Part shown: one piece after another, positions 1-64,000 of the stretch
Layout of the letters: each line of letters opens with the position of its first letter
Numbering within the stretch: position 1 is the first letter of the stretch
Source: Bacteroidales bacterium
Lineage (GTDB): Bacteria; Bacteroidota; Bacteroidia; Bacteroidales; VadinHA17
Length of the DNA stretch: 64,000 nucleotides
NCBI GenBank assembly: GCA_017999895.1
Contig: JAGNKY010000003.1
Location: 62,001-126,000 of the forward strand
Direction: 5' to 3'
The notes under the pieces: generated by a model
What the model was told of the DNA's origin: nothing
The model's input: the letters and a program-made list of their open reading frames with translations, nothing else
The model's database searches: none
Made by a program: the position numbers and the translations under genes

Positions 1-738
1 AACCGCTCTCTGTTTGCCGGCAGATTTCAATAATCCCGGGGCAATTGTAAGTATTCCGTCATAATCTTTGTGTAAATACATTATCTGGACAATATAAAAC
101 GGAACAACGCTGCCGAAAGTCTCATCGTCACGAAGTTTCATAAAACCTTCAAGTGCCGTTTCATATTTGCCTTCCTCATAAGCAATATGAGAAAAATAAT
201 AAAGTGCCGGAGAGGTATAGTACGTATCAATATCTTTGATTTCATTGAACATAAGAAGAGCCGTCGGTTTATCACCGGTCATCATCGCCGAATAACCGTA
301 TCTGAAACAAAATTCCGATAATTTGTCGCCGGTAAGAAGTATCCTGTTTATACGATTGTAATATGAAACAGCTTTTCTGTAATTTTTATTCTGATAAAAA
401 TAATCGCCAAGAGACATTATTGCATCGTTCACCAGTTCACTTTCAGGATATGTTGCAATAAACCTGGTCATTTTATATTCTGCATCGGGATGAAAAAGTT
501 TCAACGAAGCCATTGCGCTGAAAAATTCGGCATTGCATCTTCTGTTCAGGTTTTCATCTGCTTCATTTTTAAGGTAATCATCAAGGAATCTGATCGCTGC
601 TGTGTATTTTTCTTTTTCATAAAACTCCATCCCCTTGAGATATTTTGAGCTTATCTCTTCCTGCATAAAAGAAAGCTGTGCAGTAAGACTATTTATAGTA
701 AGGGTAAGAATTAATGTTATAATTAACTTTCTATTCAT
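1..738 (-). CDS. Secreted tetratricopeptide-type protein, C-terminus beyond window
   Basis: The frame is open from an ATG at 738 to the window edge (246 codons), so the C-terminus is missing. The first residues, MNRKLIITLILTLTINSLTAQ, form a classical signal peptide ending in TAQ. The remainder is helical with repeated A/Y/G patterns typical of TPR units (for example YEKEKYTAAIRFLDDYL, YQNKNYRKAVSYYNRI and YEEGKYETALEGFMKL, each about 34 residues apart in register). Such proteins scaffold periplasmic or outer-membrane complexes; no specific role can be assigned. It is divergent from the ABC ATPase gene, with about 220 bp of AT-rich promoter region between them. Confidence 0.75.
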   Translation of the reverse strand, partial: MNRKLIITLILTLTINSLTAQLSFMQEEISSKYLKGMEFYEKEKYTAAIRFLDDYLKNEADENLNRRCNAEFFSAMASLKLFHPDAEYKMTRFIATYPESELVNDAIMSLGDYFYQNKNYRKAVSYYNRINRILLTGDKLSEFCFRYGYSAMMTGDKPTALLMFNEIKDIDTYYTSPALYYFSHIAYEEGKYETALEGFMKLRDDETFGSVVPFYIVQIMYLHKDYDGILTIAPGLLKSAGKQRAV

Positions 739-958
739 AATTATTTTTCCATTGAAAATTTATGGCAAAGTACAAAGATGAAGAAAAAAGAAATCAAAGA
801 AATCATACTGCTTCTCTAAAAATATAACTATATAAAATTTTTAAATAAAGCATAAAAATACAACTTATAAACGGCTACTATTTTTCTTTATTACCGAATT
901 TATTAACAACCGAACATTAGTTATCAATTCTTTGATAATTTTGGCAAAAATAAATTTT

Positions 959-1669
959 ATGGAGGACATTCATTCACTCGACTCTATAATTGAATTTAAC
1001 AGTTGCGCTATCTGGCAGCAGGACCATCTTGTTCTTACAGATGTCAATTTTTCGGTAAAAAGAAGTGAATTTCTTTATCTTATTGGTAAAGTAGGCAGTG
1101 GAAAAACAAGTCTCATAAAAACGATAAATGCACAAATTCCACTTAAGGAGGGCGATGCAACCGTTGCAGGATTCAATTTACGAAAGCTTAAAAAAATGCA
1201 AGTTCCATATCTGAGAAGGAAACTCGGGATTGTATTTCAGGATTTTCAGCTTCTTACTGACAGGAATGTTCATGACAATCTGGAGTTTGTATTGAGGGCC
1301 ACAGGATGGAAAAACAAAAGGGAAATTGAAACAAGAATTACCGAGGTATTAAATAAGGTGGGGCTTGGGCTGAAAGGTTATAAAATGACTCATCAGCTTT
1401 CCGGTGGTGAACAGCAGAGAGTGGTAATAGGCAGGGCTTTATTGAATGATCCTGATATAATACTTGCCGATGAGCCAACGGGTAATCTCGATCCGGAAAC
1501 ATCGGATGGAATTATCAGGCTGCTTCAGGAAATAAATAAAACAGGAAGGGCTGTTATAGTCGCCACTCATAATTATACACTTCTTAAGAAATATCCGGCA
1601 CGCACATTGAAATGTGAAAATGAAAAGCTCATCGAATTAAGAGAGATAGAGAATGCCGAGCTTATTTAA
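959..1669 (+). CDS. ftsE: FtsE-like ABC transporter ATP-binding protein
   Basis: A 236-residue ABC ATPase. Walker A GKVGSGKT lies at residues 43-50, the Q-loop at VFQDFQ (Q94), the signature LSGGEQQR at 147-154, Walker B IILADE with DEPTGNLDP at 167-179 and the switch histidine in ATHN (H204). The LLTDRNV motif after the Q-loop and the compact size fit the FtsE/LolD group; FtsE works with FtsX to control peptidoglycan hydrolases at the septum. I start it at the ATG at 959; an upstream TTG at 932 adds nine residues unlike the family. No ftsX is adjacent, so the partner must be elsewhere, and a LolD-type role cannot be excluded. Confidence 0.85.
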
Positions 1670-1712
1670 CAGTATTTTATCAGAAGGGCCATAATAGAAA
1701 ATCATTTCTGAA

Positions 1713-2618
1713 TTATTTAAGCATTTTCAAAGGCCAAGGAAGAGAATTTTTATATATACGATAATAAGGGTTATTCACGCTTCCAAATGATTCCATAAAT
1801 GATGCTACCGAAGGAATTGAAGAACCTGCAAAATCAAGAATAATTTCTTTGCCTGCATTCTCTTTAATTATCTTATTTATAAAATAATAATTAAAACGTC
1901 CCTCTCTGGAGTCAGCAGTGTTTACACCAAAAAATAAGTTAATATATCCTGGTAGGTTAAAATAAAATTGCCCGAATAGAAGACTTTTATCAGATGCTGT
2001 CACACCTTCTATCCTGCCCTTCTCTTGTTTGATAGAAAATTTCATAAGATTTAAAAGTCGTTCAATATCTCTTTGTTTAATTCCTTTGATAATTTTTTTC
2101 TTCGTCCTGATAAAAAGTTCGATGAGTTGTTCCGGTTGAATATCATAAGTAAATTCTATTCCTTTTCTTTCTGCTTTTTCTATATTTCTACAGCATGAAT
2201 GCGAAAAATTATTCCAGAGCACTTCATAAGGCCTTGAGAGGTCAAGTTCATAGTTCGCTCTTTCAAAAACTTTGAATCCGTCACGTTCAACTTTTTGTCC
2301 GATACATAAATCAAAAAATTTGTAAAACTCAGGAAGATAATCGAGAAATTCGTTAATTGCTTTTTCCGGCGATTTATCGGGTGAGAAAGCACCTAATTGC
2401 TGTAAAAACACAGGTGTTGTAACGTATTTTATGCCTATTTTTTTTCTTACCGGTAACGGAAATACCGAATCATATTCATCATCTATCAGGGCTTCCCATC
2501 CTGGAGCCATAATATCAAGGAACCATGAGCATGCATAAGGCTTTAATACCCTTGAATTTCTTATACAAGTATCCCACAGTTTTCTGTCAATCTCCCGATT
2601 TTTAAGGTAAATAATCAT
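1713..2618 (-). CDS. FemAB/GNAT-fold acyltransferase-like protein
   Basis: 301 residues without a signal peptide. The region around residues 150-290 (IRTKKKIIKG, GRIEGVTASDKSLLFGQFYF, FFGVNTADSREGRFNYYFINKIIKE, ILDFAGS) resembles the C-terminal acyl-transfer half of FemAB-like proteins found beside polysaccharide genes in Bacteroidota. The start codon overlaps the stop of the upstream deacetylase gene in an ATGA, so the two are translationally coupled and probably act on the same envelope polysaccharide or lipid-linked sugar. The substrate is unknown, and the family call rests on pattern only. Confidence 0.55.
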   Translation of the reverse strand: MIIYLKNREIDRKLWDTCIRNSRVLKPYACSWFLDIMAPGWEALIDDEYDSVFPLPVRKKIGIKYVTTPVFLQQLGAFSPDKSPEKAINEFLDYLPEFYKFFDLCIGQKVERDGFKVFERANYELDLSRPYEVLWNNFSHSCCRNIEKAERKGIEFTYDIQPEQLIELFIRTKKKIIKGIKQRDIERLLNLMKFSIKQEKGRIEGVTASDKSLLFGQFYFNLPGYINLFFGVNTADSREGRFNYYFINKIIKENAGKEIILDFAGSSIPSVASFMESFGSVNNPYYRIYKNSLPWPLKMLK

Positions 2619-3922
2619 TGGTTTTGATAGTTCAGGGTATTTTCAAAAACTTTTTTCCACTCTGAGGCTTTCTTGCCCTCTGCAAGAGTTTTGTTATGCC
2701 ATGACGAGTGAAACAATCCACCTGCGTTCTTTGTTTCATCTATAATATTTTTTATAACTGACATACTCTCTTCAGGTTGAAATTTTTTATACTGGATAAG
2801 AGTTGCATCCATTATTTGAAACGGAAAAACAACCAGATTTGTTTTTCTTTCCGATGACAAATCATAAAAAAAGAAGGGAGTTGAAGTACCCGCTCTGAAT
2901 CCTGGTTCATCAGGGAATCCCATAGAATAATCTTCACTAAAACCGGTATCCACCAGATTAGAATACGAATCAGGAAACTTCAGTCTTATAAAATGATATC
3001 TTGCTGCAATTATCTCACTGTTTGTTATCTGGTGTAAACGCTCTTTTTCCAAATTTAGTTTTTCAGTATTGTCGCAAGAATAATAAGAAGGATGGAGGCC
3101 TGTTTTTGTTTTTTCTGCAATTCCGGTAATTAGTTTTCTATAATCATCATTTTGATATGAAGGCCATCTGTCATAATCTGTCCTGTCGCCGACAGGAAAA
3201 AAAACTATTATCTGGTTACCTTTCTCGATTGTCATAGAAAAAATATAATCAAAGATATCCCATGGATCTTTCTGTTTCTTCAGCACGATACGATATCTTT
3301 CGGCAGCATCCATATCTTTTTTCCCCATGTCACGTAAAAAACCACCTATATTTCTGATCATATCTTTACCGAGATATTTGAAAGGTTCGTCAACATCGAA
3401 GGTTGTAATAGCCCTGAATATATTCCTTTTGAAAGCCACATTAGGAAATTTCAAAATAAGCAGCTTCGAAAGCTCTTTTACCCATAAATTAATAACAGGT
3501 TTATTAAGGAATCCTGAACGGAAGGCCAGACTTTTTGAAGCAGGAAAACGGCCATGGTTATCAGGTTCAAACTCGAGATATTCTTCATATCTTGTAATAA
3601 TAAAAAACGCGGCTGAAAAAATATCAAAAGGAAAATCTGACTGATCGTCAGATTGAAAAAAAACCGGCAATCCATTCCACCATGTAACAGTTAGGTCGAG
3701 AGGTCTTACTCCTGTTTCACAAAGAAGACCCGAAGGGATAATTTTAAATGTACCCTTTACTTCTTCATTTGAATAATTAATAACAGGACTTTTACCAAGT
3801 TTTCTTTTGTCGCTGGTTATTTCAAAAGGTACTCCCAGAAGGTCTGATAAAATGAATTCCGCAATATAATCAAGCCTCGAAGAAAGTGTACGTGTAAATA
3901 TCTTGACCGTTAAAATATCCAT
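2615..3922 (-). CDS. Polysaccharide deacetylase-family protein (DUF7033-type N-terminus)
   Basis: About 435 residues from the ATG at 3922; a longer reading from 3949 adds nine residues of poor quality. The N-terminal ~120 residues (DYIAEFILSDLLGVPFEITSD, then FDIFSAAFFIITRYEEYLEF) match the alpha/beta domain that precedes NodB-like deacetylase domains in Bacteroidota. The catalytic-type FDVDEPF follows near residue 180, where the DVD aspartates would bind metal. GLHPSYYS and the late SSWHNKTLA histidine motif fit the remaining NodB elements. It is predicted to remove acetyl groups from a surface sugar polymer. It lies first in a two-gene operon with the acyltransferase (4-bp overlap). Confidence 0.7.
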   Translation of the reverse strand: MDILTVKIFTRTLSSRLDYIAEFILSDLLGVPFEITSDKRKLGKSPVINYSNEEVKGTFKIIPSGLLCETGVRPLDLTVTWWNGLPVFFQSDDQSDFPFDIFSAAFFIITRYEEYLEFEPDNHGRFPASKSLAFRSGFLNKPVINLWVKELSKLLILKFPNVAFKRNIFRAITTFDVDEPFKYLGKDMIRNIGGFLRDMGKKDMDAAERYRIVLKKQKDPWDIFDYIFSMTIEKGNQIIVFFPVGDRTDYDRWPSYQNDDYRKLITGIAEKTKTGLHPSYYSCDNTEKLNLEKERLHQITNSEIIAARYHFIRLKFPDSYSNLVDTGFSEDYSMGFPDEPGFRAGTSTPFFFYDLSSERKTNLVVFPFQIMDATLIQYKKFQPEESMSVIKNIIDETKNAGGLFHSSWHNKTLAEGKKASEWKKVFENTLNYQNQ

Positions 3923-4081
3923 AAGTACAAATTTATAGAAATAATACATAATTAAAAGATTAAAAGATTTTTACTAATATGAAAAAGATATTGAAAACTT
4001 TTAAAATATCAAAAAAATTTCACGTACTAATTTTCATGATTTTATTTATGATCCAATAGAAAAATTAATGTTTATTATCAA

Positions 4082-4107
4082 AAAAAGGGCTCATTTCTGA
4101 GCCCTTT
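4082..4107 (-). terminator. Rho-independent terminator of the RRM-cold-shock operon
   Basis: AAAGGGCTCA and TGAGCCCTTT form a 10-bp perfect stem with a 4-nt loop. Read on the minus strand the hairpin is followed by a run of T residues. It lies about 30 bp past the stop of the cold-shock gene. Confidence 0.85.
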
Positions 4108-4136
4108 AATAATTTTTCAGTAAACATGATAAAAGG

Positions 4137-4331
4137 TTATTCAGCTTTTCTTACTTTTACGGCAACAGGTCCTTTTTCTCTTTCTTCAATTTCGAATTCA
4201 ACAGCCTCTCCTGTTTCTAGAACTTTGATGCCCTCAAGACCGGAACGGTGTACAAAAATATCTTTGTTGTCTTCAGTCTGTATAAAACCGTAACCTTTAA
4301 CTCTGTCGTACCATTTTACATTACCTTTCAT
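4137..4331 (-). CDS. Cold-shock domain protein
   Basis: A 64-residue CspA-type OB-fold protein starting MKGNVKWYDRVKGYGFI. RNP1 (KGYGFI) and RNP2 (DIFVHRS) are both present, with the usual aromatic residues for single-stranded RNA/DNA binding. The length is normal for the family. It sits 19 bp behind the RRM gene, and one terminator follows, so the two nucleic-acid chaperones are probably co-transcribed. Confidence 0.93.
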   Translation of the reverse strand: MKGNVKWYDRVKGYGFIQTEDNKDIFVHRSGLEGIKVLETGEAVEFEIEEREKGPVAVKVRKAE

Positions 4332-4350
4332 TGTTGTGATTTTTTAATTT

Positions 4351-4653
4351 TTATCTGAAATTTTCTCTCCTTCTTTGTCCATAATTACTCTTTTTAAAAT
4401 TTCTTCGTTCAGGCTTTTCAACTGATTCGTTGACAATAATATTACGCCCTTTCACTTCGGAACCATTAAGTTCCTTGATAGCTCTTTTTGCATTGGCTTC
4501 GTCAGGCATTTCAACAAAACCAAAGCCTTTGCTTCTTCCGGAATACCTATCAGTAATTATTCTGGCAGATGTTACCTCGCCGTATTCCTCAAAAATTTCT
4601 CTTAATTCTGTTTCCTGCATTTTAAAATTCAGGCTACCAACATAAATGTTCAT
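4351..4653 (-). CDS. RRM-type RNA-binding protein
   Basis: 100 residues with a single RNA recognition motif: RNP2 IYVGSL at residues 3-8 and RNP1 KGFGFVEM near 42-49, followed by a basic, arginine-rich tail (RRNFKKSNYGQRRRENFR). Bacterial proteins of this type (cyanobacterial Rbp-like, common in Bacteroidota) bind RNA and are often cold-inducible. The downstream cold-shock gene supports that setting. It has no membrane or signal segment. Confidence 0.92.
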   Translation of the reverse strand: MNIYVGSLNFKMQETELREIFEEYGEVTSARIITDRYSGRSKGFGFVEMPDEANAKRAIKELNGSEVKGRNIIVNESVEKPERRNFKKSNYGQRRRENFR

Positions 4654-4873
4654 AATAAAAATAGTTTAATATATTTGTAAAACAGCAACAAAGGTGATGT
4701 AAATTTTCTGAATAACAAAATATATTAAAATTATTATTGAAACTAATTCACAAATCTGCATCTTAAACTTTATGTTGAATTATGAGATTAAATCATTAAT
4801 AGCACAAACTTAATCGGATACAAAAGTTTTTATATATTTGCCCCTTATTATTATAAATAAAATCTATTAGATT

Positions 4874-5326
4874 ATGGGGAAAGGGGATAAAAAATCAAAA
4901 AGAGGTAAAATCTTTCTTGGAACATACGGCGTTAGCAGACCAAGGAAAAAGTCAAAGAAGTCCACTGTAATACAGCAGACAGTTACAATTAAAGAGGAGA
5001 AAATTAAAAAAACCGAAAAAGTTAAAAGGGAAAAAGTTGGAGAACCTGATGCTTCTTCTGTTGAAACATCCGAAAATGTTGTCAAATCTGTTGAAACCTC
5101 CGGTCAGGAAATAACTCATGAAACTATTGAAAAAAAACCTAGACCAAAAAAGGAGACGATTAAGGAAAAAAACCAAAAAGAGATAGATGAAGATTCAAAA
5201 GAAAAAGAACCTGTTGAATTAAAGAGTAAGGGAAAAATTGAAAATGAATCGACATCAAAGAAATTAAAATCACCCAAAATTTCTAAAGAGTCAAAAGATA
5301 ATACAAAACAGGAAGATAAAAGCTAG
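4874..5326 (+). CDS. bTHX-type small ribosomal protein with a long charged extension
   Basis: The first ~29 residues (MGKGDKKSKRGKIF, then TYGVSRPRKKSKK) match the Thx peptide of the 30S subunit found in Thermus and in Bacteroidota, normally only 25-60 residues long. Here a low-complexity Lys/Glu/Ser/Thr tail of about 120 residues follows, predicted to be disordered. Thx binds in a pocket of 16S rRNA in the small-subunit head. A Bacteroidota -7 box (TATATTTG) lies about 35 bp upstream. The tail could be a lineage-specific extension or a separate function riding on the Thx start; the N-terminal match is the secure part. Confidence 0.7.
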   Translation: MGKGDKKSKRGKIFLGTYGVSRPRKKSKKSTVIQQTVTIKEEKIKKTEKVKREKVGEPDASSVETSENVVKSVETSGQEITHETIEKKPRPKKETIKEKNQKEIDEDSKEKEPVELKSKGKIENESTSKKLKSPKISKESKDNTKQEDKS

Positions 5327-5382
5327 TTTTTATCCAGTAATTATCTTTTGTAATATTCTCCTATATATAAATTTCAACCATT

Positions 5383-7218
5383 TTGAAAAAAATAATAACA
5401 GCAACAATATCTTATATATTATTCTGGCTGTTTTTTTTTATTCTGGCCAGATTTATTTTTTTGGTTGTTCAGTTCGACGAAATGACCAATTACAGGATAT
5501 CTGATATTTTACTTGCATTTTATCACGGTTTCAAAATGGACATTTCCGCAACCGGATATATTCTTATCCTTCCTCTACTTATTGCTATTCCATGGTTCTT
5601 TACTGGCGGAAACTGGTATAGAAAATGGCTCAAGATATATTCGGATATACTTTTAATTCTATTCATTCCTCTTATTTTATGTGATGCATTCATATATTCA
5701 TTTTGGGCCTACAGGCTTGATTTTTCTGTTATTGGTTATTTGAAAGAGCCTAAAGATGCAATTGCCTCGGCAACCACTGTTCAATTATTTCTGTTAATAG
5801 TTATTGATATTATTATCACATTTATATTTATTAAGTTATGTAATATATTAATTGATAAATTTTGTCATAAAGAAGACAAAATAGCTTCTCCAATTATTCC
5901 TTCTATTGTATTTATCCTGTTTTCAGGGTTTCTTGTTATACCTATAAGAGGAGGACTTGGCGTTGCCCCTATGAATTCAGGCTCAGTTTATTTCAGCGAA
6001 CACCTTTTTCTGAATCATGCTGCAATAAATGTTGTATGGAATTTTGGATATACTGCTTTACACATAAAACCAAAGGAAAATCCATATAAATTTTATCCAC
6101 AAAATGAAGCCTATGAATGTTTTTCTATGCTTTTAAAAGATAATGGAGTTCCAAAATACTTACTTAATACTGAAAAACCAAATATCCTTTTAATTATACT
6201 TGAAAGTTTTGGAAGCGATATAATCGGCATTAACCGAAAAGATTCGGTAACTGCTCCACGATTTAAAGAATATATTCCCGAGGGCATTTACTTTTCAGGA
6301 CTTTATGCAGCGGGTTCAAGAACCGACAAAGCAATACCGGCAATTTTAAGCGGTTATCCAAACCTTCCTTTAATACAGGTAATCAGAGAACCACGGAAAA
6401 CACAAACAATGCCAGGATTGTTTAAACTTCTCGATAGCTCAGGATATAAAACATCCTTCTGGTATGGCGGAGATATCAATTTTGCAAGTATGAATTCTTT
6501 CATCACTACCATGGGATTCGAAGAAAAAGTAACAATAGATAATTTTGACAAAAAAGACAGGAACTCAAAATGGGGAGTACATGATCATATATTATTTGAA
6601 CGTTTGAACGATTCACTTAATACATCGAGAAATCCTTTTGCGTATGCTGTTCTGAGCCTGAGCAGTCATGAGCCCTTTGAAGTTCCAATGTCCCCTGTTT
6701 TTAAAGGACGCGACATACTAAGCCAGTTCAAAAACTCGATTTATTACACCGACAAGTCACTTGGAGAATTTCTTGACAGGGCAAAAAAAACCGACTGGTG
6801 GAAAAACACATTGATAATTATAACTTCCGATCATTGCAGAAGAAACTCCGATACCATTCCTGTATATTCCGAGTCAATTTTTAAAATACCTATGCTATGG
6901 CTTGGAGGAGCTATTTCAGCGAGAGACACCATAATTACAAAAATATGTTGTCAGTTCGACCTTCCATTAACTATAGCCTCACAACTAAAATTAAAAGCCA
7001 ATTTCCGTTTCAGTAAAAATATCCTCTCAAACGGGTCAGGTAATTTTGCCTTTTATACTTATAATGAAGGTTTTGGTTTTGTTACTGATACTTCTTTTGT
7101 AGCTTATGATATAAAACTTGGCAATTGTCCTTTTAAAAGGGGTAAAGGCACAGATTTAGCTGAAAAATCCGGAAAATCTTTTCTCCAGGTACTGTTCGAT
7201 GATTACCTCTCCAGATAA
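5383..7218 (+). CDS. LtaS/MdoB-family membrane phosphoglycerol transferase-like sulfatase
   Basis: 611 residues. About five hydrophobic helices occupy residues 1-200, followed by an extracytoplasmic alkaline-phosphatase-fold domain. Motifs include NILLIILESFGSD (metal-binding Glu, near 265), GSRTDKAIPAILSGYP (candidate nucleophile Thr in RTDK), SFWYGGDINF and the SDHCRRN metal pair near 490. In Gram-negative bacteria such enzymes move phosphoglycerol or phosphoethanolamine onto surface sugars or lipids. The start is a TTG, since no ATG precedes the first membrane helix. It stands 56 bp behind the bTHX gene; the substrate is unknown. Confidence 0.82.
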   Translation: MKKIITATISYILFWLFFFILARFIFLVVQFDEMTNYRISDILLAFYHGFKMDISATGYILILPLLIAIPWFFTGGNWYRKWLKIYSDILLILFIPLILCDAFIYSFWAYRLDFSVIGYLKEPKDAIASATTVQLFLLIVIDIIITFIFIKLCNILIDKFCHKEDKIASPIIPSIVFILFSGFLVIPIRGGLGVAPMNSGSVYFSEHLFLNHAAINVVWNFGYTALHIKPKENPYKFYPQNEAYECFSMLLKDNGVPKYLLNTEKPNILLIILESFGSDIIGINRKDSVTAPRFKEYIPEGIYFSGLYAAGSRTDKAIPAILSGYPNLPLIQVIREPRKTQTMPGLFKLLDSSGYKTSFWYGGDINFASMNSFITTMGFEEKVTIDNFDKKDRNSKWGVHDHILFERLNDSLNTSRNPFAYAVLSLSSHEPFEVPMSPVFKGRDILSQFKNSIYYTDKSLGEFLDRAKKTDWWKNTLIIITSDHCRRNSDTIPVYSESIFKIPMLWLGGAISARDTIITKICCQFDLPLTIASQLKLKANFRFSKNILSNGSGNFAFYTYNEGFGFVTDTSFVAYDIKLGNCPFKRGKGTDLAEKSGKSFLQVLFDDYLSR

Positions 7219-7376
7219 GATTTCTTTTACAGATATTTTTCTCTAAGATATCACCTTTGAAGATTTAACCTTATTTTATTTTTTCTTAAAAAAACTTAAA
7301 AAAGGCAACCGGTAAATTATAAGTAAAATAATAAGAAAACGGTATATTATCTTTGCCTTAATAATAAGGTAGGAAT

Positions 7377-9647
7377 ATGAATAAATCAGGGGAAAAAACG
7401 TGTATTGGAATTTTTGTGTTTATCTTTTTTTTAACTATTATTTCAATTTCTTCTTATGCTCAGCCTGACACATCAGATTACGGCAGAGCCGATCGCCTCC
7501 AGCAAATAGTTGCAGGAAAAGTTTTTTATGGTAATGTTAGGCCAACATGGATCAATGCCACAGGCTGCTTTCTTTATGAAAGCAATACTCCGAACGGTAT
7601 TGAGTATTATATTGTAGACGCGGTTTCGGGAACAAAAAGGATAGCATTTGATCAAGTTCGCTTCGCACAAGCTTTCGAAAAGGCTACTGGCCAAAAAGCT
7701 GAACCAGGTAAACTGCCTATTAGAAACCTTGTCTTTACCGAGCGCATGATGAGCTTCTCTTTTAACTTTGATAATTACAACTGGATTTGTATTTTAAGAA
7801 ATTACAGAATAATTAGGGGCGATAGAATACCTGAGAGAACAAGATTTGAACCGATATGGAACTGGGGATTCCGTGATGAACTAAGAAATGGACCCGTTGA
7901 GTCGCCCGATAAAAAATGGACAGCATATATTAAAAATTATAACGTTTATATAAAATCTGACAGCTTGAATAAGGAATATCAACTAAGCTATGATGGAGGA
8001 ACAGGAGAATATTATTCGTCATTCATTAAATGGTCGCCCGATTCTAAAAAGCTTATCACTTGCAAGGTGAGACCGGCTGAAAAACACATAATACATTACA
8101 TTGAATCATCGCCTGAAGAACAGCTTCAACCGAGGCATTTTTCATACGAATACCAGAAACCTGGAGATGCAGTCCCTCAGTTATATCCTCAATTATTTGA
8201 TGTCGAAAAAAAGAAACATATTAAAGTTGATGATTCTTTAATTCCTAACCAGTATTATATTGACGAATTAAAATGGAGCAAAGATTCGAAGTATTTCACT
8301 TACGAATATAATAGAAGAGGACATCAGGTTTACCAGATTATAAAAGTAGATGCTGCAACAGGCGATAGTAAGATTATTATTAACGAGACATCTCCTACTT
8401 TTATTGATTACAGTGGGAAACGATACAGGTTCGATATAGAAAATTCCCATGAGATTATCTGGGCATCGGAGAGGGATGGATGGAATCACCTTTACCTATA
8501 CGATTCGGAAACAGGGAAAATTAAAAACCAGATTACAAAGGGTGAATTGGTAATAAGGGGCGTAATTGGTGTTGATGAAAATAAAAGACAGATAATATTT
8601 CAGGCGAGCGGCAGAGAACCAGGCGATCCTTATTTCATTCATGTTTACAGAATAAATTTTGACGGCACCGGACTTAAACGACTTACTGACGGTTACGGAA
8701 ACCATGAGGTTAGCTTTTCCCCCGATAAGAGGTTCTTCACTGATACATGGTCAACAGTTGATACACCTCCGGTGGTAGTGCTAAGAAACGCAGAAGACGG
8801 CCGAATAATAATGGAACTGGAGAAGGCCGATATTTCGCGTCTTCTGCAAACAGGTATAAAACTTCCCGAACCCTTTTCAGCAAAGGGCAGAGATGGGGTA
8901 ACGGATATATGGGGAATTATTGTAAGACCAAGTAATTTCGATCCTTCAAAAAAATATCCAATCATAGAAAATATCTATGCCGGCCCACACAGTAATTTTG
9001 TACCGAAAAGTTTTCGTCCAATAATAAGCGGTATGCACCAGCTGGCAGAGCTCGGCTTCATAGTAGTACAAATTGATGGTATGGGTACTTCGAACCGTTC
9101 AAAAGCCTTTCATGACATCTGCTGGAAAAATTTAAAGGATGCAGGCTTCCCCGATAGGATACTGTGGATAAAAGCTGCATCCCGCAAATATCCATATATG
9201 GACACCTCTCGTATCGGCATCTATGGAACTTCTGCCGGCGGTCAGAATGCTGCTGCCGCTCTTTTATTTCATAATGATTTTTACAAAGTCGCTGTTTCAG
9301 CCTGTGGTTGCCATGATAACAGAATGGATAAGATGTGGTGGAATGAACAATTTATGGGATGGCCCGTCGGACCCGAATATATTGAATCGTCGAATGTTGA
9401 AAATGCATGGAGGCTGAAGGGCAAACTAATGCTAATAAATTGTGAAATGGATAAAAATGTTGACCCGAGTTCCACAACACAATTTGTAAATGCTCTGATA
9501 AAATCAAACAAAGAATTCGAATATGTTTTTATACCCGGAGCAGGGCATTCAAGTGGAGGTAATTACGGTGAAAGAAAACGACGCGATTTTTTTGTCAGAT
9601 ATCTTCTCGGTGTTGAACCTCCCGATTGGAATAAAATAGCAAATTAA
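7377..9647 (+). CDS. Secreted S9 family peptidase, DPP-IV-like
   Basis: 756 residues with a signal peptide ending near SSYAQ. Residues 50-480 form the beta-propeller of the dipeptidyl-peptidase IV N-terminal domain; the C-terminal 230 residues are the alpha/beta-hydrolase. The catalytic serine lies in GTSAGG (S619), with probable acid D692 in EMDKNVD and histidine H724 in GAGHSSG. The enzyme should clip dipeptides, typically after proline, from peptides in the periplasm or outside. A -7 box TATCTTTG lies at 7348-7355, so it has its own promoter. It converges on the dehydrogenase gene. Confidence 0.9.
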   Translation: MNKSGEKTCIGIFVFIFFLTIISISSYAQPDTSDYGRADRLQQIVAGKVFYGNVRPTWINATGCFLYESNTPNGIEYYIVDAVSGTKRIAFDQVRFAQAFEKATGQKAEPGKLPIRNLVFTERMMSFSFNFDNYNWICILRNYRIIRGDRIPERTRFEPIWNWGFRDELRNGPVESPDKKWTAYIKNYNVYIKSDSLNKEYQLSYDGGTGEYYSSFIKWSPDSKKLITCKVRPAEKHIIHYIESSPEEQLQPRHFSYEYQKPGDAVPQLYPQLFDVEKKKHIKVDDSLIPNQYYIDELKWSKDSKYFTYEYNRRGHQVYQIIKVDAATGDSKIIINETSPTFIDYSGKRYRFDIENSHEIIWASERDGWNHLYLYDSETGKIKNQITKGELVIRGVIGVDENKRQIIFQASGREPGDPYFIHVYRINFDGTGLKRLTDGYGNHEVSFSPDKRFFTDTWSTVDTPPVVVLRNAEDGRIIMELEKADISRLLQTGIKLPEPFSAKGRDGVTDIWGIIVRPSNFDPSKKYPIIENIYAGPHSNFVPKSFRPIISGMHQLAELGFIVVQIDGMGTSNRSKAFHDICWKNLKDAGFPDRILWIKAASRKYPYMDTSRIGIYGTSAGGQNAAAALLFHNDFYKVAVSACGCHDNRMDKMWWNEQFMGWPVGPEYIESSNVENAWRLKGKLMLINCEMDKNVDPSSTTQFVNALIKSNKEFEYVFIPGAGHSSGGNYGERKRRDFFVRYLLGVEPPDWNKIAN

Positions 9648-9708
9648 TAACTATCGCAATTTACTCATTCCCTTCGCTTTTCGTATAAATATTTCCTATA
9701 AAAAGGCT

Positions 9709-10743
9709 TCAAATATGCACCATAGCCTTCATAACTCCATCCCTGTATCCTGCCACAAGCTCAAATGCCTGCTGAGTCTGTTTGAAATCAAATATATGAG
9801 TAATCATTTTTTCGGGCTTCACTATTCCATTGCTTATCAGGTCGAGAGTGGGTCGCACCATTTCATTCTGCCGTCTGACATTCCGAATAGTAATCTCTTT
9901 TCTTCTTAGCACTTCAGCACTGAAGCTCCACACGTTTGACGAAGGTATGCCGACAATTAGTAGCATCCCTCCGGGTTTTAAAATTCTTAATGCCTGCTCA
10001 ACAGCCTCTTGTTTTCCACAACATTCAAAAACCATATCGAGAAGGTCAGGCTCATCTTTCATTAACTCATCAACTATATCGGTCTTCGATGGATTCCATG
10101 TCCGGCATGCACCTAAATGTTTTGCCAGTTCCAACCGTTCATCTATAAGGTCGGTCATATAGATTTTGCCGGCTTTTTTGCTATTCGCCATAAGAAGCAC
10201 GCTTAGGCCTATTGGCCCGGAACCAAGAATTCCAATATTTTTGTTTTGCAATGTTCCGGCAAGTTCTGTGGCATAAAGTCCGATAGACAAAGGTTCGGAC
10301 AATGCAGCCATATCGAAGCTGATACTTTCGTCAATCTGATAACAGCTCGATTCGGGCATAACAATATATTCCGACAGACATCCTTCTGCCTGACCAGGGC
10401 ATCCCAGAAATTTGATATTCAGACATGTATGATAACGCCTTTCACGGCACTGGGAACATGCAAAACAAGGCATTGCCGGATCAACTGCAACTCGATCTCC
10501 GGGTTTAAGCTTTTTAACCGAACTACCTGTTTTTTCTATAATTCCCGAACATTCGTGTCCAATAGTGAAAGGAAATTCAATAACCTGACTGCCTATACGA
10601 CCTTCATTGTAATAATGAATATCTGAACCACAAATACCAACCGAATTTATTCTTATTAAAACCTCATTAGAAGTAGTAATTTCAGGAATTGGTTTTTCCA
10701 CCATTTTAATTTCCCTTATTCCGGTCAGAACCATTGACTTCAT
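9709..10743 (-). CDS. Zinc-dependent polyol dehydrogenase (xylitol/sorbitol type)
   Basis: 344-residue medium-chain dehydrogenase. Catalytic zinc ligands are seen in CGSDIHY and GHE; the structural zinc cysteines are in CFACSQCRERRYHTC near residues 90-104; the Rossmann motif is GSGPIGLSV, and the downstream acidic D (TDLIDERL) favours NAD. As the last gene of the xylB-xylA-dehydrogenase operon it probably oxidises xylitol or another pentitol to xylulose, feeding xylulokinase. Sorbitol or threonine dehydrogenase are sequence-level alternatives, but the context argues for pentitol. Confidence 0.8.
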   Translation of the reverse strand: MKSMVLTGIREIKMVEKPIPEITTSNEVLIRINSVGICGSDIHYYNEGRIGSQVIEFPFTIGHECSGIIEKTGSSVKKLKPGDRVAVDPAMPCFACSQCRERRYHTCLNIKFLGCPGQAEGCLSEYIVMPESSCYQIDESISFDMAALSEPLSIGLYATELAGTLQNKNIGILGSGPIGLSVLLMANSKKAGKIYMTDLIDERLELAKHLGACRTWNPSKTDIVDELMKDEPDLLDMVFECCGKQEAVEQALRILKPGGMLLIVGIPSSNVWSFSAEVLRRKEITIRNVRRQNEMVRPTLDLISNGIVKPEKMITHIFDFKQTQQAFELVAGYRDGVMKAMVHI

Positions 10744-10791
10744 AAAACTTGAAAAATATTGTTATGCCTATATCTCTATTTCTTCTGTTAT

Positions 10792-12111
10792 TCAGATATA
10801 CATATTTATTAATTGTTCAAGCATTTCCTGTTTTCCGCTTATTGGTTCGGGTTCCCCAAGCTCTCTGGCAATATCTCCAAGATTCTCAAGTGAAAGCTTG
10901 CCGTTCTCAAATTCTTTGCCTTTACCCTTATCGAACGATTCATATCTTTTCTTTTTCAGTTTCAGATAATCGCTTTCTTTAAGTATTTTATCTGCAATGA
11001 TAAGCGCTCTGGCAAAAGTATCCATGCCGCTGATATGAGCTATGAAAAGATCTTCGATATCGGTCGAGTTGCGACGTACTTTTGCATCGAAGTTAATCCC
11101 GCCGGTAGAGAAACCTCCTGCATTAAGAATAATCATCATAGCTTCTGTTACTTCATAGATATTGGTTGGAAACTCATCAGTATCCCATCCGTTCTGATAA
11201 TCGCCTTTGTTTGCATCAATGCTTCCGAAAAGATTTGCATCTGCCGCTACCTGAAGTTCATGTGTAAAGCTATGTCCGGCAAGAGTTGCATGATTAACTT
11301 CTATATTGAGCTTAAAATCTTTGTCAAGTCCATATTTTCTAAGGAAGCCGATAACTGTTGAGGAATCGAAATCATACTGATGTTTTGTAGGTTCCATAGG
11401 TTTTGGTTCAACAAGGAATGTTCCCTTAAACCCATTTTTGCGCCCATAATCCCTTGCCATAGACAACATCATACCCATATGATCGAGTTCTCGTTTCATA
11501 TCGGTGTTATGGAGTGTCATATAACCTTCTCTCCCACCCCAGAATACATAGTTTTGGCCACCAAGCTCAATTGTGGCATCTATTGCATTTTTAAGCTGAG
11601 TCCCTGCACATGCGACAACATTGAAATCCGGATTTGTAGCTGCTCCATTCATATAACGGGGATGAGAAAAGAGGTTGGATGTGCCCCACAGGAGTTTCAC
11701 TCCGGTTTGTTCCTGCATTTTTTTCATTACCGGAACATATTTTGCAAGTCGTTTTTCGATCTCAAATACCGTACCGTTGCCTACTACATCAACATCGTGG
11801 AAACAATAATATTCAACACCGATTTTTTTAAAGAATTCAAAAGCTGCATCGAGTCGTTGCATTATTTTATCGTCTATTGGTAAATTGTCCCAGGGATAAA
11901 CTCTTGTAGCCATTCCAAAAGGATCGCTTCCATCACCACAGAATGTATGCCAGAATGCAACTGCAAACCTGAGGTGTTCCTTCATTGTTTTATTACCAAC
12001 TTTTGCTTCCGGATTATACCATCTGAAAGCTAGCGGATTTTTTGATTTATTTCCCTCGTAGTCAATTTTCTCGATTCCGGGGTAAAATTCTTTTTTAATT
12101 TTTGAAGCCAT
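10792..12111 (-). CDS. xylA: Xylose isomerase
   Basis: 439 residues, normal for the class II enzyme. The active-site histidine is in [12 protein letters not shown], metal-binding Glu/Asp are in [34 protein letters not shown] and [20 protein letters not shown]. It converts D-xylose to D-xylulose with two divalent metals in the cytoplasm. It lies 77 bp after xylB and 48 bp before the dehydrogenase on the same strand, forming a pentose catabolic operon. No transporter is in the cluster. Confidence 0.97.
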
Positions 12112-12188
12112 AATATTTATCTATTAGTTTATTATATTTTAATCATTAAAAATTCAAAGAAATTGCGAAGTTCGCAAAGTTGAGTCAA

Positions 12189-13667
12189 TCAAATTGTTTT
12201 GAGCAGATTAAGCCATGCGGTGTATGCTTCTTCGTAGATACCTTTCAGCGATAAATCGGGTTCTGTAACCCCAACTGATTTCAAACCTGAAAATGCCTCT
12301 CTTTCCGATGTGTAATAACCGCATCCTATTCCTGCACCTCTGGCTGCACCAATTGAACCGTCGGTATTATAAAGATGTATAGCAGAACCTGTGATACAGG
12401 AAACTGCTTCTCTGAAAACCGGACTCAGGAACATATTGGCAGCGCCTGCACGCATAATCCCTGCATGAATACCTGTTTCCTTCATAATATCAAGTCCGTA
12501 ACGGAAAGAAAAAGCTATTCCTTCCTGAACGGCTCTAAATAAATGTGCTTTTGTGTGAATGTTAAAATTCAGCCCGGAAATATGTGCCCCGATATCTCTA
12601 TTAAGGAGCATTCTTTCTGCACCGTTTCCAAAAGGAATTATTAAAACGCCATCACTTCCCGGCTGTACCATAGAAGCCATTCTATTGATTTCGTCGTATG
12701 ACCAGTTATTCCCGGCTATGCGGCGCATCCATGAATTAAGTATGCCGGTTCCGTTAATACAAAGAAGGACACCAAGTGAAGGTTTCTTATATGTATGGTT
12801 TACATGCAAAAAAGTATTTACTCTCGAAAGCGGATCATATTTTTTCTGATCGGTAACACCATAAATAACACCCGATGTTCCTGCAGTAGCTGCAACCTCG
12901 CCAGGATAAAGAACATTCAATGATAAAGCATTATTCGGCTGATCGCCTGCCCTGTACGAAACAGGTATTCCTTCCGGTAATCCTGTCGCCAGTGCTGCTT
13001 CCGGCAGCAGATATCCCTGAACGGAAAAAGAAGGGACAACTTCCGGAAAAAGACTTTCGTCAAAACCGAAGTAATCCAGCAGCTCCTTACAAATCGCTTC
13101 TCTCGTAAAATCCCAGAAAATGCCTTCGGAAAGGCCTGTGTATGAAGTTCGGACTTCACCTGTAAGTTTCATGGCAAGATAGTCGCCTGGTAACATAATT
13201 TTATTTATTTTTTCAAAAAGCCATGGCTCATTTTCCTTTACCCATGCCAGTTTTGAGGCGGTGAAATTGCCAGGAGAATTAAGAAGATGCGAAAGGCAGA
13301 ATTCTTTTCCGAGAGCTTCAAAAGCTTTATTGCCGTATTCTACGGCTCTGCTGTCGCACCATATTATTGAAGGTCGCAGCGGCTTAAGATTATTATCAAC
13401 AACCACAAGCCCGTGCATCTGATAAGAAATTCCTACTGCTCCAATAGATTTTCTCTTATTACCAATTGCCTCTGTACACTTGTTTACGGCAAGATTAAGA
13501 TTTTCCCACCATAAATCAGGATCTTGTTCAGCCCATCCTTTTCTCTTTGCCATAATTTCCATTTCTGATTGTGGCATAAATGCTGAAGCCAGACATTCGC
13601 CTGTCTCACCATCAAGCACCGAAGCTTTAATTGAAGAACTACCTGCGTCTATTCCCAAAAGCAACAT
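12189..13667 (-). CDS. xylB: Xylulokinase
   Basis: 492 residues of the FGGY sugar kinase family. The N-terminal phosphate-binding motif GIDAGSSSIKASVLDGETG is at residues 4-22; the substrate loop MHGLVVVD, catalytic-type YRAGDQPNN and the C-terminal ATP-site GAANMFLSPVFREAV follow in order. It phosphorylates D-xylulose to xylulose 5-phosphate for the pentose phosphate pathway. It is first in the operon with xylA, with ~200 bp of AT-rich leader upstream in which I see no clear operator. Confidence 0.95.
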   Translation of the reverse strand: MLLLGIDAGSSSIKASVLDGETGECLASAFMPQSEMEIMAKRKGWAEQDPDLWWENLNLAVNKCTEAIGNKRKSIGAVGISYQMHGLVVVDNNLKPLRPSIIWCDSRAVEYGNKAFEALGKEFCLSHLLNSPGNFTASKLAWVKENEPWLFEKINKIMLPGDYLAMKLTGEVRTSYTGLSEGIFWDFTREAICKELLDYFGFDESLFPEVVPSFSVQGYLLPEAALATGLPEGIPVSYRAGDQPNNALSLNVLYPGEVAATAGTSGVIYGVTDQKKYDPLSRVNTFLHVNHTYKKPSLGVLLCINGTGILNSWMRRIAGNNWSYDEINRMASMVQPGSDGVLIIPFGNGAERMLLNRDIGAHISGLNFNIHTKAHLFRAVQEGIAFSFRYGLDIMKETGIHAGIMRAGAANMFLSPVFREAVSCITGSAIHLYNTDGSIGAARGAGIGCGYYTSEREAFSGLKSVGVTEPDLSLKGIYEEAYTAWLNLLKTI

Positions 13668-13864
13668 ATTCTATTCATTTTTCTCTATTTGCGCTCTACG
13701 TGGAAAACTATAAGGTTCTCGTAATAGAATTTATTCATAACATCAAATAACCAAGTAACCAAGCATCAACACAAAATGGCACAAAAAACTTATTATTCCA
13801 AATTTATGATTTGTTTTGAATACTTCATTAATAATTCATATTATATAATAAAAATTAACTCTTC

Positions 13865-14737
13865 TTATTCTATGACTTCGGGTTGAAGTGGATCGGCCGT
13901 GCTAAGTTTTCCTATCTCAACCGGAGCGCTGAATCGCGCCGTAAGATATACACGTATTCCATACGATCTGAAAATATCTGCAAGTCGGGCTACTTTCTTT
14001 AAATATTCAGGAGTAAGCACAAGGGCATTTGCATTGACGTTTGTAAGAACAGTACCATTTATGCCTATCGAGGCGTTAGCCCGTGCATAATCAATGTAAC
14101 GTTGCGATACGGAATCTGGCAGAGACTTCCAATCCCATAGAGAAAGTCCGGCATATCCTCTTTCGACAGTTCTATCTAGATTATCCCAATGATTAAGTAT
14201 TCTGACCTTTACTTTAGGCGATTCAGAAATATGCAAATCTCTTATATCTCCCTGAGTCTGAATAAGACGGAGAAAACGAAAAGTTCCATATAATACTCCC
14301 CTATCCGTATTTCCTGCAATAACTATAATATTTTTCTTTTTATAATTTGCAGAAACGATCAGGAAACCCTCCTCTCCTGAATTTTGCAGCTCATCATGTA
14401 GTTTCAACGAGGAGATTAATTTCGATTCGGAAGGAGTTCCGACAACGATGATTCCATTTCTATCAATAGATGAAGTTACAGGAATTTGAATGCCGAGAAG
14501 GCCTGACAAACCGATTTTCAGTTCATCCAATGCTGAATTAATCACCGGTGAGTTGCCTTCAGAAAATATTCCAGTGACAGACGACTTATACTCCTTAATT
14601 ATAGTCGGATTTGATATTTTATCGTATCGCAACCACAAGCGGTATCCATTTTCACACTCAGCAGTAATGGCAAAAAGAAAACCAACCACTATACATAATA
14701 TTCTCAACATGCTTACCGGAAGATTTCTGGATTTCAT
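13865..14737 (-). pseudogene. Truncated GH67 alpha-glucuronidase (N-terminal part only)
   Basis: The 290 residues start with a signal peptide and contain the GH67 N-terminal domain (GIIVVGTP, NTDRGVLYGTFRFLRLIQTQ) and the beginning of the catalytic barrel (NHWDNLDRTVERGYAGLSLWDW, then IGINGTVLTNVNAN and FRSYGIRVYLTARFSAP). The frame stops after TADPLQPEVIE, where the family normally continues for some 400 residues holding the catalytic carboxylates. No continuation is seen downstream, so it is a deletion remnant rather than a point nonsense. Alpha-glucuronidases release 4-O-methylglucuronic acid from xylan, which matches the neighbouring xyl operon, but this copy cannot be catalytic. Confidence 0.85.
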
Positions 14738-14862
14738 ATTACGTTAATTCTGAAAAGTTAATAAAATAAAAATAACTATATTAAATTAATAATAAATATC
14801 AGCATTATATTCTTGATTATTTTTTAACTTTATACTGTAAACTGTTTGATAATTCATAAAAT

Positions 14863-15834
14863 ATGAAAATCAATAAAGTATTTTGCAAAATATTTTTTTT
14901 CATCCTTTTTATTGTAACGCAGAAAACTAATGCTCAACAGGCTTCCGATTTCGAATACTACAAGATGTTGAATAACAATGAAAAAAGACTTTACGAGTAC
15001 CGTGATGACGACAACAATCTGCGATTAAAACTAATACAGCTCGATATAATTAACAAAAGCCGTAAAAGACATAATGCGCCACCGGTAAAACTCGACATAC
15101 TCGCATCGAGGGTTGCAAATATGATGAGCAGGGAAGCAGCTGAAAATGGTTATATATCGCACTGGAATATGAAAGGCGAAAAACCTTATCACCGTTATGC
15201 ATTTGCCGGAGGATATGATCATGTATCGGAGAACGCTTATGGTGAATGGACTTCCGGGAGATATGACAAAACCAACGAACTTATACTGGAGTTGATGAAA
15301 AACGGGCATGAAAGTTTTATGTCGGAAAAAGCTCCGTCCGATGGTCACAAAAGAAACATAATAGATAAATTTCACAATTACGTCGGGATAGGATTCTATA
15401 TCTCTGAAAATCAGTTTAGATATTATGAGGAATTCATTAACAGGTATCTTGATTTTCAAAATATACCGTCGGTACTGCCTGTAAATGAGAAATTTATTCT
15501 TCAGGCTGACACACATGGGGAATCATTTCTATATTTCCTCTTATGTTACAGAGAAAAATTCCCGGTTGCACTGAAGGAAGGCCAAAAGCCGAGACAGGGT
15601 AGTTACGATGATTTTTCTGATGAAATAACTCTTAGAATTCCCGCATGGGAATTATCGAAGTACCGCGAAGGCACAATATATAAGATACCTCTATCCTTCT
15701 CAAAAGAAGGATTATATTATATACAGGTTTTTACCGACAAAAATGAAATAACCACTCCGCGCCAGATAAGCACTAAAGGCCGCCCGCCTGTAAGCGGTAT
15801 CGTAATTAGAGTAATGAACCCGACTATTCGTTGA
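14863..15834 (+). CDS. Secreted CAP (SCP/PR-1) domain protein
   Basis: 323 residues with a signal peptide ending in TNAQQ. Residues ~60-190 carry the CAP signature: RHNAPPVKLD, HWNMKGEKPYHRY, HVSENAYGEW and GHKRNIIDKFHNYVGIGFY. The paired histidines (SHWN and DHVSEN) form the conserved cavity. The C-terminal ~130 residues are beta-rich and not recognised. CAP proteins act outside the cytoplasm, sometimes binding lipids or glycans; the role here is unknown. It converges with the next gene, the stops lying a few bases apart. Confidence 0.82.
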   Translation: MKINKVFCKIFFFILFIVTQKTNAQQASDFEYYKMLNNNEKRLYEYRDDDNNLRLKLIQLDIINKSRKRHNAPPVKLDILASRVANMMSREAAENGYISHWNMKGEKPYHRYAFAGGYDHVSENAYGEWTSGRYDKTNELILELMKNGHESFMSEKAPSDGHKRNIIDKFHNYVGIGFYISENQFRYYEEFINRYLDFQNIPSVLPVNEKFILQADTHGESFLYFLLCYREKFPVALKEGQKPRQGSYDDFSDEITLRIPAWELSKYREGTIYKIPLSFSKEGLYYIQVFTDKNEITTPRQISTKGRPPVSGIVIRVMNPTIR

Positions 15835-15838
15835 GAGA

Positions 15839-16708
15839 CTACTTCAATTGCAGTTTCACTGTGGTATTCATCACCACCGGGAAAGTCATATTCTGCCCTG
15901 TTACTTCGACTGTACCGTTTAGCTTTGATGTTTCTTCCTGGCTCACAACATAACCCTCCTTGATTGCGAAATAGACGACCGACTGCCCGCTAATGGGGCC
16001 GTGAACTAAAATATCCATTCCCATATTTTGGGTGGAAGTCTCCATAGTGCCTTTGAAATCTGAAACTATTTTTGCGCAGTCTTTTCCGTTGATAACTTCG
16101 TTCCCTTCGTATGTGTTTGAATACTCAAATGACTGTAAGACTTTTGTTCCGGCCGACACGGTCTGAACGCTGTCGCTGGAAGTCCATCTGTCTCCCGGTT
16201 TGACAGGTTTTGCCGACATCTTCGGAAAAACATTTAAGAAAGTCTGGCCTAAGTTTCCACTCCCCTGCCCTTCAACAAAATATTCTATTTTTGCTGCTTC
16301 CGATGCATCAATAACCTTTCCGTCAGGGGCCAGCACCATTTTGAAGGATTTTCCTGAAACGTCACCGATATTCGCCTGTGTAACACTTCCCATGGCATTA
16401 ACGTTTGTGCTTAAAGAATCTACGGTAACCTCGAGTACCATATTATCCTTCTTCTTTTCAAGCAGTTTAGTTTGAAAAACCAGTTTATTGTTTACCATAA
16501 CATTAACTGTCTGCCCTTCAACCTCTATAAGCTGTGCAACATCGGTTGAAACTCTATAAACAAGTTTCTCGCCGGCAGGAATGTTGTATGCAAGGGTTAC
16601 AGCATCGGCCGGGGCATTTTTGGACTGCCCCGATAAACTTACAGACAATACTGTAATAAAGGCAACAAATAAAGTTAAGCCTTTTGGAGAAAAAGAATTT
16701 ATTTTCAT
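15839..16708 (-). CDS. Secreted DUF6263-like protein
   Basis: 289 residues with an N-terminal signal peptide ending near SLSGQ. The mature protein is beta-rich (YNIPAGEKLVYRVSTDVAQLIEVEGQTVNVMV, repeated V/T alternation) and resembles the family of uncharacterised periplasmic proteins called DUF6263. There are no catalytic motifs or membrane helices. It stands alone upstream of tRNA-Pro. The family assignment is tentative and the function unknown. Confidence 0.6.
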   Translation of the reverse strand: MKINSFSPKGLTLFVAFITVLSVSLSGQSKNAPADAVTLAYNIPAGEKLVYRVSTDVAQLIEVEGQTVNVMVNNKLVFQTKLLEKKKDNMVLEVTVDSLSTNVNAMGSVTQANIGDVSGKSFKMVLAPDGKVIDASEAAKIEYFVEGQGSGNLGQTFLNVFPKMSAKPVKPGDRWTSSDSVQTVSAGTKVLQSFEYSNTYEGNEVINGKDCAKIVSDFKGTMETSTQNMGMDILVHGPISGQSVVYFAIKEGYVVSQEETSKLNGTVEVTGQNMTFPVVMNTTVKLQLK

Positions 16709-16900
16709 ATCATTTTCAATTGAGGTTAGTATTGATTTTTAAATAAATTTTAATGCAGCAAGAAATTTTGTTCATCAAATATCTGTATTTTTTCGGAAAT
16801 ACAGATATAAAACTGATAATTGTTTTTAAATATTTAACAGGTAGAGGTATGAAAAGTTAAAAAGTAGTAATAAATTTGCACTGCTTTAAAATGGAATTAG

Positions 16901-16974
16901 CGGGGTGTAGCGCAGTTGGCTAGCGTACCTGCTTTGGGAGCAGGTGGTCGCCGGTTCGAGTCCGGCCACCCCGA
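16901..16974 (+). tRNA. tRNA-Pro (anticodon TGG)
   Basis: A complete 74-nt cloverleaf. The acceptor arms CGGGGTG and CACCCCG pair perfectly, the anticodon arm is CCTGC-TTTGGGA-GCAGG giving TGG, the T loop is GGTTCGAGTCC, and A is the discriminator. CCA is not encoded. The region immediately downstream is the decayed defence island, but I found no repeat of the tRNA 3' end at its far side. Confidence 0.97.
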
Positions 16975-17144
16975 CTTCATCCGCCGAATCCACCAACTGG
17001 CGGAAAAGGCTGACTTAATATTATTATAGAGTTGCTAATTCAGCCAACTTCGTTGGGCGAAGCTCAAAAGTATTATTAAACTTATTCCATTTACTTCATT
17101 TGAACTATAACTCTTAGCATCAAATTTGTTTAATCATTTACGGT

Positions 17145-17882
17145 TTATGCGCTGGGAACAGATACACTATTTGCCGAAGATAAAGCATGACGATAATTGA
17201 TTTCCTTCACTCCAATATCGGCAAATGACTTTATGTTGTCAAAATTCTGATTAAGGATTTCCAGAACCGTTCCTTCCCAACTGCCAAATAATGCTCCTTT
17301 GCTTTTGGTGGCTGAACTAAGATGGTGAGCTTCATCTGCAATCAAAACAATTTTCTTGTCCTTAAAATCTTTGTAGGTTACGCTGTTTTCTTTGGTATTG
17401 TTCAGGTCAATATGGAGCTGCTGAATGGTTGTAAACTTAATATTAATATTTTGATGATCAGATTCTTCAAAGTTATCAATCTCTTTTATAAGTACCTCTT
17501 TACCGTTCATAATAATTTTATCTTTGAACAGGTATTTTGAAGCATGCGGATTCAGAAAATTGTCTTTGGTTTTCTGTATGATGTTGTTGCTGTTTACGAA
17601 AAACAAAAAATTGTGATACCCTTTTTCGTAAAGGTATAACATTAAGCCGGCCATCACCAGTGTTTTTCCGCTTCCGGTTGCCATATTGTAAACCAGATGA
17701 TACGGTTTATCTGGTTTTTCATCCAAATCTTCTCTGTCAAGAAAAATGTATCGTTTAAATGCTTCTTCCTGATAAGGTCTTATGCCAAATTTCAGGTTAG
17801 CTGCAATGCTGTTGGGAATAACAACCTGTGCCAAAGCTTTCTGAACGTAAAAATTATTGAATATTTCGTATAAGAATGCCAT
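17145..17882 (-). pseudogene. Truncated type III-like restriction helicase (Res) N-terminus
   Basis: 245 residues with a superfamily 2 helicase start: a FGIRPYQEEAFKRYI Q-motif-like segment, motif I MATGSGKT near residue 67, motif Ia and the DEAH box in LIADEAHHLSS near 180. The reading frame ends shortly after (RHALSSANSVSVPSA) without motifs III-VI or a nuclease domain; family members run to 800-1000 residues. It is a 3' deletion. It overlaps the KilA-N gene stop by one base (TAATG), indicating a former operon. Confidence 0.75.
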
Positions 17883-18713
17883 TACTCTTTCAATTTTTTA
17901 ATATTTGTATTCATTGTCAAAGATTTCATTTGACTGATAGCGGCTTTATTAAGCCTGATTAAGCGTTCAGACTGTGGCAAATTCATTTTGATAAACTCTG
18001 CATTCAAACTTTCGAGGTTTGCTAAAACCAACAGTTGTTCAATGGTAGCATAATCGCGAATATTTCCTTCGTGTTCCGGATTTTCTTCGCGCCATTGTCT
18101 GGCTGTTTTCCCAAACAGGGCAACATTCAGCACGTCGGCTTCGTTGGCGTATATCTGGTTGATTTGTTCCGCACTTAAATCTTCGGGAATAATGTTTTCT
18201 TTAATGGCATCGGTATGAATGCGATAGTTGATTTTGGCAAGAGTCCGGTTCAGGCTCCAGTTTAGTTTCAGCCGGTCGTTTTCTTCTTCTTTGAGACGCT
18301 GAAATTCCTTGATTAGGTATAGTTTAAAAAGTGCACTTATGGCTGGAGCCGAATTCAAATGCAATATCTTTATGAGCATAAGTGCCTCCATATCGGCCTT
18401 TTTTAACAATGAATCCTATAGCATTTGTTTTTTCAATCCATTCTGAAACACTTAATACAAATGTATTTAGCCCTGCCTGCATTTTAAAGTGGTCGAATTC
18501 GACCACTTTAAAATTTGGATTGTTGATTTGCTCCCAGGTGCCTAAAAACTCAATTGTGTAACGATTTCTTATCCAGTTTTTTATGATGTCGGCCGCACGA
18601 CTTTCATTTTCTTTGGCATTAGCCATATCGGTAATGCAGATATAATCCGATTCCCTTTCATTTAAAATCTGAACCCGTGTATCTTGAACAATAATTGATT
18701 TTTGCTTTGACAT
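17882..18713 (-). pseudogene. KilA-N domain protein broken by a single-base frameshift
   Basis: Two overlapping frames make one protein of about 277 residues. The first (from 18713) carries the KilA-N DNA-binding domain: YICITDMANAKENESRAADIIKNWIRNR and GRYGGTYAHKDIAFEF. The second continues KLYLIKEFQRLKEEE into a helical C-terminus. Removing one base of the CC at about 18349-18350 joins them as AFEFAPAISALFKLYLIKEF, exactly the family pattern. It may be a true frameshift or an assembly error. KilA-N genes of this type commonly sit between mod and res genes of type III-like loci. Confidence 0.82.
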
Positions 18714-18748
18714 GTAGGCCTTTTTTAGTTACCCTCTATTCAAAATAT

Positions 18749-18892
18749 TTAATTCCTAAGTCTCCCGAATTCGCTGGAATAAAAATCCCTTGTTAACCGT
18801 TTCTCTTCTTCGGTGCATGCAAAATCGGCATCATTGAGCGAAGAGAAATTGATATACAATTGGTTTTTATCTAATGTTTCGTACAGTGTCAT
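18749..18892 (-). pseudogene. 47-residue relic, possibly the start of a type III mod gene
   Basis: A frame MTLYETLDKNQLYINFSSL ... FACTEEEKRLTRDFYSSEFG runs to a stop in the position expected for the methyltransferase gene upstream of KilA-N and res. The sequence looks like real protein rather than random frame (acidic/aromatic pattern, sensible codon use), but the link to Mod is inferred from position only. Confidence 0.4.
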
Positions 18893-19243
18893 TTAATTCA
18901 AATTCATAAAATTAAAATTTCAAAAATATATTTTTCTGGTAGTTTATCTCTCTGTTTTTCCATAATTAATATCCATGATTTTTAAGGAATAGTAAATGGG
19001 CTTGGGCGAATTTTAGCAGCCAAATGTGCCTGAATTTGGTCGGCGTCCCATTTGTCTTTATGTAGCAAAAAATCCTTTATCATTTTATCGTCTGTTTTGT
19101 CTTATTACAATGAACAATAACGTATTCCGGTATTCGCAGTTTCTGTTTCAGAGCGCCTACTTGTTGTTTTGCCAGAAAGCTATCAAAATGAACCAAAATT
19201 AGCTATCCTGCAGCCCGGCAATTGAGTATACCGGCTGTTGAAC
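18893..19243 (-). other. Gene-relic stretch between the two restriction loci
   Basis: No complete gene. Two short overlapping frames on the minus strand look like relics: one ending in LRIPEYVIVHCNKTKQTIK with no start codon, and a 33-residue frame at 18982-19083 (MIKDFLLHKDKWDADQIQ ...) whose ATG overlaps that stop in ATGA. They suggest remains of an earlier coupled gene pair; neither is recognised. Immediately after the R gene stop there is an imperfect hairpin built on AGCCGG and CCGGGCT. Confidence 0.4.
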
Positions 19244-20299
19244 TTATTTTATCTCTTTTCTTATGTCATTAATAAATTGAGAAATAGGTCTTACATAGTT
19301 TTTAAGTCCAACGTGTTCACTTGCGTATTTAAGTCGTCTGCTGTTATCTGGTAAGTAGAAAATCTGCCGTTGCTCTCCAAGTAAGGTTAGTTTTTCGTCT
19401 GATAAATCTTCGTCAAAAGTTACAACGTGAAAAATATATTTTACTTTGAAACGATTATAAACCTCTGTGCTACTGCTTACGTTTTTCCAACGTTCTCTAA
19501 TTGTCCGTTTGCATGAAATTCCGATTAGCCAGCCGTCTTTTGTCTTTACCCAATTATCTACTTCTAAGTCTGCCTGAAAATGAGAAGGGGCTTTTGCTCT
19601 TTTGATTTTATAGTAACCTAAAATAAAGTCTATAACATCTTCTAAACTACCTCCTGCGCGTTTCTTTCTTTTCTGTGCTGCTCGTCTTTCAAATTCCTGC
19701 GTAAAGGCTGTTAGTATAATATCACGTTCTTCTTCAGTAATAGATTTATCTTTTGTTAGAAGAACTCTCAAAGTTGTAAATGCTCTTACAATCTCGGTTC
19801 TTTCGGCTGTCAGGCAGCCTTTAACACCTAAGTCGTCCCACAATGAAATAACTGTTGCAAGACCTGCTTCGCCTTGAATGTCAAGATAGGATTTTGCAAT
19901 ATTTAAAGTAAATTCTTTATCGTTGCCTGGAATATTAGAAATTGCCTGGTGTAACGGTAGCATTATGCTTTCACAAGTCAAAATAAACACCTCCATATCT
20001 TCAGGCGTATTTATTTCCTTGTCTAACTCTGCAAGCATCCTTTGAACCCTATTATCTCTCGAAACCGTCTTTTTATAACGTTCTTCTATTATGTTTCTTA
20101 ATGTTTGCTTTTGCAAAGTCAAAGTGTCCTTATCCTTACTTTCTTTGGCTACAAGTCTTAAACTGCTTGCAAGCATTGATAATAATTTCGGTTCTTTACC
20201 AATGGCAACATACTTATCGTTATTAATTAACATTCTTGAAAACCAATAAACGTTATTCCAGCGATTTTGTATGTCGCCCAAAATTTCTGTTGCTTTCAC
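19244..20299 (-). CDS. Type II restriction endonuclease-like protein
   Basis: 351 residues. The N-terminal ~200 residues are helical; the C-terminal part has a PD-(D/E)XK-like arrangement: HFQADLEVDNWVKT followed by GWLIGISCKRTIRERWK, where the D/E pair and the SCK lysine would form the metal site, then a YIFHVVTFDE strand. The start is a GTG that overlaps the methyltransferase stop (GTGA), a typical coupled M-R pair. The recognition site cannot be inferred. The nuclease call combines motif and context. Confidence 0.72.
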   Translation of the reverse strand: MKATEILGDIQNRWNNVYWFSRMLINNDKYVAIGKEPKLLSMLASSLRLVAKESKDKDTLTLQKQTLRNIIEERYKKTVSRDNRVQRMLAELDKEINTPEDMEVFILTCESIMLPLHQAISNIPGNDKEFTLNIAKSYLDIQGEAGLATVISLWDDLGVKGCLTAERTEIVRAFTTLRVLLTKDKSITEEERDIILTAFTQEFERRAAQKRKKRAGGSLEDVIDFILGYYKIKRAKAPSHFQADLEVDNWVKTKDGWLIGISCKRTIRERWKNVSSSTEVYNRFKVKYIFHVVTFDEDLSDEKLTLLGEQRQIFYLPDNSRRLKYASEHVGLKNYVRPISQFINDIRKEIK

Positions 20300-21057
20300 G
20301 CTTTCATTTCTTTTTGTAAAAAATTAATTCTGCCCTGACTTTTGTAATCGGAAATTCTTTTTTCAGCCATTTTGATATATTCGGGCGAAAGCTCAATACC
20401 TAAATATTCTCTATCATTCATTAAAGCAGCAATAGCTGTTGTTCCCGACCCCATAAATGGGTCTAAAACAGTCTTTGCATAAGTTGAAGAGATAATACGG
20501 TCAATAAGCGCCACAGGAAATGGAGCAGGGTGGGGATTGTTCATCTCTTGCTTAAACTCCCATACATCACCGAGTGCGTTAGCCTTCGGAACAAGTTTGA
20601 AATCTGGTTTAGCAATTAGGTAAATCACCTCATAAGTCGGTAAAAAATATCCCTGATTGAAATTGATACCACCTTTACGTTTCCATATAATTATTTGTCG
20701 AATTGGAAAACCGCCAACAATATCTTGTCTGTCTTGCAACAAACCGTCCTGAACTCTCCATTTGTGATTATAAAAAATTGCTCCGTTCTGTGGAATTAAT
20801 CTTAACATTTCAGTAAGGCAATCTCGTTGCCACCTGACATATTCTTCGTGTGGCATACAGTCATTGTGATTGCTATAACCATTAACCAATTCAGCATTTT
20901 TCCATTTTCCGCCTCGTCCGTCTTTCATTCCGTTTCCCGTAGAGTTCTTTAGATTGTATGGCGGTGAAGTTATTATCAGGTCAATACTACCATCTGGAAG
21001 TTGTCGCATAACTTCTAAGCAGTCTCCCTGTATTATTTTGTTAAATTCCAATATCAT
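20296..21057 (-). CDS. Type II DNA methyltransferase (N6-adenine/N4-cytosine, beta class)
   Basis: 253 residues from the ATG at 21057 (MILEFNKIIQGDCLEV); an in-frame ATG at 21153 would add 32 unlikely residues. Motif IV DLIITSPPYN is near residue 29 and the SAM-binding motif I DPFMGSGTTA lies near the C-terminus, the order of the beta class. ATYEVIYL-like PTYEVIYLIAK and YLGIELSPEY complete the pattern. It modifies the site cut by the adjacent endonuclease. The gene is translationally coupled to it and lies ~110 bp downstream of a strong inverted repeat. Confidence 0.88.
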   Translation of the reverse strand: MILEFNKIIQGDCLEVMRQLPDGSIDLIITSPPYNLKNSTGNGMKDGRGGKWKNAELVNGYSNHNDCMPHEEYVRWQRDCLTEMLRLIPQNGAIFYNHKWRVQDGLLQDRQDIVGGFPIRQIIIWKRKGGINFNQGYFLPTYEVIYLIAKPDFKLVPKANALGDVWEFKQEMNNPHPAPFPVALIDRIISSTYAKTVLDPFMGSGTTAIAALMNDREYLGIELSPEYIKMAEKRISDYKSQGRINFLQKEMKA

Positions 21058-21163
21058 TTCCCTTATAAAGTCAAGGTTTAAATTTAAACAAAAAATCCTT
21101 TGTATTGTAAGAAACTTATTAACAGCACTGTCGTCTTTTAGCCTTGCCGGCAACTTAATAGCG

Positions 21164-21257
21164 TTTTATACACAGTCTTATTTTACTTTACCCATTAAAG
21201 TTATAAAAAAATTTTAAGTATATATTGGATTGGATTTAAATAAGATTGTGTATAAAA
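21164..21257. repeat. 22-bp inverted repeat bounding a 50-bp AT-rich segment
   Basis: Arms at 21164-21185 and 21236-21257 match at 20 of 22 positions; the core is TTTTATACACA(G/A)TCTTA. The 50-bp spacer is too long for a terminator loop. On the minus strand the spacer contains TAACTTTA, one base from the Bacteroidota -7 box, pointing at the methyltransferase gene. It could bound an invertible promoter or be the ends of a tiny transposable element. Confidence 0.6.
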
Positions 21258-21500
21258 ATGAGTTGGACCATGCCGTGTATATCTATGGGCATTCTATCGA
21301 TATATTTTCTTATTTACCTGATTCAGAATGAGTCAAGGTGTAGGATTTTACTTAGATGCAGATGCGCTTTGCCCAACCGAATTCCAAAGGATTCAGGTCC
21401 AAGGTGGGTGTCCATGTGCAAGAACCATTACAAAGCTGCCTTGGGAGCAGAAACATAAGCAAAAAGTATGATAAGTTTATTAAACATAGCACCGTCCGTG
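21258..21500. other. Intergenic stretch with a shared cassette-end-like sequence
   Basis: No convincing gene. At its right end (about 21486-21504, minus strand) the sequence CTAACACGGACGGTGCTAT overlaps the stop codon of the neighbouring gene and recurs identically at 34868, followed in both places by related sequence (TTAATAA ... TCAT ... TTTTTGC). The rest is unremarkable. Confidence 0.5.
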
Positions 21501-22721
21501 TTAGCTGTTAGGACTATTTTTAATTTCAATTGTAAGTTCCTTCTCTATTTTTGTCAAAATATTTTTTGCATACAACTCTATTTTTATTACAAAGGATTCA
21601 ACCTCTATTTTATCAGATGCTATAATCCTTAATGGTTCTTGAAAGGAATCTGTTTTTATTAAGTGTCTAATGTTTCCCAAATGTTCTTTGATTAGAAATT
21701 CTTGATCGTTTTCCTTAACATCTGGATAATACATAAATGATGTATCAAAGCTACTTAGATAGGATTCTTTATTCGGATCAGGGTAGATTTGTGTTGAGAC
21801 AAATAATCCATCAATTTTGGGAATCTTAATTATTATAGTTGCATCTTCAATATATTGATTTCCTTTGTTGTAGATGGATAGATTATACTTAGTTGCCTGC
21901 TTTTCATATATTTCAAATAGGTCATGCTTTAAGTAGGTTCCTTCCACCTTTTTCAAGTTATTCTCAAGGGTTGGAATATCTCTATTTTCATAAGGTATCT
22001 CAGTACCTTTAATTGAAGCAAGCGTAATTGCAAAAGAATCATTAAAACTACCAGGAAAAATATTCTTAATTCCCATATTTTTAAATAATTCCGTTTCCTT
22101 CCTTTTTTTCTCAAGGATGGTTTCAATTTTCTCCTTTTTTACTTGTGAAGGTCTTTTAATTTTTTCTAATGATTTTACTAAAAGAACGTTTTGGAATGAA
22201 TTCGTTTCCAGAATAAATTCAACTTCTCCAGTAAATGAATTATCTGTGATCCTGTTTTGCAAATATTTATCATAATCTGATCTAATCAGACGGGTTTGAT
22301 GGGTACCTTTTCTAATATAACTATCTCCCTTATGGAGTTTATTTGGACCATTCCCAAATTCCTTTTTCATCATGTATGGCGGATTATTGCAAGATGAAAG
22401 CCTGAAAATCCCAAATACATTTTGTTGAAGTTTGTAAGAGAAATAGTCTATTGCCAAATCTGGTTCAATATTTTCATATACAAGTTGTTGATAAATAGCA
22501 GCATCTGTGATTTTACTTCTTAATCCGACAATTCCCCTATTTCCAGGATAGGTAGGTTTTAATCCGATGATTATAAAACGATCCTCTCTTGTAAAGGCAT
22601 TTGCCATCGAAATGATGTCTTTAAGGAAAGAAGTAAAATTATCTTTATGATATTCCTCCCTTTTAAAGTCTAGTCTAACATTTTCATTCTCAAATAATAT
22701 TAGATCGTCAATCTCTTCCAT
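21501..22721 (-). CDS. AlbA_2/Schlafen-type putative nucleic-acid-binding protein
   Basis: 406 residues. Residues ~5-135 fit the AlbA_2 (divergent AAA_4, Schlafen-like) domain: ENENVRLDFKREEYH, then SFLKDIISMANAFTREDRFIIIGLKP and the late YIRKGTHQTRLIRSDYDKY. The C-terminal half is beta-rich and unrecognised (YNLSIYNKGNQYIEDATIIIKIP). Such proteins are common in mobile defence islands and may bind RNA or act as sensors. The stop codon lies inside a GCTAACACGG motif shared with the next gene upstream. Function is unknown. Confidence 0.6.
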   Translation of the reverse strand: MEEIDDLILFENENVRLDFKREEYHKDNFTSFLKDIISMANAFTREDRFIIIGLKPTYPGNRGIVGLRSKITDAAIYQQLVYENIEPDLAIDYFSYKLQQNVFGIFRLSSCNNPPYMMKKEFGNGPNKLHKGDSYIRKGTHQTRLIRSDYDKYLQNRITDNSFTGEVEFILETNSFQNVLLVKSLEKIKRPSQVKKEKIETILEKKRKETELFKNMGIKNIFPGSFNDSFAITLASIKGTEIPYENRDIPTLENNLKKVEGTYLKHDLFEIYEKQATKYNLSIYNKGNQYIEDATIIIKIPKIDGLFVSTQIYPDPNKESYLSSFDTSFMYYPDVKENDQEFLIKEHLGNIRHLIKTDSFQEPLRIIASDKIEVESFVIKIELYAKNILTKIEKELTIEIKNSPNS

Positions 22722-22774
22722 AATTGTTGATTATTTTTAAAATATCCAATCATCATTGATGCCATGTTAGGTCT

Positions 22775-22912
22775 TACAGCTAACAGTTTGGCATATAAGT
22801 AGTGGCGGTTTTTGGAGCGAGTCATTGTCAACCTAGGCAGAAACTTAATTAGAAGTACTGCACTACTATGCAACCTACAAAGCCCACCATTACTTAATTG
22901 CCGTGTTAGCGC
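22775..22912 (-). repeat. attC-like imperfect hairpin between two single-gene units
   Basis: The ends GCTAACA and TGTTAGC are perfect complements. After a short unpaired spacer come GGCA/TGCC and then an inner stem, AAGTAGTGGCGG against CCCACCATTACTT read in reverse, with about 10 of 12 positions matching. This R-box, spacer, L-box, long-stem layout is that of integron attC sites; the core triplets AAC and GTT are in place, although the 7-mers fit the RYYYAAC/GTTRRRY consensus only partly. The upstream gene's TAA lies inside the R-box, as in cassettes. Confidence 0.45.
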
Positions 22913-24099
22913 ATGTCATTATTAGTATCAATAACAAATTTGTCAACTATTGATTTCAAATATCTATATTCAATTTTGTAAAAATCAAACAAAACAAAAA
23001 GATTGCTAACTATATCATTAACTAGTTCTGGTAATTTGCTTTCAATTTCCGAAATAGAAGTAGTCAATTCAGACGTACACTCATTTTCATTTGAAATTAG
23101 AGTTTTACGTGCAAATCTAAAATTTGCAAAATTTATGGTGTTTTTGAAAATCCCGGAATGCTTAATACTTATTTTTATTTTTTCATTTACAGGCAAGTTA
23201 CATCTGGAATAAAAACGAGAAACGTACATTAACAATTCTGTTATTCTTTTTATTCTAACTTCCGGAATTATAGAATCCTTAAAATTAGGGTCTTCATATA
23301 GGCTTCTGAAAATAAATATTTGTCCGTTTTTTCTCAAATATGTATAATCAAATGAAGGATTTACGGGATACCCATTTACTTCAGAAATAATGCCATCAGC
23401 TTTTGACATTGGCCTAAACTCTGGTACATTTTTATATATAATTCCAATAGGCCAACCAAAAGTGTCAATTTGTGATTCATCAGCAATATCCAATAAGTTA
23501 TTTTGTGGAATATTTAATATTTCTCTTATTGTAGATACTAAAACTTCCATATACCTCTTAAATCCAAGTGTTTTGAATTTTTCAAACACGTAATTGTGCT
23601 GATTTACTAGCCAAGTCTCATCCCAGAGGGGTTTTTCAACTCTTTTTGTATTAGGTTTTATAATTGATAATCTTCTATTTATTTTATCAGTTAGCTTTTC
23701 CTTAAACTCATCAATATTTTTACTATCCCAAAATAATATGTCATATCCAGTTACATCAAAGTGAATTTTAGGGCCACCTTTTTTATAATTTACACTTTCA
23801 AAATGATGGTCTTCACGTACTGTAAATATTAAGTTTTTATACTTATCTAATCCCATTGCATATCCAACTTCCAAATAGCAGTTTGGCCTTTCATTTGTTA
23901 AGTCGGCAATTATTATTTCCGCCTTTTCAATACATTCTGTGATTTCCTTTTTTAATAAATTCCCTTCATTATCTTGGTCAATCCTTTTAGGCGTCAGGTT
24001 TGCAGCCTCTATAGCGGGAATAAAAATATCGGTATACAATTTATCTAATTCTGTATTCCCAATCTGCATTATTACAAAAGCTATACTTGTGTCATCCAT
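22906..24099 (-). CDS. TIR/deoxyribosyltransferase-like domain protein, probable defence gene
   Basis: 397 residues. Residues 1-140 form a Rossmann-like domain: FVIMQIGNTELDKLYTDIF, then CIEKAEIIIADLTNERPNCYLEVGYAMGL, in which the glutamate of YLEVGYAMG sits where TIR-like and nucleoside deoxyribosyltransferase-like enzymes keep their catalytic Glu. The C-terminal ~230 residues are unrecognised and mixed alpha/beta. Proteins of this kind cleave or sense nucleotides in bacterial immunity. It stands in a one-gene unit with an attC-like end. The domain call is by motif; an anti-phage role is inference. Confidence 0.6.
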   Translation of the reverse strand: MDDTSIAFVIMQIGNTELDKLYTDIFIPAIEAANLTPKRIDQDNEGNLLKKEITECIEKAEIIIADLTNERPNCYLEVGYAMGLDKYKNLIFTVREDHHFESVNYKKGGPKIHFDVTGYDILFWDSKNIDEFKEKLTDKINRRLSIIKPNTKRVEKPLWDETWLVNQHNYVFEKFKTLGFKRYMEVLVSTIREILNIPQNNLLDIADESQIDTFGWPIGIIYKNVPEFRPMSKADGIISEVNGYPVNPSFDYTYLRKNGQIFIFRSLYEDPNFKDSIIPEVRIKRITELLMYVSRFYSRCNLPVNEKIKISIKHSGIFKNTINFANFRFARKTLISNENECTSELTTSISEIESKLPELVNDIVSNLFVLFDFYKIEYRYLKSIVDKFVIDTNNDMR

Positions 24100-24400
24100 A
24101 ATTGTCTGCTTTTATGCTTTGCGCTAATTGTTTATATATCTATCAAAAGTAAAAAATATTTTTCTATTTTTAGTTCCCTGTGCCTTTTGTTACTCACCTC
24201 TGAATTAAGGTAATTTCTTGTCAATGCCTTTCAATGATTTTTGTATCGAATGTAATAATGATTTTATTCTTTGTTTTTTGATCAAATTAAAGAACCGGAC
24301 ATCCTTAATTGATTACTTGCATTCATTCCTGCTTGCTTAAAACATATATTTCATTACCGCTCGCATGGAATATTTTCCATGAATCAATATTATTTCATGT

Positions 24401-24431
24401 TTTGTTTGTTTTGTTGAATTTATTATCTTTG
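24401..24431 (+). promoter_or_regulatory. Promoter of the thiamin operon
   Basis: TTTG at 24401-24404, a 19-bp spacer, then TATCTTTG at 24424-24431 match the Bacteroidota primary sigma consensus (TTTG and TAnnTTTG). Transcription would start just before the riboswitch P1 stem. Confidence 0.75.
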
Positions 24432-24436
24432 TTCCC

Positions 24437-24523
24437 AATACCGTTGGGGGTGCTTGAAAAAACAGGCTGAGAAAATACCCCTGAACCTGATATGTATAAT
24501 AACAGCGGAGGGAAATGGTATAT
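24437..24523 (+). promoter_or_regulatory. TPP riboswitch (THI element)
   Basis: The conserved pieces occur in order: GGGGGTGC, the CTGAGA core (about 24466), ATACCC, GAACCTGAT, and CAGCGGAGGGAAA. P1 is closed by ATACC at 24438-24442 and GGTAT at 24517-24521. It senses thiamin pyrophosphate and precedes the methyltransferase-thiM-thiE-thiL-thiD-tenA operon. Confidence 0.95.
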
Positions 24524-24546
24524 TGGATTAAAGCAAATATTTATAT

Positions 24547-24576
24547 ACCGTTTCGTTCCTGACGAAGCGGTTTTTT
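24547..24576 (+). terminator. Riboswitch-controlled terminator with competing antiterminator
   Basis: ACCGTTTCGT and ACGAAGCGGT form a 10-bp stem (one G-U pair) followed by TTTTTT. The upstream segment GAAATGGTATATT (about 24512-24524), which contains the 3' strand of riboswitch P1, is nearly complementary to TATATACCGTTTC (24543-24554), which contains the terminator's 5' arm. Ligand binding would sequester the P1 strand and let the terminator form, switching the operon off. Confidence 0.88.
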
Positions 24577-24589
24577 ATTACTTATTACT

Positions 24590-25291
24590 ATGAAAGATAG
24601 TTTTGATATGTATGCTGAAAAATACGATACATGGTTCCTGAAGAACAAAAATGTGTTGTATTCCGAACTAAAACTGGTGGCTCATTTCCTGAAAAATGCA
24701 GGCGATATCTTATCCGTTGGGTGCGGCAGCGGACTATTCGAGATGCTTCTGAAAAAAGAATTCAATATCTCCGTAAAATATGGAATTGAACCTTCGAAAT
24801 CCATGGCTGAAATTGCTGAAAAACGCGGAATGATTGTAACAATAGAAACTGCCGAAGAGGGCGATTTTGGCGAGAACCAATACGATACTATCCTCTTTAA
24901 CGGCACGACAAGTTATTTAAAAGACTTGCAGAAGGCTTTCAACAAAGCATACAAAGCCTTACGCAAAAACGGCAGAATTGTGGTTATTGATGTTCCGAAA
25001 GAGAGTTCGTACGCCATGCTCTACAGTCTGGCGAAAGTGCTTGGCACCTGGGATCATCCTATGCTCGAAGGCATACAGCCACGCGACCCTTATCCTATTG
25101 AATTCGTAAAAGCCGCAAGTTGGAGAACTACTGCGGAAAAAACCATGCTCTTACAGAAAGAGGGATTTTCGGATTTTGCTTACGCACAAACCCTCACAAA
25201 ACATCCGGTGTATTCCGATAATGAACTTGAAGAGCCTGTGGAGGGATTCGATTGCGGCGATTATGTTGCTATCTGTGCATATAAAAAATAA
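24590..25291 (+). CDS. Class I SAM-dependent methyltransferase in the TPP operon
   Basis: 233 residues. The SAM motif [15 protein letters not shown] is near residue 42, with [21 protein letters not shown] and [12 protein letters not shown] as the next strands. It is the first gene after the TPP riboswitch and lies 4 bp before thiM, so it is regulated as a thiamin gene although it is not a standard biosynthetic enzyme. It resembles the small methyltransferase at 30168-30797 in its opening ([12 protein letters not shown] against LNEYEQWFIEN). Substrate unknown; a thiamin degradation product or thiazole precursor is a reasonable guess only. Confidence 0.85.
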
Positions 25292-25295
25292 AATC

Positions 25296-26096
25296 ATGAT
25301 ATCAATAAAATCTTTAATTGACGATTTAAATACTATACGTATTAAATCGCCACTCGTGCACAACATCACCAATTATGTGGTAATGAACAGCTCGGCAAAT
25401 GCCTTGCTTGCTATCGGGGCCTCTCCTGTTATGGCACACGCTGTCGAAGAGGTCGAGGATATGGTAAATATAGCATCTTCCCTGGTTATAAATATCGGAA
25501 CTCTTAGCAAAAAGTGGGTCGATGCTATGATAAAAGCCGGAAAGACAGCCGCAGAAAAAAATATTCCGGTGGTTTTTGATCCGGTCGGAGCAGGAGCTAC
25601 TCCTTATAGAACCGAAACAGCTCTTAAGATTATAAAGGAATGTAGTCCTGCAGTTATTCGTGGTAATGCTTCTGAAATTATGGCACTTATCGGTAATGAA
25701 AGCAATACAAAAGGAGTTGACAGCATCTCTTCTCCTGAAGCCGCACTTAACGCCGCAACCTCACTTGCACAAGAAACAGGAGCAGTGATCGTAATAAGCG
25801 GCCCTATAGATTATGTTATTGATAATCTCTTTGTGATTAAAGTCAAAAACGGTTCACCAATGATGGGAAAAGTCACAGGAATGGGTTGTTCGGCCACCGC
25901 TCTTATTGGCGCTTTTGTTGCTGTAAATAATAATATCCATGCAGCATCGGCACATGCGATGACCGTGATGGGCATCGCGGGCGAAATAGCAGCAGATAAA
26001 TCAACTGGACCAGGCTCGATGCAGACGAATTTTCTGGATGCTTTATATACTCTCTCGGATAAAGAAATAATAAGTCGATATAATGTCGAATCATGA
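25296..26096 (+). CDS. thiM: Hydroxyethylthiazole kinase
   Basis: 266 residues from the ATG at 25296 ([29 protein letters not shown]). Family motifs are all present: [43 protein letters not shown] and the catalytic [17 protein letters not shown] with its cysteine. It phosphorylates salvaged 4-methyl-5-hydroxyethylthiazole for ThiE. It follows the methyltransferase by 4 bp. Confidence 0.97.
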
Positions 26097-26145
26097 AAAA
26101 ATAATCACAATGAATTAATTCATTTAGAATTTTAAAATGTAAACT

Positions 26146-26790
26146 GTGAAAAACTTTGATCCCGCTCTGTACCTTGTAACCGACCGCCTTCTTTCCCGGG
26201 AACGGCCTATTGAGTTCATTGTCGAACAAGCTGTTAAAGGCGGCGTAACTATGGTACAGCTAAGAGAAAAAAATTGTTCAACGCTCGAATTCGTCAAACT
26301 TGCAATTTCGCTCAAGAAGCTTCTTGCTCATTTCCATGTCCCATTGATAATCAACGACCGGCTCGATGTTGCTCTGGCTTCCGATGCCGACGGCTTGCAT
26401 ATCGGTCAGGAAGACATGCCATGTAACATTGCGCGAAAAATCCTGGGAAATGACAAAATCATAGGGCTTTCGGTCGAAAGTTTCGATCAGGCTCTTGAAG
26501 CAAATAATCTGGATGTTGATTATATCGGCATCTCCCCTGTGTTCGTTACAGGCACAAAACCGGAGCTTACAAGCGCACTTGGACTTGCAGGAATCCGTAA
26601 AATTTCCAGCGTTTCAAAACATCCTGTGGTGGCTATTGGAGGTATCAATGCAAAAAATGCTGCCGAGGTGTTAATGGCTGGCGCTGACGGCCTGGCCGTT
26701 GTTTCAGCCATAGTCTCTGCCGACGACCCTATGAAAGCTGCCCGCGAACTAAGAAAAATTATCGACATATTTAAAAATAGCAGTCAATGA
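26146..26790 (+). CDS. thiE: Thiamin phosphate synthase
   Basis: 214 residues, starting with GTG (VKNFDPALYLVTDR). TIM-barrel motifs include GGVTMVQLREKN, INDRLDVALASDADGLHIGQEDMP, GLSVES, DYIGISPVFVTGTK and VAIGGINAKNA. It couples HMP-pyrophosphate with thiazole phosphate. It follows thiM after ~50 bp and overlaps thiL by ATGA. Confidence 0.97.
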   Translation: MKNFDPALYLVTDRLLSRERPIEFIVEQAVKGGVTMVQLREKNCSTLEFVKLAISLKKLLAHFHVPLIINDRLDVALASDADGLHIGQEDMPCNIARKILGNDKIIGLSVESFDQALEANNLDVDYIGISPVFVTGTKPELTSALGLAGIRKISSVSKHPVVAIGGINAKNAAEVLMAGADGLAVVSAIVSADDPMKAARELRKIIDIFKNSSQ

Positions 26791-27794
26791 AATTAAGCGA
26801 GATAGGAGAATTCGGATTCATCGAACGAATTGCAGATAAGTTCCGGCATCTGGTTTTACCCAACTTTTTGGGCATCGGCGATGACTGCGCCATAATACCT
26901 TACAATGAAAAAGAAGATTATGTTATTACAACCGACCTGTTAATCGAAGATATTCATTTTCTGAAACATCGAATCACGCCCGAACAGCTTGGTCATAAGT
27001 CACTCGCAGTAAACCTGAGCGATATAGCCGCTATGGGCGCAGAGCCGGTGGCATCATTTCTGTCAATAGGAATTCCGGCCGAAACCGAAGTGGAATTTCT
27101 CGATGCTTTTCTGGAAGGCTATCATAAGCTTTCTCAGAAATATAATGTTCAGCTTCTGGGCGGAGACACAACAAAATCAAAGAAGTACCTTACGATTAAC
27201 GTGGCAGTTGCAGGTAAATGCAGTAAAGGCAATGCCCGGTTACGCTCCATGGCTCAGAGCGGAGAGGTTGTGTGCGTGACAGGTTTTCTGGGCGATTCGG
27301 CCGGGGGACTGGAGGTTTTGTTAAATAACCTCCCGGAAACAGAAGATAACCTCCGTTTGATTTCAAGCCACCATCTGCCCGAACCGCAAATAAATGAAGG
27401 ATTATGGCTCGCCAGTCACCCTGAAACACATGCAATGATAGATGTGTCGGACGGCATTTCATCCGACCTGATGCATATCTTAAAAGCTTCGGGAAAGTCA
27501 GCTATCGTTGACCTCGATAAGATACCTGTTTCGGATACACTCAGAAGAACAGCATACAGAGAAGGCTGGAATCTCGACAAACTCGCAACTTCCGGAGGCG
27601 AAGATTATGTTTTGCTGTTTACAGCAGAAGCTGGTTCATTCGAATCATTAAATGCGGGTTACAAAAAGGCCTTCGACAGATATCTGATACAAATCGGGGA
27701 AATCACCGAAGGGGAACCACGGATAAACTGGATTAAAGGCGGGCAAAAGGTTACGTTAAATAAACATGGGTTCGATCACTTCGTAATATCATAA
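26787..27794 (+). CDS. thiL: Thiamin-monophosphate kinase
   Basis: 335 residues. GIGDDCAIIPY (metal/ATP site), TTDLLIEDIHF, HKSLAVNLSDIAAMGAEP, LLGGDTTKS and the C-terminal IDVSDGISSDL and SGGEDYVLLF motifs identify it. It makes TPP from thiamin phosphate, the last step of the pathway. It is coupled to thiE (ATGA) and followed by thiD after 4 bp. Confidence 0.97.
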   Translation: MKLSEIGEFGFIERIADKFRHLVLPNFLGIGDDCAIIPYNEKEDYVITTDLLIEDIHFLKHRITPEQLGHKSLAVNLSDIAAMGAEPVASFLSIGIPAETEVEFLDAFLEGYHKLSQKYNVQLLGGDTTKSKKYLTINVAVAGKCSKGNARLRSMAQSGEVVCVTGFLGDSAGGLEVLLNNLPETEDNLRLISSHHLPEPQINEGLWLASHPETHAMIDVSDGISSDLMHILKASGKSAIVDLDKIPVSDTLRRTAYREGWNLDKLATSGGEDYVLLFTAEAGSFESLNAGYKKAFDRYLIQIGEITEGEPRINWIKGGQKVTLNKHGFDHFVIS

Positions 27795-27798
27795 TAAT

Positions 27799-28608
27799 AT
27801 GGAGAGGCAATATAAAAGGGTGCTGACTATTGCGGGAAGCGACTCGGGAGGCGGAGCCGGCATACAGGCCGATATAAAAACCATCTCGGCTTGCGGATGC
27901 TATGCAATGTCGGCCATCACGGCTATAACAGTCCAGAATACAACCGGTGTGAGCGGAGTTTATCCAGTTCCACCCGAAGCAGTGAGCGGACAAATCATCG
28001 CAGTGCTAGACGATATCGGAACAGATGCAGTAAAAATCGGAATGCTGTACTCTTCGGAAATCATCATGGCAGTAAAAGATGCACTCGAAAAATATAGAAT
28101 CAAAAACATCGTACTCGACCCTGTCATGGTGGCTGCATCGGGCGATAAACTCTTACAGAATGAGGCTATCGAGACATTAAAAAAAGAACTCATACCCCTG
28201 GCAAGGATTATAACACCAAATATTCCGGAAGCCGGGATACTGCTTGGAGAAAAGATACAATCGAACAATATGGCTGAAATGGCAGTAAAGTTATCAATGA
28301 ATAAGAGTGTTTCAGTTCTCCTGAAAGGAGGTCATCTGACCGGTAATGACCTTACAGATATCTTCTATAATGCAGAGGACGATTCAGTGATAGAGCTGAA
28401 ATCGAAGAGAGTAGTAACCGGAAACAACCATGGTACAGGCTGCACTTTATCATCGGCTGTTGCATCATTCTTAGCTAAAGGATTAACTTTAAACGATGCC
28501 GTACAAAATGCCAGGGATTATATATACCAGGCAATCGTCAATGGAGCAGAATATACTCTGGGTAAAGGACACGGCCCTGTCCATCATTTTTATAATTTCT
28601 GGAAGTGA
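27799..28608 (+). CDS. thiD: Hydroxymethylpyrimidine (phosphate) kinase
   Basis: 269 residues. LTIAGSDSGGGAGIQADIKT (substrate loop), ITAITVQNT, VKIGMLYS, VLDPVMVAASGDKLL and NNHGTGCTLSSAVAS (anion hole and catalytic Cys) are typical. It phosphorylates HMP twice to the pyrophosphate used by ThiE. Its TGA overlaps the tenA ATG by one base. Confidence 0.97.
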   Translation: MERQYKRVLTIAGSDSGGGAGIQADIKTISACGCYAMSAITAITVQNTTGVSGVYPVPPEAVSGQIIAVLDDIGTDAVKIGMLYSSEIIMAVKDALEKYRIKNIVLDPVMVAASGDKLLQNEAIETLKKELIPLARIITPNIPEAGILLGEKIQSNNMAEMAVKLSMNKSVSVLLKGGHLTGNDLTDIFYNAEDDSVIELKSKRVVTGNNHGTGCTLSSAVASFLAKGLTLNDAVQNARDYIYQAIVNGAEYTLGKGHGPVHHFYNFWK

Positions 28609-29255
28609 TGAAACAACAGGGGGCTTTTACGGAAAAGTTGTGGACTGTTATTCAGCCTGTATATCAGCAAATCATCAATTGCCAGTTTATAAAACGTCTT
28701 GCCGACGGAACATTACCTTTTGAATGGTTTGCGCATTATCTTTCCCAGGATGTTCTGTATATCATAGACGATTCGCGTGCCCTTGCCATTGTTGCCGGCA
28801 GGGCTGAAAATCCCGAAGAGACTTATTTCTTTCTTCAACTGGCCAGAGACGGTCTCGATATTGAACGCGCACTTCATAACGATTATATCCGGATGCTCAA
28901 AATCACTGAAGCTAAAGAAAAATCTCCGGCATTCAAAGCATACTCGGATTTTTTGATTGACAATGCGTTTAACGCACCCTATCCCGTTGCGGCAACTGCG
29001 TTATTGCCCTGTTTCTGGGTATATTACAATTCCATGGAACATGTTTATAATAACAGTGTCGAAAACAATCCTTACAAAAAATGGATTGACGCATATTCAG
29101 GTGGAGAATACAAGCGTTATACCGAAAATTTCATTAAAATAGTTGAAAATCTGGCACAAAAAAGTGATTCTGAAATCCGGGAACAGATGGTTCTAGTTTT
29201 TGTCGAGGGAACAAAACATGAGTTAAGGGTGTTCGAAGAGGCTGCCGGACAATAA
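28608..29255 (+). CDS. tenA: TenA-family aminopyrimidine aminohydrolase
   Basis: 215 residues, all-helical. Motifs include FIKRLADGTLPFEWFAHYLSQDVLYIID, CFWVYYNS and KWIDAYSGGEYKRYTENF, with a catalytic-type glutamate near the C-terminus (FVEGTKHELRVFEEA). It hydrolyses aminomethylpyrimidine from degraded thiamin to HMP, supplying ThiD. With thiM it shows that this operon is built for salvage; thiC, thiG, thiH and thiS are not in the window. Confidence 0.93.
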   Translation: MKQQGAFTEKLWTVIQPVYQQIINCQFIKRLADGTLPFEWFAHYLSQDVLYIIDDSRALAIVAGRAENPEETYFFLQLARDGLDIERALHNDYIRMLKITEAKEKSPAFKAYSDFLIDNAFNAPYPVAATALLPCFWVYYNSMEHVYNNSVENNPYKKWIDAYSGGEYKRYTENFIKIVENLAQKSDSEIREQMVLVFVEGTKHELRVFEEAAGQ

Positions 29256-29293
29256 GGATGAAGGATAAAATATTGTTTACCTCATGAAACGTT

Positions 29294-30103
29294 TCATCCC
29301 ATAGCAACATCGAGTATCATCATGATAGTAAAACCTGTCAACGCACCGATGGTTGACAGGTCGGTTTTATATTCTCGTTGTGATTCCGGGATAAGTTCCT
29401 CTATTACCACGAAAATCATTGCGCCGGCGGCGAAAGCAAGAGCATAGGGCAGTAAAGCCGTCATGGTTGTAACCATATATGCTCCTATTACACCTGCAAT
29501 GGGTTCTACAAGGCCAGATAATTGTCCGTACCAGAATCCCTTAAATCTCGAGAAACCTTCACGTCTCAAAGGGATTGACACTGCGGCGCCTTCGGGGAAA
29601 TTCTGTAATCCTATTCCAAAGGCAAGAGCAACTGCGCCCGAAAGTCCCTGAACATCGGCATTTCCTGTCAGAGCACCAAAAGCAACGCCCACAGCCAGAC
29701 CTTCCGGAATATTATGAAGTGTGATTGCCAGAACGAGTAAAACGCTCCGTTGCCATGATGTCTTGATTCCTTCAGCTTTACTCATAGGCAGGTCTAAATG
29801 CAGATGTGGTAATATTTTATCAATAATCAACAAGAAAGCACCGCCCGATAGAAACCCTACTGCTGCCGGAAGCCAGGCAGTCCCGCCTTTATTTTCCGTC
29901 ATCTGTATTGCGGGTTCGAGCAGCGACCAAAAACTTGCCGCTATCATAACCCCTGCTGCAAAGCCAAGCATAGAATTCAATATACGCTTATCAATGGTCT
30001 TGAAGAAAAATACCATCGAAGAGCCAAGCGCGGTAACAGCCCATGTAAAAAGAGTTGCAAACAGCGCCATCAGAACAGGATCGAATTTAAGTAACCACTC
30101 CAT
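29294..30103 (-). CDS. ZIP-family divalent metal transporter
   Basis: 269 residues with about eight hydrophobic helices. The metal-site helices IV and V are recognisable: [20 protein letters not shown] and [22 protein letters not shown], each with the HNxPEG or QNxPEG signature, and a histidine-rich [13 protein letters not shown] loop. It imports zinc or other divalent metals through the inner membrane (ZupT/GufA-like). It converges on tenA with a gap of 38 bp and no evident terminator. Confidence 0.92.
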
Positions 30104-30167
30104 TTTTATATGTAAATCGAGTTAAAAATAATAAAAGCCAACGACGCAAAAAATCATCACAAAAAAC

Positions 30168-30797
30168 TCATTTTTTTGCCTTTATAACGACAAAACATCC
30201 TTCTCCGGAACCTTGCTCCGGATGCTGAATCTCTTTTATTTCGTTTAGTTTCCCGAATACAGTTTGCAAAGTGTTTTCTATAAAAAAACCATTTTTTCCA
30301 AGAAGATCGTGGATTTCCTGTGTTGAATAGAAAATGGCATCTCTGTAGAAAACGCTTTCCTTTTTATGTTTTGAATATTGTTTTCCGACAGGGCTGTTCT
30401 TATCAATAAATCCGATTATCAGCTCTCCGTCAGGTTTCAGAATGCGTGAAATTTCCCTGAAAGCCCTGTCAGGGTCATCAACAAAACAAATTGTAGTGAC
30501 CATCAGAACAAAATCGAAACGGTTGTTTTCATAAGGTAAGTCCTCAGCAATGCCATGTATAGCGCTTATACCTCTTTCGGAAGCCTTTTTTCTCATTGTC
30601 TCTGAAGGGTCGCATCCATATTTAATTCCAAGCGGTGAAGCAAAGAGTCCGCTGCCGACTCCAACCTCGACGCCTTTCCCTTCATACGGAATCAGTTTTC
30701 TTACTACTTCAAGTTCAGACAGATAGACAAAATAATTTTCAATAAACCATTGTTCGTATTCATTTAAGAATTTATCGAACGGTTTTGTCTTTGCCAT
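30168..30797 (-). CDS. Small class I SAM-dependent methyltransferase
   Basis: 209 residues. GVEVGVGSGLFASPLGIKYGCDPS is the SAM-binding start (near residue 41), followed by GIAEDLPYENNRFDFVLMVTTICFVDDP and ILKPDGELIIGFID, the UbiE/COQ5-like Methyltransf_11 pattern. It has a similar beginning and size to the TPP-operon methyltransferase and lies just beyond the operon on the opposite strand, so the two may be distant paralogs. Substrate unknown. Confidence 0.85.
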   Translation of the reverse strand: MAKTKPFDKFLNEYEQWFIENYFVYLSELEVVRKLIPYEGKGVEVGVGSGLFASPLGIKYGCDPSETMRKKASERGISAIHGIAEDLPYENNRFDFVLMVTTICFVDDPDRAFREISRILKPDGELIIGFIDKNSPVGKQYSKHKKESVFYRDAIFYSTQEIHDLLGKNGFFIENTLQTVFGKLNEIKEIQHPEQGSGEGCFVVIKAKK

Positions 30798-31181
30798 ATA
30801 GTTAACGATTGTTTGAAATCAATGTTAAAACCGAAAATCATCGTTACTGTCCGGCTAAAATAATAAACTTATGAAAAAATCTCATTAATTGTCAGGGAGA
30901 AAGTCGGATCCGCCAGATGGCGGAGGAAATACTAACAGGAAGCATTAAGAGAAAAAAACAAAAGACAAAAGGAAGAAGACAAAAATTGAATTTTCAAGCC
31001 TTTTATCTTGTGCCTTTTATCTTTTATCTTGAATGAAATTTCAAGTTCTAAATTGCGTATTCCTCAGGTTAACTTAAAAGTTGCCTTCTAATGGCAAAAA
31101 GACTTAAAACCGGGATAAATAAAAAAGTAAAAACCGTTTCTAACGGGATATAAGAACCACCTGCATTTTTCTTTTTTAAAT
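30798..31181. other. Intergenic stretch with a short palindrome
   Basis: No gene seen. It contains TCCGCCAGATGGCGGA at about 30910, two perfect 7-bp arms with a 2-nt loop; a looser relative (TCCGCC ... TGGCGGA) follows tRNA-Pro near 16980. AT-rich simple sequence built on CTTTTATCTTG repeats follows at about 30995-31035. Confidence 0.5.
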
Positions 31182-32252
31182 CTATTTTTTGTAACTATCA
31201 TAGAGGATATTGGCTCCGGAAAGGTATTTTCCCGTTTTCCCATCGTAAATTCCATCCCAGTCTCCGTTGGATGGAGATGTTGCAGAACCGTCGCCATTCG
31301 TATCCCCTCCATGAGCATCATCTTTAAATGAAGTGAAGAAATTACTTGAATTGAAAATAAGAGAAGCTCCATTGTCAATCAAAAGATAGCCATACGGAGT
31401 AAACTTAACGATAACTCCGTTAGCAAGCGTTAGTGATGCCGGACTATTTATAATTAACTGGATATCATTAATGACAAAAGGAACTTCAGTTTCAGCCCAG
31501 CTTGTAGACTGATTGATGTCGATCGTACTGTTAATAAAAATTCCATTCATCGTATTTTTCATATTCTGGTTTTCCGGATTGCTGAAGACGTTGGAATTAT
31601 CAATTTTTATAATAGGATTAATGGACATCGGCAGATAATTATTATAAAAAGTATTCGATTGGATAACAGTCTGGTTACCGGCCTCCGATGCATCCAGCAC
31701 TCCATAGTAGGAATCTCCAAACTTTCCGCCTTTATTACTGACAAACAGACAATTCTTTATACTAGCTACCTTATATATTTCGAGAGTACTGAGATAACTT
31801 GAACCTCCTCCGTAAAAGAACTGACAGTAAGTAAAAGTATTTCCATTGGAATTTAATGAAATATTTTTCCAGTCACCAGAATTTGGAGAAGTGGCTGTTC
31901 CATCCTTGTTGACATCACCGCCGTGCGCATCATCTTTCAACGACGTGAAAACAATGGGTTTTTCCTGAGTACCCTGCGCTATAATTGTCCCATCATTATC
32001 AACTGCCATATAATACCCCGGTGAAAATTTAATTATTGTTCCTGCCTGAATGGTCAGGGTATTCTCCACCCAGAAATCATGGTCCTTGATAACATAAATA
32101 GAATCTGCATACCAGGTGGTTGGAACAATTATGTCATCGGTAATATAAACTACTTTGCCAGCGGAGGAACCATTGCCGTCCTCATCCTTTTCACAGCTTG
32201 AAATAACAAGTAAAGCTGTAAAAATGAATAAAATGCTTAATTTTTTCATCAC
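31182..32252 (-). CDS. Lipoprotein with predicted right-handed beta-helix and calcium-like loops
   Basis: 356 residues. The signal peptide ends in a lipobox (VISSC, mature CEKDEDGNG). The body is beta-rich with parallel-helix spacing (LTIQAGTIIKFSPGYYMAVDNDGTIIAQGTQEKPIVFTS). A segment is duplicated: FTSLKDDAHGGDVNKDGTAT near residue 100 and FTSFKDDAHGGDTNGDGSAT near 315, each with a DxNxDG loop that could bind calcium. The architecture resembles the lipoprotein at 60014-61642. Surface location is likely; ligand unknown. Confidence 0.75.
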   Translation of the reverse strand: MMKKLSILFIFTALLVISSCEKDEDGNGSSAGKVVYITDDIIVPTTWYADSIYVIKDHDFWVENTLTIQAGTIIKFSPGYYMAVDNDGTIIAQGTQEKPIVFTSLKDDAHGGDVNKDGTATSPNSGDWKNISLNSNGNTFTYCQFFYGGGSSYLSTLEIYKVASIKNCLFVSNKGGKFGDSYYGVLDASEAGNQTVIQSNTFYNNYLPMSINPIIKIDNSNVFSNPENQNMKNTMNGIFINSTIDINQSTSWAETEVPFVINDIQLIINSPASLTLANGVIVKFTPYGYLLIDNGASLIFNSSNFFTSFKDDAHGGDTNGDGSATSPSNGDWDGIYDGKTGKYLSGANILYDSYKK

Positions 32253-32490
32253 AATTATATTTATTATTTTGTTTCAAATATAATGAAAAAAAAAATTACT
32301 TATCAGAGGTTTGATAGATAAAATTTTTAAATAAATTATACACCAACACAATATTTTATAGAAAATTTATTCTACTTTATTTTCGTCTAAAACAACTGGA
32401 AGTATTTCTATTCTTTTTGTGTTAGAAAATTATATTAATTTCATATGAAATATATTTGACTTTTATTCATAAATATATTATCTTTGTTCT

Positions 32491-32637
32491 ATGATCTATA
32501 ACATTCAACGATTTTCGACCCATGACGGTGAAGGGATCAGGACAATGATCTTTGATCCATTTGATATTGTAACATCAAAGATTGGTACCGATGTCGGAGT
32601 CATAGGGGCAGCATCACTTTTACTTGAATCATCATGA
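32491..32637 (+). pseudogene. 48-residue deletion-scar fusion of two unrelated genes
   Basis: The first 21 residues (MIYNIQRFSTHDGEGIRTMI F) are the conserved start of glycyl-radical activating enzymes (PflA-like), stopping before the CxxxCxxC cluster motif. The next part (VTSKIGTDVGVIGAASLLLES) looks like the C-terminus of a ROK-family sugar kinase. The frame is open and its stop overlaps the DeoR start codon (ATGA). The simplest reading is an in-frame deletion joining an activase gene to a kinase gene. The activase part is firm; the ROK part is less so. Confidence 0.65.
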
Positions 32638-33374
32638 ACGAACGCCGGAATAATATCCTGGAGTTACTTAACAAGGACGAGCGGATTTCTGTCAGCGAGC
32701 TGGCAGTACGATTGAAAGTATCGTCAGTCACTATAAGGAATGATCTCAACTTCCTCGAATCGGAAGGTTTGCTTAAAAGGATTCATGGAGGAGCAGTAAT
32801 CCAGGATGCTGACGATATTGACAACAGCATGGCGATCAACTATGAAAAAAAGGTCAGGATAGCCTGTAAAGTTGCCGGTTTGGTAAATGAAGGAGAAACG
32901 GTGCTTCTGGAATCCGGTTCTGTAAATGCGCTTCTTGCAAGGGAGTTGGTCAAAAAAAACGTGACCATAATAACTACCAACATCTATATTGCCCGACAAT
33001 TCCGGAAAGAGAAATCTGCCAGGATAATTATCATGGGAGGGCTTTACCAGCATGAAAGCGAAAGTCTTGTTGGAAAAATAACAAGGTCATGCATCGATCA
33101 GGTCAATTACGATAAAGCTTTTATCGGCATAGATGGTTATACGACAAAAACAGGATTTACTCTTAAAGACCTTTTAAGAGCTGATATATCAAGCTATATA
33201 ATTAAGAATTCCCGCGATGTTTTCATTGTATCGGACTCAAGCAAGTTTGGCAAGGCAGAACTGACAAACATCTGCTATCTTTCCGACATTCAACATATTG
33301 CAACAGATAATGAGCTTGGAAGTCAGTTTGTCAGCGAGTTCAGGAAGGCTGGGAAAGATCTTATCCTCGCTTAG
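32634..33374 (+). CDS. DeoR-family transcriptional regulator
   Basis: 246 residues. The N-terminal winged helix (RRNNILELLNKDERISVSELAVRLKVSSVTIRNDLNFLESEGLLKRIHGGA) is the DeoR signature. The C-terminal sugar-phosphate sensor has the VLLESGS, TTNIYIA, GGLY, DKAFIGIDG and SDSSKFGK motifs. It would repress sugar catabolic genes until a sugar phosphate binds. Its start overlaps the scar ORF; the sugar genes it once controlled appear to have been deleted upstream. Confidence 0.92.
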   Translation: MNERRNNILELLNKDERISVSELAVRLKVSSVTIRNDLNFLESEGLLKRIHGGAVIQDADDIDNSMAINYEKKVRIACKVAGLVNEGETVLLESGSVNALLARELVKKNVTIITTNIYIARQFRKEKSARIIIMGGLYQHESESLVGKITRSCIDQVNYDKAFIGIDGYTTKTGFTLKDLLRADISSYIIKNSRDVFIVSDSSKFGKAELTNICYLSDIQHIATDNELGSQFVSEFRKAGKDLILA

Positions 33375-33616
33375 AGCGGACTTACTGTTTTTCGCATTGG
33401 TGCATCACGACAAATCAAACAATTTTGCTAATACATGGTCGTTCCTTAAAAACATATTAAATTGTTGATTATTAACTATTAATGTTGGTATGTTATTTTT
33501 ATAATTTGCAAGGCTTTCGGTACATTTGAGTAAAAGCTTGTACGCCGGTAGGCGGAGAATATTCTAATCACAATCTTCAAGGATAATAGAATATAGTGTT
33601 ACTTTCTTTGTCTTGA

Positions 33617-33954
33617 AACAAAGAGAAATCCAGAATATGTGACAGGGTCGAACACTTATTTGGATTTGTAGAAAACAGTATGAATGGTTCGTTCATACGT
33701 ACAATTGGAATTTCAAGGGCTAAAGCAAAAATAGGGACGATGAACCTGACGTATAATATTTGCCGCAGTACTCAATTAAGAATAGTTGTTGCCATGGGAC
33801 AGGTATGCCCTGACGTTAAAAAATAATTTTGTAAGTATCTGATAGTTAATTATATAAAAAATAGGGGTGGGGGAAAAAATTTGGTTTTTTCAAAATCAAA
33901 TAGTAAATTTGTTTTAAACAACAGCACCAAAAAAAGCAGTTTTTCGAGGTGCCC
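33617..33954 (+). mobile_element. IS5-like transposase C-terminus and right end, copy 1
   Basis: From 33617 to the stop at 33826 the frame reads like an IS5-type DDE transposase tail: RVEHLFGFVENSMNGSFIRTIG, with the last catalytic Glu in RVEH, then MNLTYNICR. No 5' part of the gene is present. The noncoding right end continues to CGAGGTGCCC at 33954. Copies 2 and 3 end at the same sequence. A strong outward promoter lies inside (33880-33911). Confidence 0.75.
33880..33911 (+). promoter_or_regulatory. Outward-facing promoter in the IS5-like end
   Basis: TTTG at 33880-33883, a 20-bp spacer and TAAATTTG at 33904-33911 match the Bacteroidota consensus and point out of the element toward 34.1 kb. 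Copies 2 and 3 keep the TTTG and have TAAATTTA and TATATTTA at the same place, so the promoter is weakened there. Confidence 0.55.
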
Positions 33955-34105
33955 ATATGATAAAACGGGAGTTGTTAAATATAAAACTGAGTTCAAGGGA
34001 TTCCCATTAAGGGTAAATATAGATAATTTGCCTGAGGGACTGTACTTTATTAACATTCTTTACAATGGAAAGACATATACAATGCGTGTTGTAATTAAAC
34101 ATTAA
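33955..34105 (+). pseudogene. Orphan type IX secretion C-terminal sorting domain
   Basis: Behind the IS end, the frame reads YDKTGVVKYKTEFKGFPLR, then VNIDNLPEGLYFINILYNG and KTYTMRVVIKH with a stop. This is the usual last ~60 residues of a Por-type A sorting domain (GxP/LPxGxY ... GxxxxxRxVIxH). The cargo protein in front is gone, replaced by the IS5-like remnant. The open frame entering from the IS is not a plausible secreted protein. Confidence 0.72.
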
Positions 34106-34116
34106 AAGGGTTGCAT

Positions 34117-34806
34117 ATGAAAAAATCAGTTATAATTCCGGTTATACCCCTGGTTGTTTCAGTAATCCTGTTTTTTGCAGGATGTGAAAAAGAGAATGGT
34201 TTACCTGTTGACGGTGACGGTAATCATTATGACACAGTGGTTATTGGAACTCAGGTATGGCTTAAAGAAAATTTGAAGACGACAAAGTATAACAACGGGG
34301 TATCCATACCCCTTGTTACTGACGATGAAAAATGGGCATCAATGACGTCGGCCGCATATTGCTGGTATGACAATAGTCCTGAAAAATACAAAGAGAATTA
34401 TGGTGCTTTATATAACTGGTATGTAGTTAATACCGGATTGTTATGTCCTGTCGGATGGCATGTGCCTACAAAGGAAGAGGGGGAAACATTGATTGATTAT
34501 CTGGGAGGGCCAAATGGTGCGGGTGCTAAATTAAAAGACACAAAATTCTGGACCTGTCCTCCAGGGTATAGGATGGATTGTAGTGGTACCAATGAATCAG
34601 GTTTTTCAGCCCGTCCGGGTGGTGCTAGAGATTCTGATGATGGAACTTCTAATGGCATTGGATCCTTTGGTTATTGGTGGTCTTCTTCTGAATATTGGAC
34701 AGGAGAAAATGCCTGGATAATAAATATTCACTATGATGCTTTTTTAACTATTAAACCAGCATTCAAGAAATCTGGTTTTTCTATACGGTGCATTAAAAAT
34801 AATTGA
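34117..34806 (+). CDS. FISUMP-domain lipoprotein
   Basis: 229 residues from the ATG at 34117, with a signal peptide and lipobox FFAGC. The mature part is the Fibrobacter major paralogous (FISUMP) domain: YDTVVIGTQVWLKENLKTTKYNNG, AYCWYDNSPEKYKENYGALYNWY, CPVGWHVPTKEE, ESGFSARPGGAR and YWWSSSEYW, ending in SIRCIKN. These surface proteins are abundant in fibre-degrading bacteria, with unknown ligands. It is downstream of the first IS5-like end and its promoter. Confidence 0.9.
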   Translation: MKKSVIIPVIPLVVSVILFFAGCEKENGLPVDGDGNHYDTVVIGTQVWLKENLKTTKYNNGVSIPLVTDDEKWASMTSAAYCWYDNSPEKYKENYGALYNWYVVNTGLLCPVGWHVPTKEEGETLIDYLGGPNGAGAKLKDTKFWTCPPGYRMDCSGTNESGFSARPGGARDSDDGTSNGIGSFGYWWSSSEYWTGENAWIINIHYDAFLTIKPAFKKSGFSIRCIKNN

Positions 34807-34867
34807 AAAACCATAAATATTCAAAGAGTTTATAATAACTTCACTCGTATATTAATAAATTCCCTAT

Positions 34868-34920
34868 GCCTAACACGGACGGTGCTATAATTAATAAGCT
34901 CGTCATTGTTTTTGCAGGAC
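34868..34920 (+). repeat. Second copy of the CTAACACGG end sequence
   Basis: CTAACACGGACGGTGCTAT is identical to the minus-strand sequence at about 21486-21504, and the following ~35 bases are related. Here it lies 62 bp beyond the FISUMP stop. No complementary TGTTAG arm was found downstream, so it is only half of an attC-like structure. Confidence 0.5.
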
Positions 34921-35043
34921 TTGCTCTGTGCTCATAATGACAGTAAATCAATACCGTGACAGGATGCCGGCTTCGATTATATTCTGTACTGGGTGGCAAA
35001 AACCACGCCGTACCTTTCTAATTATACCGCCGGGCCGTCAGAT

Positions 35044-35298
35044 TGTCTAAAAACTTCCCCTTTTTGTTAACAACTATTCCCTGTATTTTATTGCTATGTA
35101 CCTGCAATAGGCTAAAAGAGTACATGAGCGTACTTTTGCTCTCCTTTTTGACGTTTTTTGCCTTCCTCAGACGAAAATTGAGCAGTTTTGAGACCTTTGT
35201 CTTTCAATACATCTTTCTTTCGCAATGCAAAATAAGAACTGTGCCCTTAAACAGTTTTAAGCCCTGCGAAAAACTGATACAAAAAACGTTTTTAGACA
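35044..35298 (-). mobile_element. Small IS remnant with 11-bp perfect terminal inverted repeats
   Basis: TGTCTAAAAAC at 35044-35054 and GTTTTTAGACA at 35288-35298 are exact inverted repeats 233 bp apart. The minus strand between them holds short transposase-like frames (for example KDKGLKTAQFSSEEGKKRQK), suggestive of an IS1182-type C-terminus, but I could not confirm the family. Nothing here is intact. Confidence 0.45.
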
Positions 35299-35336
35299 GA
35301 CTCCCGTTAGGGCACATTGTCCGTCATTAATTATTT

Positions 35337-35873
35337 ATCACTATTGTCCGATTAATAATTTAGATTCGTAATTTAATCTTATAACTATCAGATTATCAAG
35401 TATTATATTTTTCATTTAAAAATTGACCCCCTTACAGATTAAAGGATAATTGTAAACCCGAGGGTATGGATTTACTTTTAAATCTTCTTTTCGTGCTTCG
35501 CAGTAGCTCATTTACGTCCAGATTGCTTATCAGATGGATTCGAACCAACGAGGCTACTACCGAGAAGGCTTTCTTTGCACGGGCGATCTAATAAGCATAT
35601 AAACTTCCCTTCTTTCTTCCTTCCTTCTCCTTTGGGATTACGGCCAACACCCTTTAAAATGTCACTGAATAACCGTATAGTTGTTGAGTCAACAATTAAT
35701 ACCTCTTTAAATATCAGTCCAGAGGCTTGGCTGTCCGAATAATTTTATTTCTGTATCTTTACCCATGTTGTATTTGATTTTAACCAAAAACCAAATTACA
35801 ACATTTGGGTTCCCAATAAATCTGAATTTCGGGAGTATCTTTTATTTTATTATTTTAGTCGGACAGTAATGAT
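35337..35873 (-). mobile_element. Internally deleted IS4-like element
   Basis: Terminal inverted repeats ATCACTATTGTCCGATTAA (35337) and, in reverse, ATCATTACTGTCCGACTAA (right end 35873) match at about 16 of 19 positions. On the minus strand, 35590-35714 encodes EVLIVDSTTIRLFSDILKG and VGRNPKGEGRK, the first DDE aspartate region of IS4-type transposases. In another frame, 35432-35590 gives VASLVRIHLISNLDVNELL and a C-terminal tail. The middle of the transposase is missing. The GH9 gene begins 16 bp beyond the right end. Confidence 0.72.
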
Positions 35874-35888
35874 TAAAAATATATTAAT

Positions 35889-38411
35889 ATGAAATTGCAA
35901 AGATTATCGTTATTCTTTTTCTTATTTGTGGTTTTTTATTTTTCGAGTCGTGCTCAGGAATTTGTATTGACTTCGAATGGATATTTTGAAAATAAGGGAG
36001 TCAATGTAATGGCCTATGACGATATTTATCCGGAAGGTCATCAGGGAGGGGTATCTCTCATCATGCATGGCAAACGTTTAGCAACCAATGGAGATATCCG
36101 TCTAGAGTCGACACCGGGGCAGTGGCAACCTGTTCCCAGGCAAAGAGAACGGGAAGTGGATCAAAAAGCCAATATAATTAGGGTCCATTTAAGTTATCCC
36201 GATTCTGCGAGACATCTGACCGATTTTAATCCTATGATTTATCCTGATTTGGTATTTAATTACACTGTTACGGTAAAAGGAGAAGGTCCATCAATCGTTA
36301 TAACTGTCGATTTGGATCGTCCGATACCTGAGAAGTTCATTGGGAAAGTCGGCTTTAATTTTGAACTTTTTCCTGGTGCACTTTTCGGAAAGCCCTGGAT
36401 AATGGACAATCAGTCAGGAATATTCCCGAGACAACCTAACGGTCCCACTCGTTATGAACCATCTAATTTTTCTTCTGTGGGCAATTTTAACCCTGCGGGG
36501 AAAGCTTCTATGAGGCAGTTGGCAGGCGATGGAGGATATAGTCCTATCATTGCGGATGATATTGTTTCCGAACCCTATGCTGCAGGGAAACGCCTGGTTG
36601 TTTGTCCCGATGATCCTTACAGCAAATTCACGATTGAATCAAAAGGGAGTGAACTGAAGCTATATGACGGACGCATGAACCATAACAACGGCTGGTTTGT
36701 GGTCAGGAGTGAGATTCCGGCAGGGAAAACCACGGCAGCCATCCGGTGGGTGATCACGCCAAATGTTGTCGATGATTGGATGTACACTCCGGTAGTGCAA
36801 GTCTCGCAAGTGGGTTATCACCCTGCTCAACCGAAGACAGCCATTATCGAGCTGGATAAAATGGATACAAAGAGAGAGCGTCTGATACTCTATCGCATTA
36901 CGACGGAGGGAGAAAAGAAAGTTTTTTCCGGTGAAGGAACGGAATGGGGAGAGTTTCTGCGATATCATTATCTGAAGTTCGATTTTTCGCAAGTAAGGGA
37001 AGAAGGACTTTACCGCATTCGTTATGGAGAATCGTCTTCTTCTATTTTTCGTATAGCAAAAGATGTATATGAACGTGGAGTCTGGCAACCAGTGCTGGAA
37101 TATTTTTTGCCTGTACAAATGTGCCACATGCGAGTAAATGAAAAATATAGAGTTTGGCATGATTGCTGTCATATGGATGATGCGCGTATGGCGCCGGTTG
37201 ATTTCAATCATATTGATGGTTATGTTCAAGGACATTCAACGTTAACAAAGTATAATTCCGGTGATGTGGTTCCTGGTTTGAATATTGGCGGATGGCATGA
37301 TGCTGGAGATTTTGATCTTCGCGTAGAATCGCAGGCTGGTGAAGCATATATTTTATCACTTGCTTATGAAGCATTTAAGGTAGATTATGATGTTACTTCA
37401 ATAGATCAGCATAAAAGAATTACGGAAATTCATCAACCAGATGGAAAACCTGATTTTCTTCAGCAGGTTGAGAATGGTGTTCTTTCTGTAGTTGGAGCTT
37501 ATAGAACTTTGGGTCGTCTTTATCGCGGTATTATTTGCAATAATTTGCGCCAATATGTGATGTTAGGGGATGCAGCAGATATGACCGATAAAATTATCGG
37601 GAACAAAGATGATCGCTGGGTATTTACGGAAAACAACGCTTCACGTGAGCTCACCACTGCGGCCGAGTTAGCTGCGTCATCCCGGGTATTAAAAGGATTC
37701 AACGATACATTGAGTTTGCAAGCACTCGACTGTGCGAGGGAGTTGTATGAAATAACGGAAGTAAATCAACGTTCCCGTTCTGCCAAAATCCAGGCAGCTA
37801 CGGAATTGTATTTGACGACAGGAGAAGAAAAATATAAAAACTATCTTCTTTCTGAAAAAGATTTTATTGTCAACAATATAGAAAATGTTGGTTGGTTTAT
37901 AGCAAGGGCAGAAAAGCAGATAAATCAGCCAGATTTTTCGAAGGTTATTCGGCAAGCACTGGTTGAATTTCATACTCAAATAGACAAACAATCGGCGGAA
38001 ACTCCTTATGGAATACCTTATCGTCCTTATATTTGGGGAGCTGGATGGGATATTCAGTCATTAGGTTTCCGTCTTTATTTTCTTCATACTGCTTATCCTG
38101 ATATTTTTGGCAAGGAATATATTTATGATGCCTTGAATTTTGTATTGGGTTGTCATCCAGGGGAGAATACTTCTTCTTTTGCTTCCGGCGTTGGAACGCG
38201 GTCTACAACGGTAGCCTATGGATTTAATCGAGCTGACTGGACTTATATTCCCGGCGGTGTTGTTTCAGGAACAGCCTTGATACGTCCCGATTTTCCTGAA
38301 TTACTTCGATTTCCATTTCTGTGGCAACAGGTGGAATATGTAATGGGAGGTGGTTCTTCTCATTATATGTTTTTAGTGTTGGCTGCCCAACAATTGCTTA
38401 ATCAAAAATAA
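35889..38411 (+). CDS. Secreted family 9 glycoside hydrolase (endoglucanase type)
   Basis: 840 residues with a signal peptide ending in SRAQ. An N-terminal beta domain (to ~300) is followed by the cellulase N-terminal Ig-like domain (VVQVSQVGYHPAQPKTAIIEL) and the GH9 (alpha/alpha)6 barrel. GGWHDAGDFD carries the catalytic aspartates D471 and D474. The C-terminal GCHPGENTSSFASGVGTRS is the GH9 histidine region, and E816 in QQVEYV is the likely general acid. It hydrolyses beta-1,4-glucans or xyloglucan in the periplasm or outside. The next gene, an epimerase, is broken. Confidence 0.88.
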   Translation: MKLQRLSLFFFLFVVFYFSSRAQEFVLTSNGYFENKGVNVMAYDDIYPEGHQGGVSLIMHGKRLATNGDIRLESTPGQWQPVPRQREREVDQKANIIRVHLSYPDSARHLTDFNPMIYPDLVFNYTVTVKGEGPSIVITVDLDRPIPEKFIGKVGFNFELFPGALFGKPWIMDNQSGIFPRQPNGPTRYEPSNFSSVGNFNPAGKASMRQLAGDGGYSPIIADDIVSEPYAAGKRLVVCPDDPYSKFTIESKGSELKLYDGRMNHNNGWFVVRSEIPAGKTTAAIRWVITPNVVDDWMYTPVVQVSQVGYHPAQPKTAIIELDKMDTKRERLILYRITTEGEKKVFSGEGTEWGEFLRYHYLKFDFSQVREEGLYRIRYGESSSSIFRIAKDVYERGVWQPVLEYFLPVQMCHMRVNEKYRVWHDCCHMDDARMAPVDFNHIDGYVQGHSTLTKYNSGDVVPGLNIGGWHDAGDFDLRVESQAGEAYILSLAYEAFKVDYDVTSIDQHKRITEIHQPDGKPDFLQQVENGVLSVVGAYRTLGRLYRGIICNNLRQYVMLGDAADMTDKIIGNKDDRWVFTENNASRELTTAAELAASSRVLKGFNDTLSLQALDCARELYEITEVNQRSRSAKIQAATELYLTTGEEKYKNYLLSEKDFIVNNIENVGWFIARAEKQINQPDFSKVIRQALVEFHTQIDKQSAETPYGIPYRPYIWGAGWDIQSLGFRLYFLHTAYPDIFGKEYIYDALNFVLGCHPGENTSSFASGVGTRSTTVAYGFNRADWTYIPGGVVSGTALIRPDFPELLRFPFLWQQVEYVMGGGSSHYMFLVLAAQQLLNQK

Positions 38412-38417
38412 AAAACG

Positions 38418-38666
38418 ATAAAAAAATTATTAATTGTTTTGTTAATTGGTTTCGCTTCATTTCCTTTGGTTATAAAAGCTCAAAATTCTTCTCAGGAAAG
38501 TGTTCCTTTACTGGTCGAAGAAGTTACCAGGGATTTAAAGGAAAATATTCTTCCTTTTTGGGAAAAGAATGCACCTGATCCCAGAGGAGGCTTTTATGGA
38601 ACGATTCTTAATGATGGTACTCCCCAACCGGACTATTTGATGATCATTTTTTACTGTAAACTCTAA
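38418..38666 (+). pseudogene. Truncated AGE-type (cellobiose/mannobiose 2-epimerase-like) gene
   Basis: The frame reads KKLLIVLLIGFASFPLVIKAQ (signal peptide), then VTRDLKENILPFWEKNAPDPRGGFYGTI, the start of N-acylglucosamine 2-epimerase-type barrels, and breaks off at QPDYLMIIFYCKL. The family needs ~390 residues. The natural start position has ATA rather than ATG. It is 6 bp after the GH9 gene, where an epimerase would act on released disaccharide. Both ends look damaged, so it is not expected to work. Confidence 0.7.
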
Positions 38667-38790
38667 TTAAACCTGGTTATCCGCTTCAAAAAGTCCACCT
38701 CGCATGTAACCGGTTGATGTTGTTCAAAGCCCTTATAATTCAAAGTTTGTATAACCATAACAACCCCTTAACCGAAGAACAGAAAGCGTG
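38667..38790. other. Junction sequence before IS5-like copy 2
   Basis: No gene or clear signal. It joins the epimerase fragment to the second IS5-like remnant; short frames here have no recognisable content. Confidence 0.4.
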
Positions 38791-39122
38791 AAATAAAGAG
38801 AAATCAAGAATATGTGCAAGGGTCGAGCACTTGTTGGGATTTGTAGAAAACAGCATGAACGGTTCGTTTATACGCACTATTGGAATTTCAAGGGCTAAAG
38901 CAAAAATCGGAATGATGAACCTGACGTAAAATATTTGTCGCTGTACTCAATTAAGAATAGTAATTTCCAGGGGATAGTTATGCCTGAAAGTGAAAAAATA
39001 ATTTTGTAAATATCTAATAGTTAATTAGATAAAATAGAGGGAGTAAAATTTGGTTTTTAGAAAATCAAATAGTAAATTTATCTTAAACAACAGCACCAAA
39101 AAAGTAGTTTTTCGAGGTGCCC
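38791..39122 (+). mobile_element. IS5-like transposase tail and right end, copy 2
   Basis: It repeats copy 1 over ~330 bp with scattered differences. The transposase frame RVEHLLGFVENSMNGSFIRTIG is kept but stops early after GMMNLT. The right end closes with the same CGAGGTGCCC. A lipoprotein gene begins 42 bp farther on. Confidence 0.75.
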
Positions 39123-39164
39123 TTACGATTGAATAACTAATTCAAAAAATTAAAAATAAAAGCC

Positions 39165-39536
39165 ATGAAAACACTTATTATTAATACTGGATTTTTTATT
39201 TTGCTTCTCCTGATGATGGGAGCAGGATGTAAAAAAGAGAATAGTCAAAATAACCCTTGTGCTGAACCTTATAAGGTAATTGAATCTTTATCTTCACATT
39301 CAGGTTTAATAGGTTTTGATGAGAAAATAGGCAAGTATTTTATTCAAATTCATGTTGAAGGCACAATTGATGAAATTATTACTGCCTATCCCTGCGAATT
39401 AGCTGAAGAATTCAAAAAAATCAATCTTAAAGTAATAGTGTCTGGTGACCTCTTTGAAGGAAAAGATTTACCTGCACCAGTTTTGGGAGGACAAAAAATA
39501 TTTTATATAAATATTAAAAATATCGACATTCTCTAA
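39165..39536 (+). CDS. Small lipoprotein behind IS5-like copy 2
   Basis: 123 residues. The signal peptide MKTLIINTGFFILLLLMMGAGC ends in a lipobox; the mature part has HVEGTIDEIITAYPCELAEEFKKI followed by LKVIVSGDLFEG, a small beta-fold seen in Bacteroidota lipoproteins of unknown function. The 42-nt leader and the opening of the signal peptide match those of the next lipoprotein gene, while the mature parts do not align. Confidence 0.72.
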   Translation: MKTLIINTGFFILLLLMMGAGCKKENSQNNPCAEPYKVIESLSSHSGLIGFDEKIGKYFIQIHVEGTIDEIITAYPCELAEEFKKINLKVIVSGDLFEGKDLPAPVLGGQKIFYINIKNIDIL

Positions 39537-39894
39537 GTCAGAGAGAAAAATGAAAAAAGTTAAATATTTTCAGGGCAAATATTCGGATTCCGACCGTAAG
39601 CGTCGTGAGTTTGGGCCGCCGGCCGAATGAGATATATAAATATAGCATAAAGCAAACAAAAAATACGCAGTTCTTTTGACGGATTATTGAAAGGTTTTTT
39701 CGATTTCTCCTATAAATATGATTTCAGCGAAATTATATTACTGTAAATCTGAAAGGTATGCACTTGAATTTACACTAAAAACTACAATCTGGAACCGGAC
39801 ATTAAATTACCTGTTGCCAGAAGAAGAAAAACAGAAATTTTAAAGGACTTATGTGTTTTCAACATATTATTTAACTCCTAAACTTGAGTAACTA
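39537..39894. other. Stretch without a convincing gene
   Basis: A 26-codon frame begins at about 39550 (MKKVKYFQGKYSDSDRKRRE). The piece GACCGTAAGC recurs near 41543, beyond the IS3 element, so this may be debris of a duplicated unit. Nothing else is recognised. Confidence 0.35.
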
Positions 39895-39985
39895 AAAAAT
39901 ATGAATGTAAAATTTTGTTTTTCGAAAATTAAACAGTATATTTAGTTAAAATAGAAGCACCAAAAAATAGTTTTTCGAGGTGCCC
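39895..39985 (+). mobile_element. IS5-like right end only, copy 3
   Basis: Only the last ~90 bp of the element remain, diverged (TTTTGTTTTTCGAAAATTAA ... GCACC, a run of A, TAGTTTTTCGAGGTGCCC), with the same endpoint as copies 1 and 2. The next 42 bp and the following start codon are identical to the region after copy 2. Confidence 0.7.
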
Positions 39986-40027
39986 TTACGATTGAATAAC
40001 TAATTCAAAAAATTAAAAATAAAAGCC

Positions 40028-40381
40028 ATGAAAATGCCAATCATTAAAACTGGATTTTTCATTTTGATTATATTAATAATGGGAACTGGATGTGAGGATG
40101 ATAAACGTGATCCTCTATGTTATAAAGGAAAGGTTATAAGCCTCAATTATGGAGACGGATGCTATAATATTATAGAGATTACAGAGACTCCTACTAATTA
40201 TGATGAGGAGTTATCAACAGGTACAACATTAACTTTCAATCCGGAATCATATAGGGGAAAAATAAATATTGGAGATGTTGTATACTTTAAGATTATTCAG
40301 TATGAAGATTGGGTAGGACCAGCCTATGCTAATTGTTTATGGCCAAAATATACAGCCCGGTTAGAGTTTTGTAAAAAATAA
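40028..40381 (+). CDS. Small lipoprotein behind IS5-like copy 3
   Basis: 117 residues. Signal peptide MKMPIIKTGFFILIILIMGTGC with lipobox, close to that of the 39165 gene (TGFFIL, MG.GC). The mature part is different: CYKGKVISLNYGDGCYNIIEIT, then INIGDVVYFKIIQYEDW and four cysteines, an OB-like small domain of unknown function. Same leader, different cargo. Confidence 0.72.
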   Translation: MKMPIIKTGFFILIILIMGTGCEDDKRDPLCYKGKVISLNYGDGCYNIIEITETPTNYDEELSTGTTLTFNPESYRGKINIGDVVYFKIIQYEDWVGPAYANCLWPKYTARLEFCKK

Positions 40382-40392
40382 ATTCTTAGTAT

Positions 40393-40489
40393 ATGAAAAG
40401 ATTTTTGACTACAATTCTTATCGTTTGTATCTTTTCTTTAGCATTTCCCCAATCCTTTTATAAATATAAAGGTGTCTTAGCCCCCAAAT
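40393..40489 (+). pseudogene. Secreted-protein start interrupted by the IS3 element
   Basis: MKRFLTTILIVCIFSLAFPQ and then SFYKYKG is a good signal peptide ending in FPQ. The frame runs into the IS3 left end and stops a few codons inside. No continuation is visible beyond the right end at 41521. Confidence 0.6.
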
Positions 40490-41521
40490 AGCTGGACATA
40501 ATTTGAAAAACAAATTAGGTTTAATTAAATTTGGGAATCATGACACTACAAAGAAGAAAATTTACACCTGAGGATCGCTTGTCAATACTTCAGGAAGGAG
40601 AACGTGAAGGTCATACAAAGACTTTGCGAAAGTATCAGATAGCACCATCCCTGTGCCCGATGGAAGAAGAAGTATCTACAGGAAGGGATTAATGGTCTGA
40701 AAGACAAAAATAAACGGATTAATCCAGATATCCGTGCACTTGAACTGGAAAATGAACTCTTGCTTGGTAAGGTTATCAGGACTCACGGCAAACGTGAATG
40801 GGTAAAGCTAAGGAAGATTACTGCTAACAGGCCCATGGAATATATCTGCCGGGACATAAAGTACATCTGGGTAAAAGGCGAACGCAGAAATTATTACATG
40901 CTTTCCCTGATGGATATATACTCCCGCCGAATACTTTATCATAAGTTCCAGGGAAGCATTAGAAAAATCGACCTGATAAAACTTATTGCCCGGATAGACC
41001 TTCTTCATGGGCTAAAAGGTGTTACTGTCAGAAACGATAACGGATCACAGTTTATCGCCAATAAAGTCAGACATTATCTTCGTACTCTTAATGCCAAACA
41101 GGAGTTCACTCATATCGTAACTCCCGTGAAAAACTCGTACATTGAAGCCTTCAATAGCATCCTCGAAAGAGAAGTGATCCAAAGGTTTGAATTCGAAAGC
41201 TATTACGAGGCAAAATTAACACTTATGCTTATGTAAATTTCTACAATAATAAGCGTCAGCATGGAAGCCTGAAAAGAAAAACTCCGATGAGGGTGTGGAA
41301 TGAATATTATCAGTCATTGTCAACCGATAAGCCCCAGACAGCGGTAGTGTCGGAGGAGTTGTCAAGAGTGTCGGGTTGTGCGGACACTGGTCTTGCTCTT
41401 GACAAATCCGAAGATACGGCTAACTTTGCTAATAGGTTGATGAATGAAAATAACAAAAACAGTAAACAAGAAGTTCTATATTCTTTTGAAAAACCTGTCC
41501 AAGTTATAGGGGGTTAGACCA
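40473..41521 (+). mobile_element. Internally deleted IS3-family element
   Basis: The ends TGTCTTAGCCCCC and, in reverse complement, TGGTCTAACCCCC are imperfect inverted repeats; TGGACA lies inside each. OrfA begins MTLQRRKFTPEDRLSILQEG at 40540, shifts frame near 40655, and continues as KYLQEGINGLKDKNKRI ... LELENELLLGKVI. It is then fused directly to the OrfB integrase core (MEYICRDIKYIWVKGERRNYY, VRNDNGSQFIANKVR, IEAFNSILEREV). A second frameshift near 41230 precedes NNKRQHGSLKRKTPMRVWNEY. DDE residues remain, but the protein cannot be made whole. Confidence 0.85.
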
Positions 41522-41590
41522 CATTAGTAGACGGTAGAGATCCAGACCGTAAGCATCGCAAGAAAAAATAAAAAATAATAAAATATTTCT

Positions 41591-41621
41591 TAACTTTGTT
41601 GCATAATTGAGCAATTGTTCA
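41591..41621 (+). promoter_or_regulatory. arsR-type promoter with overlapping operator
   Basis: A -7 box TAACTTTG at 41591-41598 is followed by the palindrome TGAGCAATTGTTCA at 41608-41621 (six of seven pairs match). A related palindrome stands before feoA. The position just after the -7 box fits repression by the ArsR-type protein encoded next. Confidence 0.65.
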
Positions 41622-41635
41622 TCTTTGAATATGAA

Positions 41636-42001
41636 ATGAAAACAAAAAAATCACTTTCTACCGAAAATTCATGCGTGGAAAAAGAAAAAGTCAATAAGGT
41701 GAAGGAAATGATGAAATCCGAAAATTTCTTTCACTATCTGGCTGAAACATTCAAGGCAATGAGCGACCCCACAAGAACAAAAATCATCTATGCCTTATGC
41801 CAGGAAAACGAACTGTGCGTACGCGATATTGCTTCTATCATCGGAACTACAACTTCAGCCGTCTCCCATCAACTGAGAACATTACGCAATATGAAACTGG
41901 TAAAATACAACAGGGTAGGAAAAATAACCTACTACTCCCTCGATGATATTCATATCAACAACCTTTTCGCAGAAGGACTACGCCACGTGGAAGAAAAATA
42001 A
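41636..42001 (+). CDS. ArsR/SmtB-family metalloregulator
   Basis: 121 residues from the ATG at 41636. The winged helix is clear: HYLAETFKAMSDPTRTKIIYALCQENELCVRDIASIIGTTTSAVSHQLRTLRNMKLVKYNRVGKITYYSL. ELCVRDIA has the Cys position of the alpha-3 metal site, and the C-terminal DDIHINNLFAEGLRH histidines fit an alpha-5 site. It precedes feoA by ~45 bp, and similar operators lie before both genes, so it probably represses itself and feoAB in response to a metal such as Fe, Mn or Zn. Confidence 0.88.
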   Translation: MKTKKSLSTENSCVEKEKVNKVKEMMKSENFFHYLAETFKAMSDPTRTKIIYALCQENELCVRDIASIIGTTTSAVSHQLRTLRNMKLVKYNRVGKITYYSLDDIHINNLFAEGLRHVEEK

Positions 42002-42020
42002 TTTTTTTTAATCAATCAAT

Positions 42021-42034
42021 TGAATATATGTTCA
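42021..42034 (+). promoter_or_regulatory. Second ArsR-type operator, before feoA
   Basis: TGAATATATGTTCA, a 14-bp palindrome with one mismatched pair, lies 14 bp before the feoA start. It shares TGA(A/G)(Y)A and TGTTCA with the operator at 41608. Confidence 0.6.
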
Positions 42035-42047
42035 TATATCAACTATA

Positions 42048-42299
42048 ATGAATAATAACGATAAAAAAGAAGAAATGAGATTAACTGACATGAAAGAAGG
42101 CCAGTCAGGAATAATTTTCGAAATAGACGGCGGCAGAACAGCAACAAAAAGAGTTGCCGACCTGGGATTGACACCGGGAACAGAGATAAAGGTCGTTAGA
42201 AAAACTTTATTCTCGGGTCCGGTTCAAATCGAAGCCAACGGCTCGAAGTTGGTGCTGGGCAAAGGACTGGCATCAAAAATAATGGTAACACCAAAATGA
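42048..42299 (+). CDS. feoA: Ferrous iron transport protein A
   Basis: 83 residues with an SH3-like fold: MRLTDMKEGQSGIIFEIDGG, RVADLGLTPGTEIKVVRKTLFSGPVQIEANGSKLVLGKGLA. FeoA binds the cytosolic side of FeoB. Its stop overlaps the feoB start (ATGA). Confidence 0.95.
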   Translation: MNNNDKKEEMRLTDMKEGQSGIIFEIDGGRTATKRVADLGLTPGTEIKVVRKTLFSGPVQIEANGSKLVLGKGLASKIMVTPK

Positions 42300-44227
42300 A
42301 CGAAGAAAAAAAGATTAGCATCGTTCTTGCAGGCCAGGGAAATACCGGAAAATCCACCATATTCAATTACCTTACAGGATTGCATCAACACATTGCAAAC
42401 TGGCCAGGCACAACAATAGAAAAAAGAGAAGGAACACTGTTTTATAACGGTTATATGGTTGACGTGCTCGACCTTCCGGGTATTTATTCTCTCACTACAT
42501 TTTCCGAAGAAGAAGCAATATCACGTGAACATATTATTAATCAACGCCCCGACTTTGTAGTGAATATCGTTGATTCTACTAATCTCGAAAGAAATCTTAT
42601 TTTCACTCTACAACTTCTTGAACTCGAATGTCCGGTTATTCTGGTTTTGAATATGATTGACCTTGCCAAAAAGAAGGGACTCATCATCGACGCCCAAAAG
42701 CTTCAGAATATATTGAATATCCCGGTAATACCGGCAATTGCATTACAAGGCTCGGGATTGACCGATATTATTGACAAAGCAATAGAACTTAAAGGAACAA
42801 GACCGGATTACAATACACCAATTTACGGAAAGGAAATCGAAAATCGCATTAGTCAAATTTCAGAATCAATAAAGGATATTGACTTGCCTTATCCAAAAAG
42901 ATGGGTGGCAATCAAACTTCTTGAAAAAGATAACGAGATAACAAAAATAGTCAGTCAAAAGAAACCTGAAGTTCTGGAACAGGTGATGCAGCTTTGCAGG
43001 GAACTCGAAGAAATTCACGGACACGATTCTTCTATAGTTATCGCAGATGAAAGATGCCATGTTGCCGCTCAAATAACCAGAGAGGTAACGAAAATCGGCT
43101 CAAGAAAACAAACCACTTCAAGCGACAGGCTCGACGCCGTTACAACAAATAAATTCACTGGCTATCTGATAATGATAATTATTCTGGGCGGGATGTTCCT
43201 CACAGTATTCAAGTTCGGGAACTGGCTCTCGGCACAACTCGATATGCTTTTCAAAGACTGGCAGACTTCATGGTACGAATTTGCAGGAGATTCATCCCTC
43301 TCCTCTCTCCTATGGTCGGCAATAGAAAGCATCCTCGCACTCGTTCAGATAGCACTGCCATATATATTCCCGTTCTATATCCTGTTGTATATCCTGGAAG
43401 ACTGGGGTTATATAGCGCGCATCTCTTTCCTGATGGACAGCCTGATGCATAAGATGGGCATTCATGGAAAAGCATGTATTCCGTTCATTCTGGGATTCGG
43501 CTGCAATGTTCCCGGATGCCTTTCCTGCCGTATCATGGAATCGAAGCGCGAAAGATTCATTACTGCCGTGCTGGTAACGCTTATACCATGTTCGGCAGTA
43601 TCTGTAATAATTTTCGGACTTGTCGGAAAATATGTCGGCATCTTGTGGGCATTTGGATTATATCTTCTGGCTTTGATCATCATATTTATTACAGGAAAAA
43701 TATCTTCAAAACTTTTGATTGGGGAACCGGTCGAACTGATTATGCCGATGCCGGATTATAAAACGCCCCATTTTAAAACAATAATTCTTCAGACATGGTT
43801 CTCATTGAAGGAATTTATTTTCATAGCAGCCCCGCTGGTAATAATTTCCGGAGTTGTCATCCAGGCAATCAATCTTGCAGGATGGATGCCGTATATAGCC
43901 TCTTTCCTGAGTCCGATTACCGTTCAGTGGCTCGGACTGCCTTCAATTACAGGTATCCTCCTTATTTTCGGAGTTCTGAGAAAAGAGTTGATACTTGTCA
44001 TGCTGGCGGCATTTATGGGAACAGCCAACTTCGCCGATATTTTGTCTGCCCAGCAAATGATTACTCTATCTGTCGTGAGCATGTTTTATATACCCTGCGT
44101 TGCAACAATATCCGTTCTGTGGAAAGAATTCGGATGGAAAAAAGCATTGGCTATCTGTATTCTCGAAATTTTATTTGCTATCCTTCTGGGAGGTATTGTT
44201 AATAGGTTACTGGATATTGTTTTTTAA
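42296..44227 (+). CDS. feoB: Ferrous iron transporter B
   Basis: 643 residues. The N-terminal G domain has G1 GQGNTGKST (canonical members usually have GNPNSGKTT), G2 region NWPGTTIEKREG, G3 DLPGIYSL and G4 NMID. The membrane part carries the Gate motifs, including GFGCNVPGCLSCRIMESKRERFITAVLVTLIPCSA and a second ISGVVIQAINL / LRKELILVMLAAF repeat. It moves Fe2+ (or Mn2+) across the inner membrane. It is co-transcribed with feoA behind an ArsR-type regulator rather than Fur. Confidence 0.96.
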   Translation: MNEEKKISIVLAGQGNTGKSTIFNYLTGLHQHIANWPGTTIEKREGTLFYNGYMVDVLDLPGIYSLTTFSEEEAISREHIINQRPDFVVNIVDSTNLERNLIFTLQLLELECPVILVLNMIDLAKKKGLIIDAQKLQNILNIPVIPAIALQGSGLTDIIDKAIELKGTRPDYNTPIYGKEIENRISQISESIKDIDLPYPKRWVAIKLLEKDNEITKIVSQKKPEVLEQVMQLCRELEEIHGHDSSIVIADERCHVAAQITREVTKIGSRKQTTSSDRLDAVTTNKFTGYLIMIIILGGMFLTVFKFGNWLSAQLDMLFKDWQTSWYEFAGDSSLSSLLWSAIESILALVQIALPYIFPFYILLYILEDWGYIARISFLMDSLMHKMGIHGKACIPFILGFGCNVPGCLSCRIMESKRERFITAVLVTLIPCSAVSVIIFGLVGKYVGILWAFGLYLLALIIIFITGKISSKLLIGEPVELIMPMPDYKTPHFKTIILQTWFSLKEFIFIAAPLVIISGVVIQAINLAGWMPYIASFLSPITVQWLGLPSITGILLIFGVLRKELILVMLAAFMGTANFADILSAQQMITLSVVSMFYIPCVATISVLWKEFGWKKALAICILEILFAILLGGIVNRLLDIVF

Positions 44228-44454
44228 CAAAAGACATATAACATTAAAAATCAACAATTTTTTATGTTACCCTTTATTTTTTATTTCAGTCGGTCAGTAA
44301 TATAAAACTCTAATGAACATATACTCTCTATTTTTGTATTACATAAATGAACTAAATTTCATAAGTTTTTAAATTTGAAAATATGAAAAGTTTATTTCAT
44401 TATATATGATTCATACATAATATCTTATGAAACAATTTTAAACTATGAACAGTT
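44228..44454. other. Intergenic stretch with a solitary IS4-like end
   Basis: CAGTCGGTCAGTAAT at about 44287-44301 resembles the right terminal repeat of the 35.3-35.9 kb IS4-like element (TAGTCGGACAGTAAT). No transposase sequence is present. The rest is AT-rich promoter region for the Mrp gene. Confidence 0.4.
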
Positions 44455-45276
44455 ATGAGTAATGTTTTTGAAAAAATCCCGATGGAAGGGGTGAAACACA
44501 TTATCGTAGTTGCATCCGGAAAGGGTGGTGTCGGCAAATCAACCGTTGCGGCAAACCTGGCAATCGCACTTTCAGCAAAAGGGCTCAATACTGCACTTGT
44601 CGATGCCGATATTTTTGGCCCATCTATTCCAAGAATGTTTGGAATCGAAGACGCAATGCCCGAAGTGTCGGGAGTTGGAGATAAACAGTTAATCTTCCCT
44701 GTGAAAAAGTATGGAGTAAGTATTATTTCGATAGGTTTTTTCATCGACCGCAGTCAGTCGCTGATATGGAGAGGACCGATGGCAGGAAAAGCTCTTACAC
44801 AGCTTTTTGAGGATACTCAATGGGAAAACATTGATTATATGATTATTGATTTCCCTCCCGGAACAAGCGATATCCAGCTTACAACTGTCCAGAAACTCGA
44901 TCTTACTGGTGCCATAATAGTGACGACACCGCAGGAGATATCGCTGAACGATGCTCGTAAGGCGGCTTCGATGTTTGCCAACCCCGCTCTGAATGTGCCC
45001 ATTCTGGGGGTAATCGAGAACATGTCGTGGTTCACTCCTGAAAAACATCCAGATGAGGTTTATTATATCTTCGGAAAAGGAGGCGGATTGAAACTTGCAA
45101 AAGAATTCAATACGATGCTGCTCGGGCAGATACCGTTTGTGCTCGAAGTTGGAGAGGCGGCAGAAAAAGGATTGAGTGTTTTTAGCCTGAATAACAAATC
45201 GGTAGCCGATGCTTTTGAGAAAACCGCCTCGCTTATACTGCAGGAAACAGAAAATATCAAACGGAAAGCCGAATAA
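44455..45276 (+). CDS. Mrp/NBP35-family P-loop ATPase without cysteines
   Basis: 273 residues. Deviant Walker A VASGKGGVGKSTVAANLA near residue 20, ALVDADIFGPSIPRMFG, LIWRGPMAGKAL, Walker B MIIDFPPGTSDIQLT and GVIENMSWFTPEKHPDEVYYIFGKGGG. At the last motif iron-sulfur carriers of the Mrp/ApbC type have CxxC; this protein has no cysteine at all, and it lacks the N-terminal MIP18-like domain. It may dimerise and hydrolyse ATP, but iron-sulfur transfer through cysteines is excluded. Confidence 0.88.
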   Translation: MSNVFEKIPMEGVKHIIVVASGKGGVGKSTVAANLAIALSAKGLNTALVDADIFGPSIPRMFGIEDAMPEVSGVGDKQLIFPVKKYGVSIISIGFFIDRSQSLIWRGPMAGKALTQLFEDTQWENIDYMIIDFPPGTSDIQLTTVQKLDLTGAIIVTTPQEISLNDARKAASMFANPALNVPILGVIENMSWFTPEKHPDEVYYIFGKGGGLKLAKEFNTMLLGQIPFVLEVGEAAEKGLSVFSLNNKSVADAFEKTASLILQETENIKRKAE

Positions 45277-45325
45277 AAATTGAACTATTGAATTGTGCAG
45301 ACATATAAAAGCTGTTCAATATTGG

Positions 45326-45397
45326 TACTCCATGACGGAATCGAACCGTCGTTTACAGACTGAGAATCTGTCGTCCTAACCCCTAGACGAATGGAGC
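45326..45397 (-). tRNA. tRNA-Glu (anticodon CTC)
   Basis: Acceptor GCTCCAT/ATGGAGT (one G-U), D arm TCGTCTAGGGGTTAGGACG, anticodon arm ACAGA-TTCTCAG-TCTGT giving CTC, T arm GACGGTTCGATTCCGTC, discriminator A followed by an encoded CCA (45323-45325). Confidence 0.93.
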
Positions 45398-45565
45398 AGT
45401 TCAAGGCCGCAAATTTAAATCTTTTTTATAAATTTACCTATTACGTCAGACTTATAAAAACCGGAATAATAGAGAATTTACTATCTTGCACGCCGGCTCT
45501 GCTCCGACATATTTAAATCGCTAAGCTATTATCGTTAGATATTGCGAAATATAAAAATAATTTTT

Positions 45566-46429
45566 ATGGAACACTCATTTAAAGAATGGATTGACAATAT
45601 TATACCATGGTTACTTAATCATGGTATAAAGATTCTGTTTATTGCACTTGGCGCATTCATTATTAACCTGATTATCAGTAGAATAATTGAAAATGCCGTA
45701 AGGATAGCAGTTATCAGGGATGAAACGATGACGGCGGAAGCTGAAATACAACGCGAAAACACTCTGATAAGAATATTCAACAAAACGATAGAAGTAGTAA
45801 TAGTTTTGATTGCTCTATTAATGATTCTTAAAGAAGGCGGACTCGATATCGGACCTATGCTCGCCGGTGCTGGAATTGTGGGAATTGCAGTAGGTTTCGG
45901 AGGACAATACCTTATAAGGGATGTTATTTCCGGGCTCTTCATAATCCTTGAAAACCAGTACAGAATTGGAGATGTTATAACTATCAATGGCAAAGGAGGT
46001 TCGGTTGAAGACATAAGCTTAAGAAAAACCACGTTGAGAGATCTGGACGGCACAGTTCATCATATTCCGCACGGCGAAATAAAAATTGTTTCGAATCAGT
46101 CAAAGGATTTTGCAAGAATAAATATTGATATAGGAATAGCATACAATTCCAATCTCGAACATGTTATTAACGTCATCAACCGCACAGGTGAAGAATTAGC
46201 ATCCGACCCATACTTCGGAGAACTCATTGTCAGCGCTCCGAAATTTTTAAGAGTTAATGAATTCGGTGAATCGGCCATAATGGTAAAGATTCTTGGCGAC
46301 ACAAAGCCTCTTAAACAGTGGGAGGTTGCAGGAGAACTACGAAAACGGCTAAAAATTGCTTTCGACAGGGAAGGCATCGAAATACCTTTTCCGCAAAGGG
46401 TTATTCACTATGCAGTGGAAAAAGAATAA
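45566..46429 (+). CDS. MscS-family mechanosensitive channel
   Basis: 287 residues from the ATG at 45566. Three hydrophobic segments are seen; the pore helix region reads MLAGAGIVGIAVGFGGQYLIRDVISGLFIILENQYRIGDVITING, the MscS signature with the GxGxG packing face. The beta domain RDLDGTVHHIPHGEI and a C-terminal alpha/beta domain ending IPFPQRVIHY follow. It releases solutes on osmotic down-shock in the inner membrane. Confidence 0.94.
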   Translation: MEHSFKEWIDNIIPWLLNHGIKILFIALGAFIINLIISRIIENAVRIAVIRDETMTAEAEIQRENTLIRIFNKTIEVVIVLIALLMILKEGGLDIGPMLAGAGIVGIAVGFGGQYLIRDVISGLFIILENQYRIGDVITINGKGGSVEDISLRKTTLRDLDGTVHHIPHGEIKIVSNQSKDFARINIDIGIAYNSNLEHVINVINRTGEELASDPYFGELIVSAPKFLRVNEFGESAIMVKILGDTKPLKQWEVAGELRKRLKIAFDREGIEIPFPQRVIHYAVEKE

Positions 46430-46513
46430 ACTGAAAAATATTGACATATAGACTGCATGAAAAATAGAGGCTAACACAATTATTCGATAATTTATTAAAT
46501 TTGCACCCGTTTC

Positions 46514-46586
46514 CGGCCCGTAGCTCAACTGGTAGAGCACGTGACTCTTAATCATGGGGTCGAGGGTTCGAGTCCCTCCGGGCCGA
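46514..46586 (+). tRNA. tRNA-Lys (anticodon CTT)
   Basis: Acceptor CGGCCCG/CGGGCCG pairs perfectly; D arm GCTC-AACTGGTA-GAGC; anticodon arm CGTGA-CTCTTAA-TCATG giving CTT; T arm GAGGG-TTCGAGT-CCCTC; discriminator A. Confidence 0.96.
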
Positions 46587-46659
46587 CAAATCAAAAGTAA
46601 CTTAGGCATTCCATTACGGATAAATTCTTTATTTTTAGGATATAGGAATAATATTTTAT

Positions 46660-46708
46660 TTGTAATTATTATTATATGCTATTTATTGCTAAATAGTAAT
46701 TATTACAA
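46660..46708 (+). promoter_or_regulatory. Two Per-box-like operators upstream of perR
   Basis: TTGTAATTATTATTA (46660-46674) and TAGTAATTATTACAA (46694-46708) each match 12 of 14 fixed positions of the Per box TTATAATnATTATAA and are inverted copies of each other (13 of 15). A -7 box TACTTTTG follows at 46723-46730, so the second box covers the -33 region. Confidence 0.6.
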
Positions 46709-46789
46709 TTAAAAATTTTTATTACTTTTGTATGTGTAATAATAATTTTACTCGTTAAATGCAAATTTGTACAGCAAAACCATAAAACA

Positions 46790-47230
46790 ATGGCAACAAG
46801 GGATGTAATAAATATATTACTCAATCATAACCTGAAAGTAACTCCTCAGAGAATTGCAATCCTCGAAGTATTGATGGATATGAAAAGTCACCCGACTGCA
46901 GAAGAAATATACGAATTACTTAATAAAAATCATCCGAATATCTCAATGACAACTGTTTATAATACTTTGCGAATTTTTGTCCAGAAAGGCATAATTAAAA
47001 AAGTATTCACTGGCGATGATAAAATAAGATATGATTCAGGGCAGATGAAACATCATCATATTTATTACACAGACTCTGAAAAAATAGAAGATTTCTTTGA
47101 CGACGAACTTGATAAGATGCTAAAAAATTATTTTTCGGAGAAAAAAATCCCAGGGATAATTATAAATGATATGTCACTCCAGATAAGTGGAAAATCAACT
47201 ATTGAAACTTCAAATAAAACAAAAAAATAA
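46790..47230 (+). CDS. perR: Fur-family peroxide regulator (PerR type)
   Basis: 146 residues. Winged helix LKVTPQRIAILEVLMDMKSHPTAEEIYELL and SMTTVYNTLRIFVQKGIIKK, then DDKIRYDSGQMKHHHIYY with the regulatory-metal histidines. The CxxC structural zinc pairs of typical Fur/PerR are absent. The downstream genes encode peroxide and iron proteins, which argues for PerR rather than Fur. Per-box-like operators precede the gene. Confidence 0.85.
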   Translation: MATRDVINILLNHNLKVTPQRIAILEVLMDMKSHPTAEEIYELLNKNHPNISMTTVYNTLRIFVQKGIIKKVFTGDDKIRYDSGQMKHHHIYYTDSEKIEDFFDDELDKMLKNYFSEKKIPGIIINDMSLQISGKSTIETSNKTKK

Positions 47231-47256
47231 TAAATTAACTTTTAAATTTTACTACT

Positions 47257-47757
47257 ATGGCAGAAATTGGAAAATCAATCGTAAAAATGGATGTTGGTAA
47301 GCTTATCAACCTCCTGAACAAAGCTCTGGCCGATGAATGGCTGGCTTATTATCAGTACTGGATAGGTGCAAAAGTTGTAAAAGGCCCCATGAAAGATGCA
47401 GTTATATCGGAACTAAATCTACATGCCACTGAGGAGCTTGGCCATGCACAACTTCTTGCAATGCGCATCATTCAGCTTGGAGGTACTCCTCTTCTGACGC
47501 CGAACGATTGGTTCAAAATGACAAACTGTGGCTATGATGCACCGACCGATCCTTATGTGGAGAAAGTGCTCGAACAGAATATCAAAGGCGAACAGTGTGC
47601 TATAAAAGCTTACAGTTCTCTTCTCGATGTTACAAGAGAATCAGACCCTGTAACGTATGAGATAATTGTACAGATCTTATCTGACGAGGTCGAACATGAG
47701 GAAGACCTTGCAGCTCTTAAAGAAGACCTGGAACTTATGTTAGCAAAAAGGAAATAA
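47257..47757 (+). CDS. Dps-like ferritin (DPSL/thioferritin)
   Basis: 166 residues, a four-helix bundle with carboxylate motifs ADEWLAYYQYW, HATEELGHAQ, GEQCAI and LSDEVEHEEDL. The cysteines in TNCGYDAP and KGEQCAIKAY correspond to the thiol pair that defines DPSL proteins such as those of Bacteroides fragilis and Sulfolobus. They oxidise and store iron with H2O2, protecting DNA. It follows perR by 26 bp and precedes a peroxiredoxin. Confidence 0.85.
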   Translation: MAEIGKSIVKMDVGKLINLLNKALADEWLAYYQYWIGAKVVKGPMKDAVISELNLHATEELGHAQLLAMRIIQLGGTPLLTPNDWFKMTNCGYDAPTDPYVEKVLEQNIKGEQCAIKAYSSLLDVTRESDPVTYEIIVQILSDEVEHEEDLAALKEDLELMLAKRK

Positions 47758-47823
47758 ATTGTTTATATTCCTTAATAGAAAAAAATTTAATTATCTTAAT
47801 ATTAATCATTTATACCGAACAAA

Positions 47824-48525
47824 ATGTGTGAAACAAATTATTCTATGCCGCGTATAGGCGACAAAGCACCTGAATTCAAGGCAGTAACAACACAGGGCGA
47901 AATCAACTTCCCATCTGACTACAATGGAAGCTGGGTTATTCTTTTCAGCCATCCTTCCGATTTCACTCCTGTATGTACTTCGGAATTCATAACCTTTGCC
48001 ACACTGGAAAAAAAATTCAACGAGGCAAACTGCAAACTCGTCGGCCTATCTGTAGATGGACTATATAGCCATATAGCATGGCTCCGCACCATAAAGGAAA
48101 AGATAGAATATAAGGGGATGAAAAATGTTGAAGTTACATTCCCTCTTATTGAAGACATCACAATGCATGTGGCCAGGCTATATGGAATGATACAGCCCGG
48201 AGAAAGTACAACCAAAGCTGTAAGAGCTGTATTCTTCATTGACCCTAATGGTATCATAAGAGCTATAATTTATTATCCGCTCAGCCTTGGCCGTAACTTC
48301 AGTGAACTCTACAGAGTGCTTATAGGGCTTCAAACCACCGATGCATTCTCTGTTTCATTACCTGCCGACTGGCAGCCGGGCGACGATGTCGTCGTACCAA
48401 CCGCAGGATCGTGCGGCGCCGCAAAAGCCAGAATGGAAGATAAAAATATGAAATGCTACGACTGGTTCTTCTGTACAAAACCTCTTCCAAAAGAGACTAT
48501 AATGAAGAAACTCCTGAATAAATAA
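47824..48525 (+). CDS. Peroxiredoxin (Prx6/archaeal-type)
   Basis: 233 residues. The peroxidatic cysteine is in SHPSDFTPVCTSEF near residue 50, with the conserved Arg in VRAVFFIDPNG. The C-terminal arm contains KCYDWFFCTKPLP, two further cysteines spaced as in archaeal thioredoxin peroxidases, which can serve as resolving thiols. It reduces H2O2 and alkyl peroxides. Last gene of the perR-DPSL-prx operon; a terminator follows. Confidence 0.94.
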   Translation: MCETNYSMPRIGDKAPEFKAVTTQGEINFPSDYNGSWVILFSHPSDFTPVCTSEFITFATLEKKFNEANCKLVGLSVDGLYSHIAWLRTIKEKIEYKGMKNVEVTFPLIEDITMHVARLYGMIQPGESTTKAVRAVFFIDPNGIIRAIIYYPLSLGRNFSELYRVLIGLQTTDAFSVSLPADWQPGDDVVVPTAGSCGAAKARMEDKNMKCYDWFFCTKPLPKETIMKKLLNK

Positions 48526-48544
48526 ACTGGAGAGATGCATAATT

Positions 48545-48575
48545 AAAAGGCGGATGTTTTAGTATCCGCCTTTTT
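48545..48575 (+). terminator. Terminator of the peroxide operon
   Basis: AAAGGCGGAT and ATCCGCCTTT enclose a short loop (GTTTTAGT), followed by more T residues, 20 bp beyond the peroxiredoxin stop. Confidence 0.92.
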
Positions 48576-48687
48576 GGTTTAAGGCGCTTCCACTCCCATT
48601 TCAGAAAATTTTAAATTATTTGCAAACAGATCACAGATGACCAAAGGCAACATATTTTAATGGATCAGCGTAAATCCTCTTAATCAG

Positions 48688-49580
48688 CATGCCATTGAAA
48701 ATATATGAATCTCTTATGTTTTTGGAATTCAATCATCCAATCATCCAATTATCACATAATCACATCATCAATTATCCATTATCCATCTCCTTTTCTCTCA
48801 TATTAAACAACGCGGTTTGTGTCAGAATTTTTGAACAGGCCGTGCCTACGGCACTCAATATGATATGGGAATAACATCTCTACTACAAACAGTGCGCTCC
48901 TACGGAGCTCAGGATGTACAACATTTTATAACTGTGTTCCTTTATAACTACGTGACAAATTACTGCTTTAATATTATTCATGATATACAGCGTTATAGCT
49001 TCTGTAGATATAAAGCTGCGTAGCAGCGTTCTGTTTGTAGCTAAGAATGCAGATTTAAATTTGAGAGCCGCGTAGCGGCGGCCTGTAAATTTGCGAAACT
49101 AATGGTTAAATGTTTTTTAATTTTACCACGGATGGCACGGGTTGGCACCGGGAAAATCTGTGTTAACCCGTGCTTCCCGTGGTGAATTGGATTTTTCCGG
49201 ATAGAACACTGATGACCTTTAGATTAGCATTTTGAAAATATATAAATCTCTTATGTTTTTGAATCCAATCATTCAATCACAATCATCAATCCTTTTTCCT
49301 CCTCTTAAACTACTCGGTTTGTATAAAAATTTTTAAACATGCCGTGCCTACGGCAAAAAATGCACATTTTAAATTTGAGAGCCGCGTAGCGGCGGCCTGT
49401 AAATTTGCGAAACTAATGGTTAAATGTTTTTTAATTTTACCACGGATGGCACGGGTTGGCACGGGGAAAATCTGTGTTAACCCTTGCTTCCCGTGGTGAA
49501 TTGGATTTTTCCGGATAGAACTCCGATGACCTTTAGATTAGCATTTTGAAAATATATGAATCTCTTATGTTTTTGGAATG
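48688..49580. repeat. Large intergenic direct-repeat array
   Basis: No gene between 48526 and 49676. A unit of about 220 bp at 49046-49264 recurs at 49359-49580 with few differences; it includes GCCGCGTAGCGGCGGCCTG and the hairpin ACCACGGATGGCACGGG ... CCCGTGGTGAA. Between and before them is another repeated segment (TGAATCTCTTATGTTTTTGG ... GCCGTGCCTACGGCA) at about 48690-48855 and 49230-49355. The order is A, variable, B, A, B, partial A. Similar hairpins occur at 55.85-56.3 kb. Confidence 0.88.
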
Positions 49581-49676
49581 GTCAGAGAAAAAAGGAAAAA
49601 CATAATATATTTTTTACATTTCATTATCTTTAAATGCGAAACTTGAAAATTTTATTACATTAAAAAGTAAAATACT

Positions 49677-50072
49677 ATGATTGAAATCACCTTCGAAGGC
49701 GGCAAAGTTGTAACTGCCCACGTTAACGGACACACCATAAGAACCGATCAGCCCATTGAAAATGGAGGCACTAATAGTGCTCCATCTCCGTTCGATCTGT
49801 TCCTTGCCTCAATCGGTACTTGTGCCGGGGTATATGTAAAATCTTTCTGCGACAACCGGCAAATTCCTTCCGAAGGAATACGATTATTAGAAACAATGGA
49901 AATCGATCCTGAAAAGAAAATACCTTCAGTTTTTAAAATCGAAATAGAACTTCCACCCGACTTTCCTGAAAAATACAGGGATGCAGTAATCAGTGTAGCA
50001 GATCTTTGTTTGGTTAAAAAAACTATTCTGAATAATCCAAAAATCATCGTTTCCGCAAGAATAAAACAATAA
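49677..50072 (+). CDS. OsmC/Ohr-family thiol peroxidase-like protein
   Basis: 131 residues: TDQPIENGGTNSAPSPFDLFLASIGTCAGVYVKSFCDNR with the first reactive cysteine, and VADLCLVKK with the second. The family reduces organic hydroperoxides in the cytoplasm. This member is a short YhfA-like version; its actual substrate is uncertain. It fits the oxidative-stress genes just upstream. Confidence 0.88.
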   Translation: MIEITFEGGKVVTAHVNGHTIRTDQPIENGGTNSAPSPFDLFLASIGTCAGVYVKSFCDNRQIPSEGIRLLETMEIDPEKKIPSVFKIEIELPPDFPEKYRDAVISVADLCLVKKTILNNPKIIVSARIKQ

Positions 50073-50154
50073 TGTACAAGAAACATCTCATCCAAAATTG
50101 AAATTGTAAATGGCAGATGAAATTATTTTCCAAATCTTAAAAAAAAGATATATC

Positions 50155-51594
50155 ATGAAAAAATTGCTTTTGTTGTTTTTAATATGCATTATATCCATAT
50201 CTGGATGCAAAAACAAATCGCCGGAAAATAATGAAACACTAAACACAATTGCCGATCTAATAACAGATGGGAATCTCAGTCGGGCGAAAGCTCTTGCAGA
50301 TTCTCTCAGCCGCATTACAAAAAATGAAACGATAAAATGGAAAGCCGATTCTCTTTCTCAAATTTCGTCTCGAATTTTACTTGGCTTTTCACTATCGCAA
50401 CACGACATTGACAGTATTCTCAAAGAAACAGGATTAAATTTCACTCCATCCGAACTTGAAAAATTTGAAAACATCGGCTGGCTCGAATATAGAATAATTG
50501 ATAATGAGAAAAAGTATTTTAACCGGGCTGCCTCAAATTTGATACTCTTAAAAAAATTCAATGAAAACAGGGCTGTACCCGACTCTGCACTGGCTGCTAA
50601 CCCACGATTACTTTTAAGAAAAAATAACATCCTTGAAATAATAAAAAAATCATCTGAATCGGGCGCGCCTGCCGGCTCTGTAAATGTTGAAATCTTATAT
50701 ACAATTACTGTAAAACCCGATATTGTACCTCCGGGAGAAACAATAAGATGCTGGCTGCCATTTCCAAAAGAAAATCATGAGCGTCAAAGAGATGTTTATC
50801 TTCTTGGAATCTCGAATGAAGAAAATTTCTTGCTTTCTCCCGATTCTATGGTACACCGCACTATTTATATGGAAGAAAAAGCCAGAGCTGGAGAACCTGC
50901 TATATTCAGAGTTGCATATTCTTATGTCACTTCCGGTCAATACTTTGATCCCGAAAAATTAAAAATATCGTCATATAATAAAAACTCAGAGATATATAAA
51001 ATCTTTACAAAAGAACAACCTCCTCATATTTGCTTTACCGATGATGTCAAACATCTTGCCGACAGTCTGGCAGGCAATGAAACAAATTCATATAATATCG
51101 TTAAAAAATTCTATTACTGGATAAACAATAATATTCCGTGGACTAATGCGCTTGAATATTCAATAATTCCTAATATCCCGGAATATACTCTTAAGAACCG
51201 AAGAGGCGATTGCGGCATGCAAACCTTCCTTCTGATGTCAATGCTGCGATATAAGGGAATACCCGTAAGATGGCAAAGCGGATGGACAATACAACCCGGT
51301 GCGGAAAACCTGCACGACTGGTGCGAAGTATATTACGAAGGAACAGGATGGGTTCCGGTTGATGTTTCATATGGCCTTCAATACTCAACTGATAATAAAG
51401 TTCGTGAATTCTATATTACCGGAATAGACTCATACAGAATGATTGTAAATGACGGAGTTGCCGGAAACTTATATCCCACCAAAAAGTTTCTAAGAAGCGA
51501 TCCGTTCGATTTCCAAAGGGGAGAAGTCGAATGGGATGGTGGTAACCTCTTTTATGATAAATGGGATTATAATATAAGAATTACTTACAGGTAA
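50155..51594 (+). CDS. Transglutaminase-like lipoprotein
   Basis: 479 residues from the ATG at 50155, with lipobox SISGC. After a helical region (~30-170) and a beta domain (ILYTITVKPDIVPPGETIRCWLPFP) comes the papain-like core: YYWINNNIPWTNALEY, NRRGDCGMQTFLLMSMLRYKGIPVRW (nucleophile Cys), ENLHDWCEVYYEGTGWVPVDVSYG (His, Asp). Such proteins probably act as peptidases or amidases outside the cytoplasm. The downstream dipeptide epimerase suggests peptidoglycan-peptide processing. Confidence 0.85.
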   Translation: MKKLLLLFLICIISISGCKNKSPENNETLNTIADLITDGNLSRAKALADSLSRITKNETIKWKADSLSQISSRILLGFSLSQHDIDSILKETGLNFTPSELEKFENIGWLEYRIIDNEKKYFNRAASNLILLKKFNENRAVPDSALAANPRLLLRKNNILEIIKKSSESGAPAGSVNVEILYTITVKPDIVPPGETIRCWLPFPKENHERQRDVYLLGISNEENFLLSPDSMVHRTIYMEEKARAGEPAIFRVAYSYVTSGQYFDPEKLKISSYNKNSEIYKIFTKEQPPHICFTDDVKHLADSLAGNETNSYNIVKKFYYWINNNIPWTNALEYSIIPNIPEYTLKNRRGDCGMQTFLLMSMLRYKGIPVRWQSGWTIQPGAENLHDWCEVYYEGTGWVPVDVSYGLQYSTDNKVREFYITGIDSYRMIVNDGVAGNLYPTKKFLRSDPFDFQRGEVEWDGGNLFYDKWDYNIRITYR

Positions 51595-51646
51595 AATTTT
51601 GTTCACATAAATTGAAATCGTTGTAATTTATTTATATTTCGTTTCC

Positions 51647-52798
51647 ATGAATAAGAGAGAATTTATAAGGTATTCCGGACTAATAGGAGCCGGTCTGATT
51701 ACTGGAGGAACATTCAATATGTGCAGAAACGAAAAAAATATGATAAATAAAAATAAAAGTGTAAAACCTACACTTAACATGAAATTTACGCCTTACACCC
51801 TTCAGTTGAAACACTCCTTTAATCTTGCAATCAGTTCCCGTACCACAACGCCGGTAATGTTTACCGAAATAGAATACGACGGTATTACAGGATACGGTGA
51901 AGCCAGTATGCCTCCTTACCTTGGCGAAAGCCATGAAACTGCTTCACGTTTTCTATCATCACTCGATCTGAAACAGTTTAATGACCCTTTCCTTTTAGAG
52001 GATATCCTCAACTATGTGGATAGTTTAATGCCGGATAATTATGCCGCAAAGGCTTCTGTTGATATTGCTTTGCACGATCTGATAGGCAAACTTTCAGGGG
52101 AACCGGTTTACAGGCTTCTTGGACTCAATCCTGAGATGACTCCTTTTACAAGCTTTACTATCGGTATCGACACTCCTGAAATTGTAAGAGAAAAAGTTGA
52201 AGAGGCGGCACCATATAAAATACTCAAAGTCAAACTTGGAAGGAATAACGACAGGGAAATGATCGATGTAATACGTTCGGTAACCGATAAACCTTTATGT
52301 GCCGATGTAAATCAGGGATGGAAAGAGAGGGAATATGCGCTCGAAATGGCTCACTGGTTGAAAGAAAAGGGAATTATCTTCATCGAGCAACCCATGCCAG
52401 AAGAACAATTCGAAGATATCTCATGGTTAAAGGAAAGAAGCCCTCTACCTATTATTGGTGATGAAGCAATACAAAACCTTGCCGATCTGATTAAGTATAA
52501 AGATATATACTCGGGCGTAAATGTCAAACTGATGAAATGCGGAGGAATAAGATCAGCGTTTATAATGCTGAAAGCTGCGAAAGCTCTCGGAATGAAAACC
52601 ATGATCGGATGCATGACCGAAACTTCATGTGCTGTTACTGCCGCAGCTCATCTGAGTCCGCTGACCGACTGGTGCGACCTCGACGGCAATCTGCTTATAA
52701 GCAACGATCCGTTCGAAGGACTGAAAATTACCGACGGAAAAGTTACATTGCCTGTTTCAAAACCAGGGATAGGCGTTGAAAAAGTCGAGAATCCCTAA
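51647..52798 (+). CDS. Exported dipeptide epimerase (L-Ala-D/L-Glu type, enolase superfamily)
   Basis: 383 residues. The N-terminus NKREFIRYSGLIGAGLITGGTFNMC looks like an export signal with a possible lipobox at Cys26. The enolase-superfamily barrel has the KVKLGRN lysine pair, metal ligands in ADVNQGW, IEQPMPEEQ and GDEAI, the acid/base lysine in VNVKLMKCGG, and SDW-type C-terminal CDLDGNLL. It should epimerise L-Ala-D-Glu dipeptides from peptidoglycan to L-Ala-L-Glu. It follows the transglutaminase-like gene by 52 bp. Confidence 0.85.
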   Translation: MNKREFIRYSGLIGAGLITGGTFNMCRNEKNMINKNKSVKPTLNMKFTPYTLQLKHSFNLAISSRTTTPVMFTEIEYDGITGYGEASMPPYLGESHETASRFLSSLDLKQFNDPFLLEDILNYVDSLMPDNYAAKASVDIALHDLIGKLSGEPVYRLLGLNPEMTPFTSFTIGIDTPEIVREKVEEAAPYKILKVKLGRNNDREMIDVIRSVTDKPLCADVNQGWKEREYALEMAHWLKEKGIIFIEQPMPEEQFEDISWLKERSPLPIIGDEAIQNLADLIKYKDIYSGVNVKLMKCGGIRSAFIMLKAAKALGMKTMIGCMTETSCAVTAAAHLSPLTDWCDLDGNLLISNDPFEGLKITDGKVTLPVSKPGIGVEKVENP

Positions 52799-52923
52799 AT
52801 CCGGACTCAACGTAAAATGAATAGAATATGTTAATTTTTAATAAAATATGCTAATATTTTAATCCTTTGATAAACTTTATAGAAGATTTTTTTTAAATTA
52901 GCCTTATTATTAAATCAAAAGAT

Positions 52924-54150
52924 ATGTCGAAGAAGAGATTTTTTAATTGTATAGTTGCTTTAGCAATAAGTTTTGTTACAGCAACAGGACTTTATTGTCA
53001 GGATTGGACGCAGTTCAGGGGTCCTAACCTCGACTGCAGGGTAACGGGTTTTAAAGCTCCTGCTTCATGGCCTTCAGAGTTGGTGCAGGTATGGAAAGTT
53101 ACTGTGGGCACCGGCGATGCCTCACCAGTTATTTCGGGCAACAAAATTTATGTCCACACCCGCCAAGGAAGCGAAGAAACGGCAATATGCCTTGATGCTT
53201 CAACAGGAAAGGAAATCTGGAAAAGCTCTTATTCCTCTCCTACCGTTACAGGTCCTGCGACATCACATCCCGGACCCCGAAGCACCCCGGCTTTAGCAGG
53301 CGGGAAAATTGTCACACTTGGAGTGACAGGAATACTAAGCTGTTTCGACGCAACAACAGGTAAATTAATATGGCGCAAGGACAATCCCGAAAATCTTGTC
53401 CCTCAATACTATACAGGAATGTCGCCACTTGTGATAAACAACCTTTGTATAGTGCATCTGGGAACAAAAGATAATGGAACAATTTTAGCACTCGACATCA
53501 ATTCGGGAAATGAAAAGTGGAAATGGACAGGAGATGGACCAGCATACGCTTCACCTTCAGTGATGAATATTGACGGTAAAAAACATATAATTTTTGTTAC
53601 AGAAAAAAATCTGATATCACTCGATCTTTCCGATGGAAAACTTCAATGGAGCGTACCTGCCATACCTCAACAGAGGTTTTACAATTGTGTCAGCCCTTAT
53701 GTTGACGGACAGAAAATATATCTGACAGGTCTCGGCTCAGGAATGAAGGCGCTTATCGTGGAAAAAAAGGGAGATAAATATGTTCCAAGAGAATTATGGA
53801 ATAATACTACAACCGGAGCAAAATGGAACACTCCCGTTTTGAAGGATGGATTCCTTTACGGCTTTACTGATACCAGAAGAATTTACTGCATCAATGCTTC
53901 CACAGGTGAAACAGCATGGACAGACCAGACAGTACATAGTGATTTTGCAACCCTTAATGATTGCGGCCAGGTATTTATCGGGCTTCCGAGTACTGGCAAC
54001 CTGCTTGTTTTCAATCCTTCTGCAACCGGATATAACGAAACTGCAAAATACAAAGTTACTGAAACAGCAGTGTATGCTTTCCCACTGATTACAAACAATA
54101 ATATTTACGTGAAAGACGCCGAGACACTCATAATGTATAAAATAAAATAG
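52924..54150 (+). CDS. Secreted PQQ-like beta-propeller protein
   Basis: 408 residues with a signal peptide ending near GLYCQ. Repeats of the form ALDxxTGKxxWK are visible: CLDASTGKEIWKSS, CFDATTGKLIWRKD, ALDINSGNEKWKWT, SLDLSDGKLQWSV, CINASTGETAWTD, about six to seven blades. WTQFRGPNLD at the mature start is typical of these propellers. There is no attached enzyme domain and no evidence that it binds PQQ. Confidence 0.88.
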   Translation: MSKKRFFNCIVALAISFVTATGLYCQDWTQFRGPNLDCRVTGFKAPASWPSELVQVWKVTVGTGDASPVISGNKIYVHTRQGSEETAICLDASTGKEIWKSSYSSPTVTGPATSHPGPRSTPALAGGKIVTLGVTGILSCFDATTGKLIWRKDNPENLVPQYYTGMSPLVINNLCIVHLGTKDNGTILALDINSGNEKWKWTGDGPAYASPSVMNIDGKKHIIFVTEKNLISLDLSDGKLQWSVPAIPQQRFYNCVSPYVDGQKIYLTGLGSGMKALIVEKKGDKYVPRELWNNTTTGAKWNTPVLKDGFLYGFTDTRRIYCINASTGETAWTDQTVHSDFATLNDCGQVFIGLPSTGNLLVFNPSATGYNETAKYKVTETAVYAFPLITNNNIYVKDAETLIMYKIK

Positions 54151-54176
54151 AAGCCACGACTTCAGTCCGAACCTCG

Positions 54177-55508
54177 CTATCCGAAAAGAAATTTCTCCGG
54201 ATTATTGTTACAGATATCGGCCTTTTGATCGCTTGTGAGATAAGGAGTGGTGAGAAATGCGGAAATATATTCATTATAGGAGCCTGAGCGAAGCAGGTTG
54301 ATAACGAAGTCTGATCCGAAAAGTAATCGGGTCAGACTTTTATTATTTATAATCTTCTTGATTCTTTCATAATTATCCGGTTTAGGAGTAATGAACGAAA
54401 AATCAGTGTAAACATTATCGTATTTACTGATAAGCTTCATTATACTCTGGAGCCACTTATCATTTCCTCCTGACATGCTTCCCATGTGAGCAAAATTGAT
54501 TTTAAGGTTCTTAAACGAAGAATTATTAAGCACTTTTATCCACCTTTCAGGATTAGTATAACGAAAGGCCTCAGGTGTAGTTTTGAATCCGCCGTCACTA
54601 CAATGAACGGTTAATGGAATTTTCTTTCTTACACATTCACTATACAGAAATTTTACTTTATCAAGTTCGTCCGGTTCATCTTCAGGCCACGGATCAAAGC
54701 CCAAAGGCGGATAAAGTTTTATGCCTGCAAAAATATAAGAGTAATATTCAGGATCTTTCTTTTCTTTTATTTTGAAGATAAGGTCTTCCAGACTCACATT
54801 GATAGTGCCAAGTTTAGAATAGAGTTTATTGTAACGGTCTGCAGGCGATTCGTCATTCTCATAACCCGGAAAATATTTGTCAATAAGAGATTTGATTTCA
54901 AGCAGGTCATAATTGCGTGTATTAATACCCAGAAATGGATAAATCTCAAAAAGCTTGTCTTCTTTTTTACAGTTAGTTTTAATAAGTTTTAACTGACCCT
55001 GTTTCACCGGGTGGCCGATAATATCATAGCTATAATAGAATCTGATTGCATTTAGAAGGTCGGCAACCTGTCCGGCAATAGGTTTAGCAGGAGGCAAATC
55101 ATAATAACAGCCACTGTTTCTCAGACTCTTATATCCGAAATCTATAAGAAGCGGACAAAGAACTATTTTATTGAATGAAAGTGTGTTATCACCTTGTTGT
55201 GATATGACTTCTTTTCTCAGATAATAATCGGCCAGGAGAAAATGGTATTCAACTGCATTTTCCATTAATGCCAGTAAATTTCTGAGAGTTACAGCATCAT
55301 CACGTATATATTCTTTTATCTTTTCAGCGATTAACTGAGGTAGAAATTTCACAACGCCGGCAGGTACAAAATTCATCAAAAAAGGAAGTTTGCCTGCCAC
55401 TTTTTTAACTGACTCCCTGGTAATCATATCATCACGCAGAAGAAATGCAATGAGGTTGGGATGACTAAGATCGAAAAGATGATAATGGATATCGTAAAAT
55501 TTTAACAT
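54177..55508 (-). CDS. Amidohydrolase-superfamily metal-dependent hydrolase
   Basis: 443 residues without signal peptide. MLKFYDIHYHLFD gives the HxH metal pair, IPLTVHCSDGG and KINFAHMGSMSGG the later histidines, and RLLFGSDFVINLL the final aspartate, as in amidohydrolase_2 proteins. The middle section (100-260) is an unusual helical insert. Substrate unknown. It converges on the propeller gene with a 26-bp gap. Confidence 0.78.
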   Translation of the reverse strand: MLKFYDIHYHLFDLSHPNLIAFLLRDDMITRESVKKVAGKLPFLMNFVPAGVVKFLPQLIAEKIKEYIRDDAVTLRNLLALMENAVEYHFLLADYYLRKEVISQQGDNTLSFNKIVLCPLLIDFGYKSLRNSGCYYDLPPAKPIAGQVADLLNAIRFYYSYDIIGHPVKQGQLKLIKTNCKKEDKLFEIYPFLGINTRNYDLLEIKSLIDKYFPGYENDESPADRYNKLYSKLGTINVSLEDLIFKIKEKKDPEYYSYIFAGIKLYPPLGFDPWPEDEPDELDKVKFLYSECVRKKIPLTVHCSDGGFKTTPEAFRYTNPERWIKVLNNSSFKNLKINFAHMGSMSGGNDKWLQSIMKLISKYDNVYTDFSFITPKPDNYERIKKIINNKSLTRLLFGSDFVINLLRSGSYNEYISAFLTTPYLTSDQKADICNNNPEKFLFG

Positions 55509-55558
55509 ATAATTAAATATAGTCTATTAAAAAGTATTAGGTATTTAAGTCGTAAGAA

Positions 55559-55813
55559 TCACGCCTGTCCTGATTCTTTAGGAGCGGGTTCTGTTGTAAA
55601 CATTTCACCCTGTGAATTTGTGAGCAGGTTTTTTGTGAGGTAAGAAACTCCAGCGCCTATAGCAGCAATTACAACAGGTTTCAGCGTCACCCAATTAATA
55701 ACCCCTCCTTCTGCTATCAACTGGTACGTACCAGTAATAAAAGTACAAATTATAGTTACAGTGAGACTTTTAATGAAATCTCTCCTGTCGAGTCGCAGAA
55801 ATTTTGATTTCAT
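55559..55813 (-). CDS. Small holin-like membrane protein
   Basis: 84 residues from the ATG at 55813 (MKSKFLRLDRRDFIKSLTVT). Two hydrophobic segments, SLTVTIICTFITGTYQLI and PVVIAAIGAGVSYLTKNLL, and a polar tail recall short holin-like proteins of Bacteroidota phages. A longer upstream reading through the repeats is not credible. It lies alone between the amidohydrolase and the tandem repeats; no other phage gene is nearby. Confidence 0.6.
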   Translation of the reverse strand: MKSKFLRLDRRDFIKSLTVTIICTFITGTYQLIAEGGVINWVTLKPVVIAAIGAGVSYLTKNLLTNSQGEMFTTEPAPKESGQA

Positions 55814-55849
55814 AGGATTAAATTTTGATATAAATATCAAATCTATAAA

Positions 55850-56310
55850 AAAATCACCACGGAAAGCACGGATAACCACGGATAATTTAACCATTAATAT
55901 CAGTGCAAACCCGTGTAACCCGTGGTTAAAATCAAACAATAATATTCTCCACAACTCTTTTATCCAGAAAAATACTCTTAACAATAAAGAGATTTATAGA
56001 GAAAATATAAAAAAGTCACCACGGAAAGCACGGACAAACACGGATAATTTAACCATTAATATCCGTGCAAACCCGTGTAACCCGTGGTTAAAATCAAACA
56101 ATAATATTCTCCACAACTCTTTTATCCAGAAAAATACTCTTAACAATAAAGAGATTTATAGAGAAAATATAAAAAATCACCACGGAAAGCACGGACAAAC
56201 ACGGATTATTTAACCATTAATATCCGTGCAAACCCGTGTAACCCGTGGTGAAAATTAAACAATAATATTCTCCACAACTCTTTTATCCAGAAAAATACTC
56301 TTCAAAAAAG
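55850..56310. repeat. Tandem 161-162 bp repeat, nearly three copies
   Basis: The start TCACCACGGAAAGCACGG occurs at 55854, 56016 and 56177. Each unit holds an imperfect palindrome (ACCACGGA ... CCCGTGTAACCCGTGG) and an AT-rich part with CTCCACAACTCTTTTATCC. Copies are over 95% alike by eye. Because the unit is close to three times 54, it creates a long spurious open frame on the plus strand. The CCACGG hairpin is related to those at 49.1-49.5 kb. Confidence 0.93.
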
Positions 56311-56372
56311 AGATTTTATTATAGAAATATTTAAGATAATATTAACTACAGTTATAAGTGTAATAGAGCCGG

Positions 56373-57176
56373 TTATCGAAATATTGCAAATTGTCCGTTT
56401 TGAGGTAGTGCCCTGTAAATTATCCTTGCTTCTCTTGCCGGGATGTATAATTTTATATAAGGATGATAATCAGGAGTTTTGAAATTAACCATACATTTCA
56501 GAATATAAAATGCATTCCTGAATCTGTCGTTAAGATCAAAAATAAAACGATGGAAAAAAGCACTGGAATTCCCATTTGTTTCCTGAAATATATGAAGTCT
56601 TACGCCTTCTCTGGTTTCAAAGATAACATTAACGTATTCGGTCTTTGAGGTATCTGGTGGAGTGTCAGGTTTAAATTCCGTAGTGTCGCGAGGTGCTATT
56701 TTATGAACGAAAGGTTCTTTTTTTATTGTTGAATAATCGTGTATAATATTAAAAGGTGTTGCCAGCATCGAAGAAACTGCATATTCGTTGGCTCTGGCAA
56801 AAACTTTGCTTATTCTTGATTTGTTTATTTTTGTATTATAAACAGATACGCCGTTAATTTCAAGTATAGCGATGCTATCTGGAAGATTAACTGAAAGAGC
56901 TACAGAATCGGTGGCGGCCATTGCAATTCGTGCCTGATAAAATGACTTTACTCTGTTCAATGCAATAAATGTCGAATCAAAAAAAATCGAATCATAATAT
57001 GCTCCCTTTTCAGGTTTTTTATAACCGAATTCTTTGTTTATATAGGCAATTTTTTTAGATGGTGCTATAATGGAAAGAATAACAAAATAAGCTATAAATA
57101 AAACGGCAATGATTGCACTTATTTTAATCGTTACATTAGATTTCTTCACAATTCTGTTTTGATTCTGTAATTCCAT
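56373..57176 (-). CDS. Single-pass envelope protein next to L,D-transpeptidases
   Basis: 267 residues. Cytoplasmic start MELQNQNRIVKKSNV, one hydrophobic helix (ISAIIAVLFIAYFVILSIIA, ~24-43), then a periplasmic domain of unknown fold (DSIAILEINGVSVYNTKINKSRISKVF, a proline/threonine linker DTTEFKPDTPPDTSKTE, then ENVIF-type beta strands). It lies 15 bp after the 57192 gene in the same direction, so it probably assists the transpeptidases. No known family recognised. Confidence 0.6.
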   Translation of the reverse strand: MELQNQNRIVKKSNVTIKISAIIAVLFIAYFVILSIIAPSKKIAYINKEFGYKKPEKGAYYDSIFFDSTFIALNRVKSFYQARIAMAATDSVALSVNLPDSIAILEINGVSVYNTKINKSRISKVFARANEYAVSSMLATPFNIIHDYSTIKKEPFVHKIAPRDTTEFKPDTPPDTSKTEYVNVIFETREGVRLHIFQETNGNSSAFFHRFIFDLNDRFRNAFYILKCMVNFKTPDYHPYIKLYIPAREARIIYRALPQNGQFAIFR

Positions 57177-57191
57177 AATAAATAATCCAGA

Positions 57192-57986
57192 TTAGAAAAT
57201 ATATACTTTCGTACCTATGCTAAGGGTATTAAAAATTATCTCCAGGTCCTCATCGTTAAGTCTGATGCACCCATGAGTAACAGGCATACCAAGCAATCTT
57301 TTGTAAATAGTTCCGTGAATAAGGTATCCATTGCCAAGGCTCATTGCATAATCGCCGAGTACGCCGCGTTCATAACGCGATTCATCACCTGGCGGCGGCA
57401 CAGGCAGTCCCTCCTCTATAAATGCCCAGTCGGGTTTTACCCATAATGGCTTTACAATTTTCTCCTGAATCCAGAATTTGCCTTTAGGGGTTTTGAACAC
57501 CCACTCACGGGAGCCTTCTGGAGTAACAAGTCTTGTATAACTGCCCGAACTACAAAAGCCTTCTCTTATAATTTTTCTGTTGCGATAAAGGTAAAACCTG
57601 TTGCCGGTAGTATTAATTACAAGAAAAGACTGTCCGGGAGTAAATGACCTGTATTTCCTTTCAAGAAGTGAAACTTCCGATTTAAGAGCCGAGATTTGTC
57701 GCTTATATTCACGATTATTTGTGTTTATCCTGTATGTAACCGGTTTATAGTCCGTTTTACTTCCTGCATCCTGCAGAAACGGTGTGAGATAAAGATAAAA
57801 TCCAAAGAAAGCTGCAATAGATATTATTATCGCTATACCTTTAAATACATTTAAAAAAGTTCTCCTGACAATTTTATTGGATATAATAGCCTTAACGAAG
57901 CCTGTAATAAGCTGTACAAGTTCAGATTCGGCAAAGCTTCTTTCTTTGTTCTCTTTCTGGTTCTTATTTGAAATGTCATCGCTCAT
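57192..57986 (-). CDS. L,D-transpeptidase (YkuD), membrane-anchored
   Basis: 264 residues. A hydrophobic helix near 45-65 anchors it; a short coiled region (NREYKRQISALKSEVSLLERKYRS) leads to the YkuD domain (FLVINTTGNRFYLYRN ... GYLIHGTIYKRLLGMPVTHGCIRLNDEDLEIIF) with His and the catalytic Cys. Such enzymes form 3-3 cross-links or attach proteins to peptidoglycan. The start overlaps the stop of the upstream Ldt gene (ATGA). Confidence 0.88.
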   Translation of the reverse strand: MSDDISNKNQKENKERSFAESELVQLITGFVKAIISNKIVRRTFLNVFKGIAIIISIAAFFGFYLYLTPFLQDAGSKTDYKPVTYRINTNNREYKRQISALKSEVSLLERKYRSFTPGQSFLVINTTGNRFYLYRNRKIIREGFCSSGSYTRLVTPEGSREWVFKTPKGKFWIQEKIVKPLWVKPDWAFIEEGLPVPPPGDESRYERGVLGDYAMSLGNGYLIHGTIYKRLLGMPVTHGCIRLNDEDLEIIFNTLSIGTKVYIF

Positions 57987-59110
57987 TTTTTTAAATTCAT
58001 GATTTCATCAAAGCTTCTTAAGGAGCCTACTATTGTGACAGGTGTGCCAATTTTTACTATAGTAAAAATTTTATCCATATCTGCATTTGTAAGAGCAACG
58101 CATCCATCGGTCCAATCAACTCCTTTACCGCCACCACCGTGTATTTCAATTCCACCTCCTATCTTTGAAGATGAAGGCAAAGAACCTCCGGCAATTTCTC
58201 CCTTGAACCTTGCAATGTCTTCACTGTTAGGATAATTTATTGCAAGAGATTTATAATATGAAGTCTCCCTACCCTGATATTTTCTTACTACTTCATATTT
58301 ACCCTCAGGTGTTGCCTTATCGCCCATTCTCCTTTTGTCTCCTGCCCAATTTTTTCCAAGTTCGACATCAAATTCATATTTTATCTTACCGTTGTAATAG
58401 AGATAACATTTCCTCGCAAATTTATCGACCAGAATCAAATATGAATTATTTTTTGCTGATTGTGCCACAGATGTTTCGTACCACTTTTTCCAAACCGGAT
58501 ATGAATTGAAATAACTTTTAAGTTCTGCAGTTGCATTTTGATACACTTCAAGGATCAAATTCTCGGCTTCGGTAATCTTTCTATTTGCAACAAGAATCTG
58601 GTTTTTACTGAAAGCTACTTCGCCTTCCTGTAAAAGCAGCTTCCCTTTTGAAAAACGGGACCACATCTGATTTTGAAGAGGATAGCGGCCAAATATAGTT
58701 CCAAATTCCGAGCATGTTGCCTTTAGAGTGCTTATTTTTTCTTTTATTTTCGTTTCCAATTCTTTGCTGCTTATTTCGGACTTTTTTGCTGCCTCATTTG
58801 CCTTTTCACGGGAAAGTTTTGCATATTCGGCGACTTCTTTATAATTCCTGAAAAAAATGAATTTTTTGTTTTCCCTTTTCCATTTGCTCATTGCCGAATC
58901 ATAAGCTGCTTCTGCCTCGCTGAATAGTTTATTCGAATAGACCGATGCCTGCCTGGCCGATGCGTTGGAAAGTGCCGAATTTGCAGATTCAATTTCCTCT
59001 GTCGGAGGAACCGGAATTAATTTAAAGCTAATAAATACTATTAGAGCAATTATTGCAATAATAGTTATTGAAGTAAGAAAAACCTTTGCTGCTTCTTTCA
59101 AGAAATTCAT
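57983..59110 (-). CDS. L,D-transpeptidase (ErfK/YbiS type) with helical N-terminal domain
   Basis: 375 residues. N-terminal membrane helix (~10-32), a long helical domain (~40-210) and a YkuD domain (YLILVDKFARKCYLYYNG ... IEIHGGGGKGVDWTDGCVALTNADMDKIF) with the catalytic Cys in TDGCVAL. The helical domain resembles the lipoprotein at 59176: ANSALSNASARQASVYS at residue 43 against ANSAIDSAKAVQADVYV. Expected to work in the periplasm on peptidoglycan stem peptides. Confidence 0.87.
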   Translation of the reverse strand: MNFLKEAAKVFLTSITIIAIIALIVFISFKLIPVPPTEEIESANSALSNASARQASVYSNKLFSEAEAAYDSAMSKWKRENKKFIFFRNYKEVAEYAKLSREKANEAAKKSEISSKELETKIKEKISTLKATCSEFGTIFGRYPLQNQMWSRFSKGKLLLQEGEVAFSKNQILVANRKITEAENLILEVYQNATAELKSYFNSYPVWKKWYETSVAQSAKNNSYLILVDKFARKCYLYYNGKIKYEFDVELGKNWAGDKRRMGDKATPEGKYEVVRKYQGRETSYYKSLAINYPNSEDIARFKGEIAGGSLPSSSKIGGGIEIHGGGGKGVDWTDGCVALTNADMDKIFTIVKIGTPVTIVGSLRSFDEIMNLKK

Positions 59111-59118
59111 AAATTTTA

Positions 59119-59152
59119 TAAAAAACCCCGGTTGTATTTCCCGGGGATTTTT
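59119..59152 (-). terminator. Internal terminator between lipoprotein and transpeptidase genes
   Basis: On the minus strand ATCCCCGG and CCGGGGTTTTTT enclose a 9-nt loop and end in T residues. It lies between the stop of the 59176 lipoprotein and the start of the 57983 gene. Partial termination would make more lipoprotein than enzyme. Confidence 0.8.
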
Positions 59153-59175
59153 TCAAAATTAAATAAAATTTCTTC

Positions 59176-59772
59176 TCAGATGCGTCCGCCAACTTTCTTG
59201 ATAGCCTCTTTAAGTTCGTTATTGATATTATCGGCCGATTCCTTTGCAGACTTAATCTTGTTAAGCGCATTCATATAGTCTCCTTTGTCGTACAAGCTCT
59301 GTGCTTCTGTAACAGCTGCATCAATTGTGCCCATTTCTGTTTTTATCTGCTCAAGAACTGCAGCGCCTTCCTTCCCTCTCGGAGCTCTTGGAAATAGTTT
59401 GTTGTTCTCTTCAATAACTGCTTTGATGTCGGTCATCAATGTCTCAACTTCCTTCTTCACTTCCTCTTTTCTTGTGACAGCACTTTCCCGAACTGTTCTG
59501 GCAAGTTGAACAACCTTAGTCAGGTCTTCCTTTGCAGGGCCATAATTCTTAAAAAGTTTCGATTTCTGACTTTCAATGTAGGCATTTACGGCCCTCATCG
59601 AATCCTGCAGAGCTGCAAAATCAGCAGGTACATAAACATCTGCCTGAACTGCCTTGGCAGAATCTATTGCTGAATTGGCTTGATCAATCTGTGCCTGAGG
59701 CACCTTCCCACAACTTGAAAGGAATGCAACCATAACCGTGATTGCAAACCCTGTTAAAATTTTACTTTTCAT
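59176..59772 (-). CDS. Helical lipoprotein sharing a domain with the adjacent transpeptidase
   Basis: 198 residues. Signal peptide with lipobox LSSC (mature CGKVPQAQIDQANSAIDSAK). The rest is almost entirely helical with many A/K/E heptads and no cysteine, DUF4398-like in appearance. The N-terminal half matches the helical domain of the following L,D-transpeptidase. First gene of the module. A structural envelope lipoprotein or peptidoglycan-associated spacer is plausible; its function is not known. Confidence 0.75.
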   Translation of the reverse strand: MKSKILTGFAITVMVAFLSSCGKVPQAQIDQANSAIDSAKAVQADVYVPADFAALQDSMRAVNAYIESQKSKLFKNYGPAKEDLTKVVQLARTVRESAVTRKEEVKKEVETLMTDIKAVIEENNKLFPRAPRGKEGAAVLEQIKTEMGTIDAAVTEAQSLYDKGDYMNALNKIKSAKESADNINNELKEAIKKVGGRI

Positions 59773-59940
59773 TTTCTTACCTTTTTACTTTATTATAGTT
59801 AAACAATTAAACTTTTCTCTTTAAATACGGCACAAATATAATAATTGAAAATTGAAATATGCAAGAAATTTTAATATTTATTTAATATCATTTTAATATT
59901 TTTTTAATAGCTGAAAATTTATACACAAAATATGTAAACA

Positions 59941-59970
59941 AAAACCCTGCATTTAATATTACCGGGTTTT
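59941..59970 (-). terminator. Terminator behind the TonB-receptor/lipoprotein operon
   Basis: AAAACCC and GGGTTTT (with extra C-G pairs) form the stem; on the minus strand the T-run continues. It lies ~45 bp after the stop of the 60014 gene. Confidence 0.72.
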
Positions 59971-60013
59971 ATTGTGTGTTTATAGAACGACAACTACATT
60001 AATTCTTTTCTTC

Positions 60014-61642
60014 TTAATATGCCGTATTCTGTGGGTCCCAATTGCACCATCCTGTCGTCCAGTTAGTTGTTCCGAAAGCGCCTTTGAAAGTAACCACATC
60101 AAAAAATGAACTGCTCAGATTAGGATTTGAGAATGATGCTCCTGTCAGATAGGAAGCCCCGGCAGCCGGAATAAGAGCAGGCGAAGTAAGACTGAGCATA
60201 TTCGAACCGATAATGTCGGAAATCGAAGCATTTGCAACGTTACCTCTTGAGGCATCCTCGAAATATGACTGTTCTTCTCCAATTGAAAATGGTGTGGCCG
60301 GTGTGCCACCTGCAACTTCATAATTTGCCGTCATGCCTGCAAGAATGCATTTCTCAATCTGAAGTGCATTATTTGAAGCCATGGTAGGACTATTTCCGGT
60401 TGTACCGTCAATAAATAGTCCTTTTGGCCATCCGACAAATATCGAATTGTACACGCACAGTTGGCTAGATCTTCTAATATGCATTGCTCTTTTAAAGAGA
60501 TGATTTGCAGGCAGGTTATTTGTTACGGCCAGTGGTCCAAAAAGAGTAACATTTGAAAATACTGGCTTCGTTACAGGAGTAAGAGTCGAGCCATCGGCAT
60601 CATTATCTGATTCGAATCCGTTCGATCCCGACTGGTCCGATACATTAGGATCACGGATACCGAGAGCAAACTGAATTCTGCCTGTAAAGCCGTTGTCGGT
60701 ATCATACTCATCATCTAATCCTCTGAATGCAACAAGGTATTTGCAATTTACCGTTCCACCGAACCACTCGAATGAATCGTCGCCCGAAAATGAAACCTGA
60801 ATGTGGTCGATTGTTGTTCCGCTACCTACAGAATAAAGTGTAAGGCCATTTATTTCGCTATTTGCGGTTGATGTCAGAGGAATTCCCGGGAATTCTATCC
60901 TTACATATTGCAATACTCCCGAATTATCGGCATCATCGTTACCGCCGTAAAGCGATCCTATACCTCCCTCGGCAACGCCAACTCCTGTGCCGGAATCATG
61001 CTTGTTGGTTTTAGCTTTCCCGCAAATCACAACTCCACCCCAATCGCCCATTGCACGCTGTCCTGCAGGTTTGTCGGAAGTAAAAACTATTGGTTGTTCC
61101 TTTGTTCCGGCAGCCATTATTTTTGAGCCTCTTTCAATTATAAGAGTTCCTTTTGTACCAGAAACTCCTTTGATAATTGTCCCGGGTTGAATGGTAAGCG
61201 TAGCATTATTCTTAACATATACAAAACCTGAAAGGAAATAGCGGGCATTAGAAAATAAAGTCATATCGCTTGTAATATCGCCGCTCAATGTTATCTGCTG
61301 ACCGCTCGAAGGAATAACTGTAATCTGGCAGACCGCTTTTATTATTGTATCCGACTTGCACACAGCAATAATATCGGCCGAACCCACTGCTATTCCCGTA
61401 ACTATACCGTTCTCCACAGTTGCCACATTACTGTCCGACGACCTCCATATTACACCCTTATCGGTGGCATCTGCCGGCGTAAAGATAACCGATAAAGAAA
61501 GCGTGTTCCCGACCATGACATTTGCAGTAGTCTGAGAAAGTTCAATTGCTGTCACTTTTATGTCCTCCTCGCACGATGTTAAAACGCTTGCAAAAAGAAT
61601 AACATAAACAACATAAGTCATCATCTTTTTAAAATTCTTCAT
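60014..61642 (-). CDS. Outer-membrane lipoprotein with Ig-like (BIG2) domain and beta-helix
   Basis: 542 residues with lipobox LTSC. Residues ~28-112 are a bacterial Ig-like group 2 domain (VTAIELSQTTANVMVGNTLSLSV ... IWRSSDSNVATVENGIVTGIAVGSADI). The following part is a parallel beta-helix of the Bacteroidota type (LTIQPGTIIKGVSGTKGTLIIERGSKIMAAGTKEQPIVFTSD, GDWGGVVICGKA), ending near WNPQNTAY-like WDPQNTAY. It lies ~50 bp behind the TonB receptor gene on the same strand and probably forms its surface partner. The ligand is unknown. Confidence 0.8.
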   Translation of the reverse strand: MKNFKKMMTYVVYVILFASVLTSCEEDIKVTAIELSQTTANVMVGNTLSLSVIFTPADATDKGVIWRSSDSNVATVENGIVTGIAVGSADIIAVCKSDTIIKAVCQITVIPSSGQQITLSGDITSDMTLFSNARYFLSGFVYVKNNATLTIQPGTIIKGVSGTKGTLIIERGSKIMAAGTKEQPIVFTSDKPAGQRAMGDWGGVVICGKAKTNKHDSGTGVGVAEGGIGSLYGGNDDADNSGVLQYVRIEFPGIPLTSTANSEINGLTLYSVGSGTTIDHIQVSFSGDDSFEWFGGTVNCKYLVAFRGLDDEYDTDNGFTGRIQFALGIRDPNVSDQSGSNGFESDNDADGSTLTPVTKPVFSNVTLFGPLAVTNNLPANHLFKRAMHIRRSSQLCVYNSIFVGWPKGLFIDGTTGNSPTMASNNALQIEKCILAGMTANYEVAGGTPATPFSIGEEQSYFEDASRGNVANASISDIIGSNMLSLTSPALIPAAGASYLTGASFSNPNLSSSFFDVVTFKGAFGTTNWTTGWCNWDPQNTAY

Positions 61643-61693
61643 AATTCATTTTTTTTGGTTAGTAAATTATTTTTTATATTAATAGTTGATTTA

Positions 61694-64000
61694 TTAAAGC
61701 TTCAGAGATATCCCTATTAAAAATGTTCTGCCCGGTACATAGAATTTTGTTACCTGTTCCCTGTCGAAATACTTTAATCCTTTATCCGCTCCCTGAGCAT
61801 AATTGCTCATATCAATATAAGTATTCACATTTTGTGTCGTTCTTACAGGCTGGTTAAGAATATCTTTTATGCCTCCTTTTATTTCGATATTCTTTCCAAT
61901 CATTCCCGAAAATGTAAAATCAAGTACATTACGCGGCATTTCATAAATATCCGGAATATCTTCCCACTGATTGGGCGAGGGCCTTCCGACAGCTACTATT
62001 CGTTTGCCTATTACGTTATACAGCAGGCTCATCATAAATCCCTTATTGCTGTTCTGGTAATAAATTCCGGTATTTATAATATATGGCGATTGTCCCTCGA
62101 GCGGCCTGTTGCGGAAGAGTGAACCGGATTCGAAATGTACCCTGCTTTTTATGAGTGAAGCATTCATGACGAGTGACAGATTATCAAAACCCGGAATGAA
62201 TGAAAGCGATTTTCTCATTTCAGTTTCTATTCCTGTGCTGTAGGCTGATTCTACATTCCTGAATGAATACTGGGTAGGGCTGTTGCCAAGGATAACCTGT
62301 TCAATAGGATAAATAAAGTTCTTATAAAAAACTCCCAGGCTGAATATTTCTCCATTTGCCGGATAATACTCATATCTAAAGTCATAGTTATGTATATAAG
62401 CCTGGCTTATTTCCGGATTTCCGTAGATGCCTGCATTTGCCTCGAAATCAACATAATAAAAAGGTGCTATTTCCCTGAATTCCGGACGGTTAATACTCAT
62501 TCCGTATGCAGCCCTTACAAGGCTTTTATCCGAAAAATTGAATGTTAAATTAGCAGAAGGAAAGATATTGACTGTGTCGCGGTCGACATCAACTTTGACT
62601 GTTGTTCCCTGCCTGTAGCTCGATAGGGTCTGACGATTTCTTTCGATGCGTATGCCTGTATATAAATTGAGTTTCGGAGTAAAAGGTATTCTCATAGAAG
62701 CATAACCTGCCACTTGTGCATTCGAGGCCGTATATGAATCTGAGAGAGCCGTCATTTCCACCAGTTTAATGCCATTGTCCAGATTAATGTTCTCATTTGT
62801 AAATATTTCTGACACAGGAAGGCTGGTCTGCCCGAATGAAGATGAAAGGCTGCCTTTAGCATATCCAAAATTTCTGGAATTGAAATTCCTGCTTTTGTTC
62901 TCGTAATAGATTCCAGTTCTGACTTCAGGATTTATTCCGAAAAAGAGAGGTCTGAATAAAAGATTTAGCTGACCGGAAATTGTGTTTTCATTCAATTTTA
63001 TCCACATTCGTGATACCGAAGAAAGATCGGCCTGATCGCCAAACAGGATAATATATCGGGTTGTATCCTGCTGGCTGCGTATATAACGGTATCGTTTGGT
63101 ATCTGGTTCGTTTTTTGACGAATATGAATATCCTGCAACCCACTCCAGTCGGGCAGAACCGGTTTCATTAAGCGAATATTCTCCTGCAAGCTGCCCCGAA
63201 TAAATCGATCTACTGAGGTATCTCAGTTCTTCCGATTTTATATAACGTCCGTCATTATACCATTCTCTTCCGCTTCTGCTTATGTTGCTTGCATAACCTG
63301 CCTGATTGAAAAGGTTTCGGAACTCTATTTTACTTCTGCCCCCGGTCAGGAAAACCCAGTTATGCATAATTGCAATTCTGGCTGAATTAGTATAACGCAT
63401 GTCGTTAAACTGATTAAGATACAAAGGTCTGTCGTTGACATAATCATATATCGTATAATCGTTGGTTTGAATCCGGTCAATGTTATCCGACCAGCTATAA
63501 GTCAGGGTTGTTGAGTTACCTGTTTGAATCTTACCTATTTTGAACTTTCTGCTCAAATCCAGTACTAATTTCTGATCGGGTAAAGCAATTCTTTCCAATG
63601 GAATCCATGTTTTGTTCATCGTCCTGCCTAGTAAACTTATTTTTTCCCTGACTGCCGGATTAGTGGCCGACTCATATTCATTCAGATGAGAAGGCATTCC
63701 TGCCGGCAGAGCTCTGCTACCGTCGTCAAACCCCAGAATATCGCTTTTGCTGCCGTCATACTTATAAAAGCTCTTAAAAGTCGAACTTTCATTATAGGCT
63801 GTGCTATATGAAACAGCCGTATTATTTTTTTCCGGCATATTTCTGGTTGTAATTTTTACGAATCCTCCTGAAAAATCAGAAGGAAGTTCAGCAGCAGGCG
63901 ATTTGATTATCATAATGTTCTCTATCACTGAGCTGGGAACTATATCGAAAGAAAAAGCTCTGACATCTGATTCTGAACTTGGAGTAGCGGTATTGTTAAG
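61694..64000 (-). CDS. TonB-dependent receptor, N-terminus beyond window
   Basis: The frame is open to the window edge (768 residues seen). It begins within the plug: FDIVPSSVIENIMIIKSPAAELPSDFSGGFVKITTRNMP, the usual end of the plug domain. The rest is a 22-stranded barrel with Outer_membrane beta motifs (NLTFNFSDKSLVRAAYGMSINRPEFREIAPF, YYPANGEIFSLGVFYKNF, TGIETEMRKSL) and a terminal FLIGISLKL strand ending in an aromatic/hydrophobic residue. It imports a ligand across the outer membrane with the lipoprotein encoded next. The family with DFSGG and the beta-helix lipoprotein suggests a nutrient receptor rather than a classical SusC. Confidence 0.93.
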   Translation of the reverse strand, partial: LNNTATPSSESDVRAFSFDIVPSSVIENIMIIKSPAAELPSDFSGGFVKITTRNMPEKNNTAVSYSTAYNESSTFKSFYKYDGSKSDILGFDDGSRALPAGMPSHLNEYESATNPAVREKISLLGRTMNKTWIPLERIALPDQKLVLDLSRKFKIGKIQTGNSTTLTYSWSDNIDRIQTNDYTIYDYVNDRPLYLNQFNDMRYTNSARIAIMHNWVFLTGGRSKIEFRNLFNQAGYASNISRSGREWYNDGRYIKSEELRYLSRSIYSGQLAGEYSLNETGSARLEWVAGYSYSSKNEPDTKRYRYIRSQQDTTRYIILFGDQADLSSVSRMWIKLNENTISGQLNLLFRPLFFGINPEVRTGIYYENKSRNFNSRNFGYAKGSLSSSFGQTSLPVSEIFTNENINLDNGIKLVEMTALSDSYTASNAQVAGYASMRIPFTPKLNLYTGIRIERNRQTLSSYRQGTTVKVDVDRDTVNIFPSANLTFNFSDKSLVRAAYGMSINRPEFREIAPFYYVDFEANAGIYGNPEISQAYIHNYDFRYEYYPANGEIFSLGVFYKNFIYPIEQVILGNSPTQYSFRNVESAYSTGIETEMRKSLSFIPGFDNLSLVMNASLIKSRVHFESGSLFRNRPLEGQSPYIINTGIYYQNSNKGFMMSLLYNVIGKRIVAVGRPSPNQWEDIPDIYEMPRNVLDFTFSGMIGKNIEIKGGIKDILNQPVRTTQNVNTYIDMSNYAQGADKGLKYFDREQVTKFYVPGRTFLIGISLKL

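Follow-up and report, generated by a model that had tools for sequence, protein, structure and literature searches.

The window analysed here, a stretch of 64,000 nt from a 2.64-Mb Bacteroidota assembly, was compared with some 60 genomes from its genus. It carries two adjacent, co-oriented genes for small lipoproteins, A and B, each preceded by the right end of an IS5-family element. The region around these genes is decaying. It holds a GH9 gene, IS remnants, and a truncated gene (38439-38666), and beyond 40.48 kb there is an IS3-type insertion. The features considered below, in window positions, are the following.

33614..33954, plus strand: IS copy 1, a 3' remnant with the transposase C-terminus and the right end (84% to IS positions 971-1308)
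38630..39122, plus strand: IS copy 2, an internally deleted remnant (IS positions 128-336, then 938-1308), right end at 39122
39045..39080, plus strand: promoter-like pair facing outward from the copy 2 right end, TTTG - 20 nt - TAAATTTA, from sequence
39093..39120, plus strand: hairpin formed by GCACC...GGTGC within the IS end; a transcript would have it near its 5' end (z -1.6, weak)
39105..39171, plus strand: first copy of the 67-nt block, leader at 39123-39164, from sequence comparison
39165..39536, plus strand: gene A, a lipoprotein with a mature part related to Potempin A, from profile and single-sequence comparison
39862..39985, plus strand: IS copy 3, reduced to the terminal ~124 nt of the IS and highly diverged (73% identity)
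39909..39944, plus strand: promoter-like pair facing outward from the copy 3 right end, TTTG - 19 nt - TATATTTA, from sequence
39968..40034, plus strand: second copy of the 67-nt block, leader at 39986-40027, from sequence comparison
40028..40381, plus strand: gene B, a lipoprotein with one known relative, in Alkaliflexus, from sequence comparison
40393..40473, plus strand: first 27 codons of the S8 protease gene found after B in Alkaliflexus (59% identity)
40760-41236: IS3/rve transposase, from a domain match

Elsewhere in the window, a 162-nt unit is repeated in tandem three times (55827-56311), and a separate pair of 208-nt direct repeats is 98% identical (48788-49575).

The sequence CGAGGTGCCC is present exactly three times in the window (33945, 39113, and 39976), against an expectation of 0.01. 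Intact relatives of the element in the genus are 1308 bp long and encode an IS5-type DDE transposase (NCBIfam NF033581; the intact L089 copy matches with E 9.9e-84), the C-terminus of which is retained in window copies 1 and 2. The element ends in the terminal inverted repeats GGGCATCTC...GAGGTGCCC and is flanked by 4-bp duplications, TTAA or TATA, as judged on L090 and L089, the window copies being without left ends. The IS5-like identity given in the original prediction is confirmed by this intact element and applies to copies 2 and 3 as well, with the correction that the former is internally deleted and the latter is reduced to its terminal part. In the tree of right ends, copy 2 falls together with the other recent copies from this genome, copy 1 and C12, and copy 3 forms a long, unplaced branch. 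The right ends of copies 3 and 2 have accumulated 19 and 4 private changes, respectively, and the adjoining block is nonetheless identical; when both copies were tested for descent from one insertion, three derived sites were common to them and three were not. Copy 1 runs in frame into part of a T9SS type A sorting domain (33881-34105; TIGR04183, E 1.4e-5), which seems to have been the tail of a secreted protein now lost, and is followed by the gene of a lipoprotein with a Fib_succ_major domain (34117-34806), whose signal is unlike those of A and B.

Comparison of the regions upstream of A and B revealed 67 identical nucleotides (39105-39171 and 39968-40034), comprising the terminal 18 nt of the IS, a 42-nt leader that starts directly at the IS end in both cases, and ATGAAAA. 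The common IS end, leader, and start had been predicted, and the exact block proved longer than claimed. On its 5' side, the IS ends of copies 2 and 3 are identical at 43 of 54 nt, and on its 3' side the DNA of the signal peptides is identical at 44 of 59 nt (75%), so that the block is bordered by sequence of 75-80% identity. Mapping of the breakpoints places the end of the similarity at the lipobox Cys codon: the first ten mature codons agree at 13 of 30 nt, and beyond them identity is at the background level of about 30%. If the mismatches were scattered randomly across the 186 aligned nucleotides, an identical run of at least 67 nt would have a P of about 4.5e-5. Anchored on the Cys codon, the signal-peptide DNA of A and B is identical at 44 of 57 positions, versus a mean of 21 for other pairs of lipoprotein-like signals, in agreement with the predicted similarity of the signal peptides.

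The leader together with the signal occurs in two places in the assembly, upstream of and within A and B. The same search of related genomes, as the original prediction had proposed, found this combination in none of the other genus genomes searched, although the IS end is widespread there; nor is the leader kept in the Alkaliflexus relative of B. The possibility that the leader belongs to one ordinary gene family of the genus and accompanies each of its paralogs was rejected, the leader-only matches being short, confined to the ribosome-binding region, and located before unrelated genes. An Rfam search yielded no RNA family.

The mature part of A is related to Potempin A, a metalloprotease inhibitor of Tannerella forsythia. 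The profile of A (A1) matches PDB entry 8b2m with E 3.3e-20, the profile matches to 8b2m, 8b2n, and 8b2q ranging from 3e-20 to 5e-17, and the mature part as a single sequence matches Potempin A over residues 1-99 (E 1.9e-6). The lipobox of A (MGAGC, residues 18-22) is resembled by that of Potempin A (G-x-GCKK). One relative of A, in L086, directly precedes a Peptidase_M10 (matrixin) gene; no recognisable protease was found next to the relatives in L041 and L042. In the window, no matrixin-type metalloprotease gene follows A, and since only decayed sequence lies downstream, we classify A as related to Potempin A but lacking its partner, and not as a demonstrated potempin. The single-sequence structure model of A is poor (pLDDT 40) and was set aside. 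Neither A nor B has a match in Pfam or NCBIfam; no relative of either was found on plasmids, and none of A on viral contigs. A potempin A-like protein has been proposed as the immunity protein to an MMP-like T6SS effector (PMC13340143); A could have such a role instead.

Among about 85,000 species genomes, a search sensitive to close relatives only detected a single relative of B, in Alkaliflexus, and the sampled phylum and order genomes contained none. The mature parts of the two proteins are 62% identical, and the likeness includes the signal peptide and the downstream gene, the DNA identity of 69% running past the gene. In Alkaliflexus, the gene directly after the B relative encodes a secreted S8 protease (subtilase) that has a T9SS tail; in the window, 27 codons of this protease gene are left after B, and the remainder was lost at the IS3-type insertion. 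Upstream of the Alkaliflexus gene (L085:2006-2737) lies a small lipoprotein-like reading frame interrupted by a stop, the second part of which is without a Pfam match. Comparison of B with PDB sequences gave no significant match, to a solved potempin or to any other entry, and because of this B is compared with the potempins here and is not filed as one. The model predicted for B is a small beta barrel, with a pLDDT of 76 overall and of more than 80 within the barrel itself; its fold matches in PDB are weak, none being below E 0.001, and the best of them include OB folds, which suggests an OB-type barrel. A search of a viral library with this model gave nothing useful. No intact protease gene was found beside A or B in the window. 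Given the likeness of A to Potempin A and the S8 protease beside the relative of B, each is probably an inhibitor or immunity lipoprotein that has lost its partner protease.

The mature parts of A and B gave no indication of common origin in three comparisons: BLASTP aligns residues 1-47 only, 609 of 1000 shuffled sequences score as well, and profile comparison by hhalign gives a probability of 0.1%. The predicted lack of relationship is thus upheld, without full-length homology, and on sequence evidence the mature domains are members of different families with independent relatives. The signals behave differently. Signal DNA is identical at 51 of 66 positions between A and B, and at 42 of 66 between B and its Alkaliflexus relative. 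As the signals of A and B are closer to each other than those of B and the Alkaliflexus protein, despite the 62% mature identity of the latter pair, the front and the mature part have different histories. This requires a recombination-type event, as had been predicted, with A (Potempin A) and B (Alkaliflexus) placed in separate families.

We consider it probable that one local event of duplication or gene conversion accounts for the front, from the IS end to the signal peptide, that the unrelated inhibitor-type lipoproteins A and B share. The front would be a cassette of an IS5-family end with an outward promoter motif, the 42-nt leader, and a lipoprotein signal peptide, copied between the two genes by a single local recombination with its junction at the boundary of the signal peptide and the mature part. 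B is the likelier donor, since its Alkaliflexus relative has a related signal on the same mature protein, and A, the relative of Potempin A, would then be a chimera. The direction of copying, which rests on 66 nt and on families represented by a single relative of B and a few remote relatives of A, is a lean and not a result, because the lipobox region of Potempin A itself resembles that of A; part of the signal of A could be its own.

The identity of the 67-nt block may be due to recent gene conversion, but it could also reflect selection on a shared 5' UTR, following an old duplication of the front, with the leader held identical for expression while the IS remnant and the signal drifted. 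The high divergence on either side of the block is in line with this scenario, and the leader, which carries the ribosome-binding region, can form TTGAAT/ATTCAA and GCACC/GGTGC hairpins. However, the folding z-scores are weak (-1.6 and -1.4), the distribution of the leader given above, absent from both the genus genomes searched and the Alkaliflexus relative, does not favour it, and the initial copying event would still be required; we regard this explanation as unlikely. Still less likely is that A and B are full-length paralogs of a fast-evolving family of OB-fold inhibitors, whose mature parts, each co-evolving with another protease, diverged beyond recognition behind a conserved front. Both proteins are small lipoproteins tied by homology to protease neighbours, and the barrel predicted for B, with OB folds among its weak best matches, would suit such a family. 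Yet between B and its relative the mature part is more strongly conserved than the signal, hhalign finds no match between the mature parts, and neither date of duplication fits: one after the split of B and its Alkaliflexus relative cannot yield unrelated mature parts, and an older one cannot yield the closer signals of A and B.

The original prediction saw in this arrangement a possible way of diversifying surface lipoproteins. In the variable surface lipoproteins of Mycoplasma, which form larger switching families, different mature proteins follow a conserved 5' region and signal. A and B have the same organization, but they are one pair, whereas in such a family many copies share promoter and signal. 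A system that swaps lipoprotein cargo behind a fixed IS end, leader, and signal, in the manner of these lipoproteins or of the immunity-gene arrays of Bacteroidales, would account for the constant front, the different cargo, and the adjacent, co-oriented position of A and B; the rAID arrays likewise consist of short co-oriented genes with conserved intergenic motifs (PMC12247911). Against it, the front is found twice in this genome and in none of the other genus genomes searched, the neighbourhood is decaying, and no recombinase was recognised nearby save the decayed IS transposases. No sign of switching or repeated swapping was seen here, so that diversification is not supported, and we judge such a system very improbable.

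The outward promoter assigned to the IS end in the original prediction stands as a match to a Bacteroidota-type motif and remains putative. The TAnnTTTG box is kept in most right ends of the IS in the genus; a sigma-70 scan was at background level, which is the outcome to be expected with Bacteroidota promoters. Across the genus, right ends often survive as 3'-only remnants, located just upstream of many unrelated genes and pointing into them, among others those of a sulfatase, an arabinofuranosidase, and a Gfo/Idh oxidoreductase. A same-direction gene start lies within 100 bp of 32 of 53 right ends versus 6 of 20 left ends (Fisher P 0.034), and within 200 bp of 40 of 53 versus 7 of 20 (P 0.002), counts that are indicative only, as the two sets of ends were collected with different queries, gene starts were assigned with a simple rule on ORFs, and numerous contigs end within the IS (assembly bias). 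The right ends beside unrelated genes appear to have arisen mostly by independent insertions, since their flanks differ in nearly all cases; positions common to two genomes were found for L078/L079, L045/L050, and L060/L062. The placement of the right ends and the conserved box fit the idea that the IS carries a promoter, which has been described in other IS families (PMC9208149). It is doubtful that these right ends are, in this genus, mobile 5' modules that supply new cargo with a promoter, a UTR, and in some cases a signal peptide, with recombination through the IS end placing protease-inhibitor or immunity lipoproteins under a common front.

Two known systems are closest to this locus. In T. 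forsythia, each of six KLIKK proteases is preceded by the gene of a small lipoprotein, and the six lipoproteins are mutually without significant similarity (PMC4404884); these were later named potempins, and their inhibitory activity was reported (PMC7296668). The likeness consists in small, mutually dissimilar lipoproteins directly before secreted proteases, the sequence relationship of A to Potempin A, and the S8 protease that follows B's relative in Alkaliflexus. The differences are that the proteases beside A and B are missing or truncated, and that A and B share the 5' end, whereas the six T. forsythia genes are reported to be without significant similarity. Like the IS elements known as mobile promoters (PMC9208149 and the work it cites), the IS studied here has an end that bears a promoter motif and lies shortly before many unrelated genes; here, unlike in that system, the leader and signal codons of the host gene would have been copied along with the IS end.

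A and B show in a clean form how unrelated lipoproteins can share a front end. As probable inhibitors, they would add to the poorly known lipoproteins of this kind beside secreted proteases of Bacteroidota, B being without a recognised family. Finally, the genus-wide placement of the IS right ends upstream of genes offers a case in which the spread of promoters by an IS can be tested.
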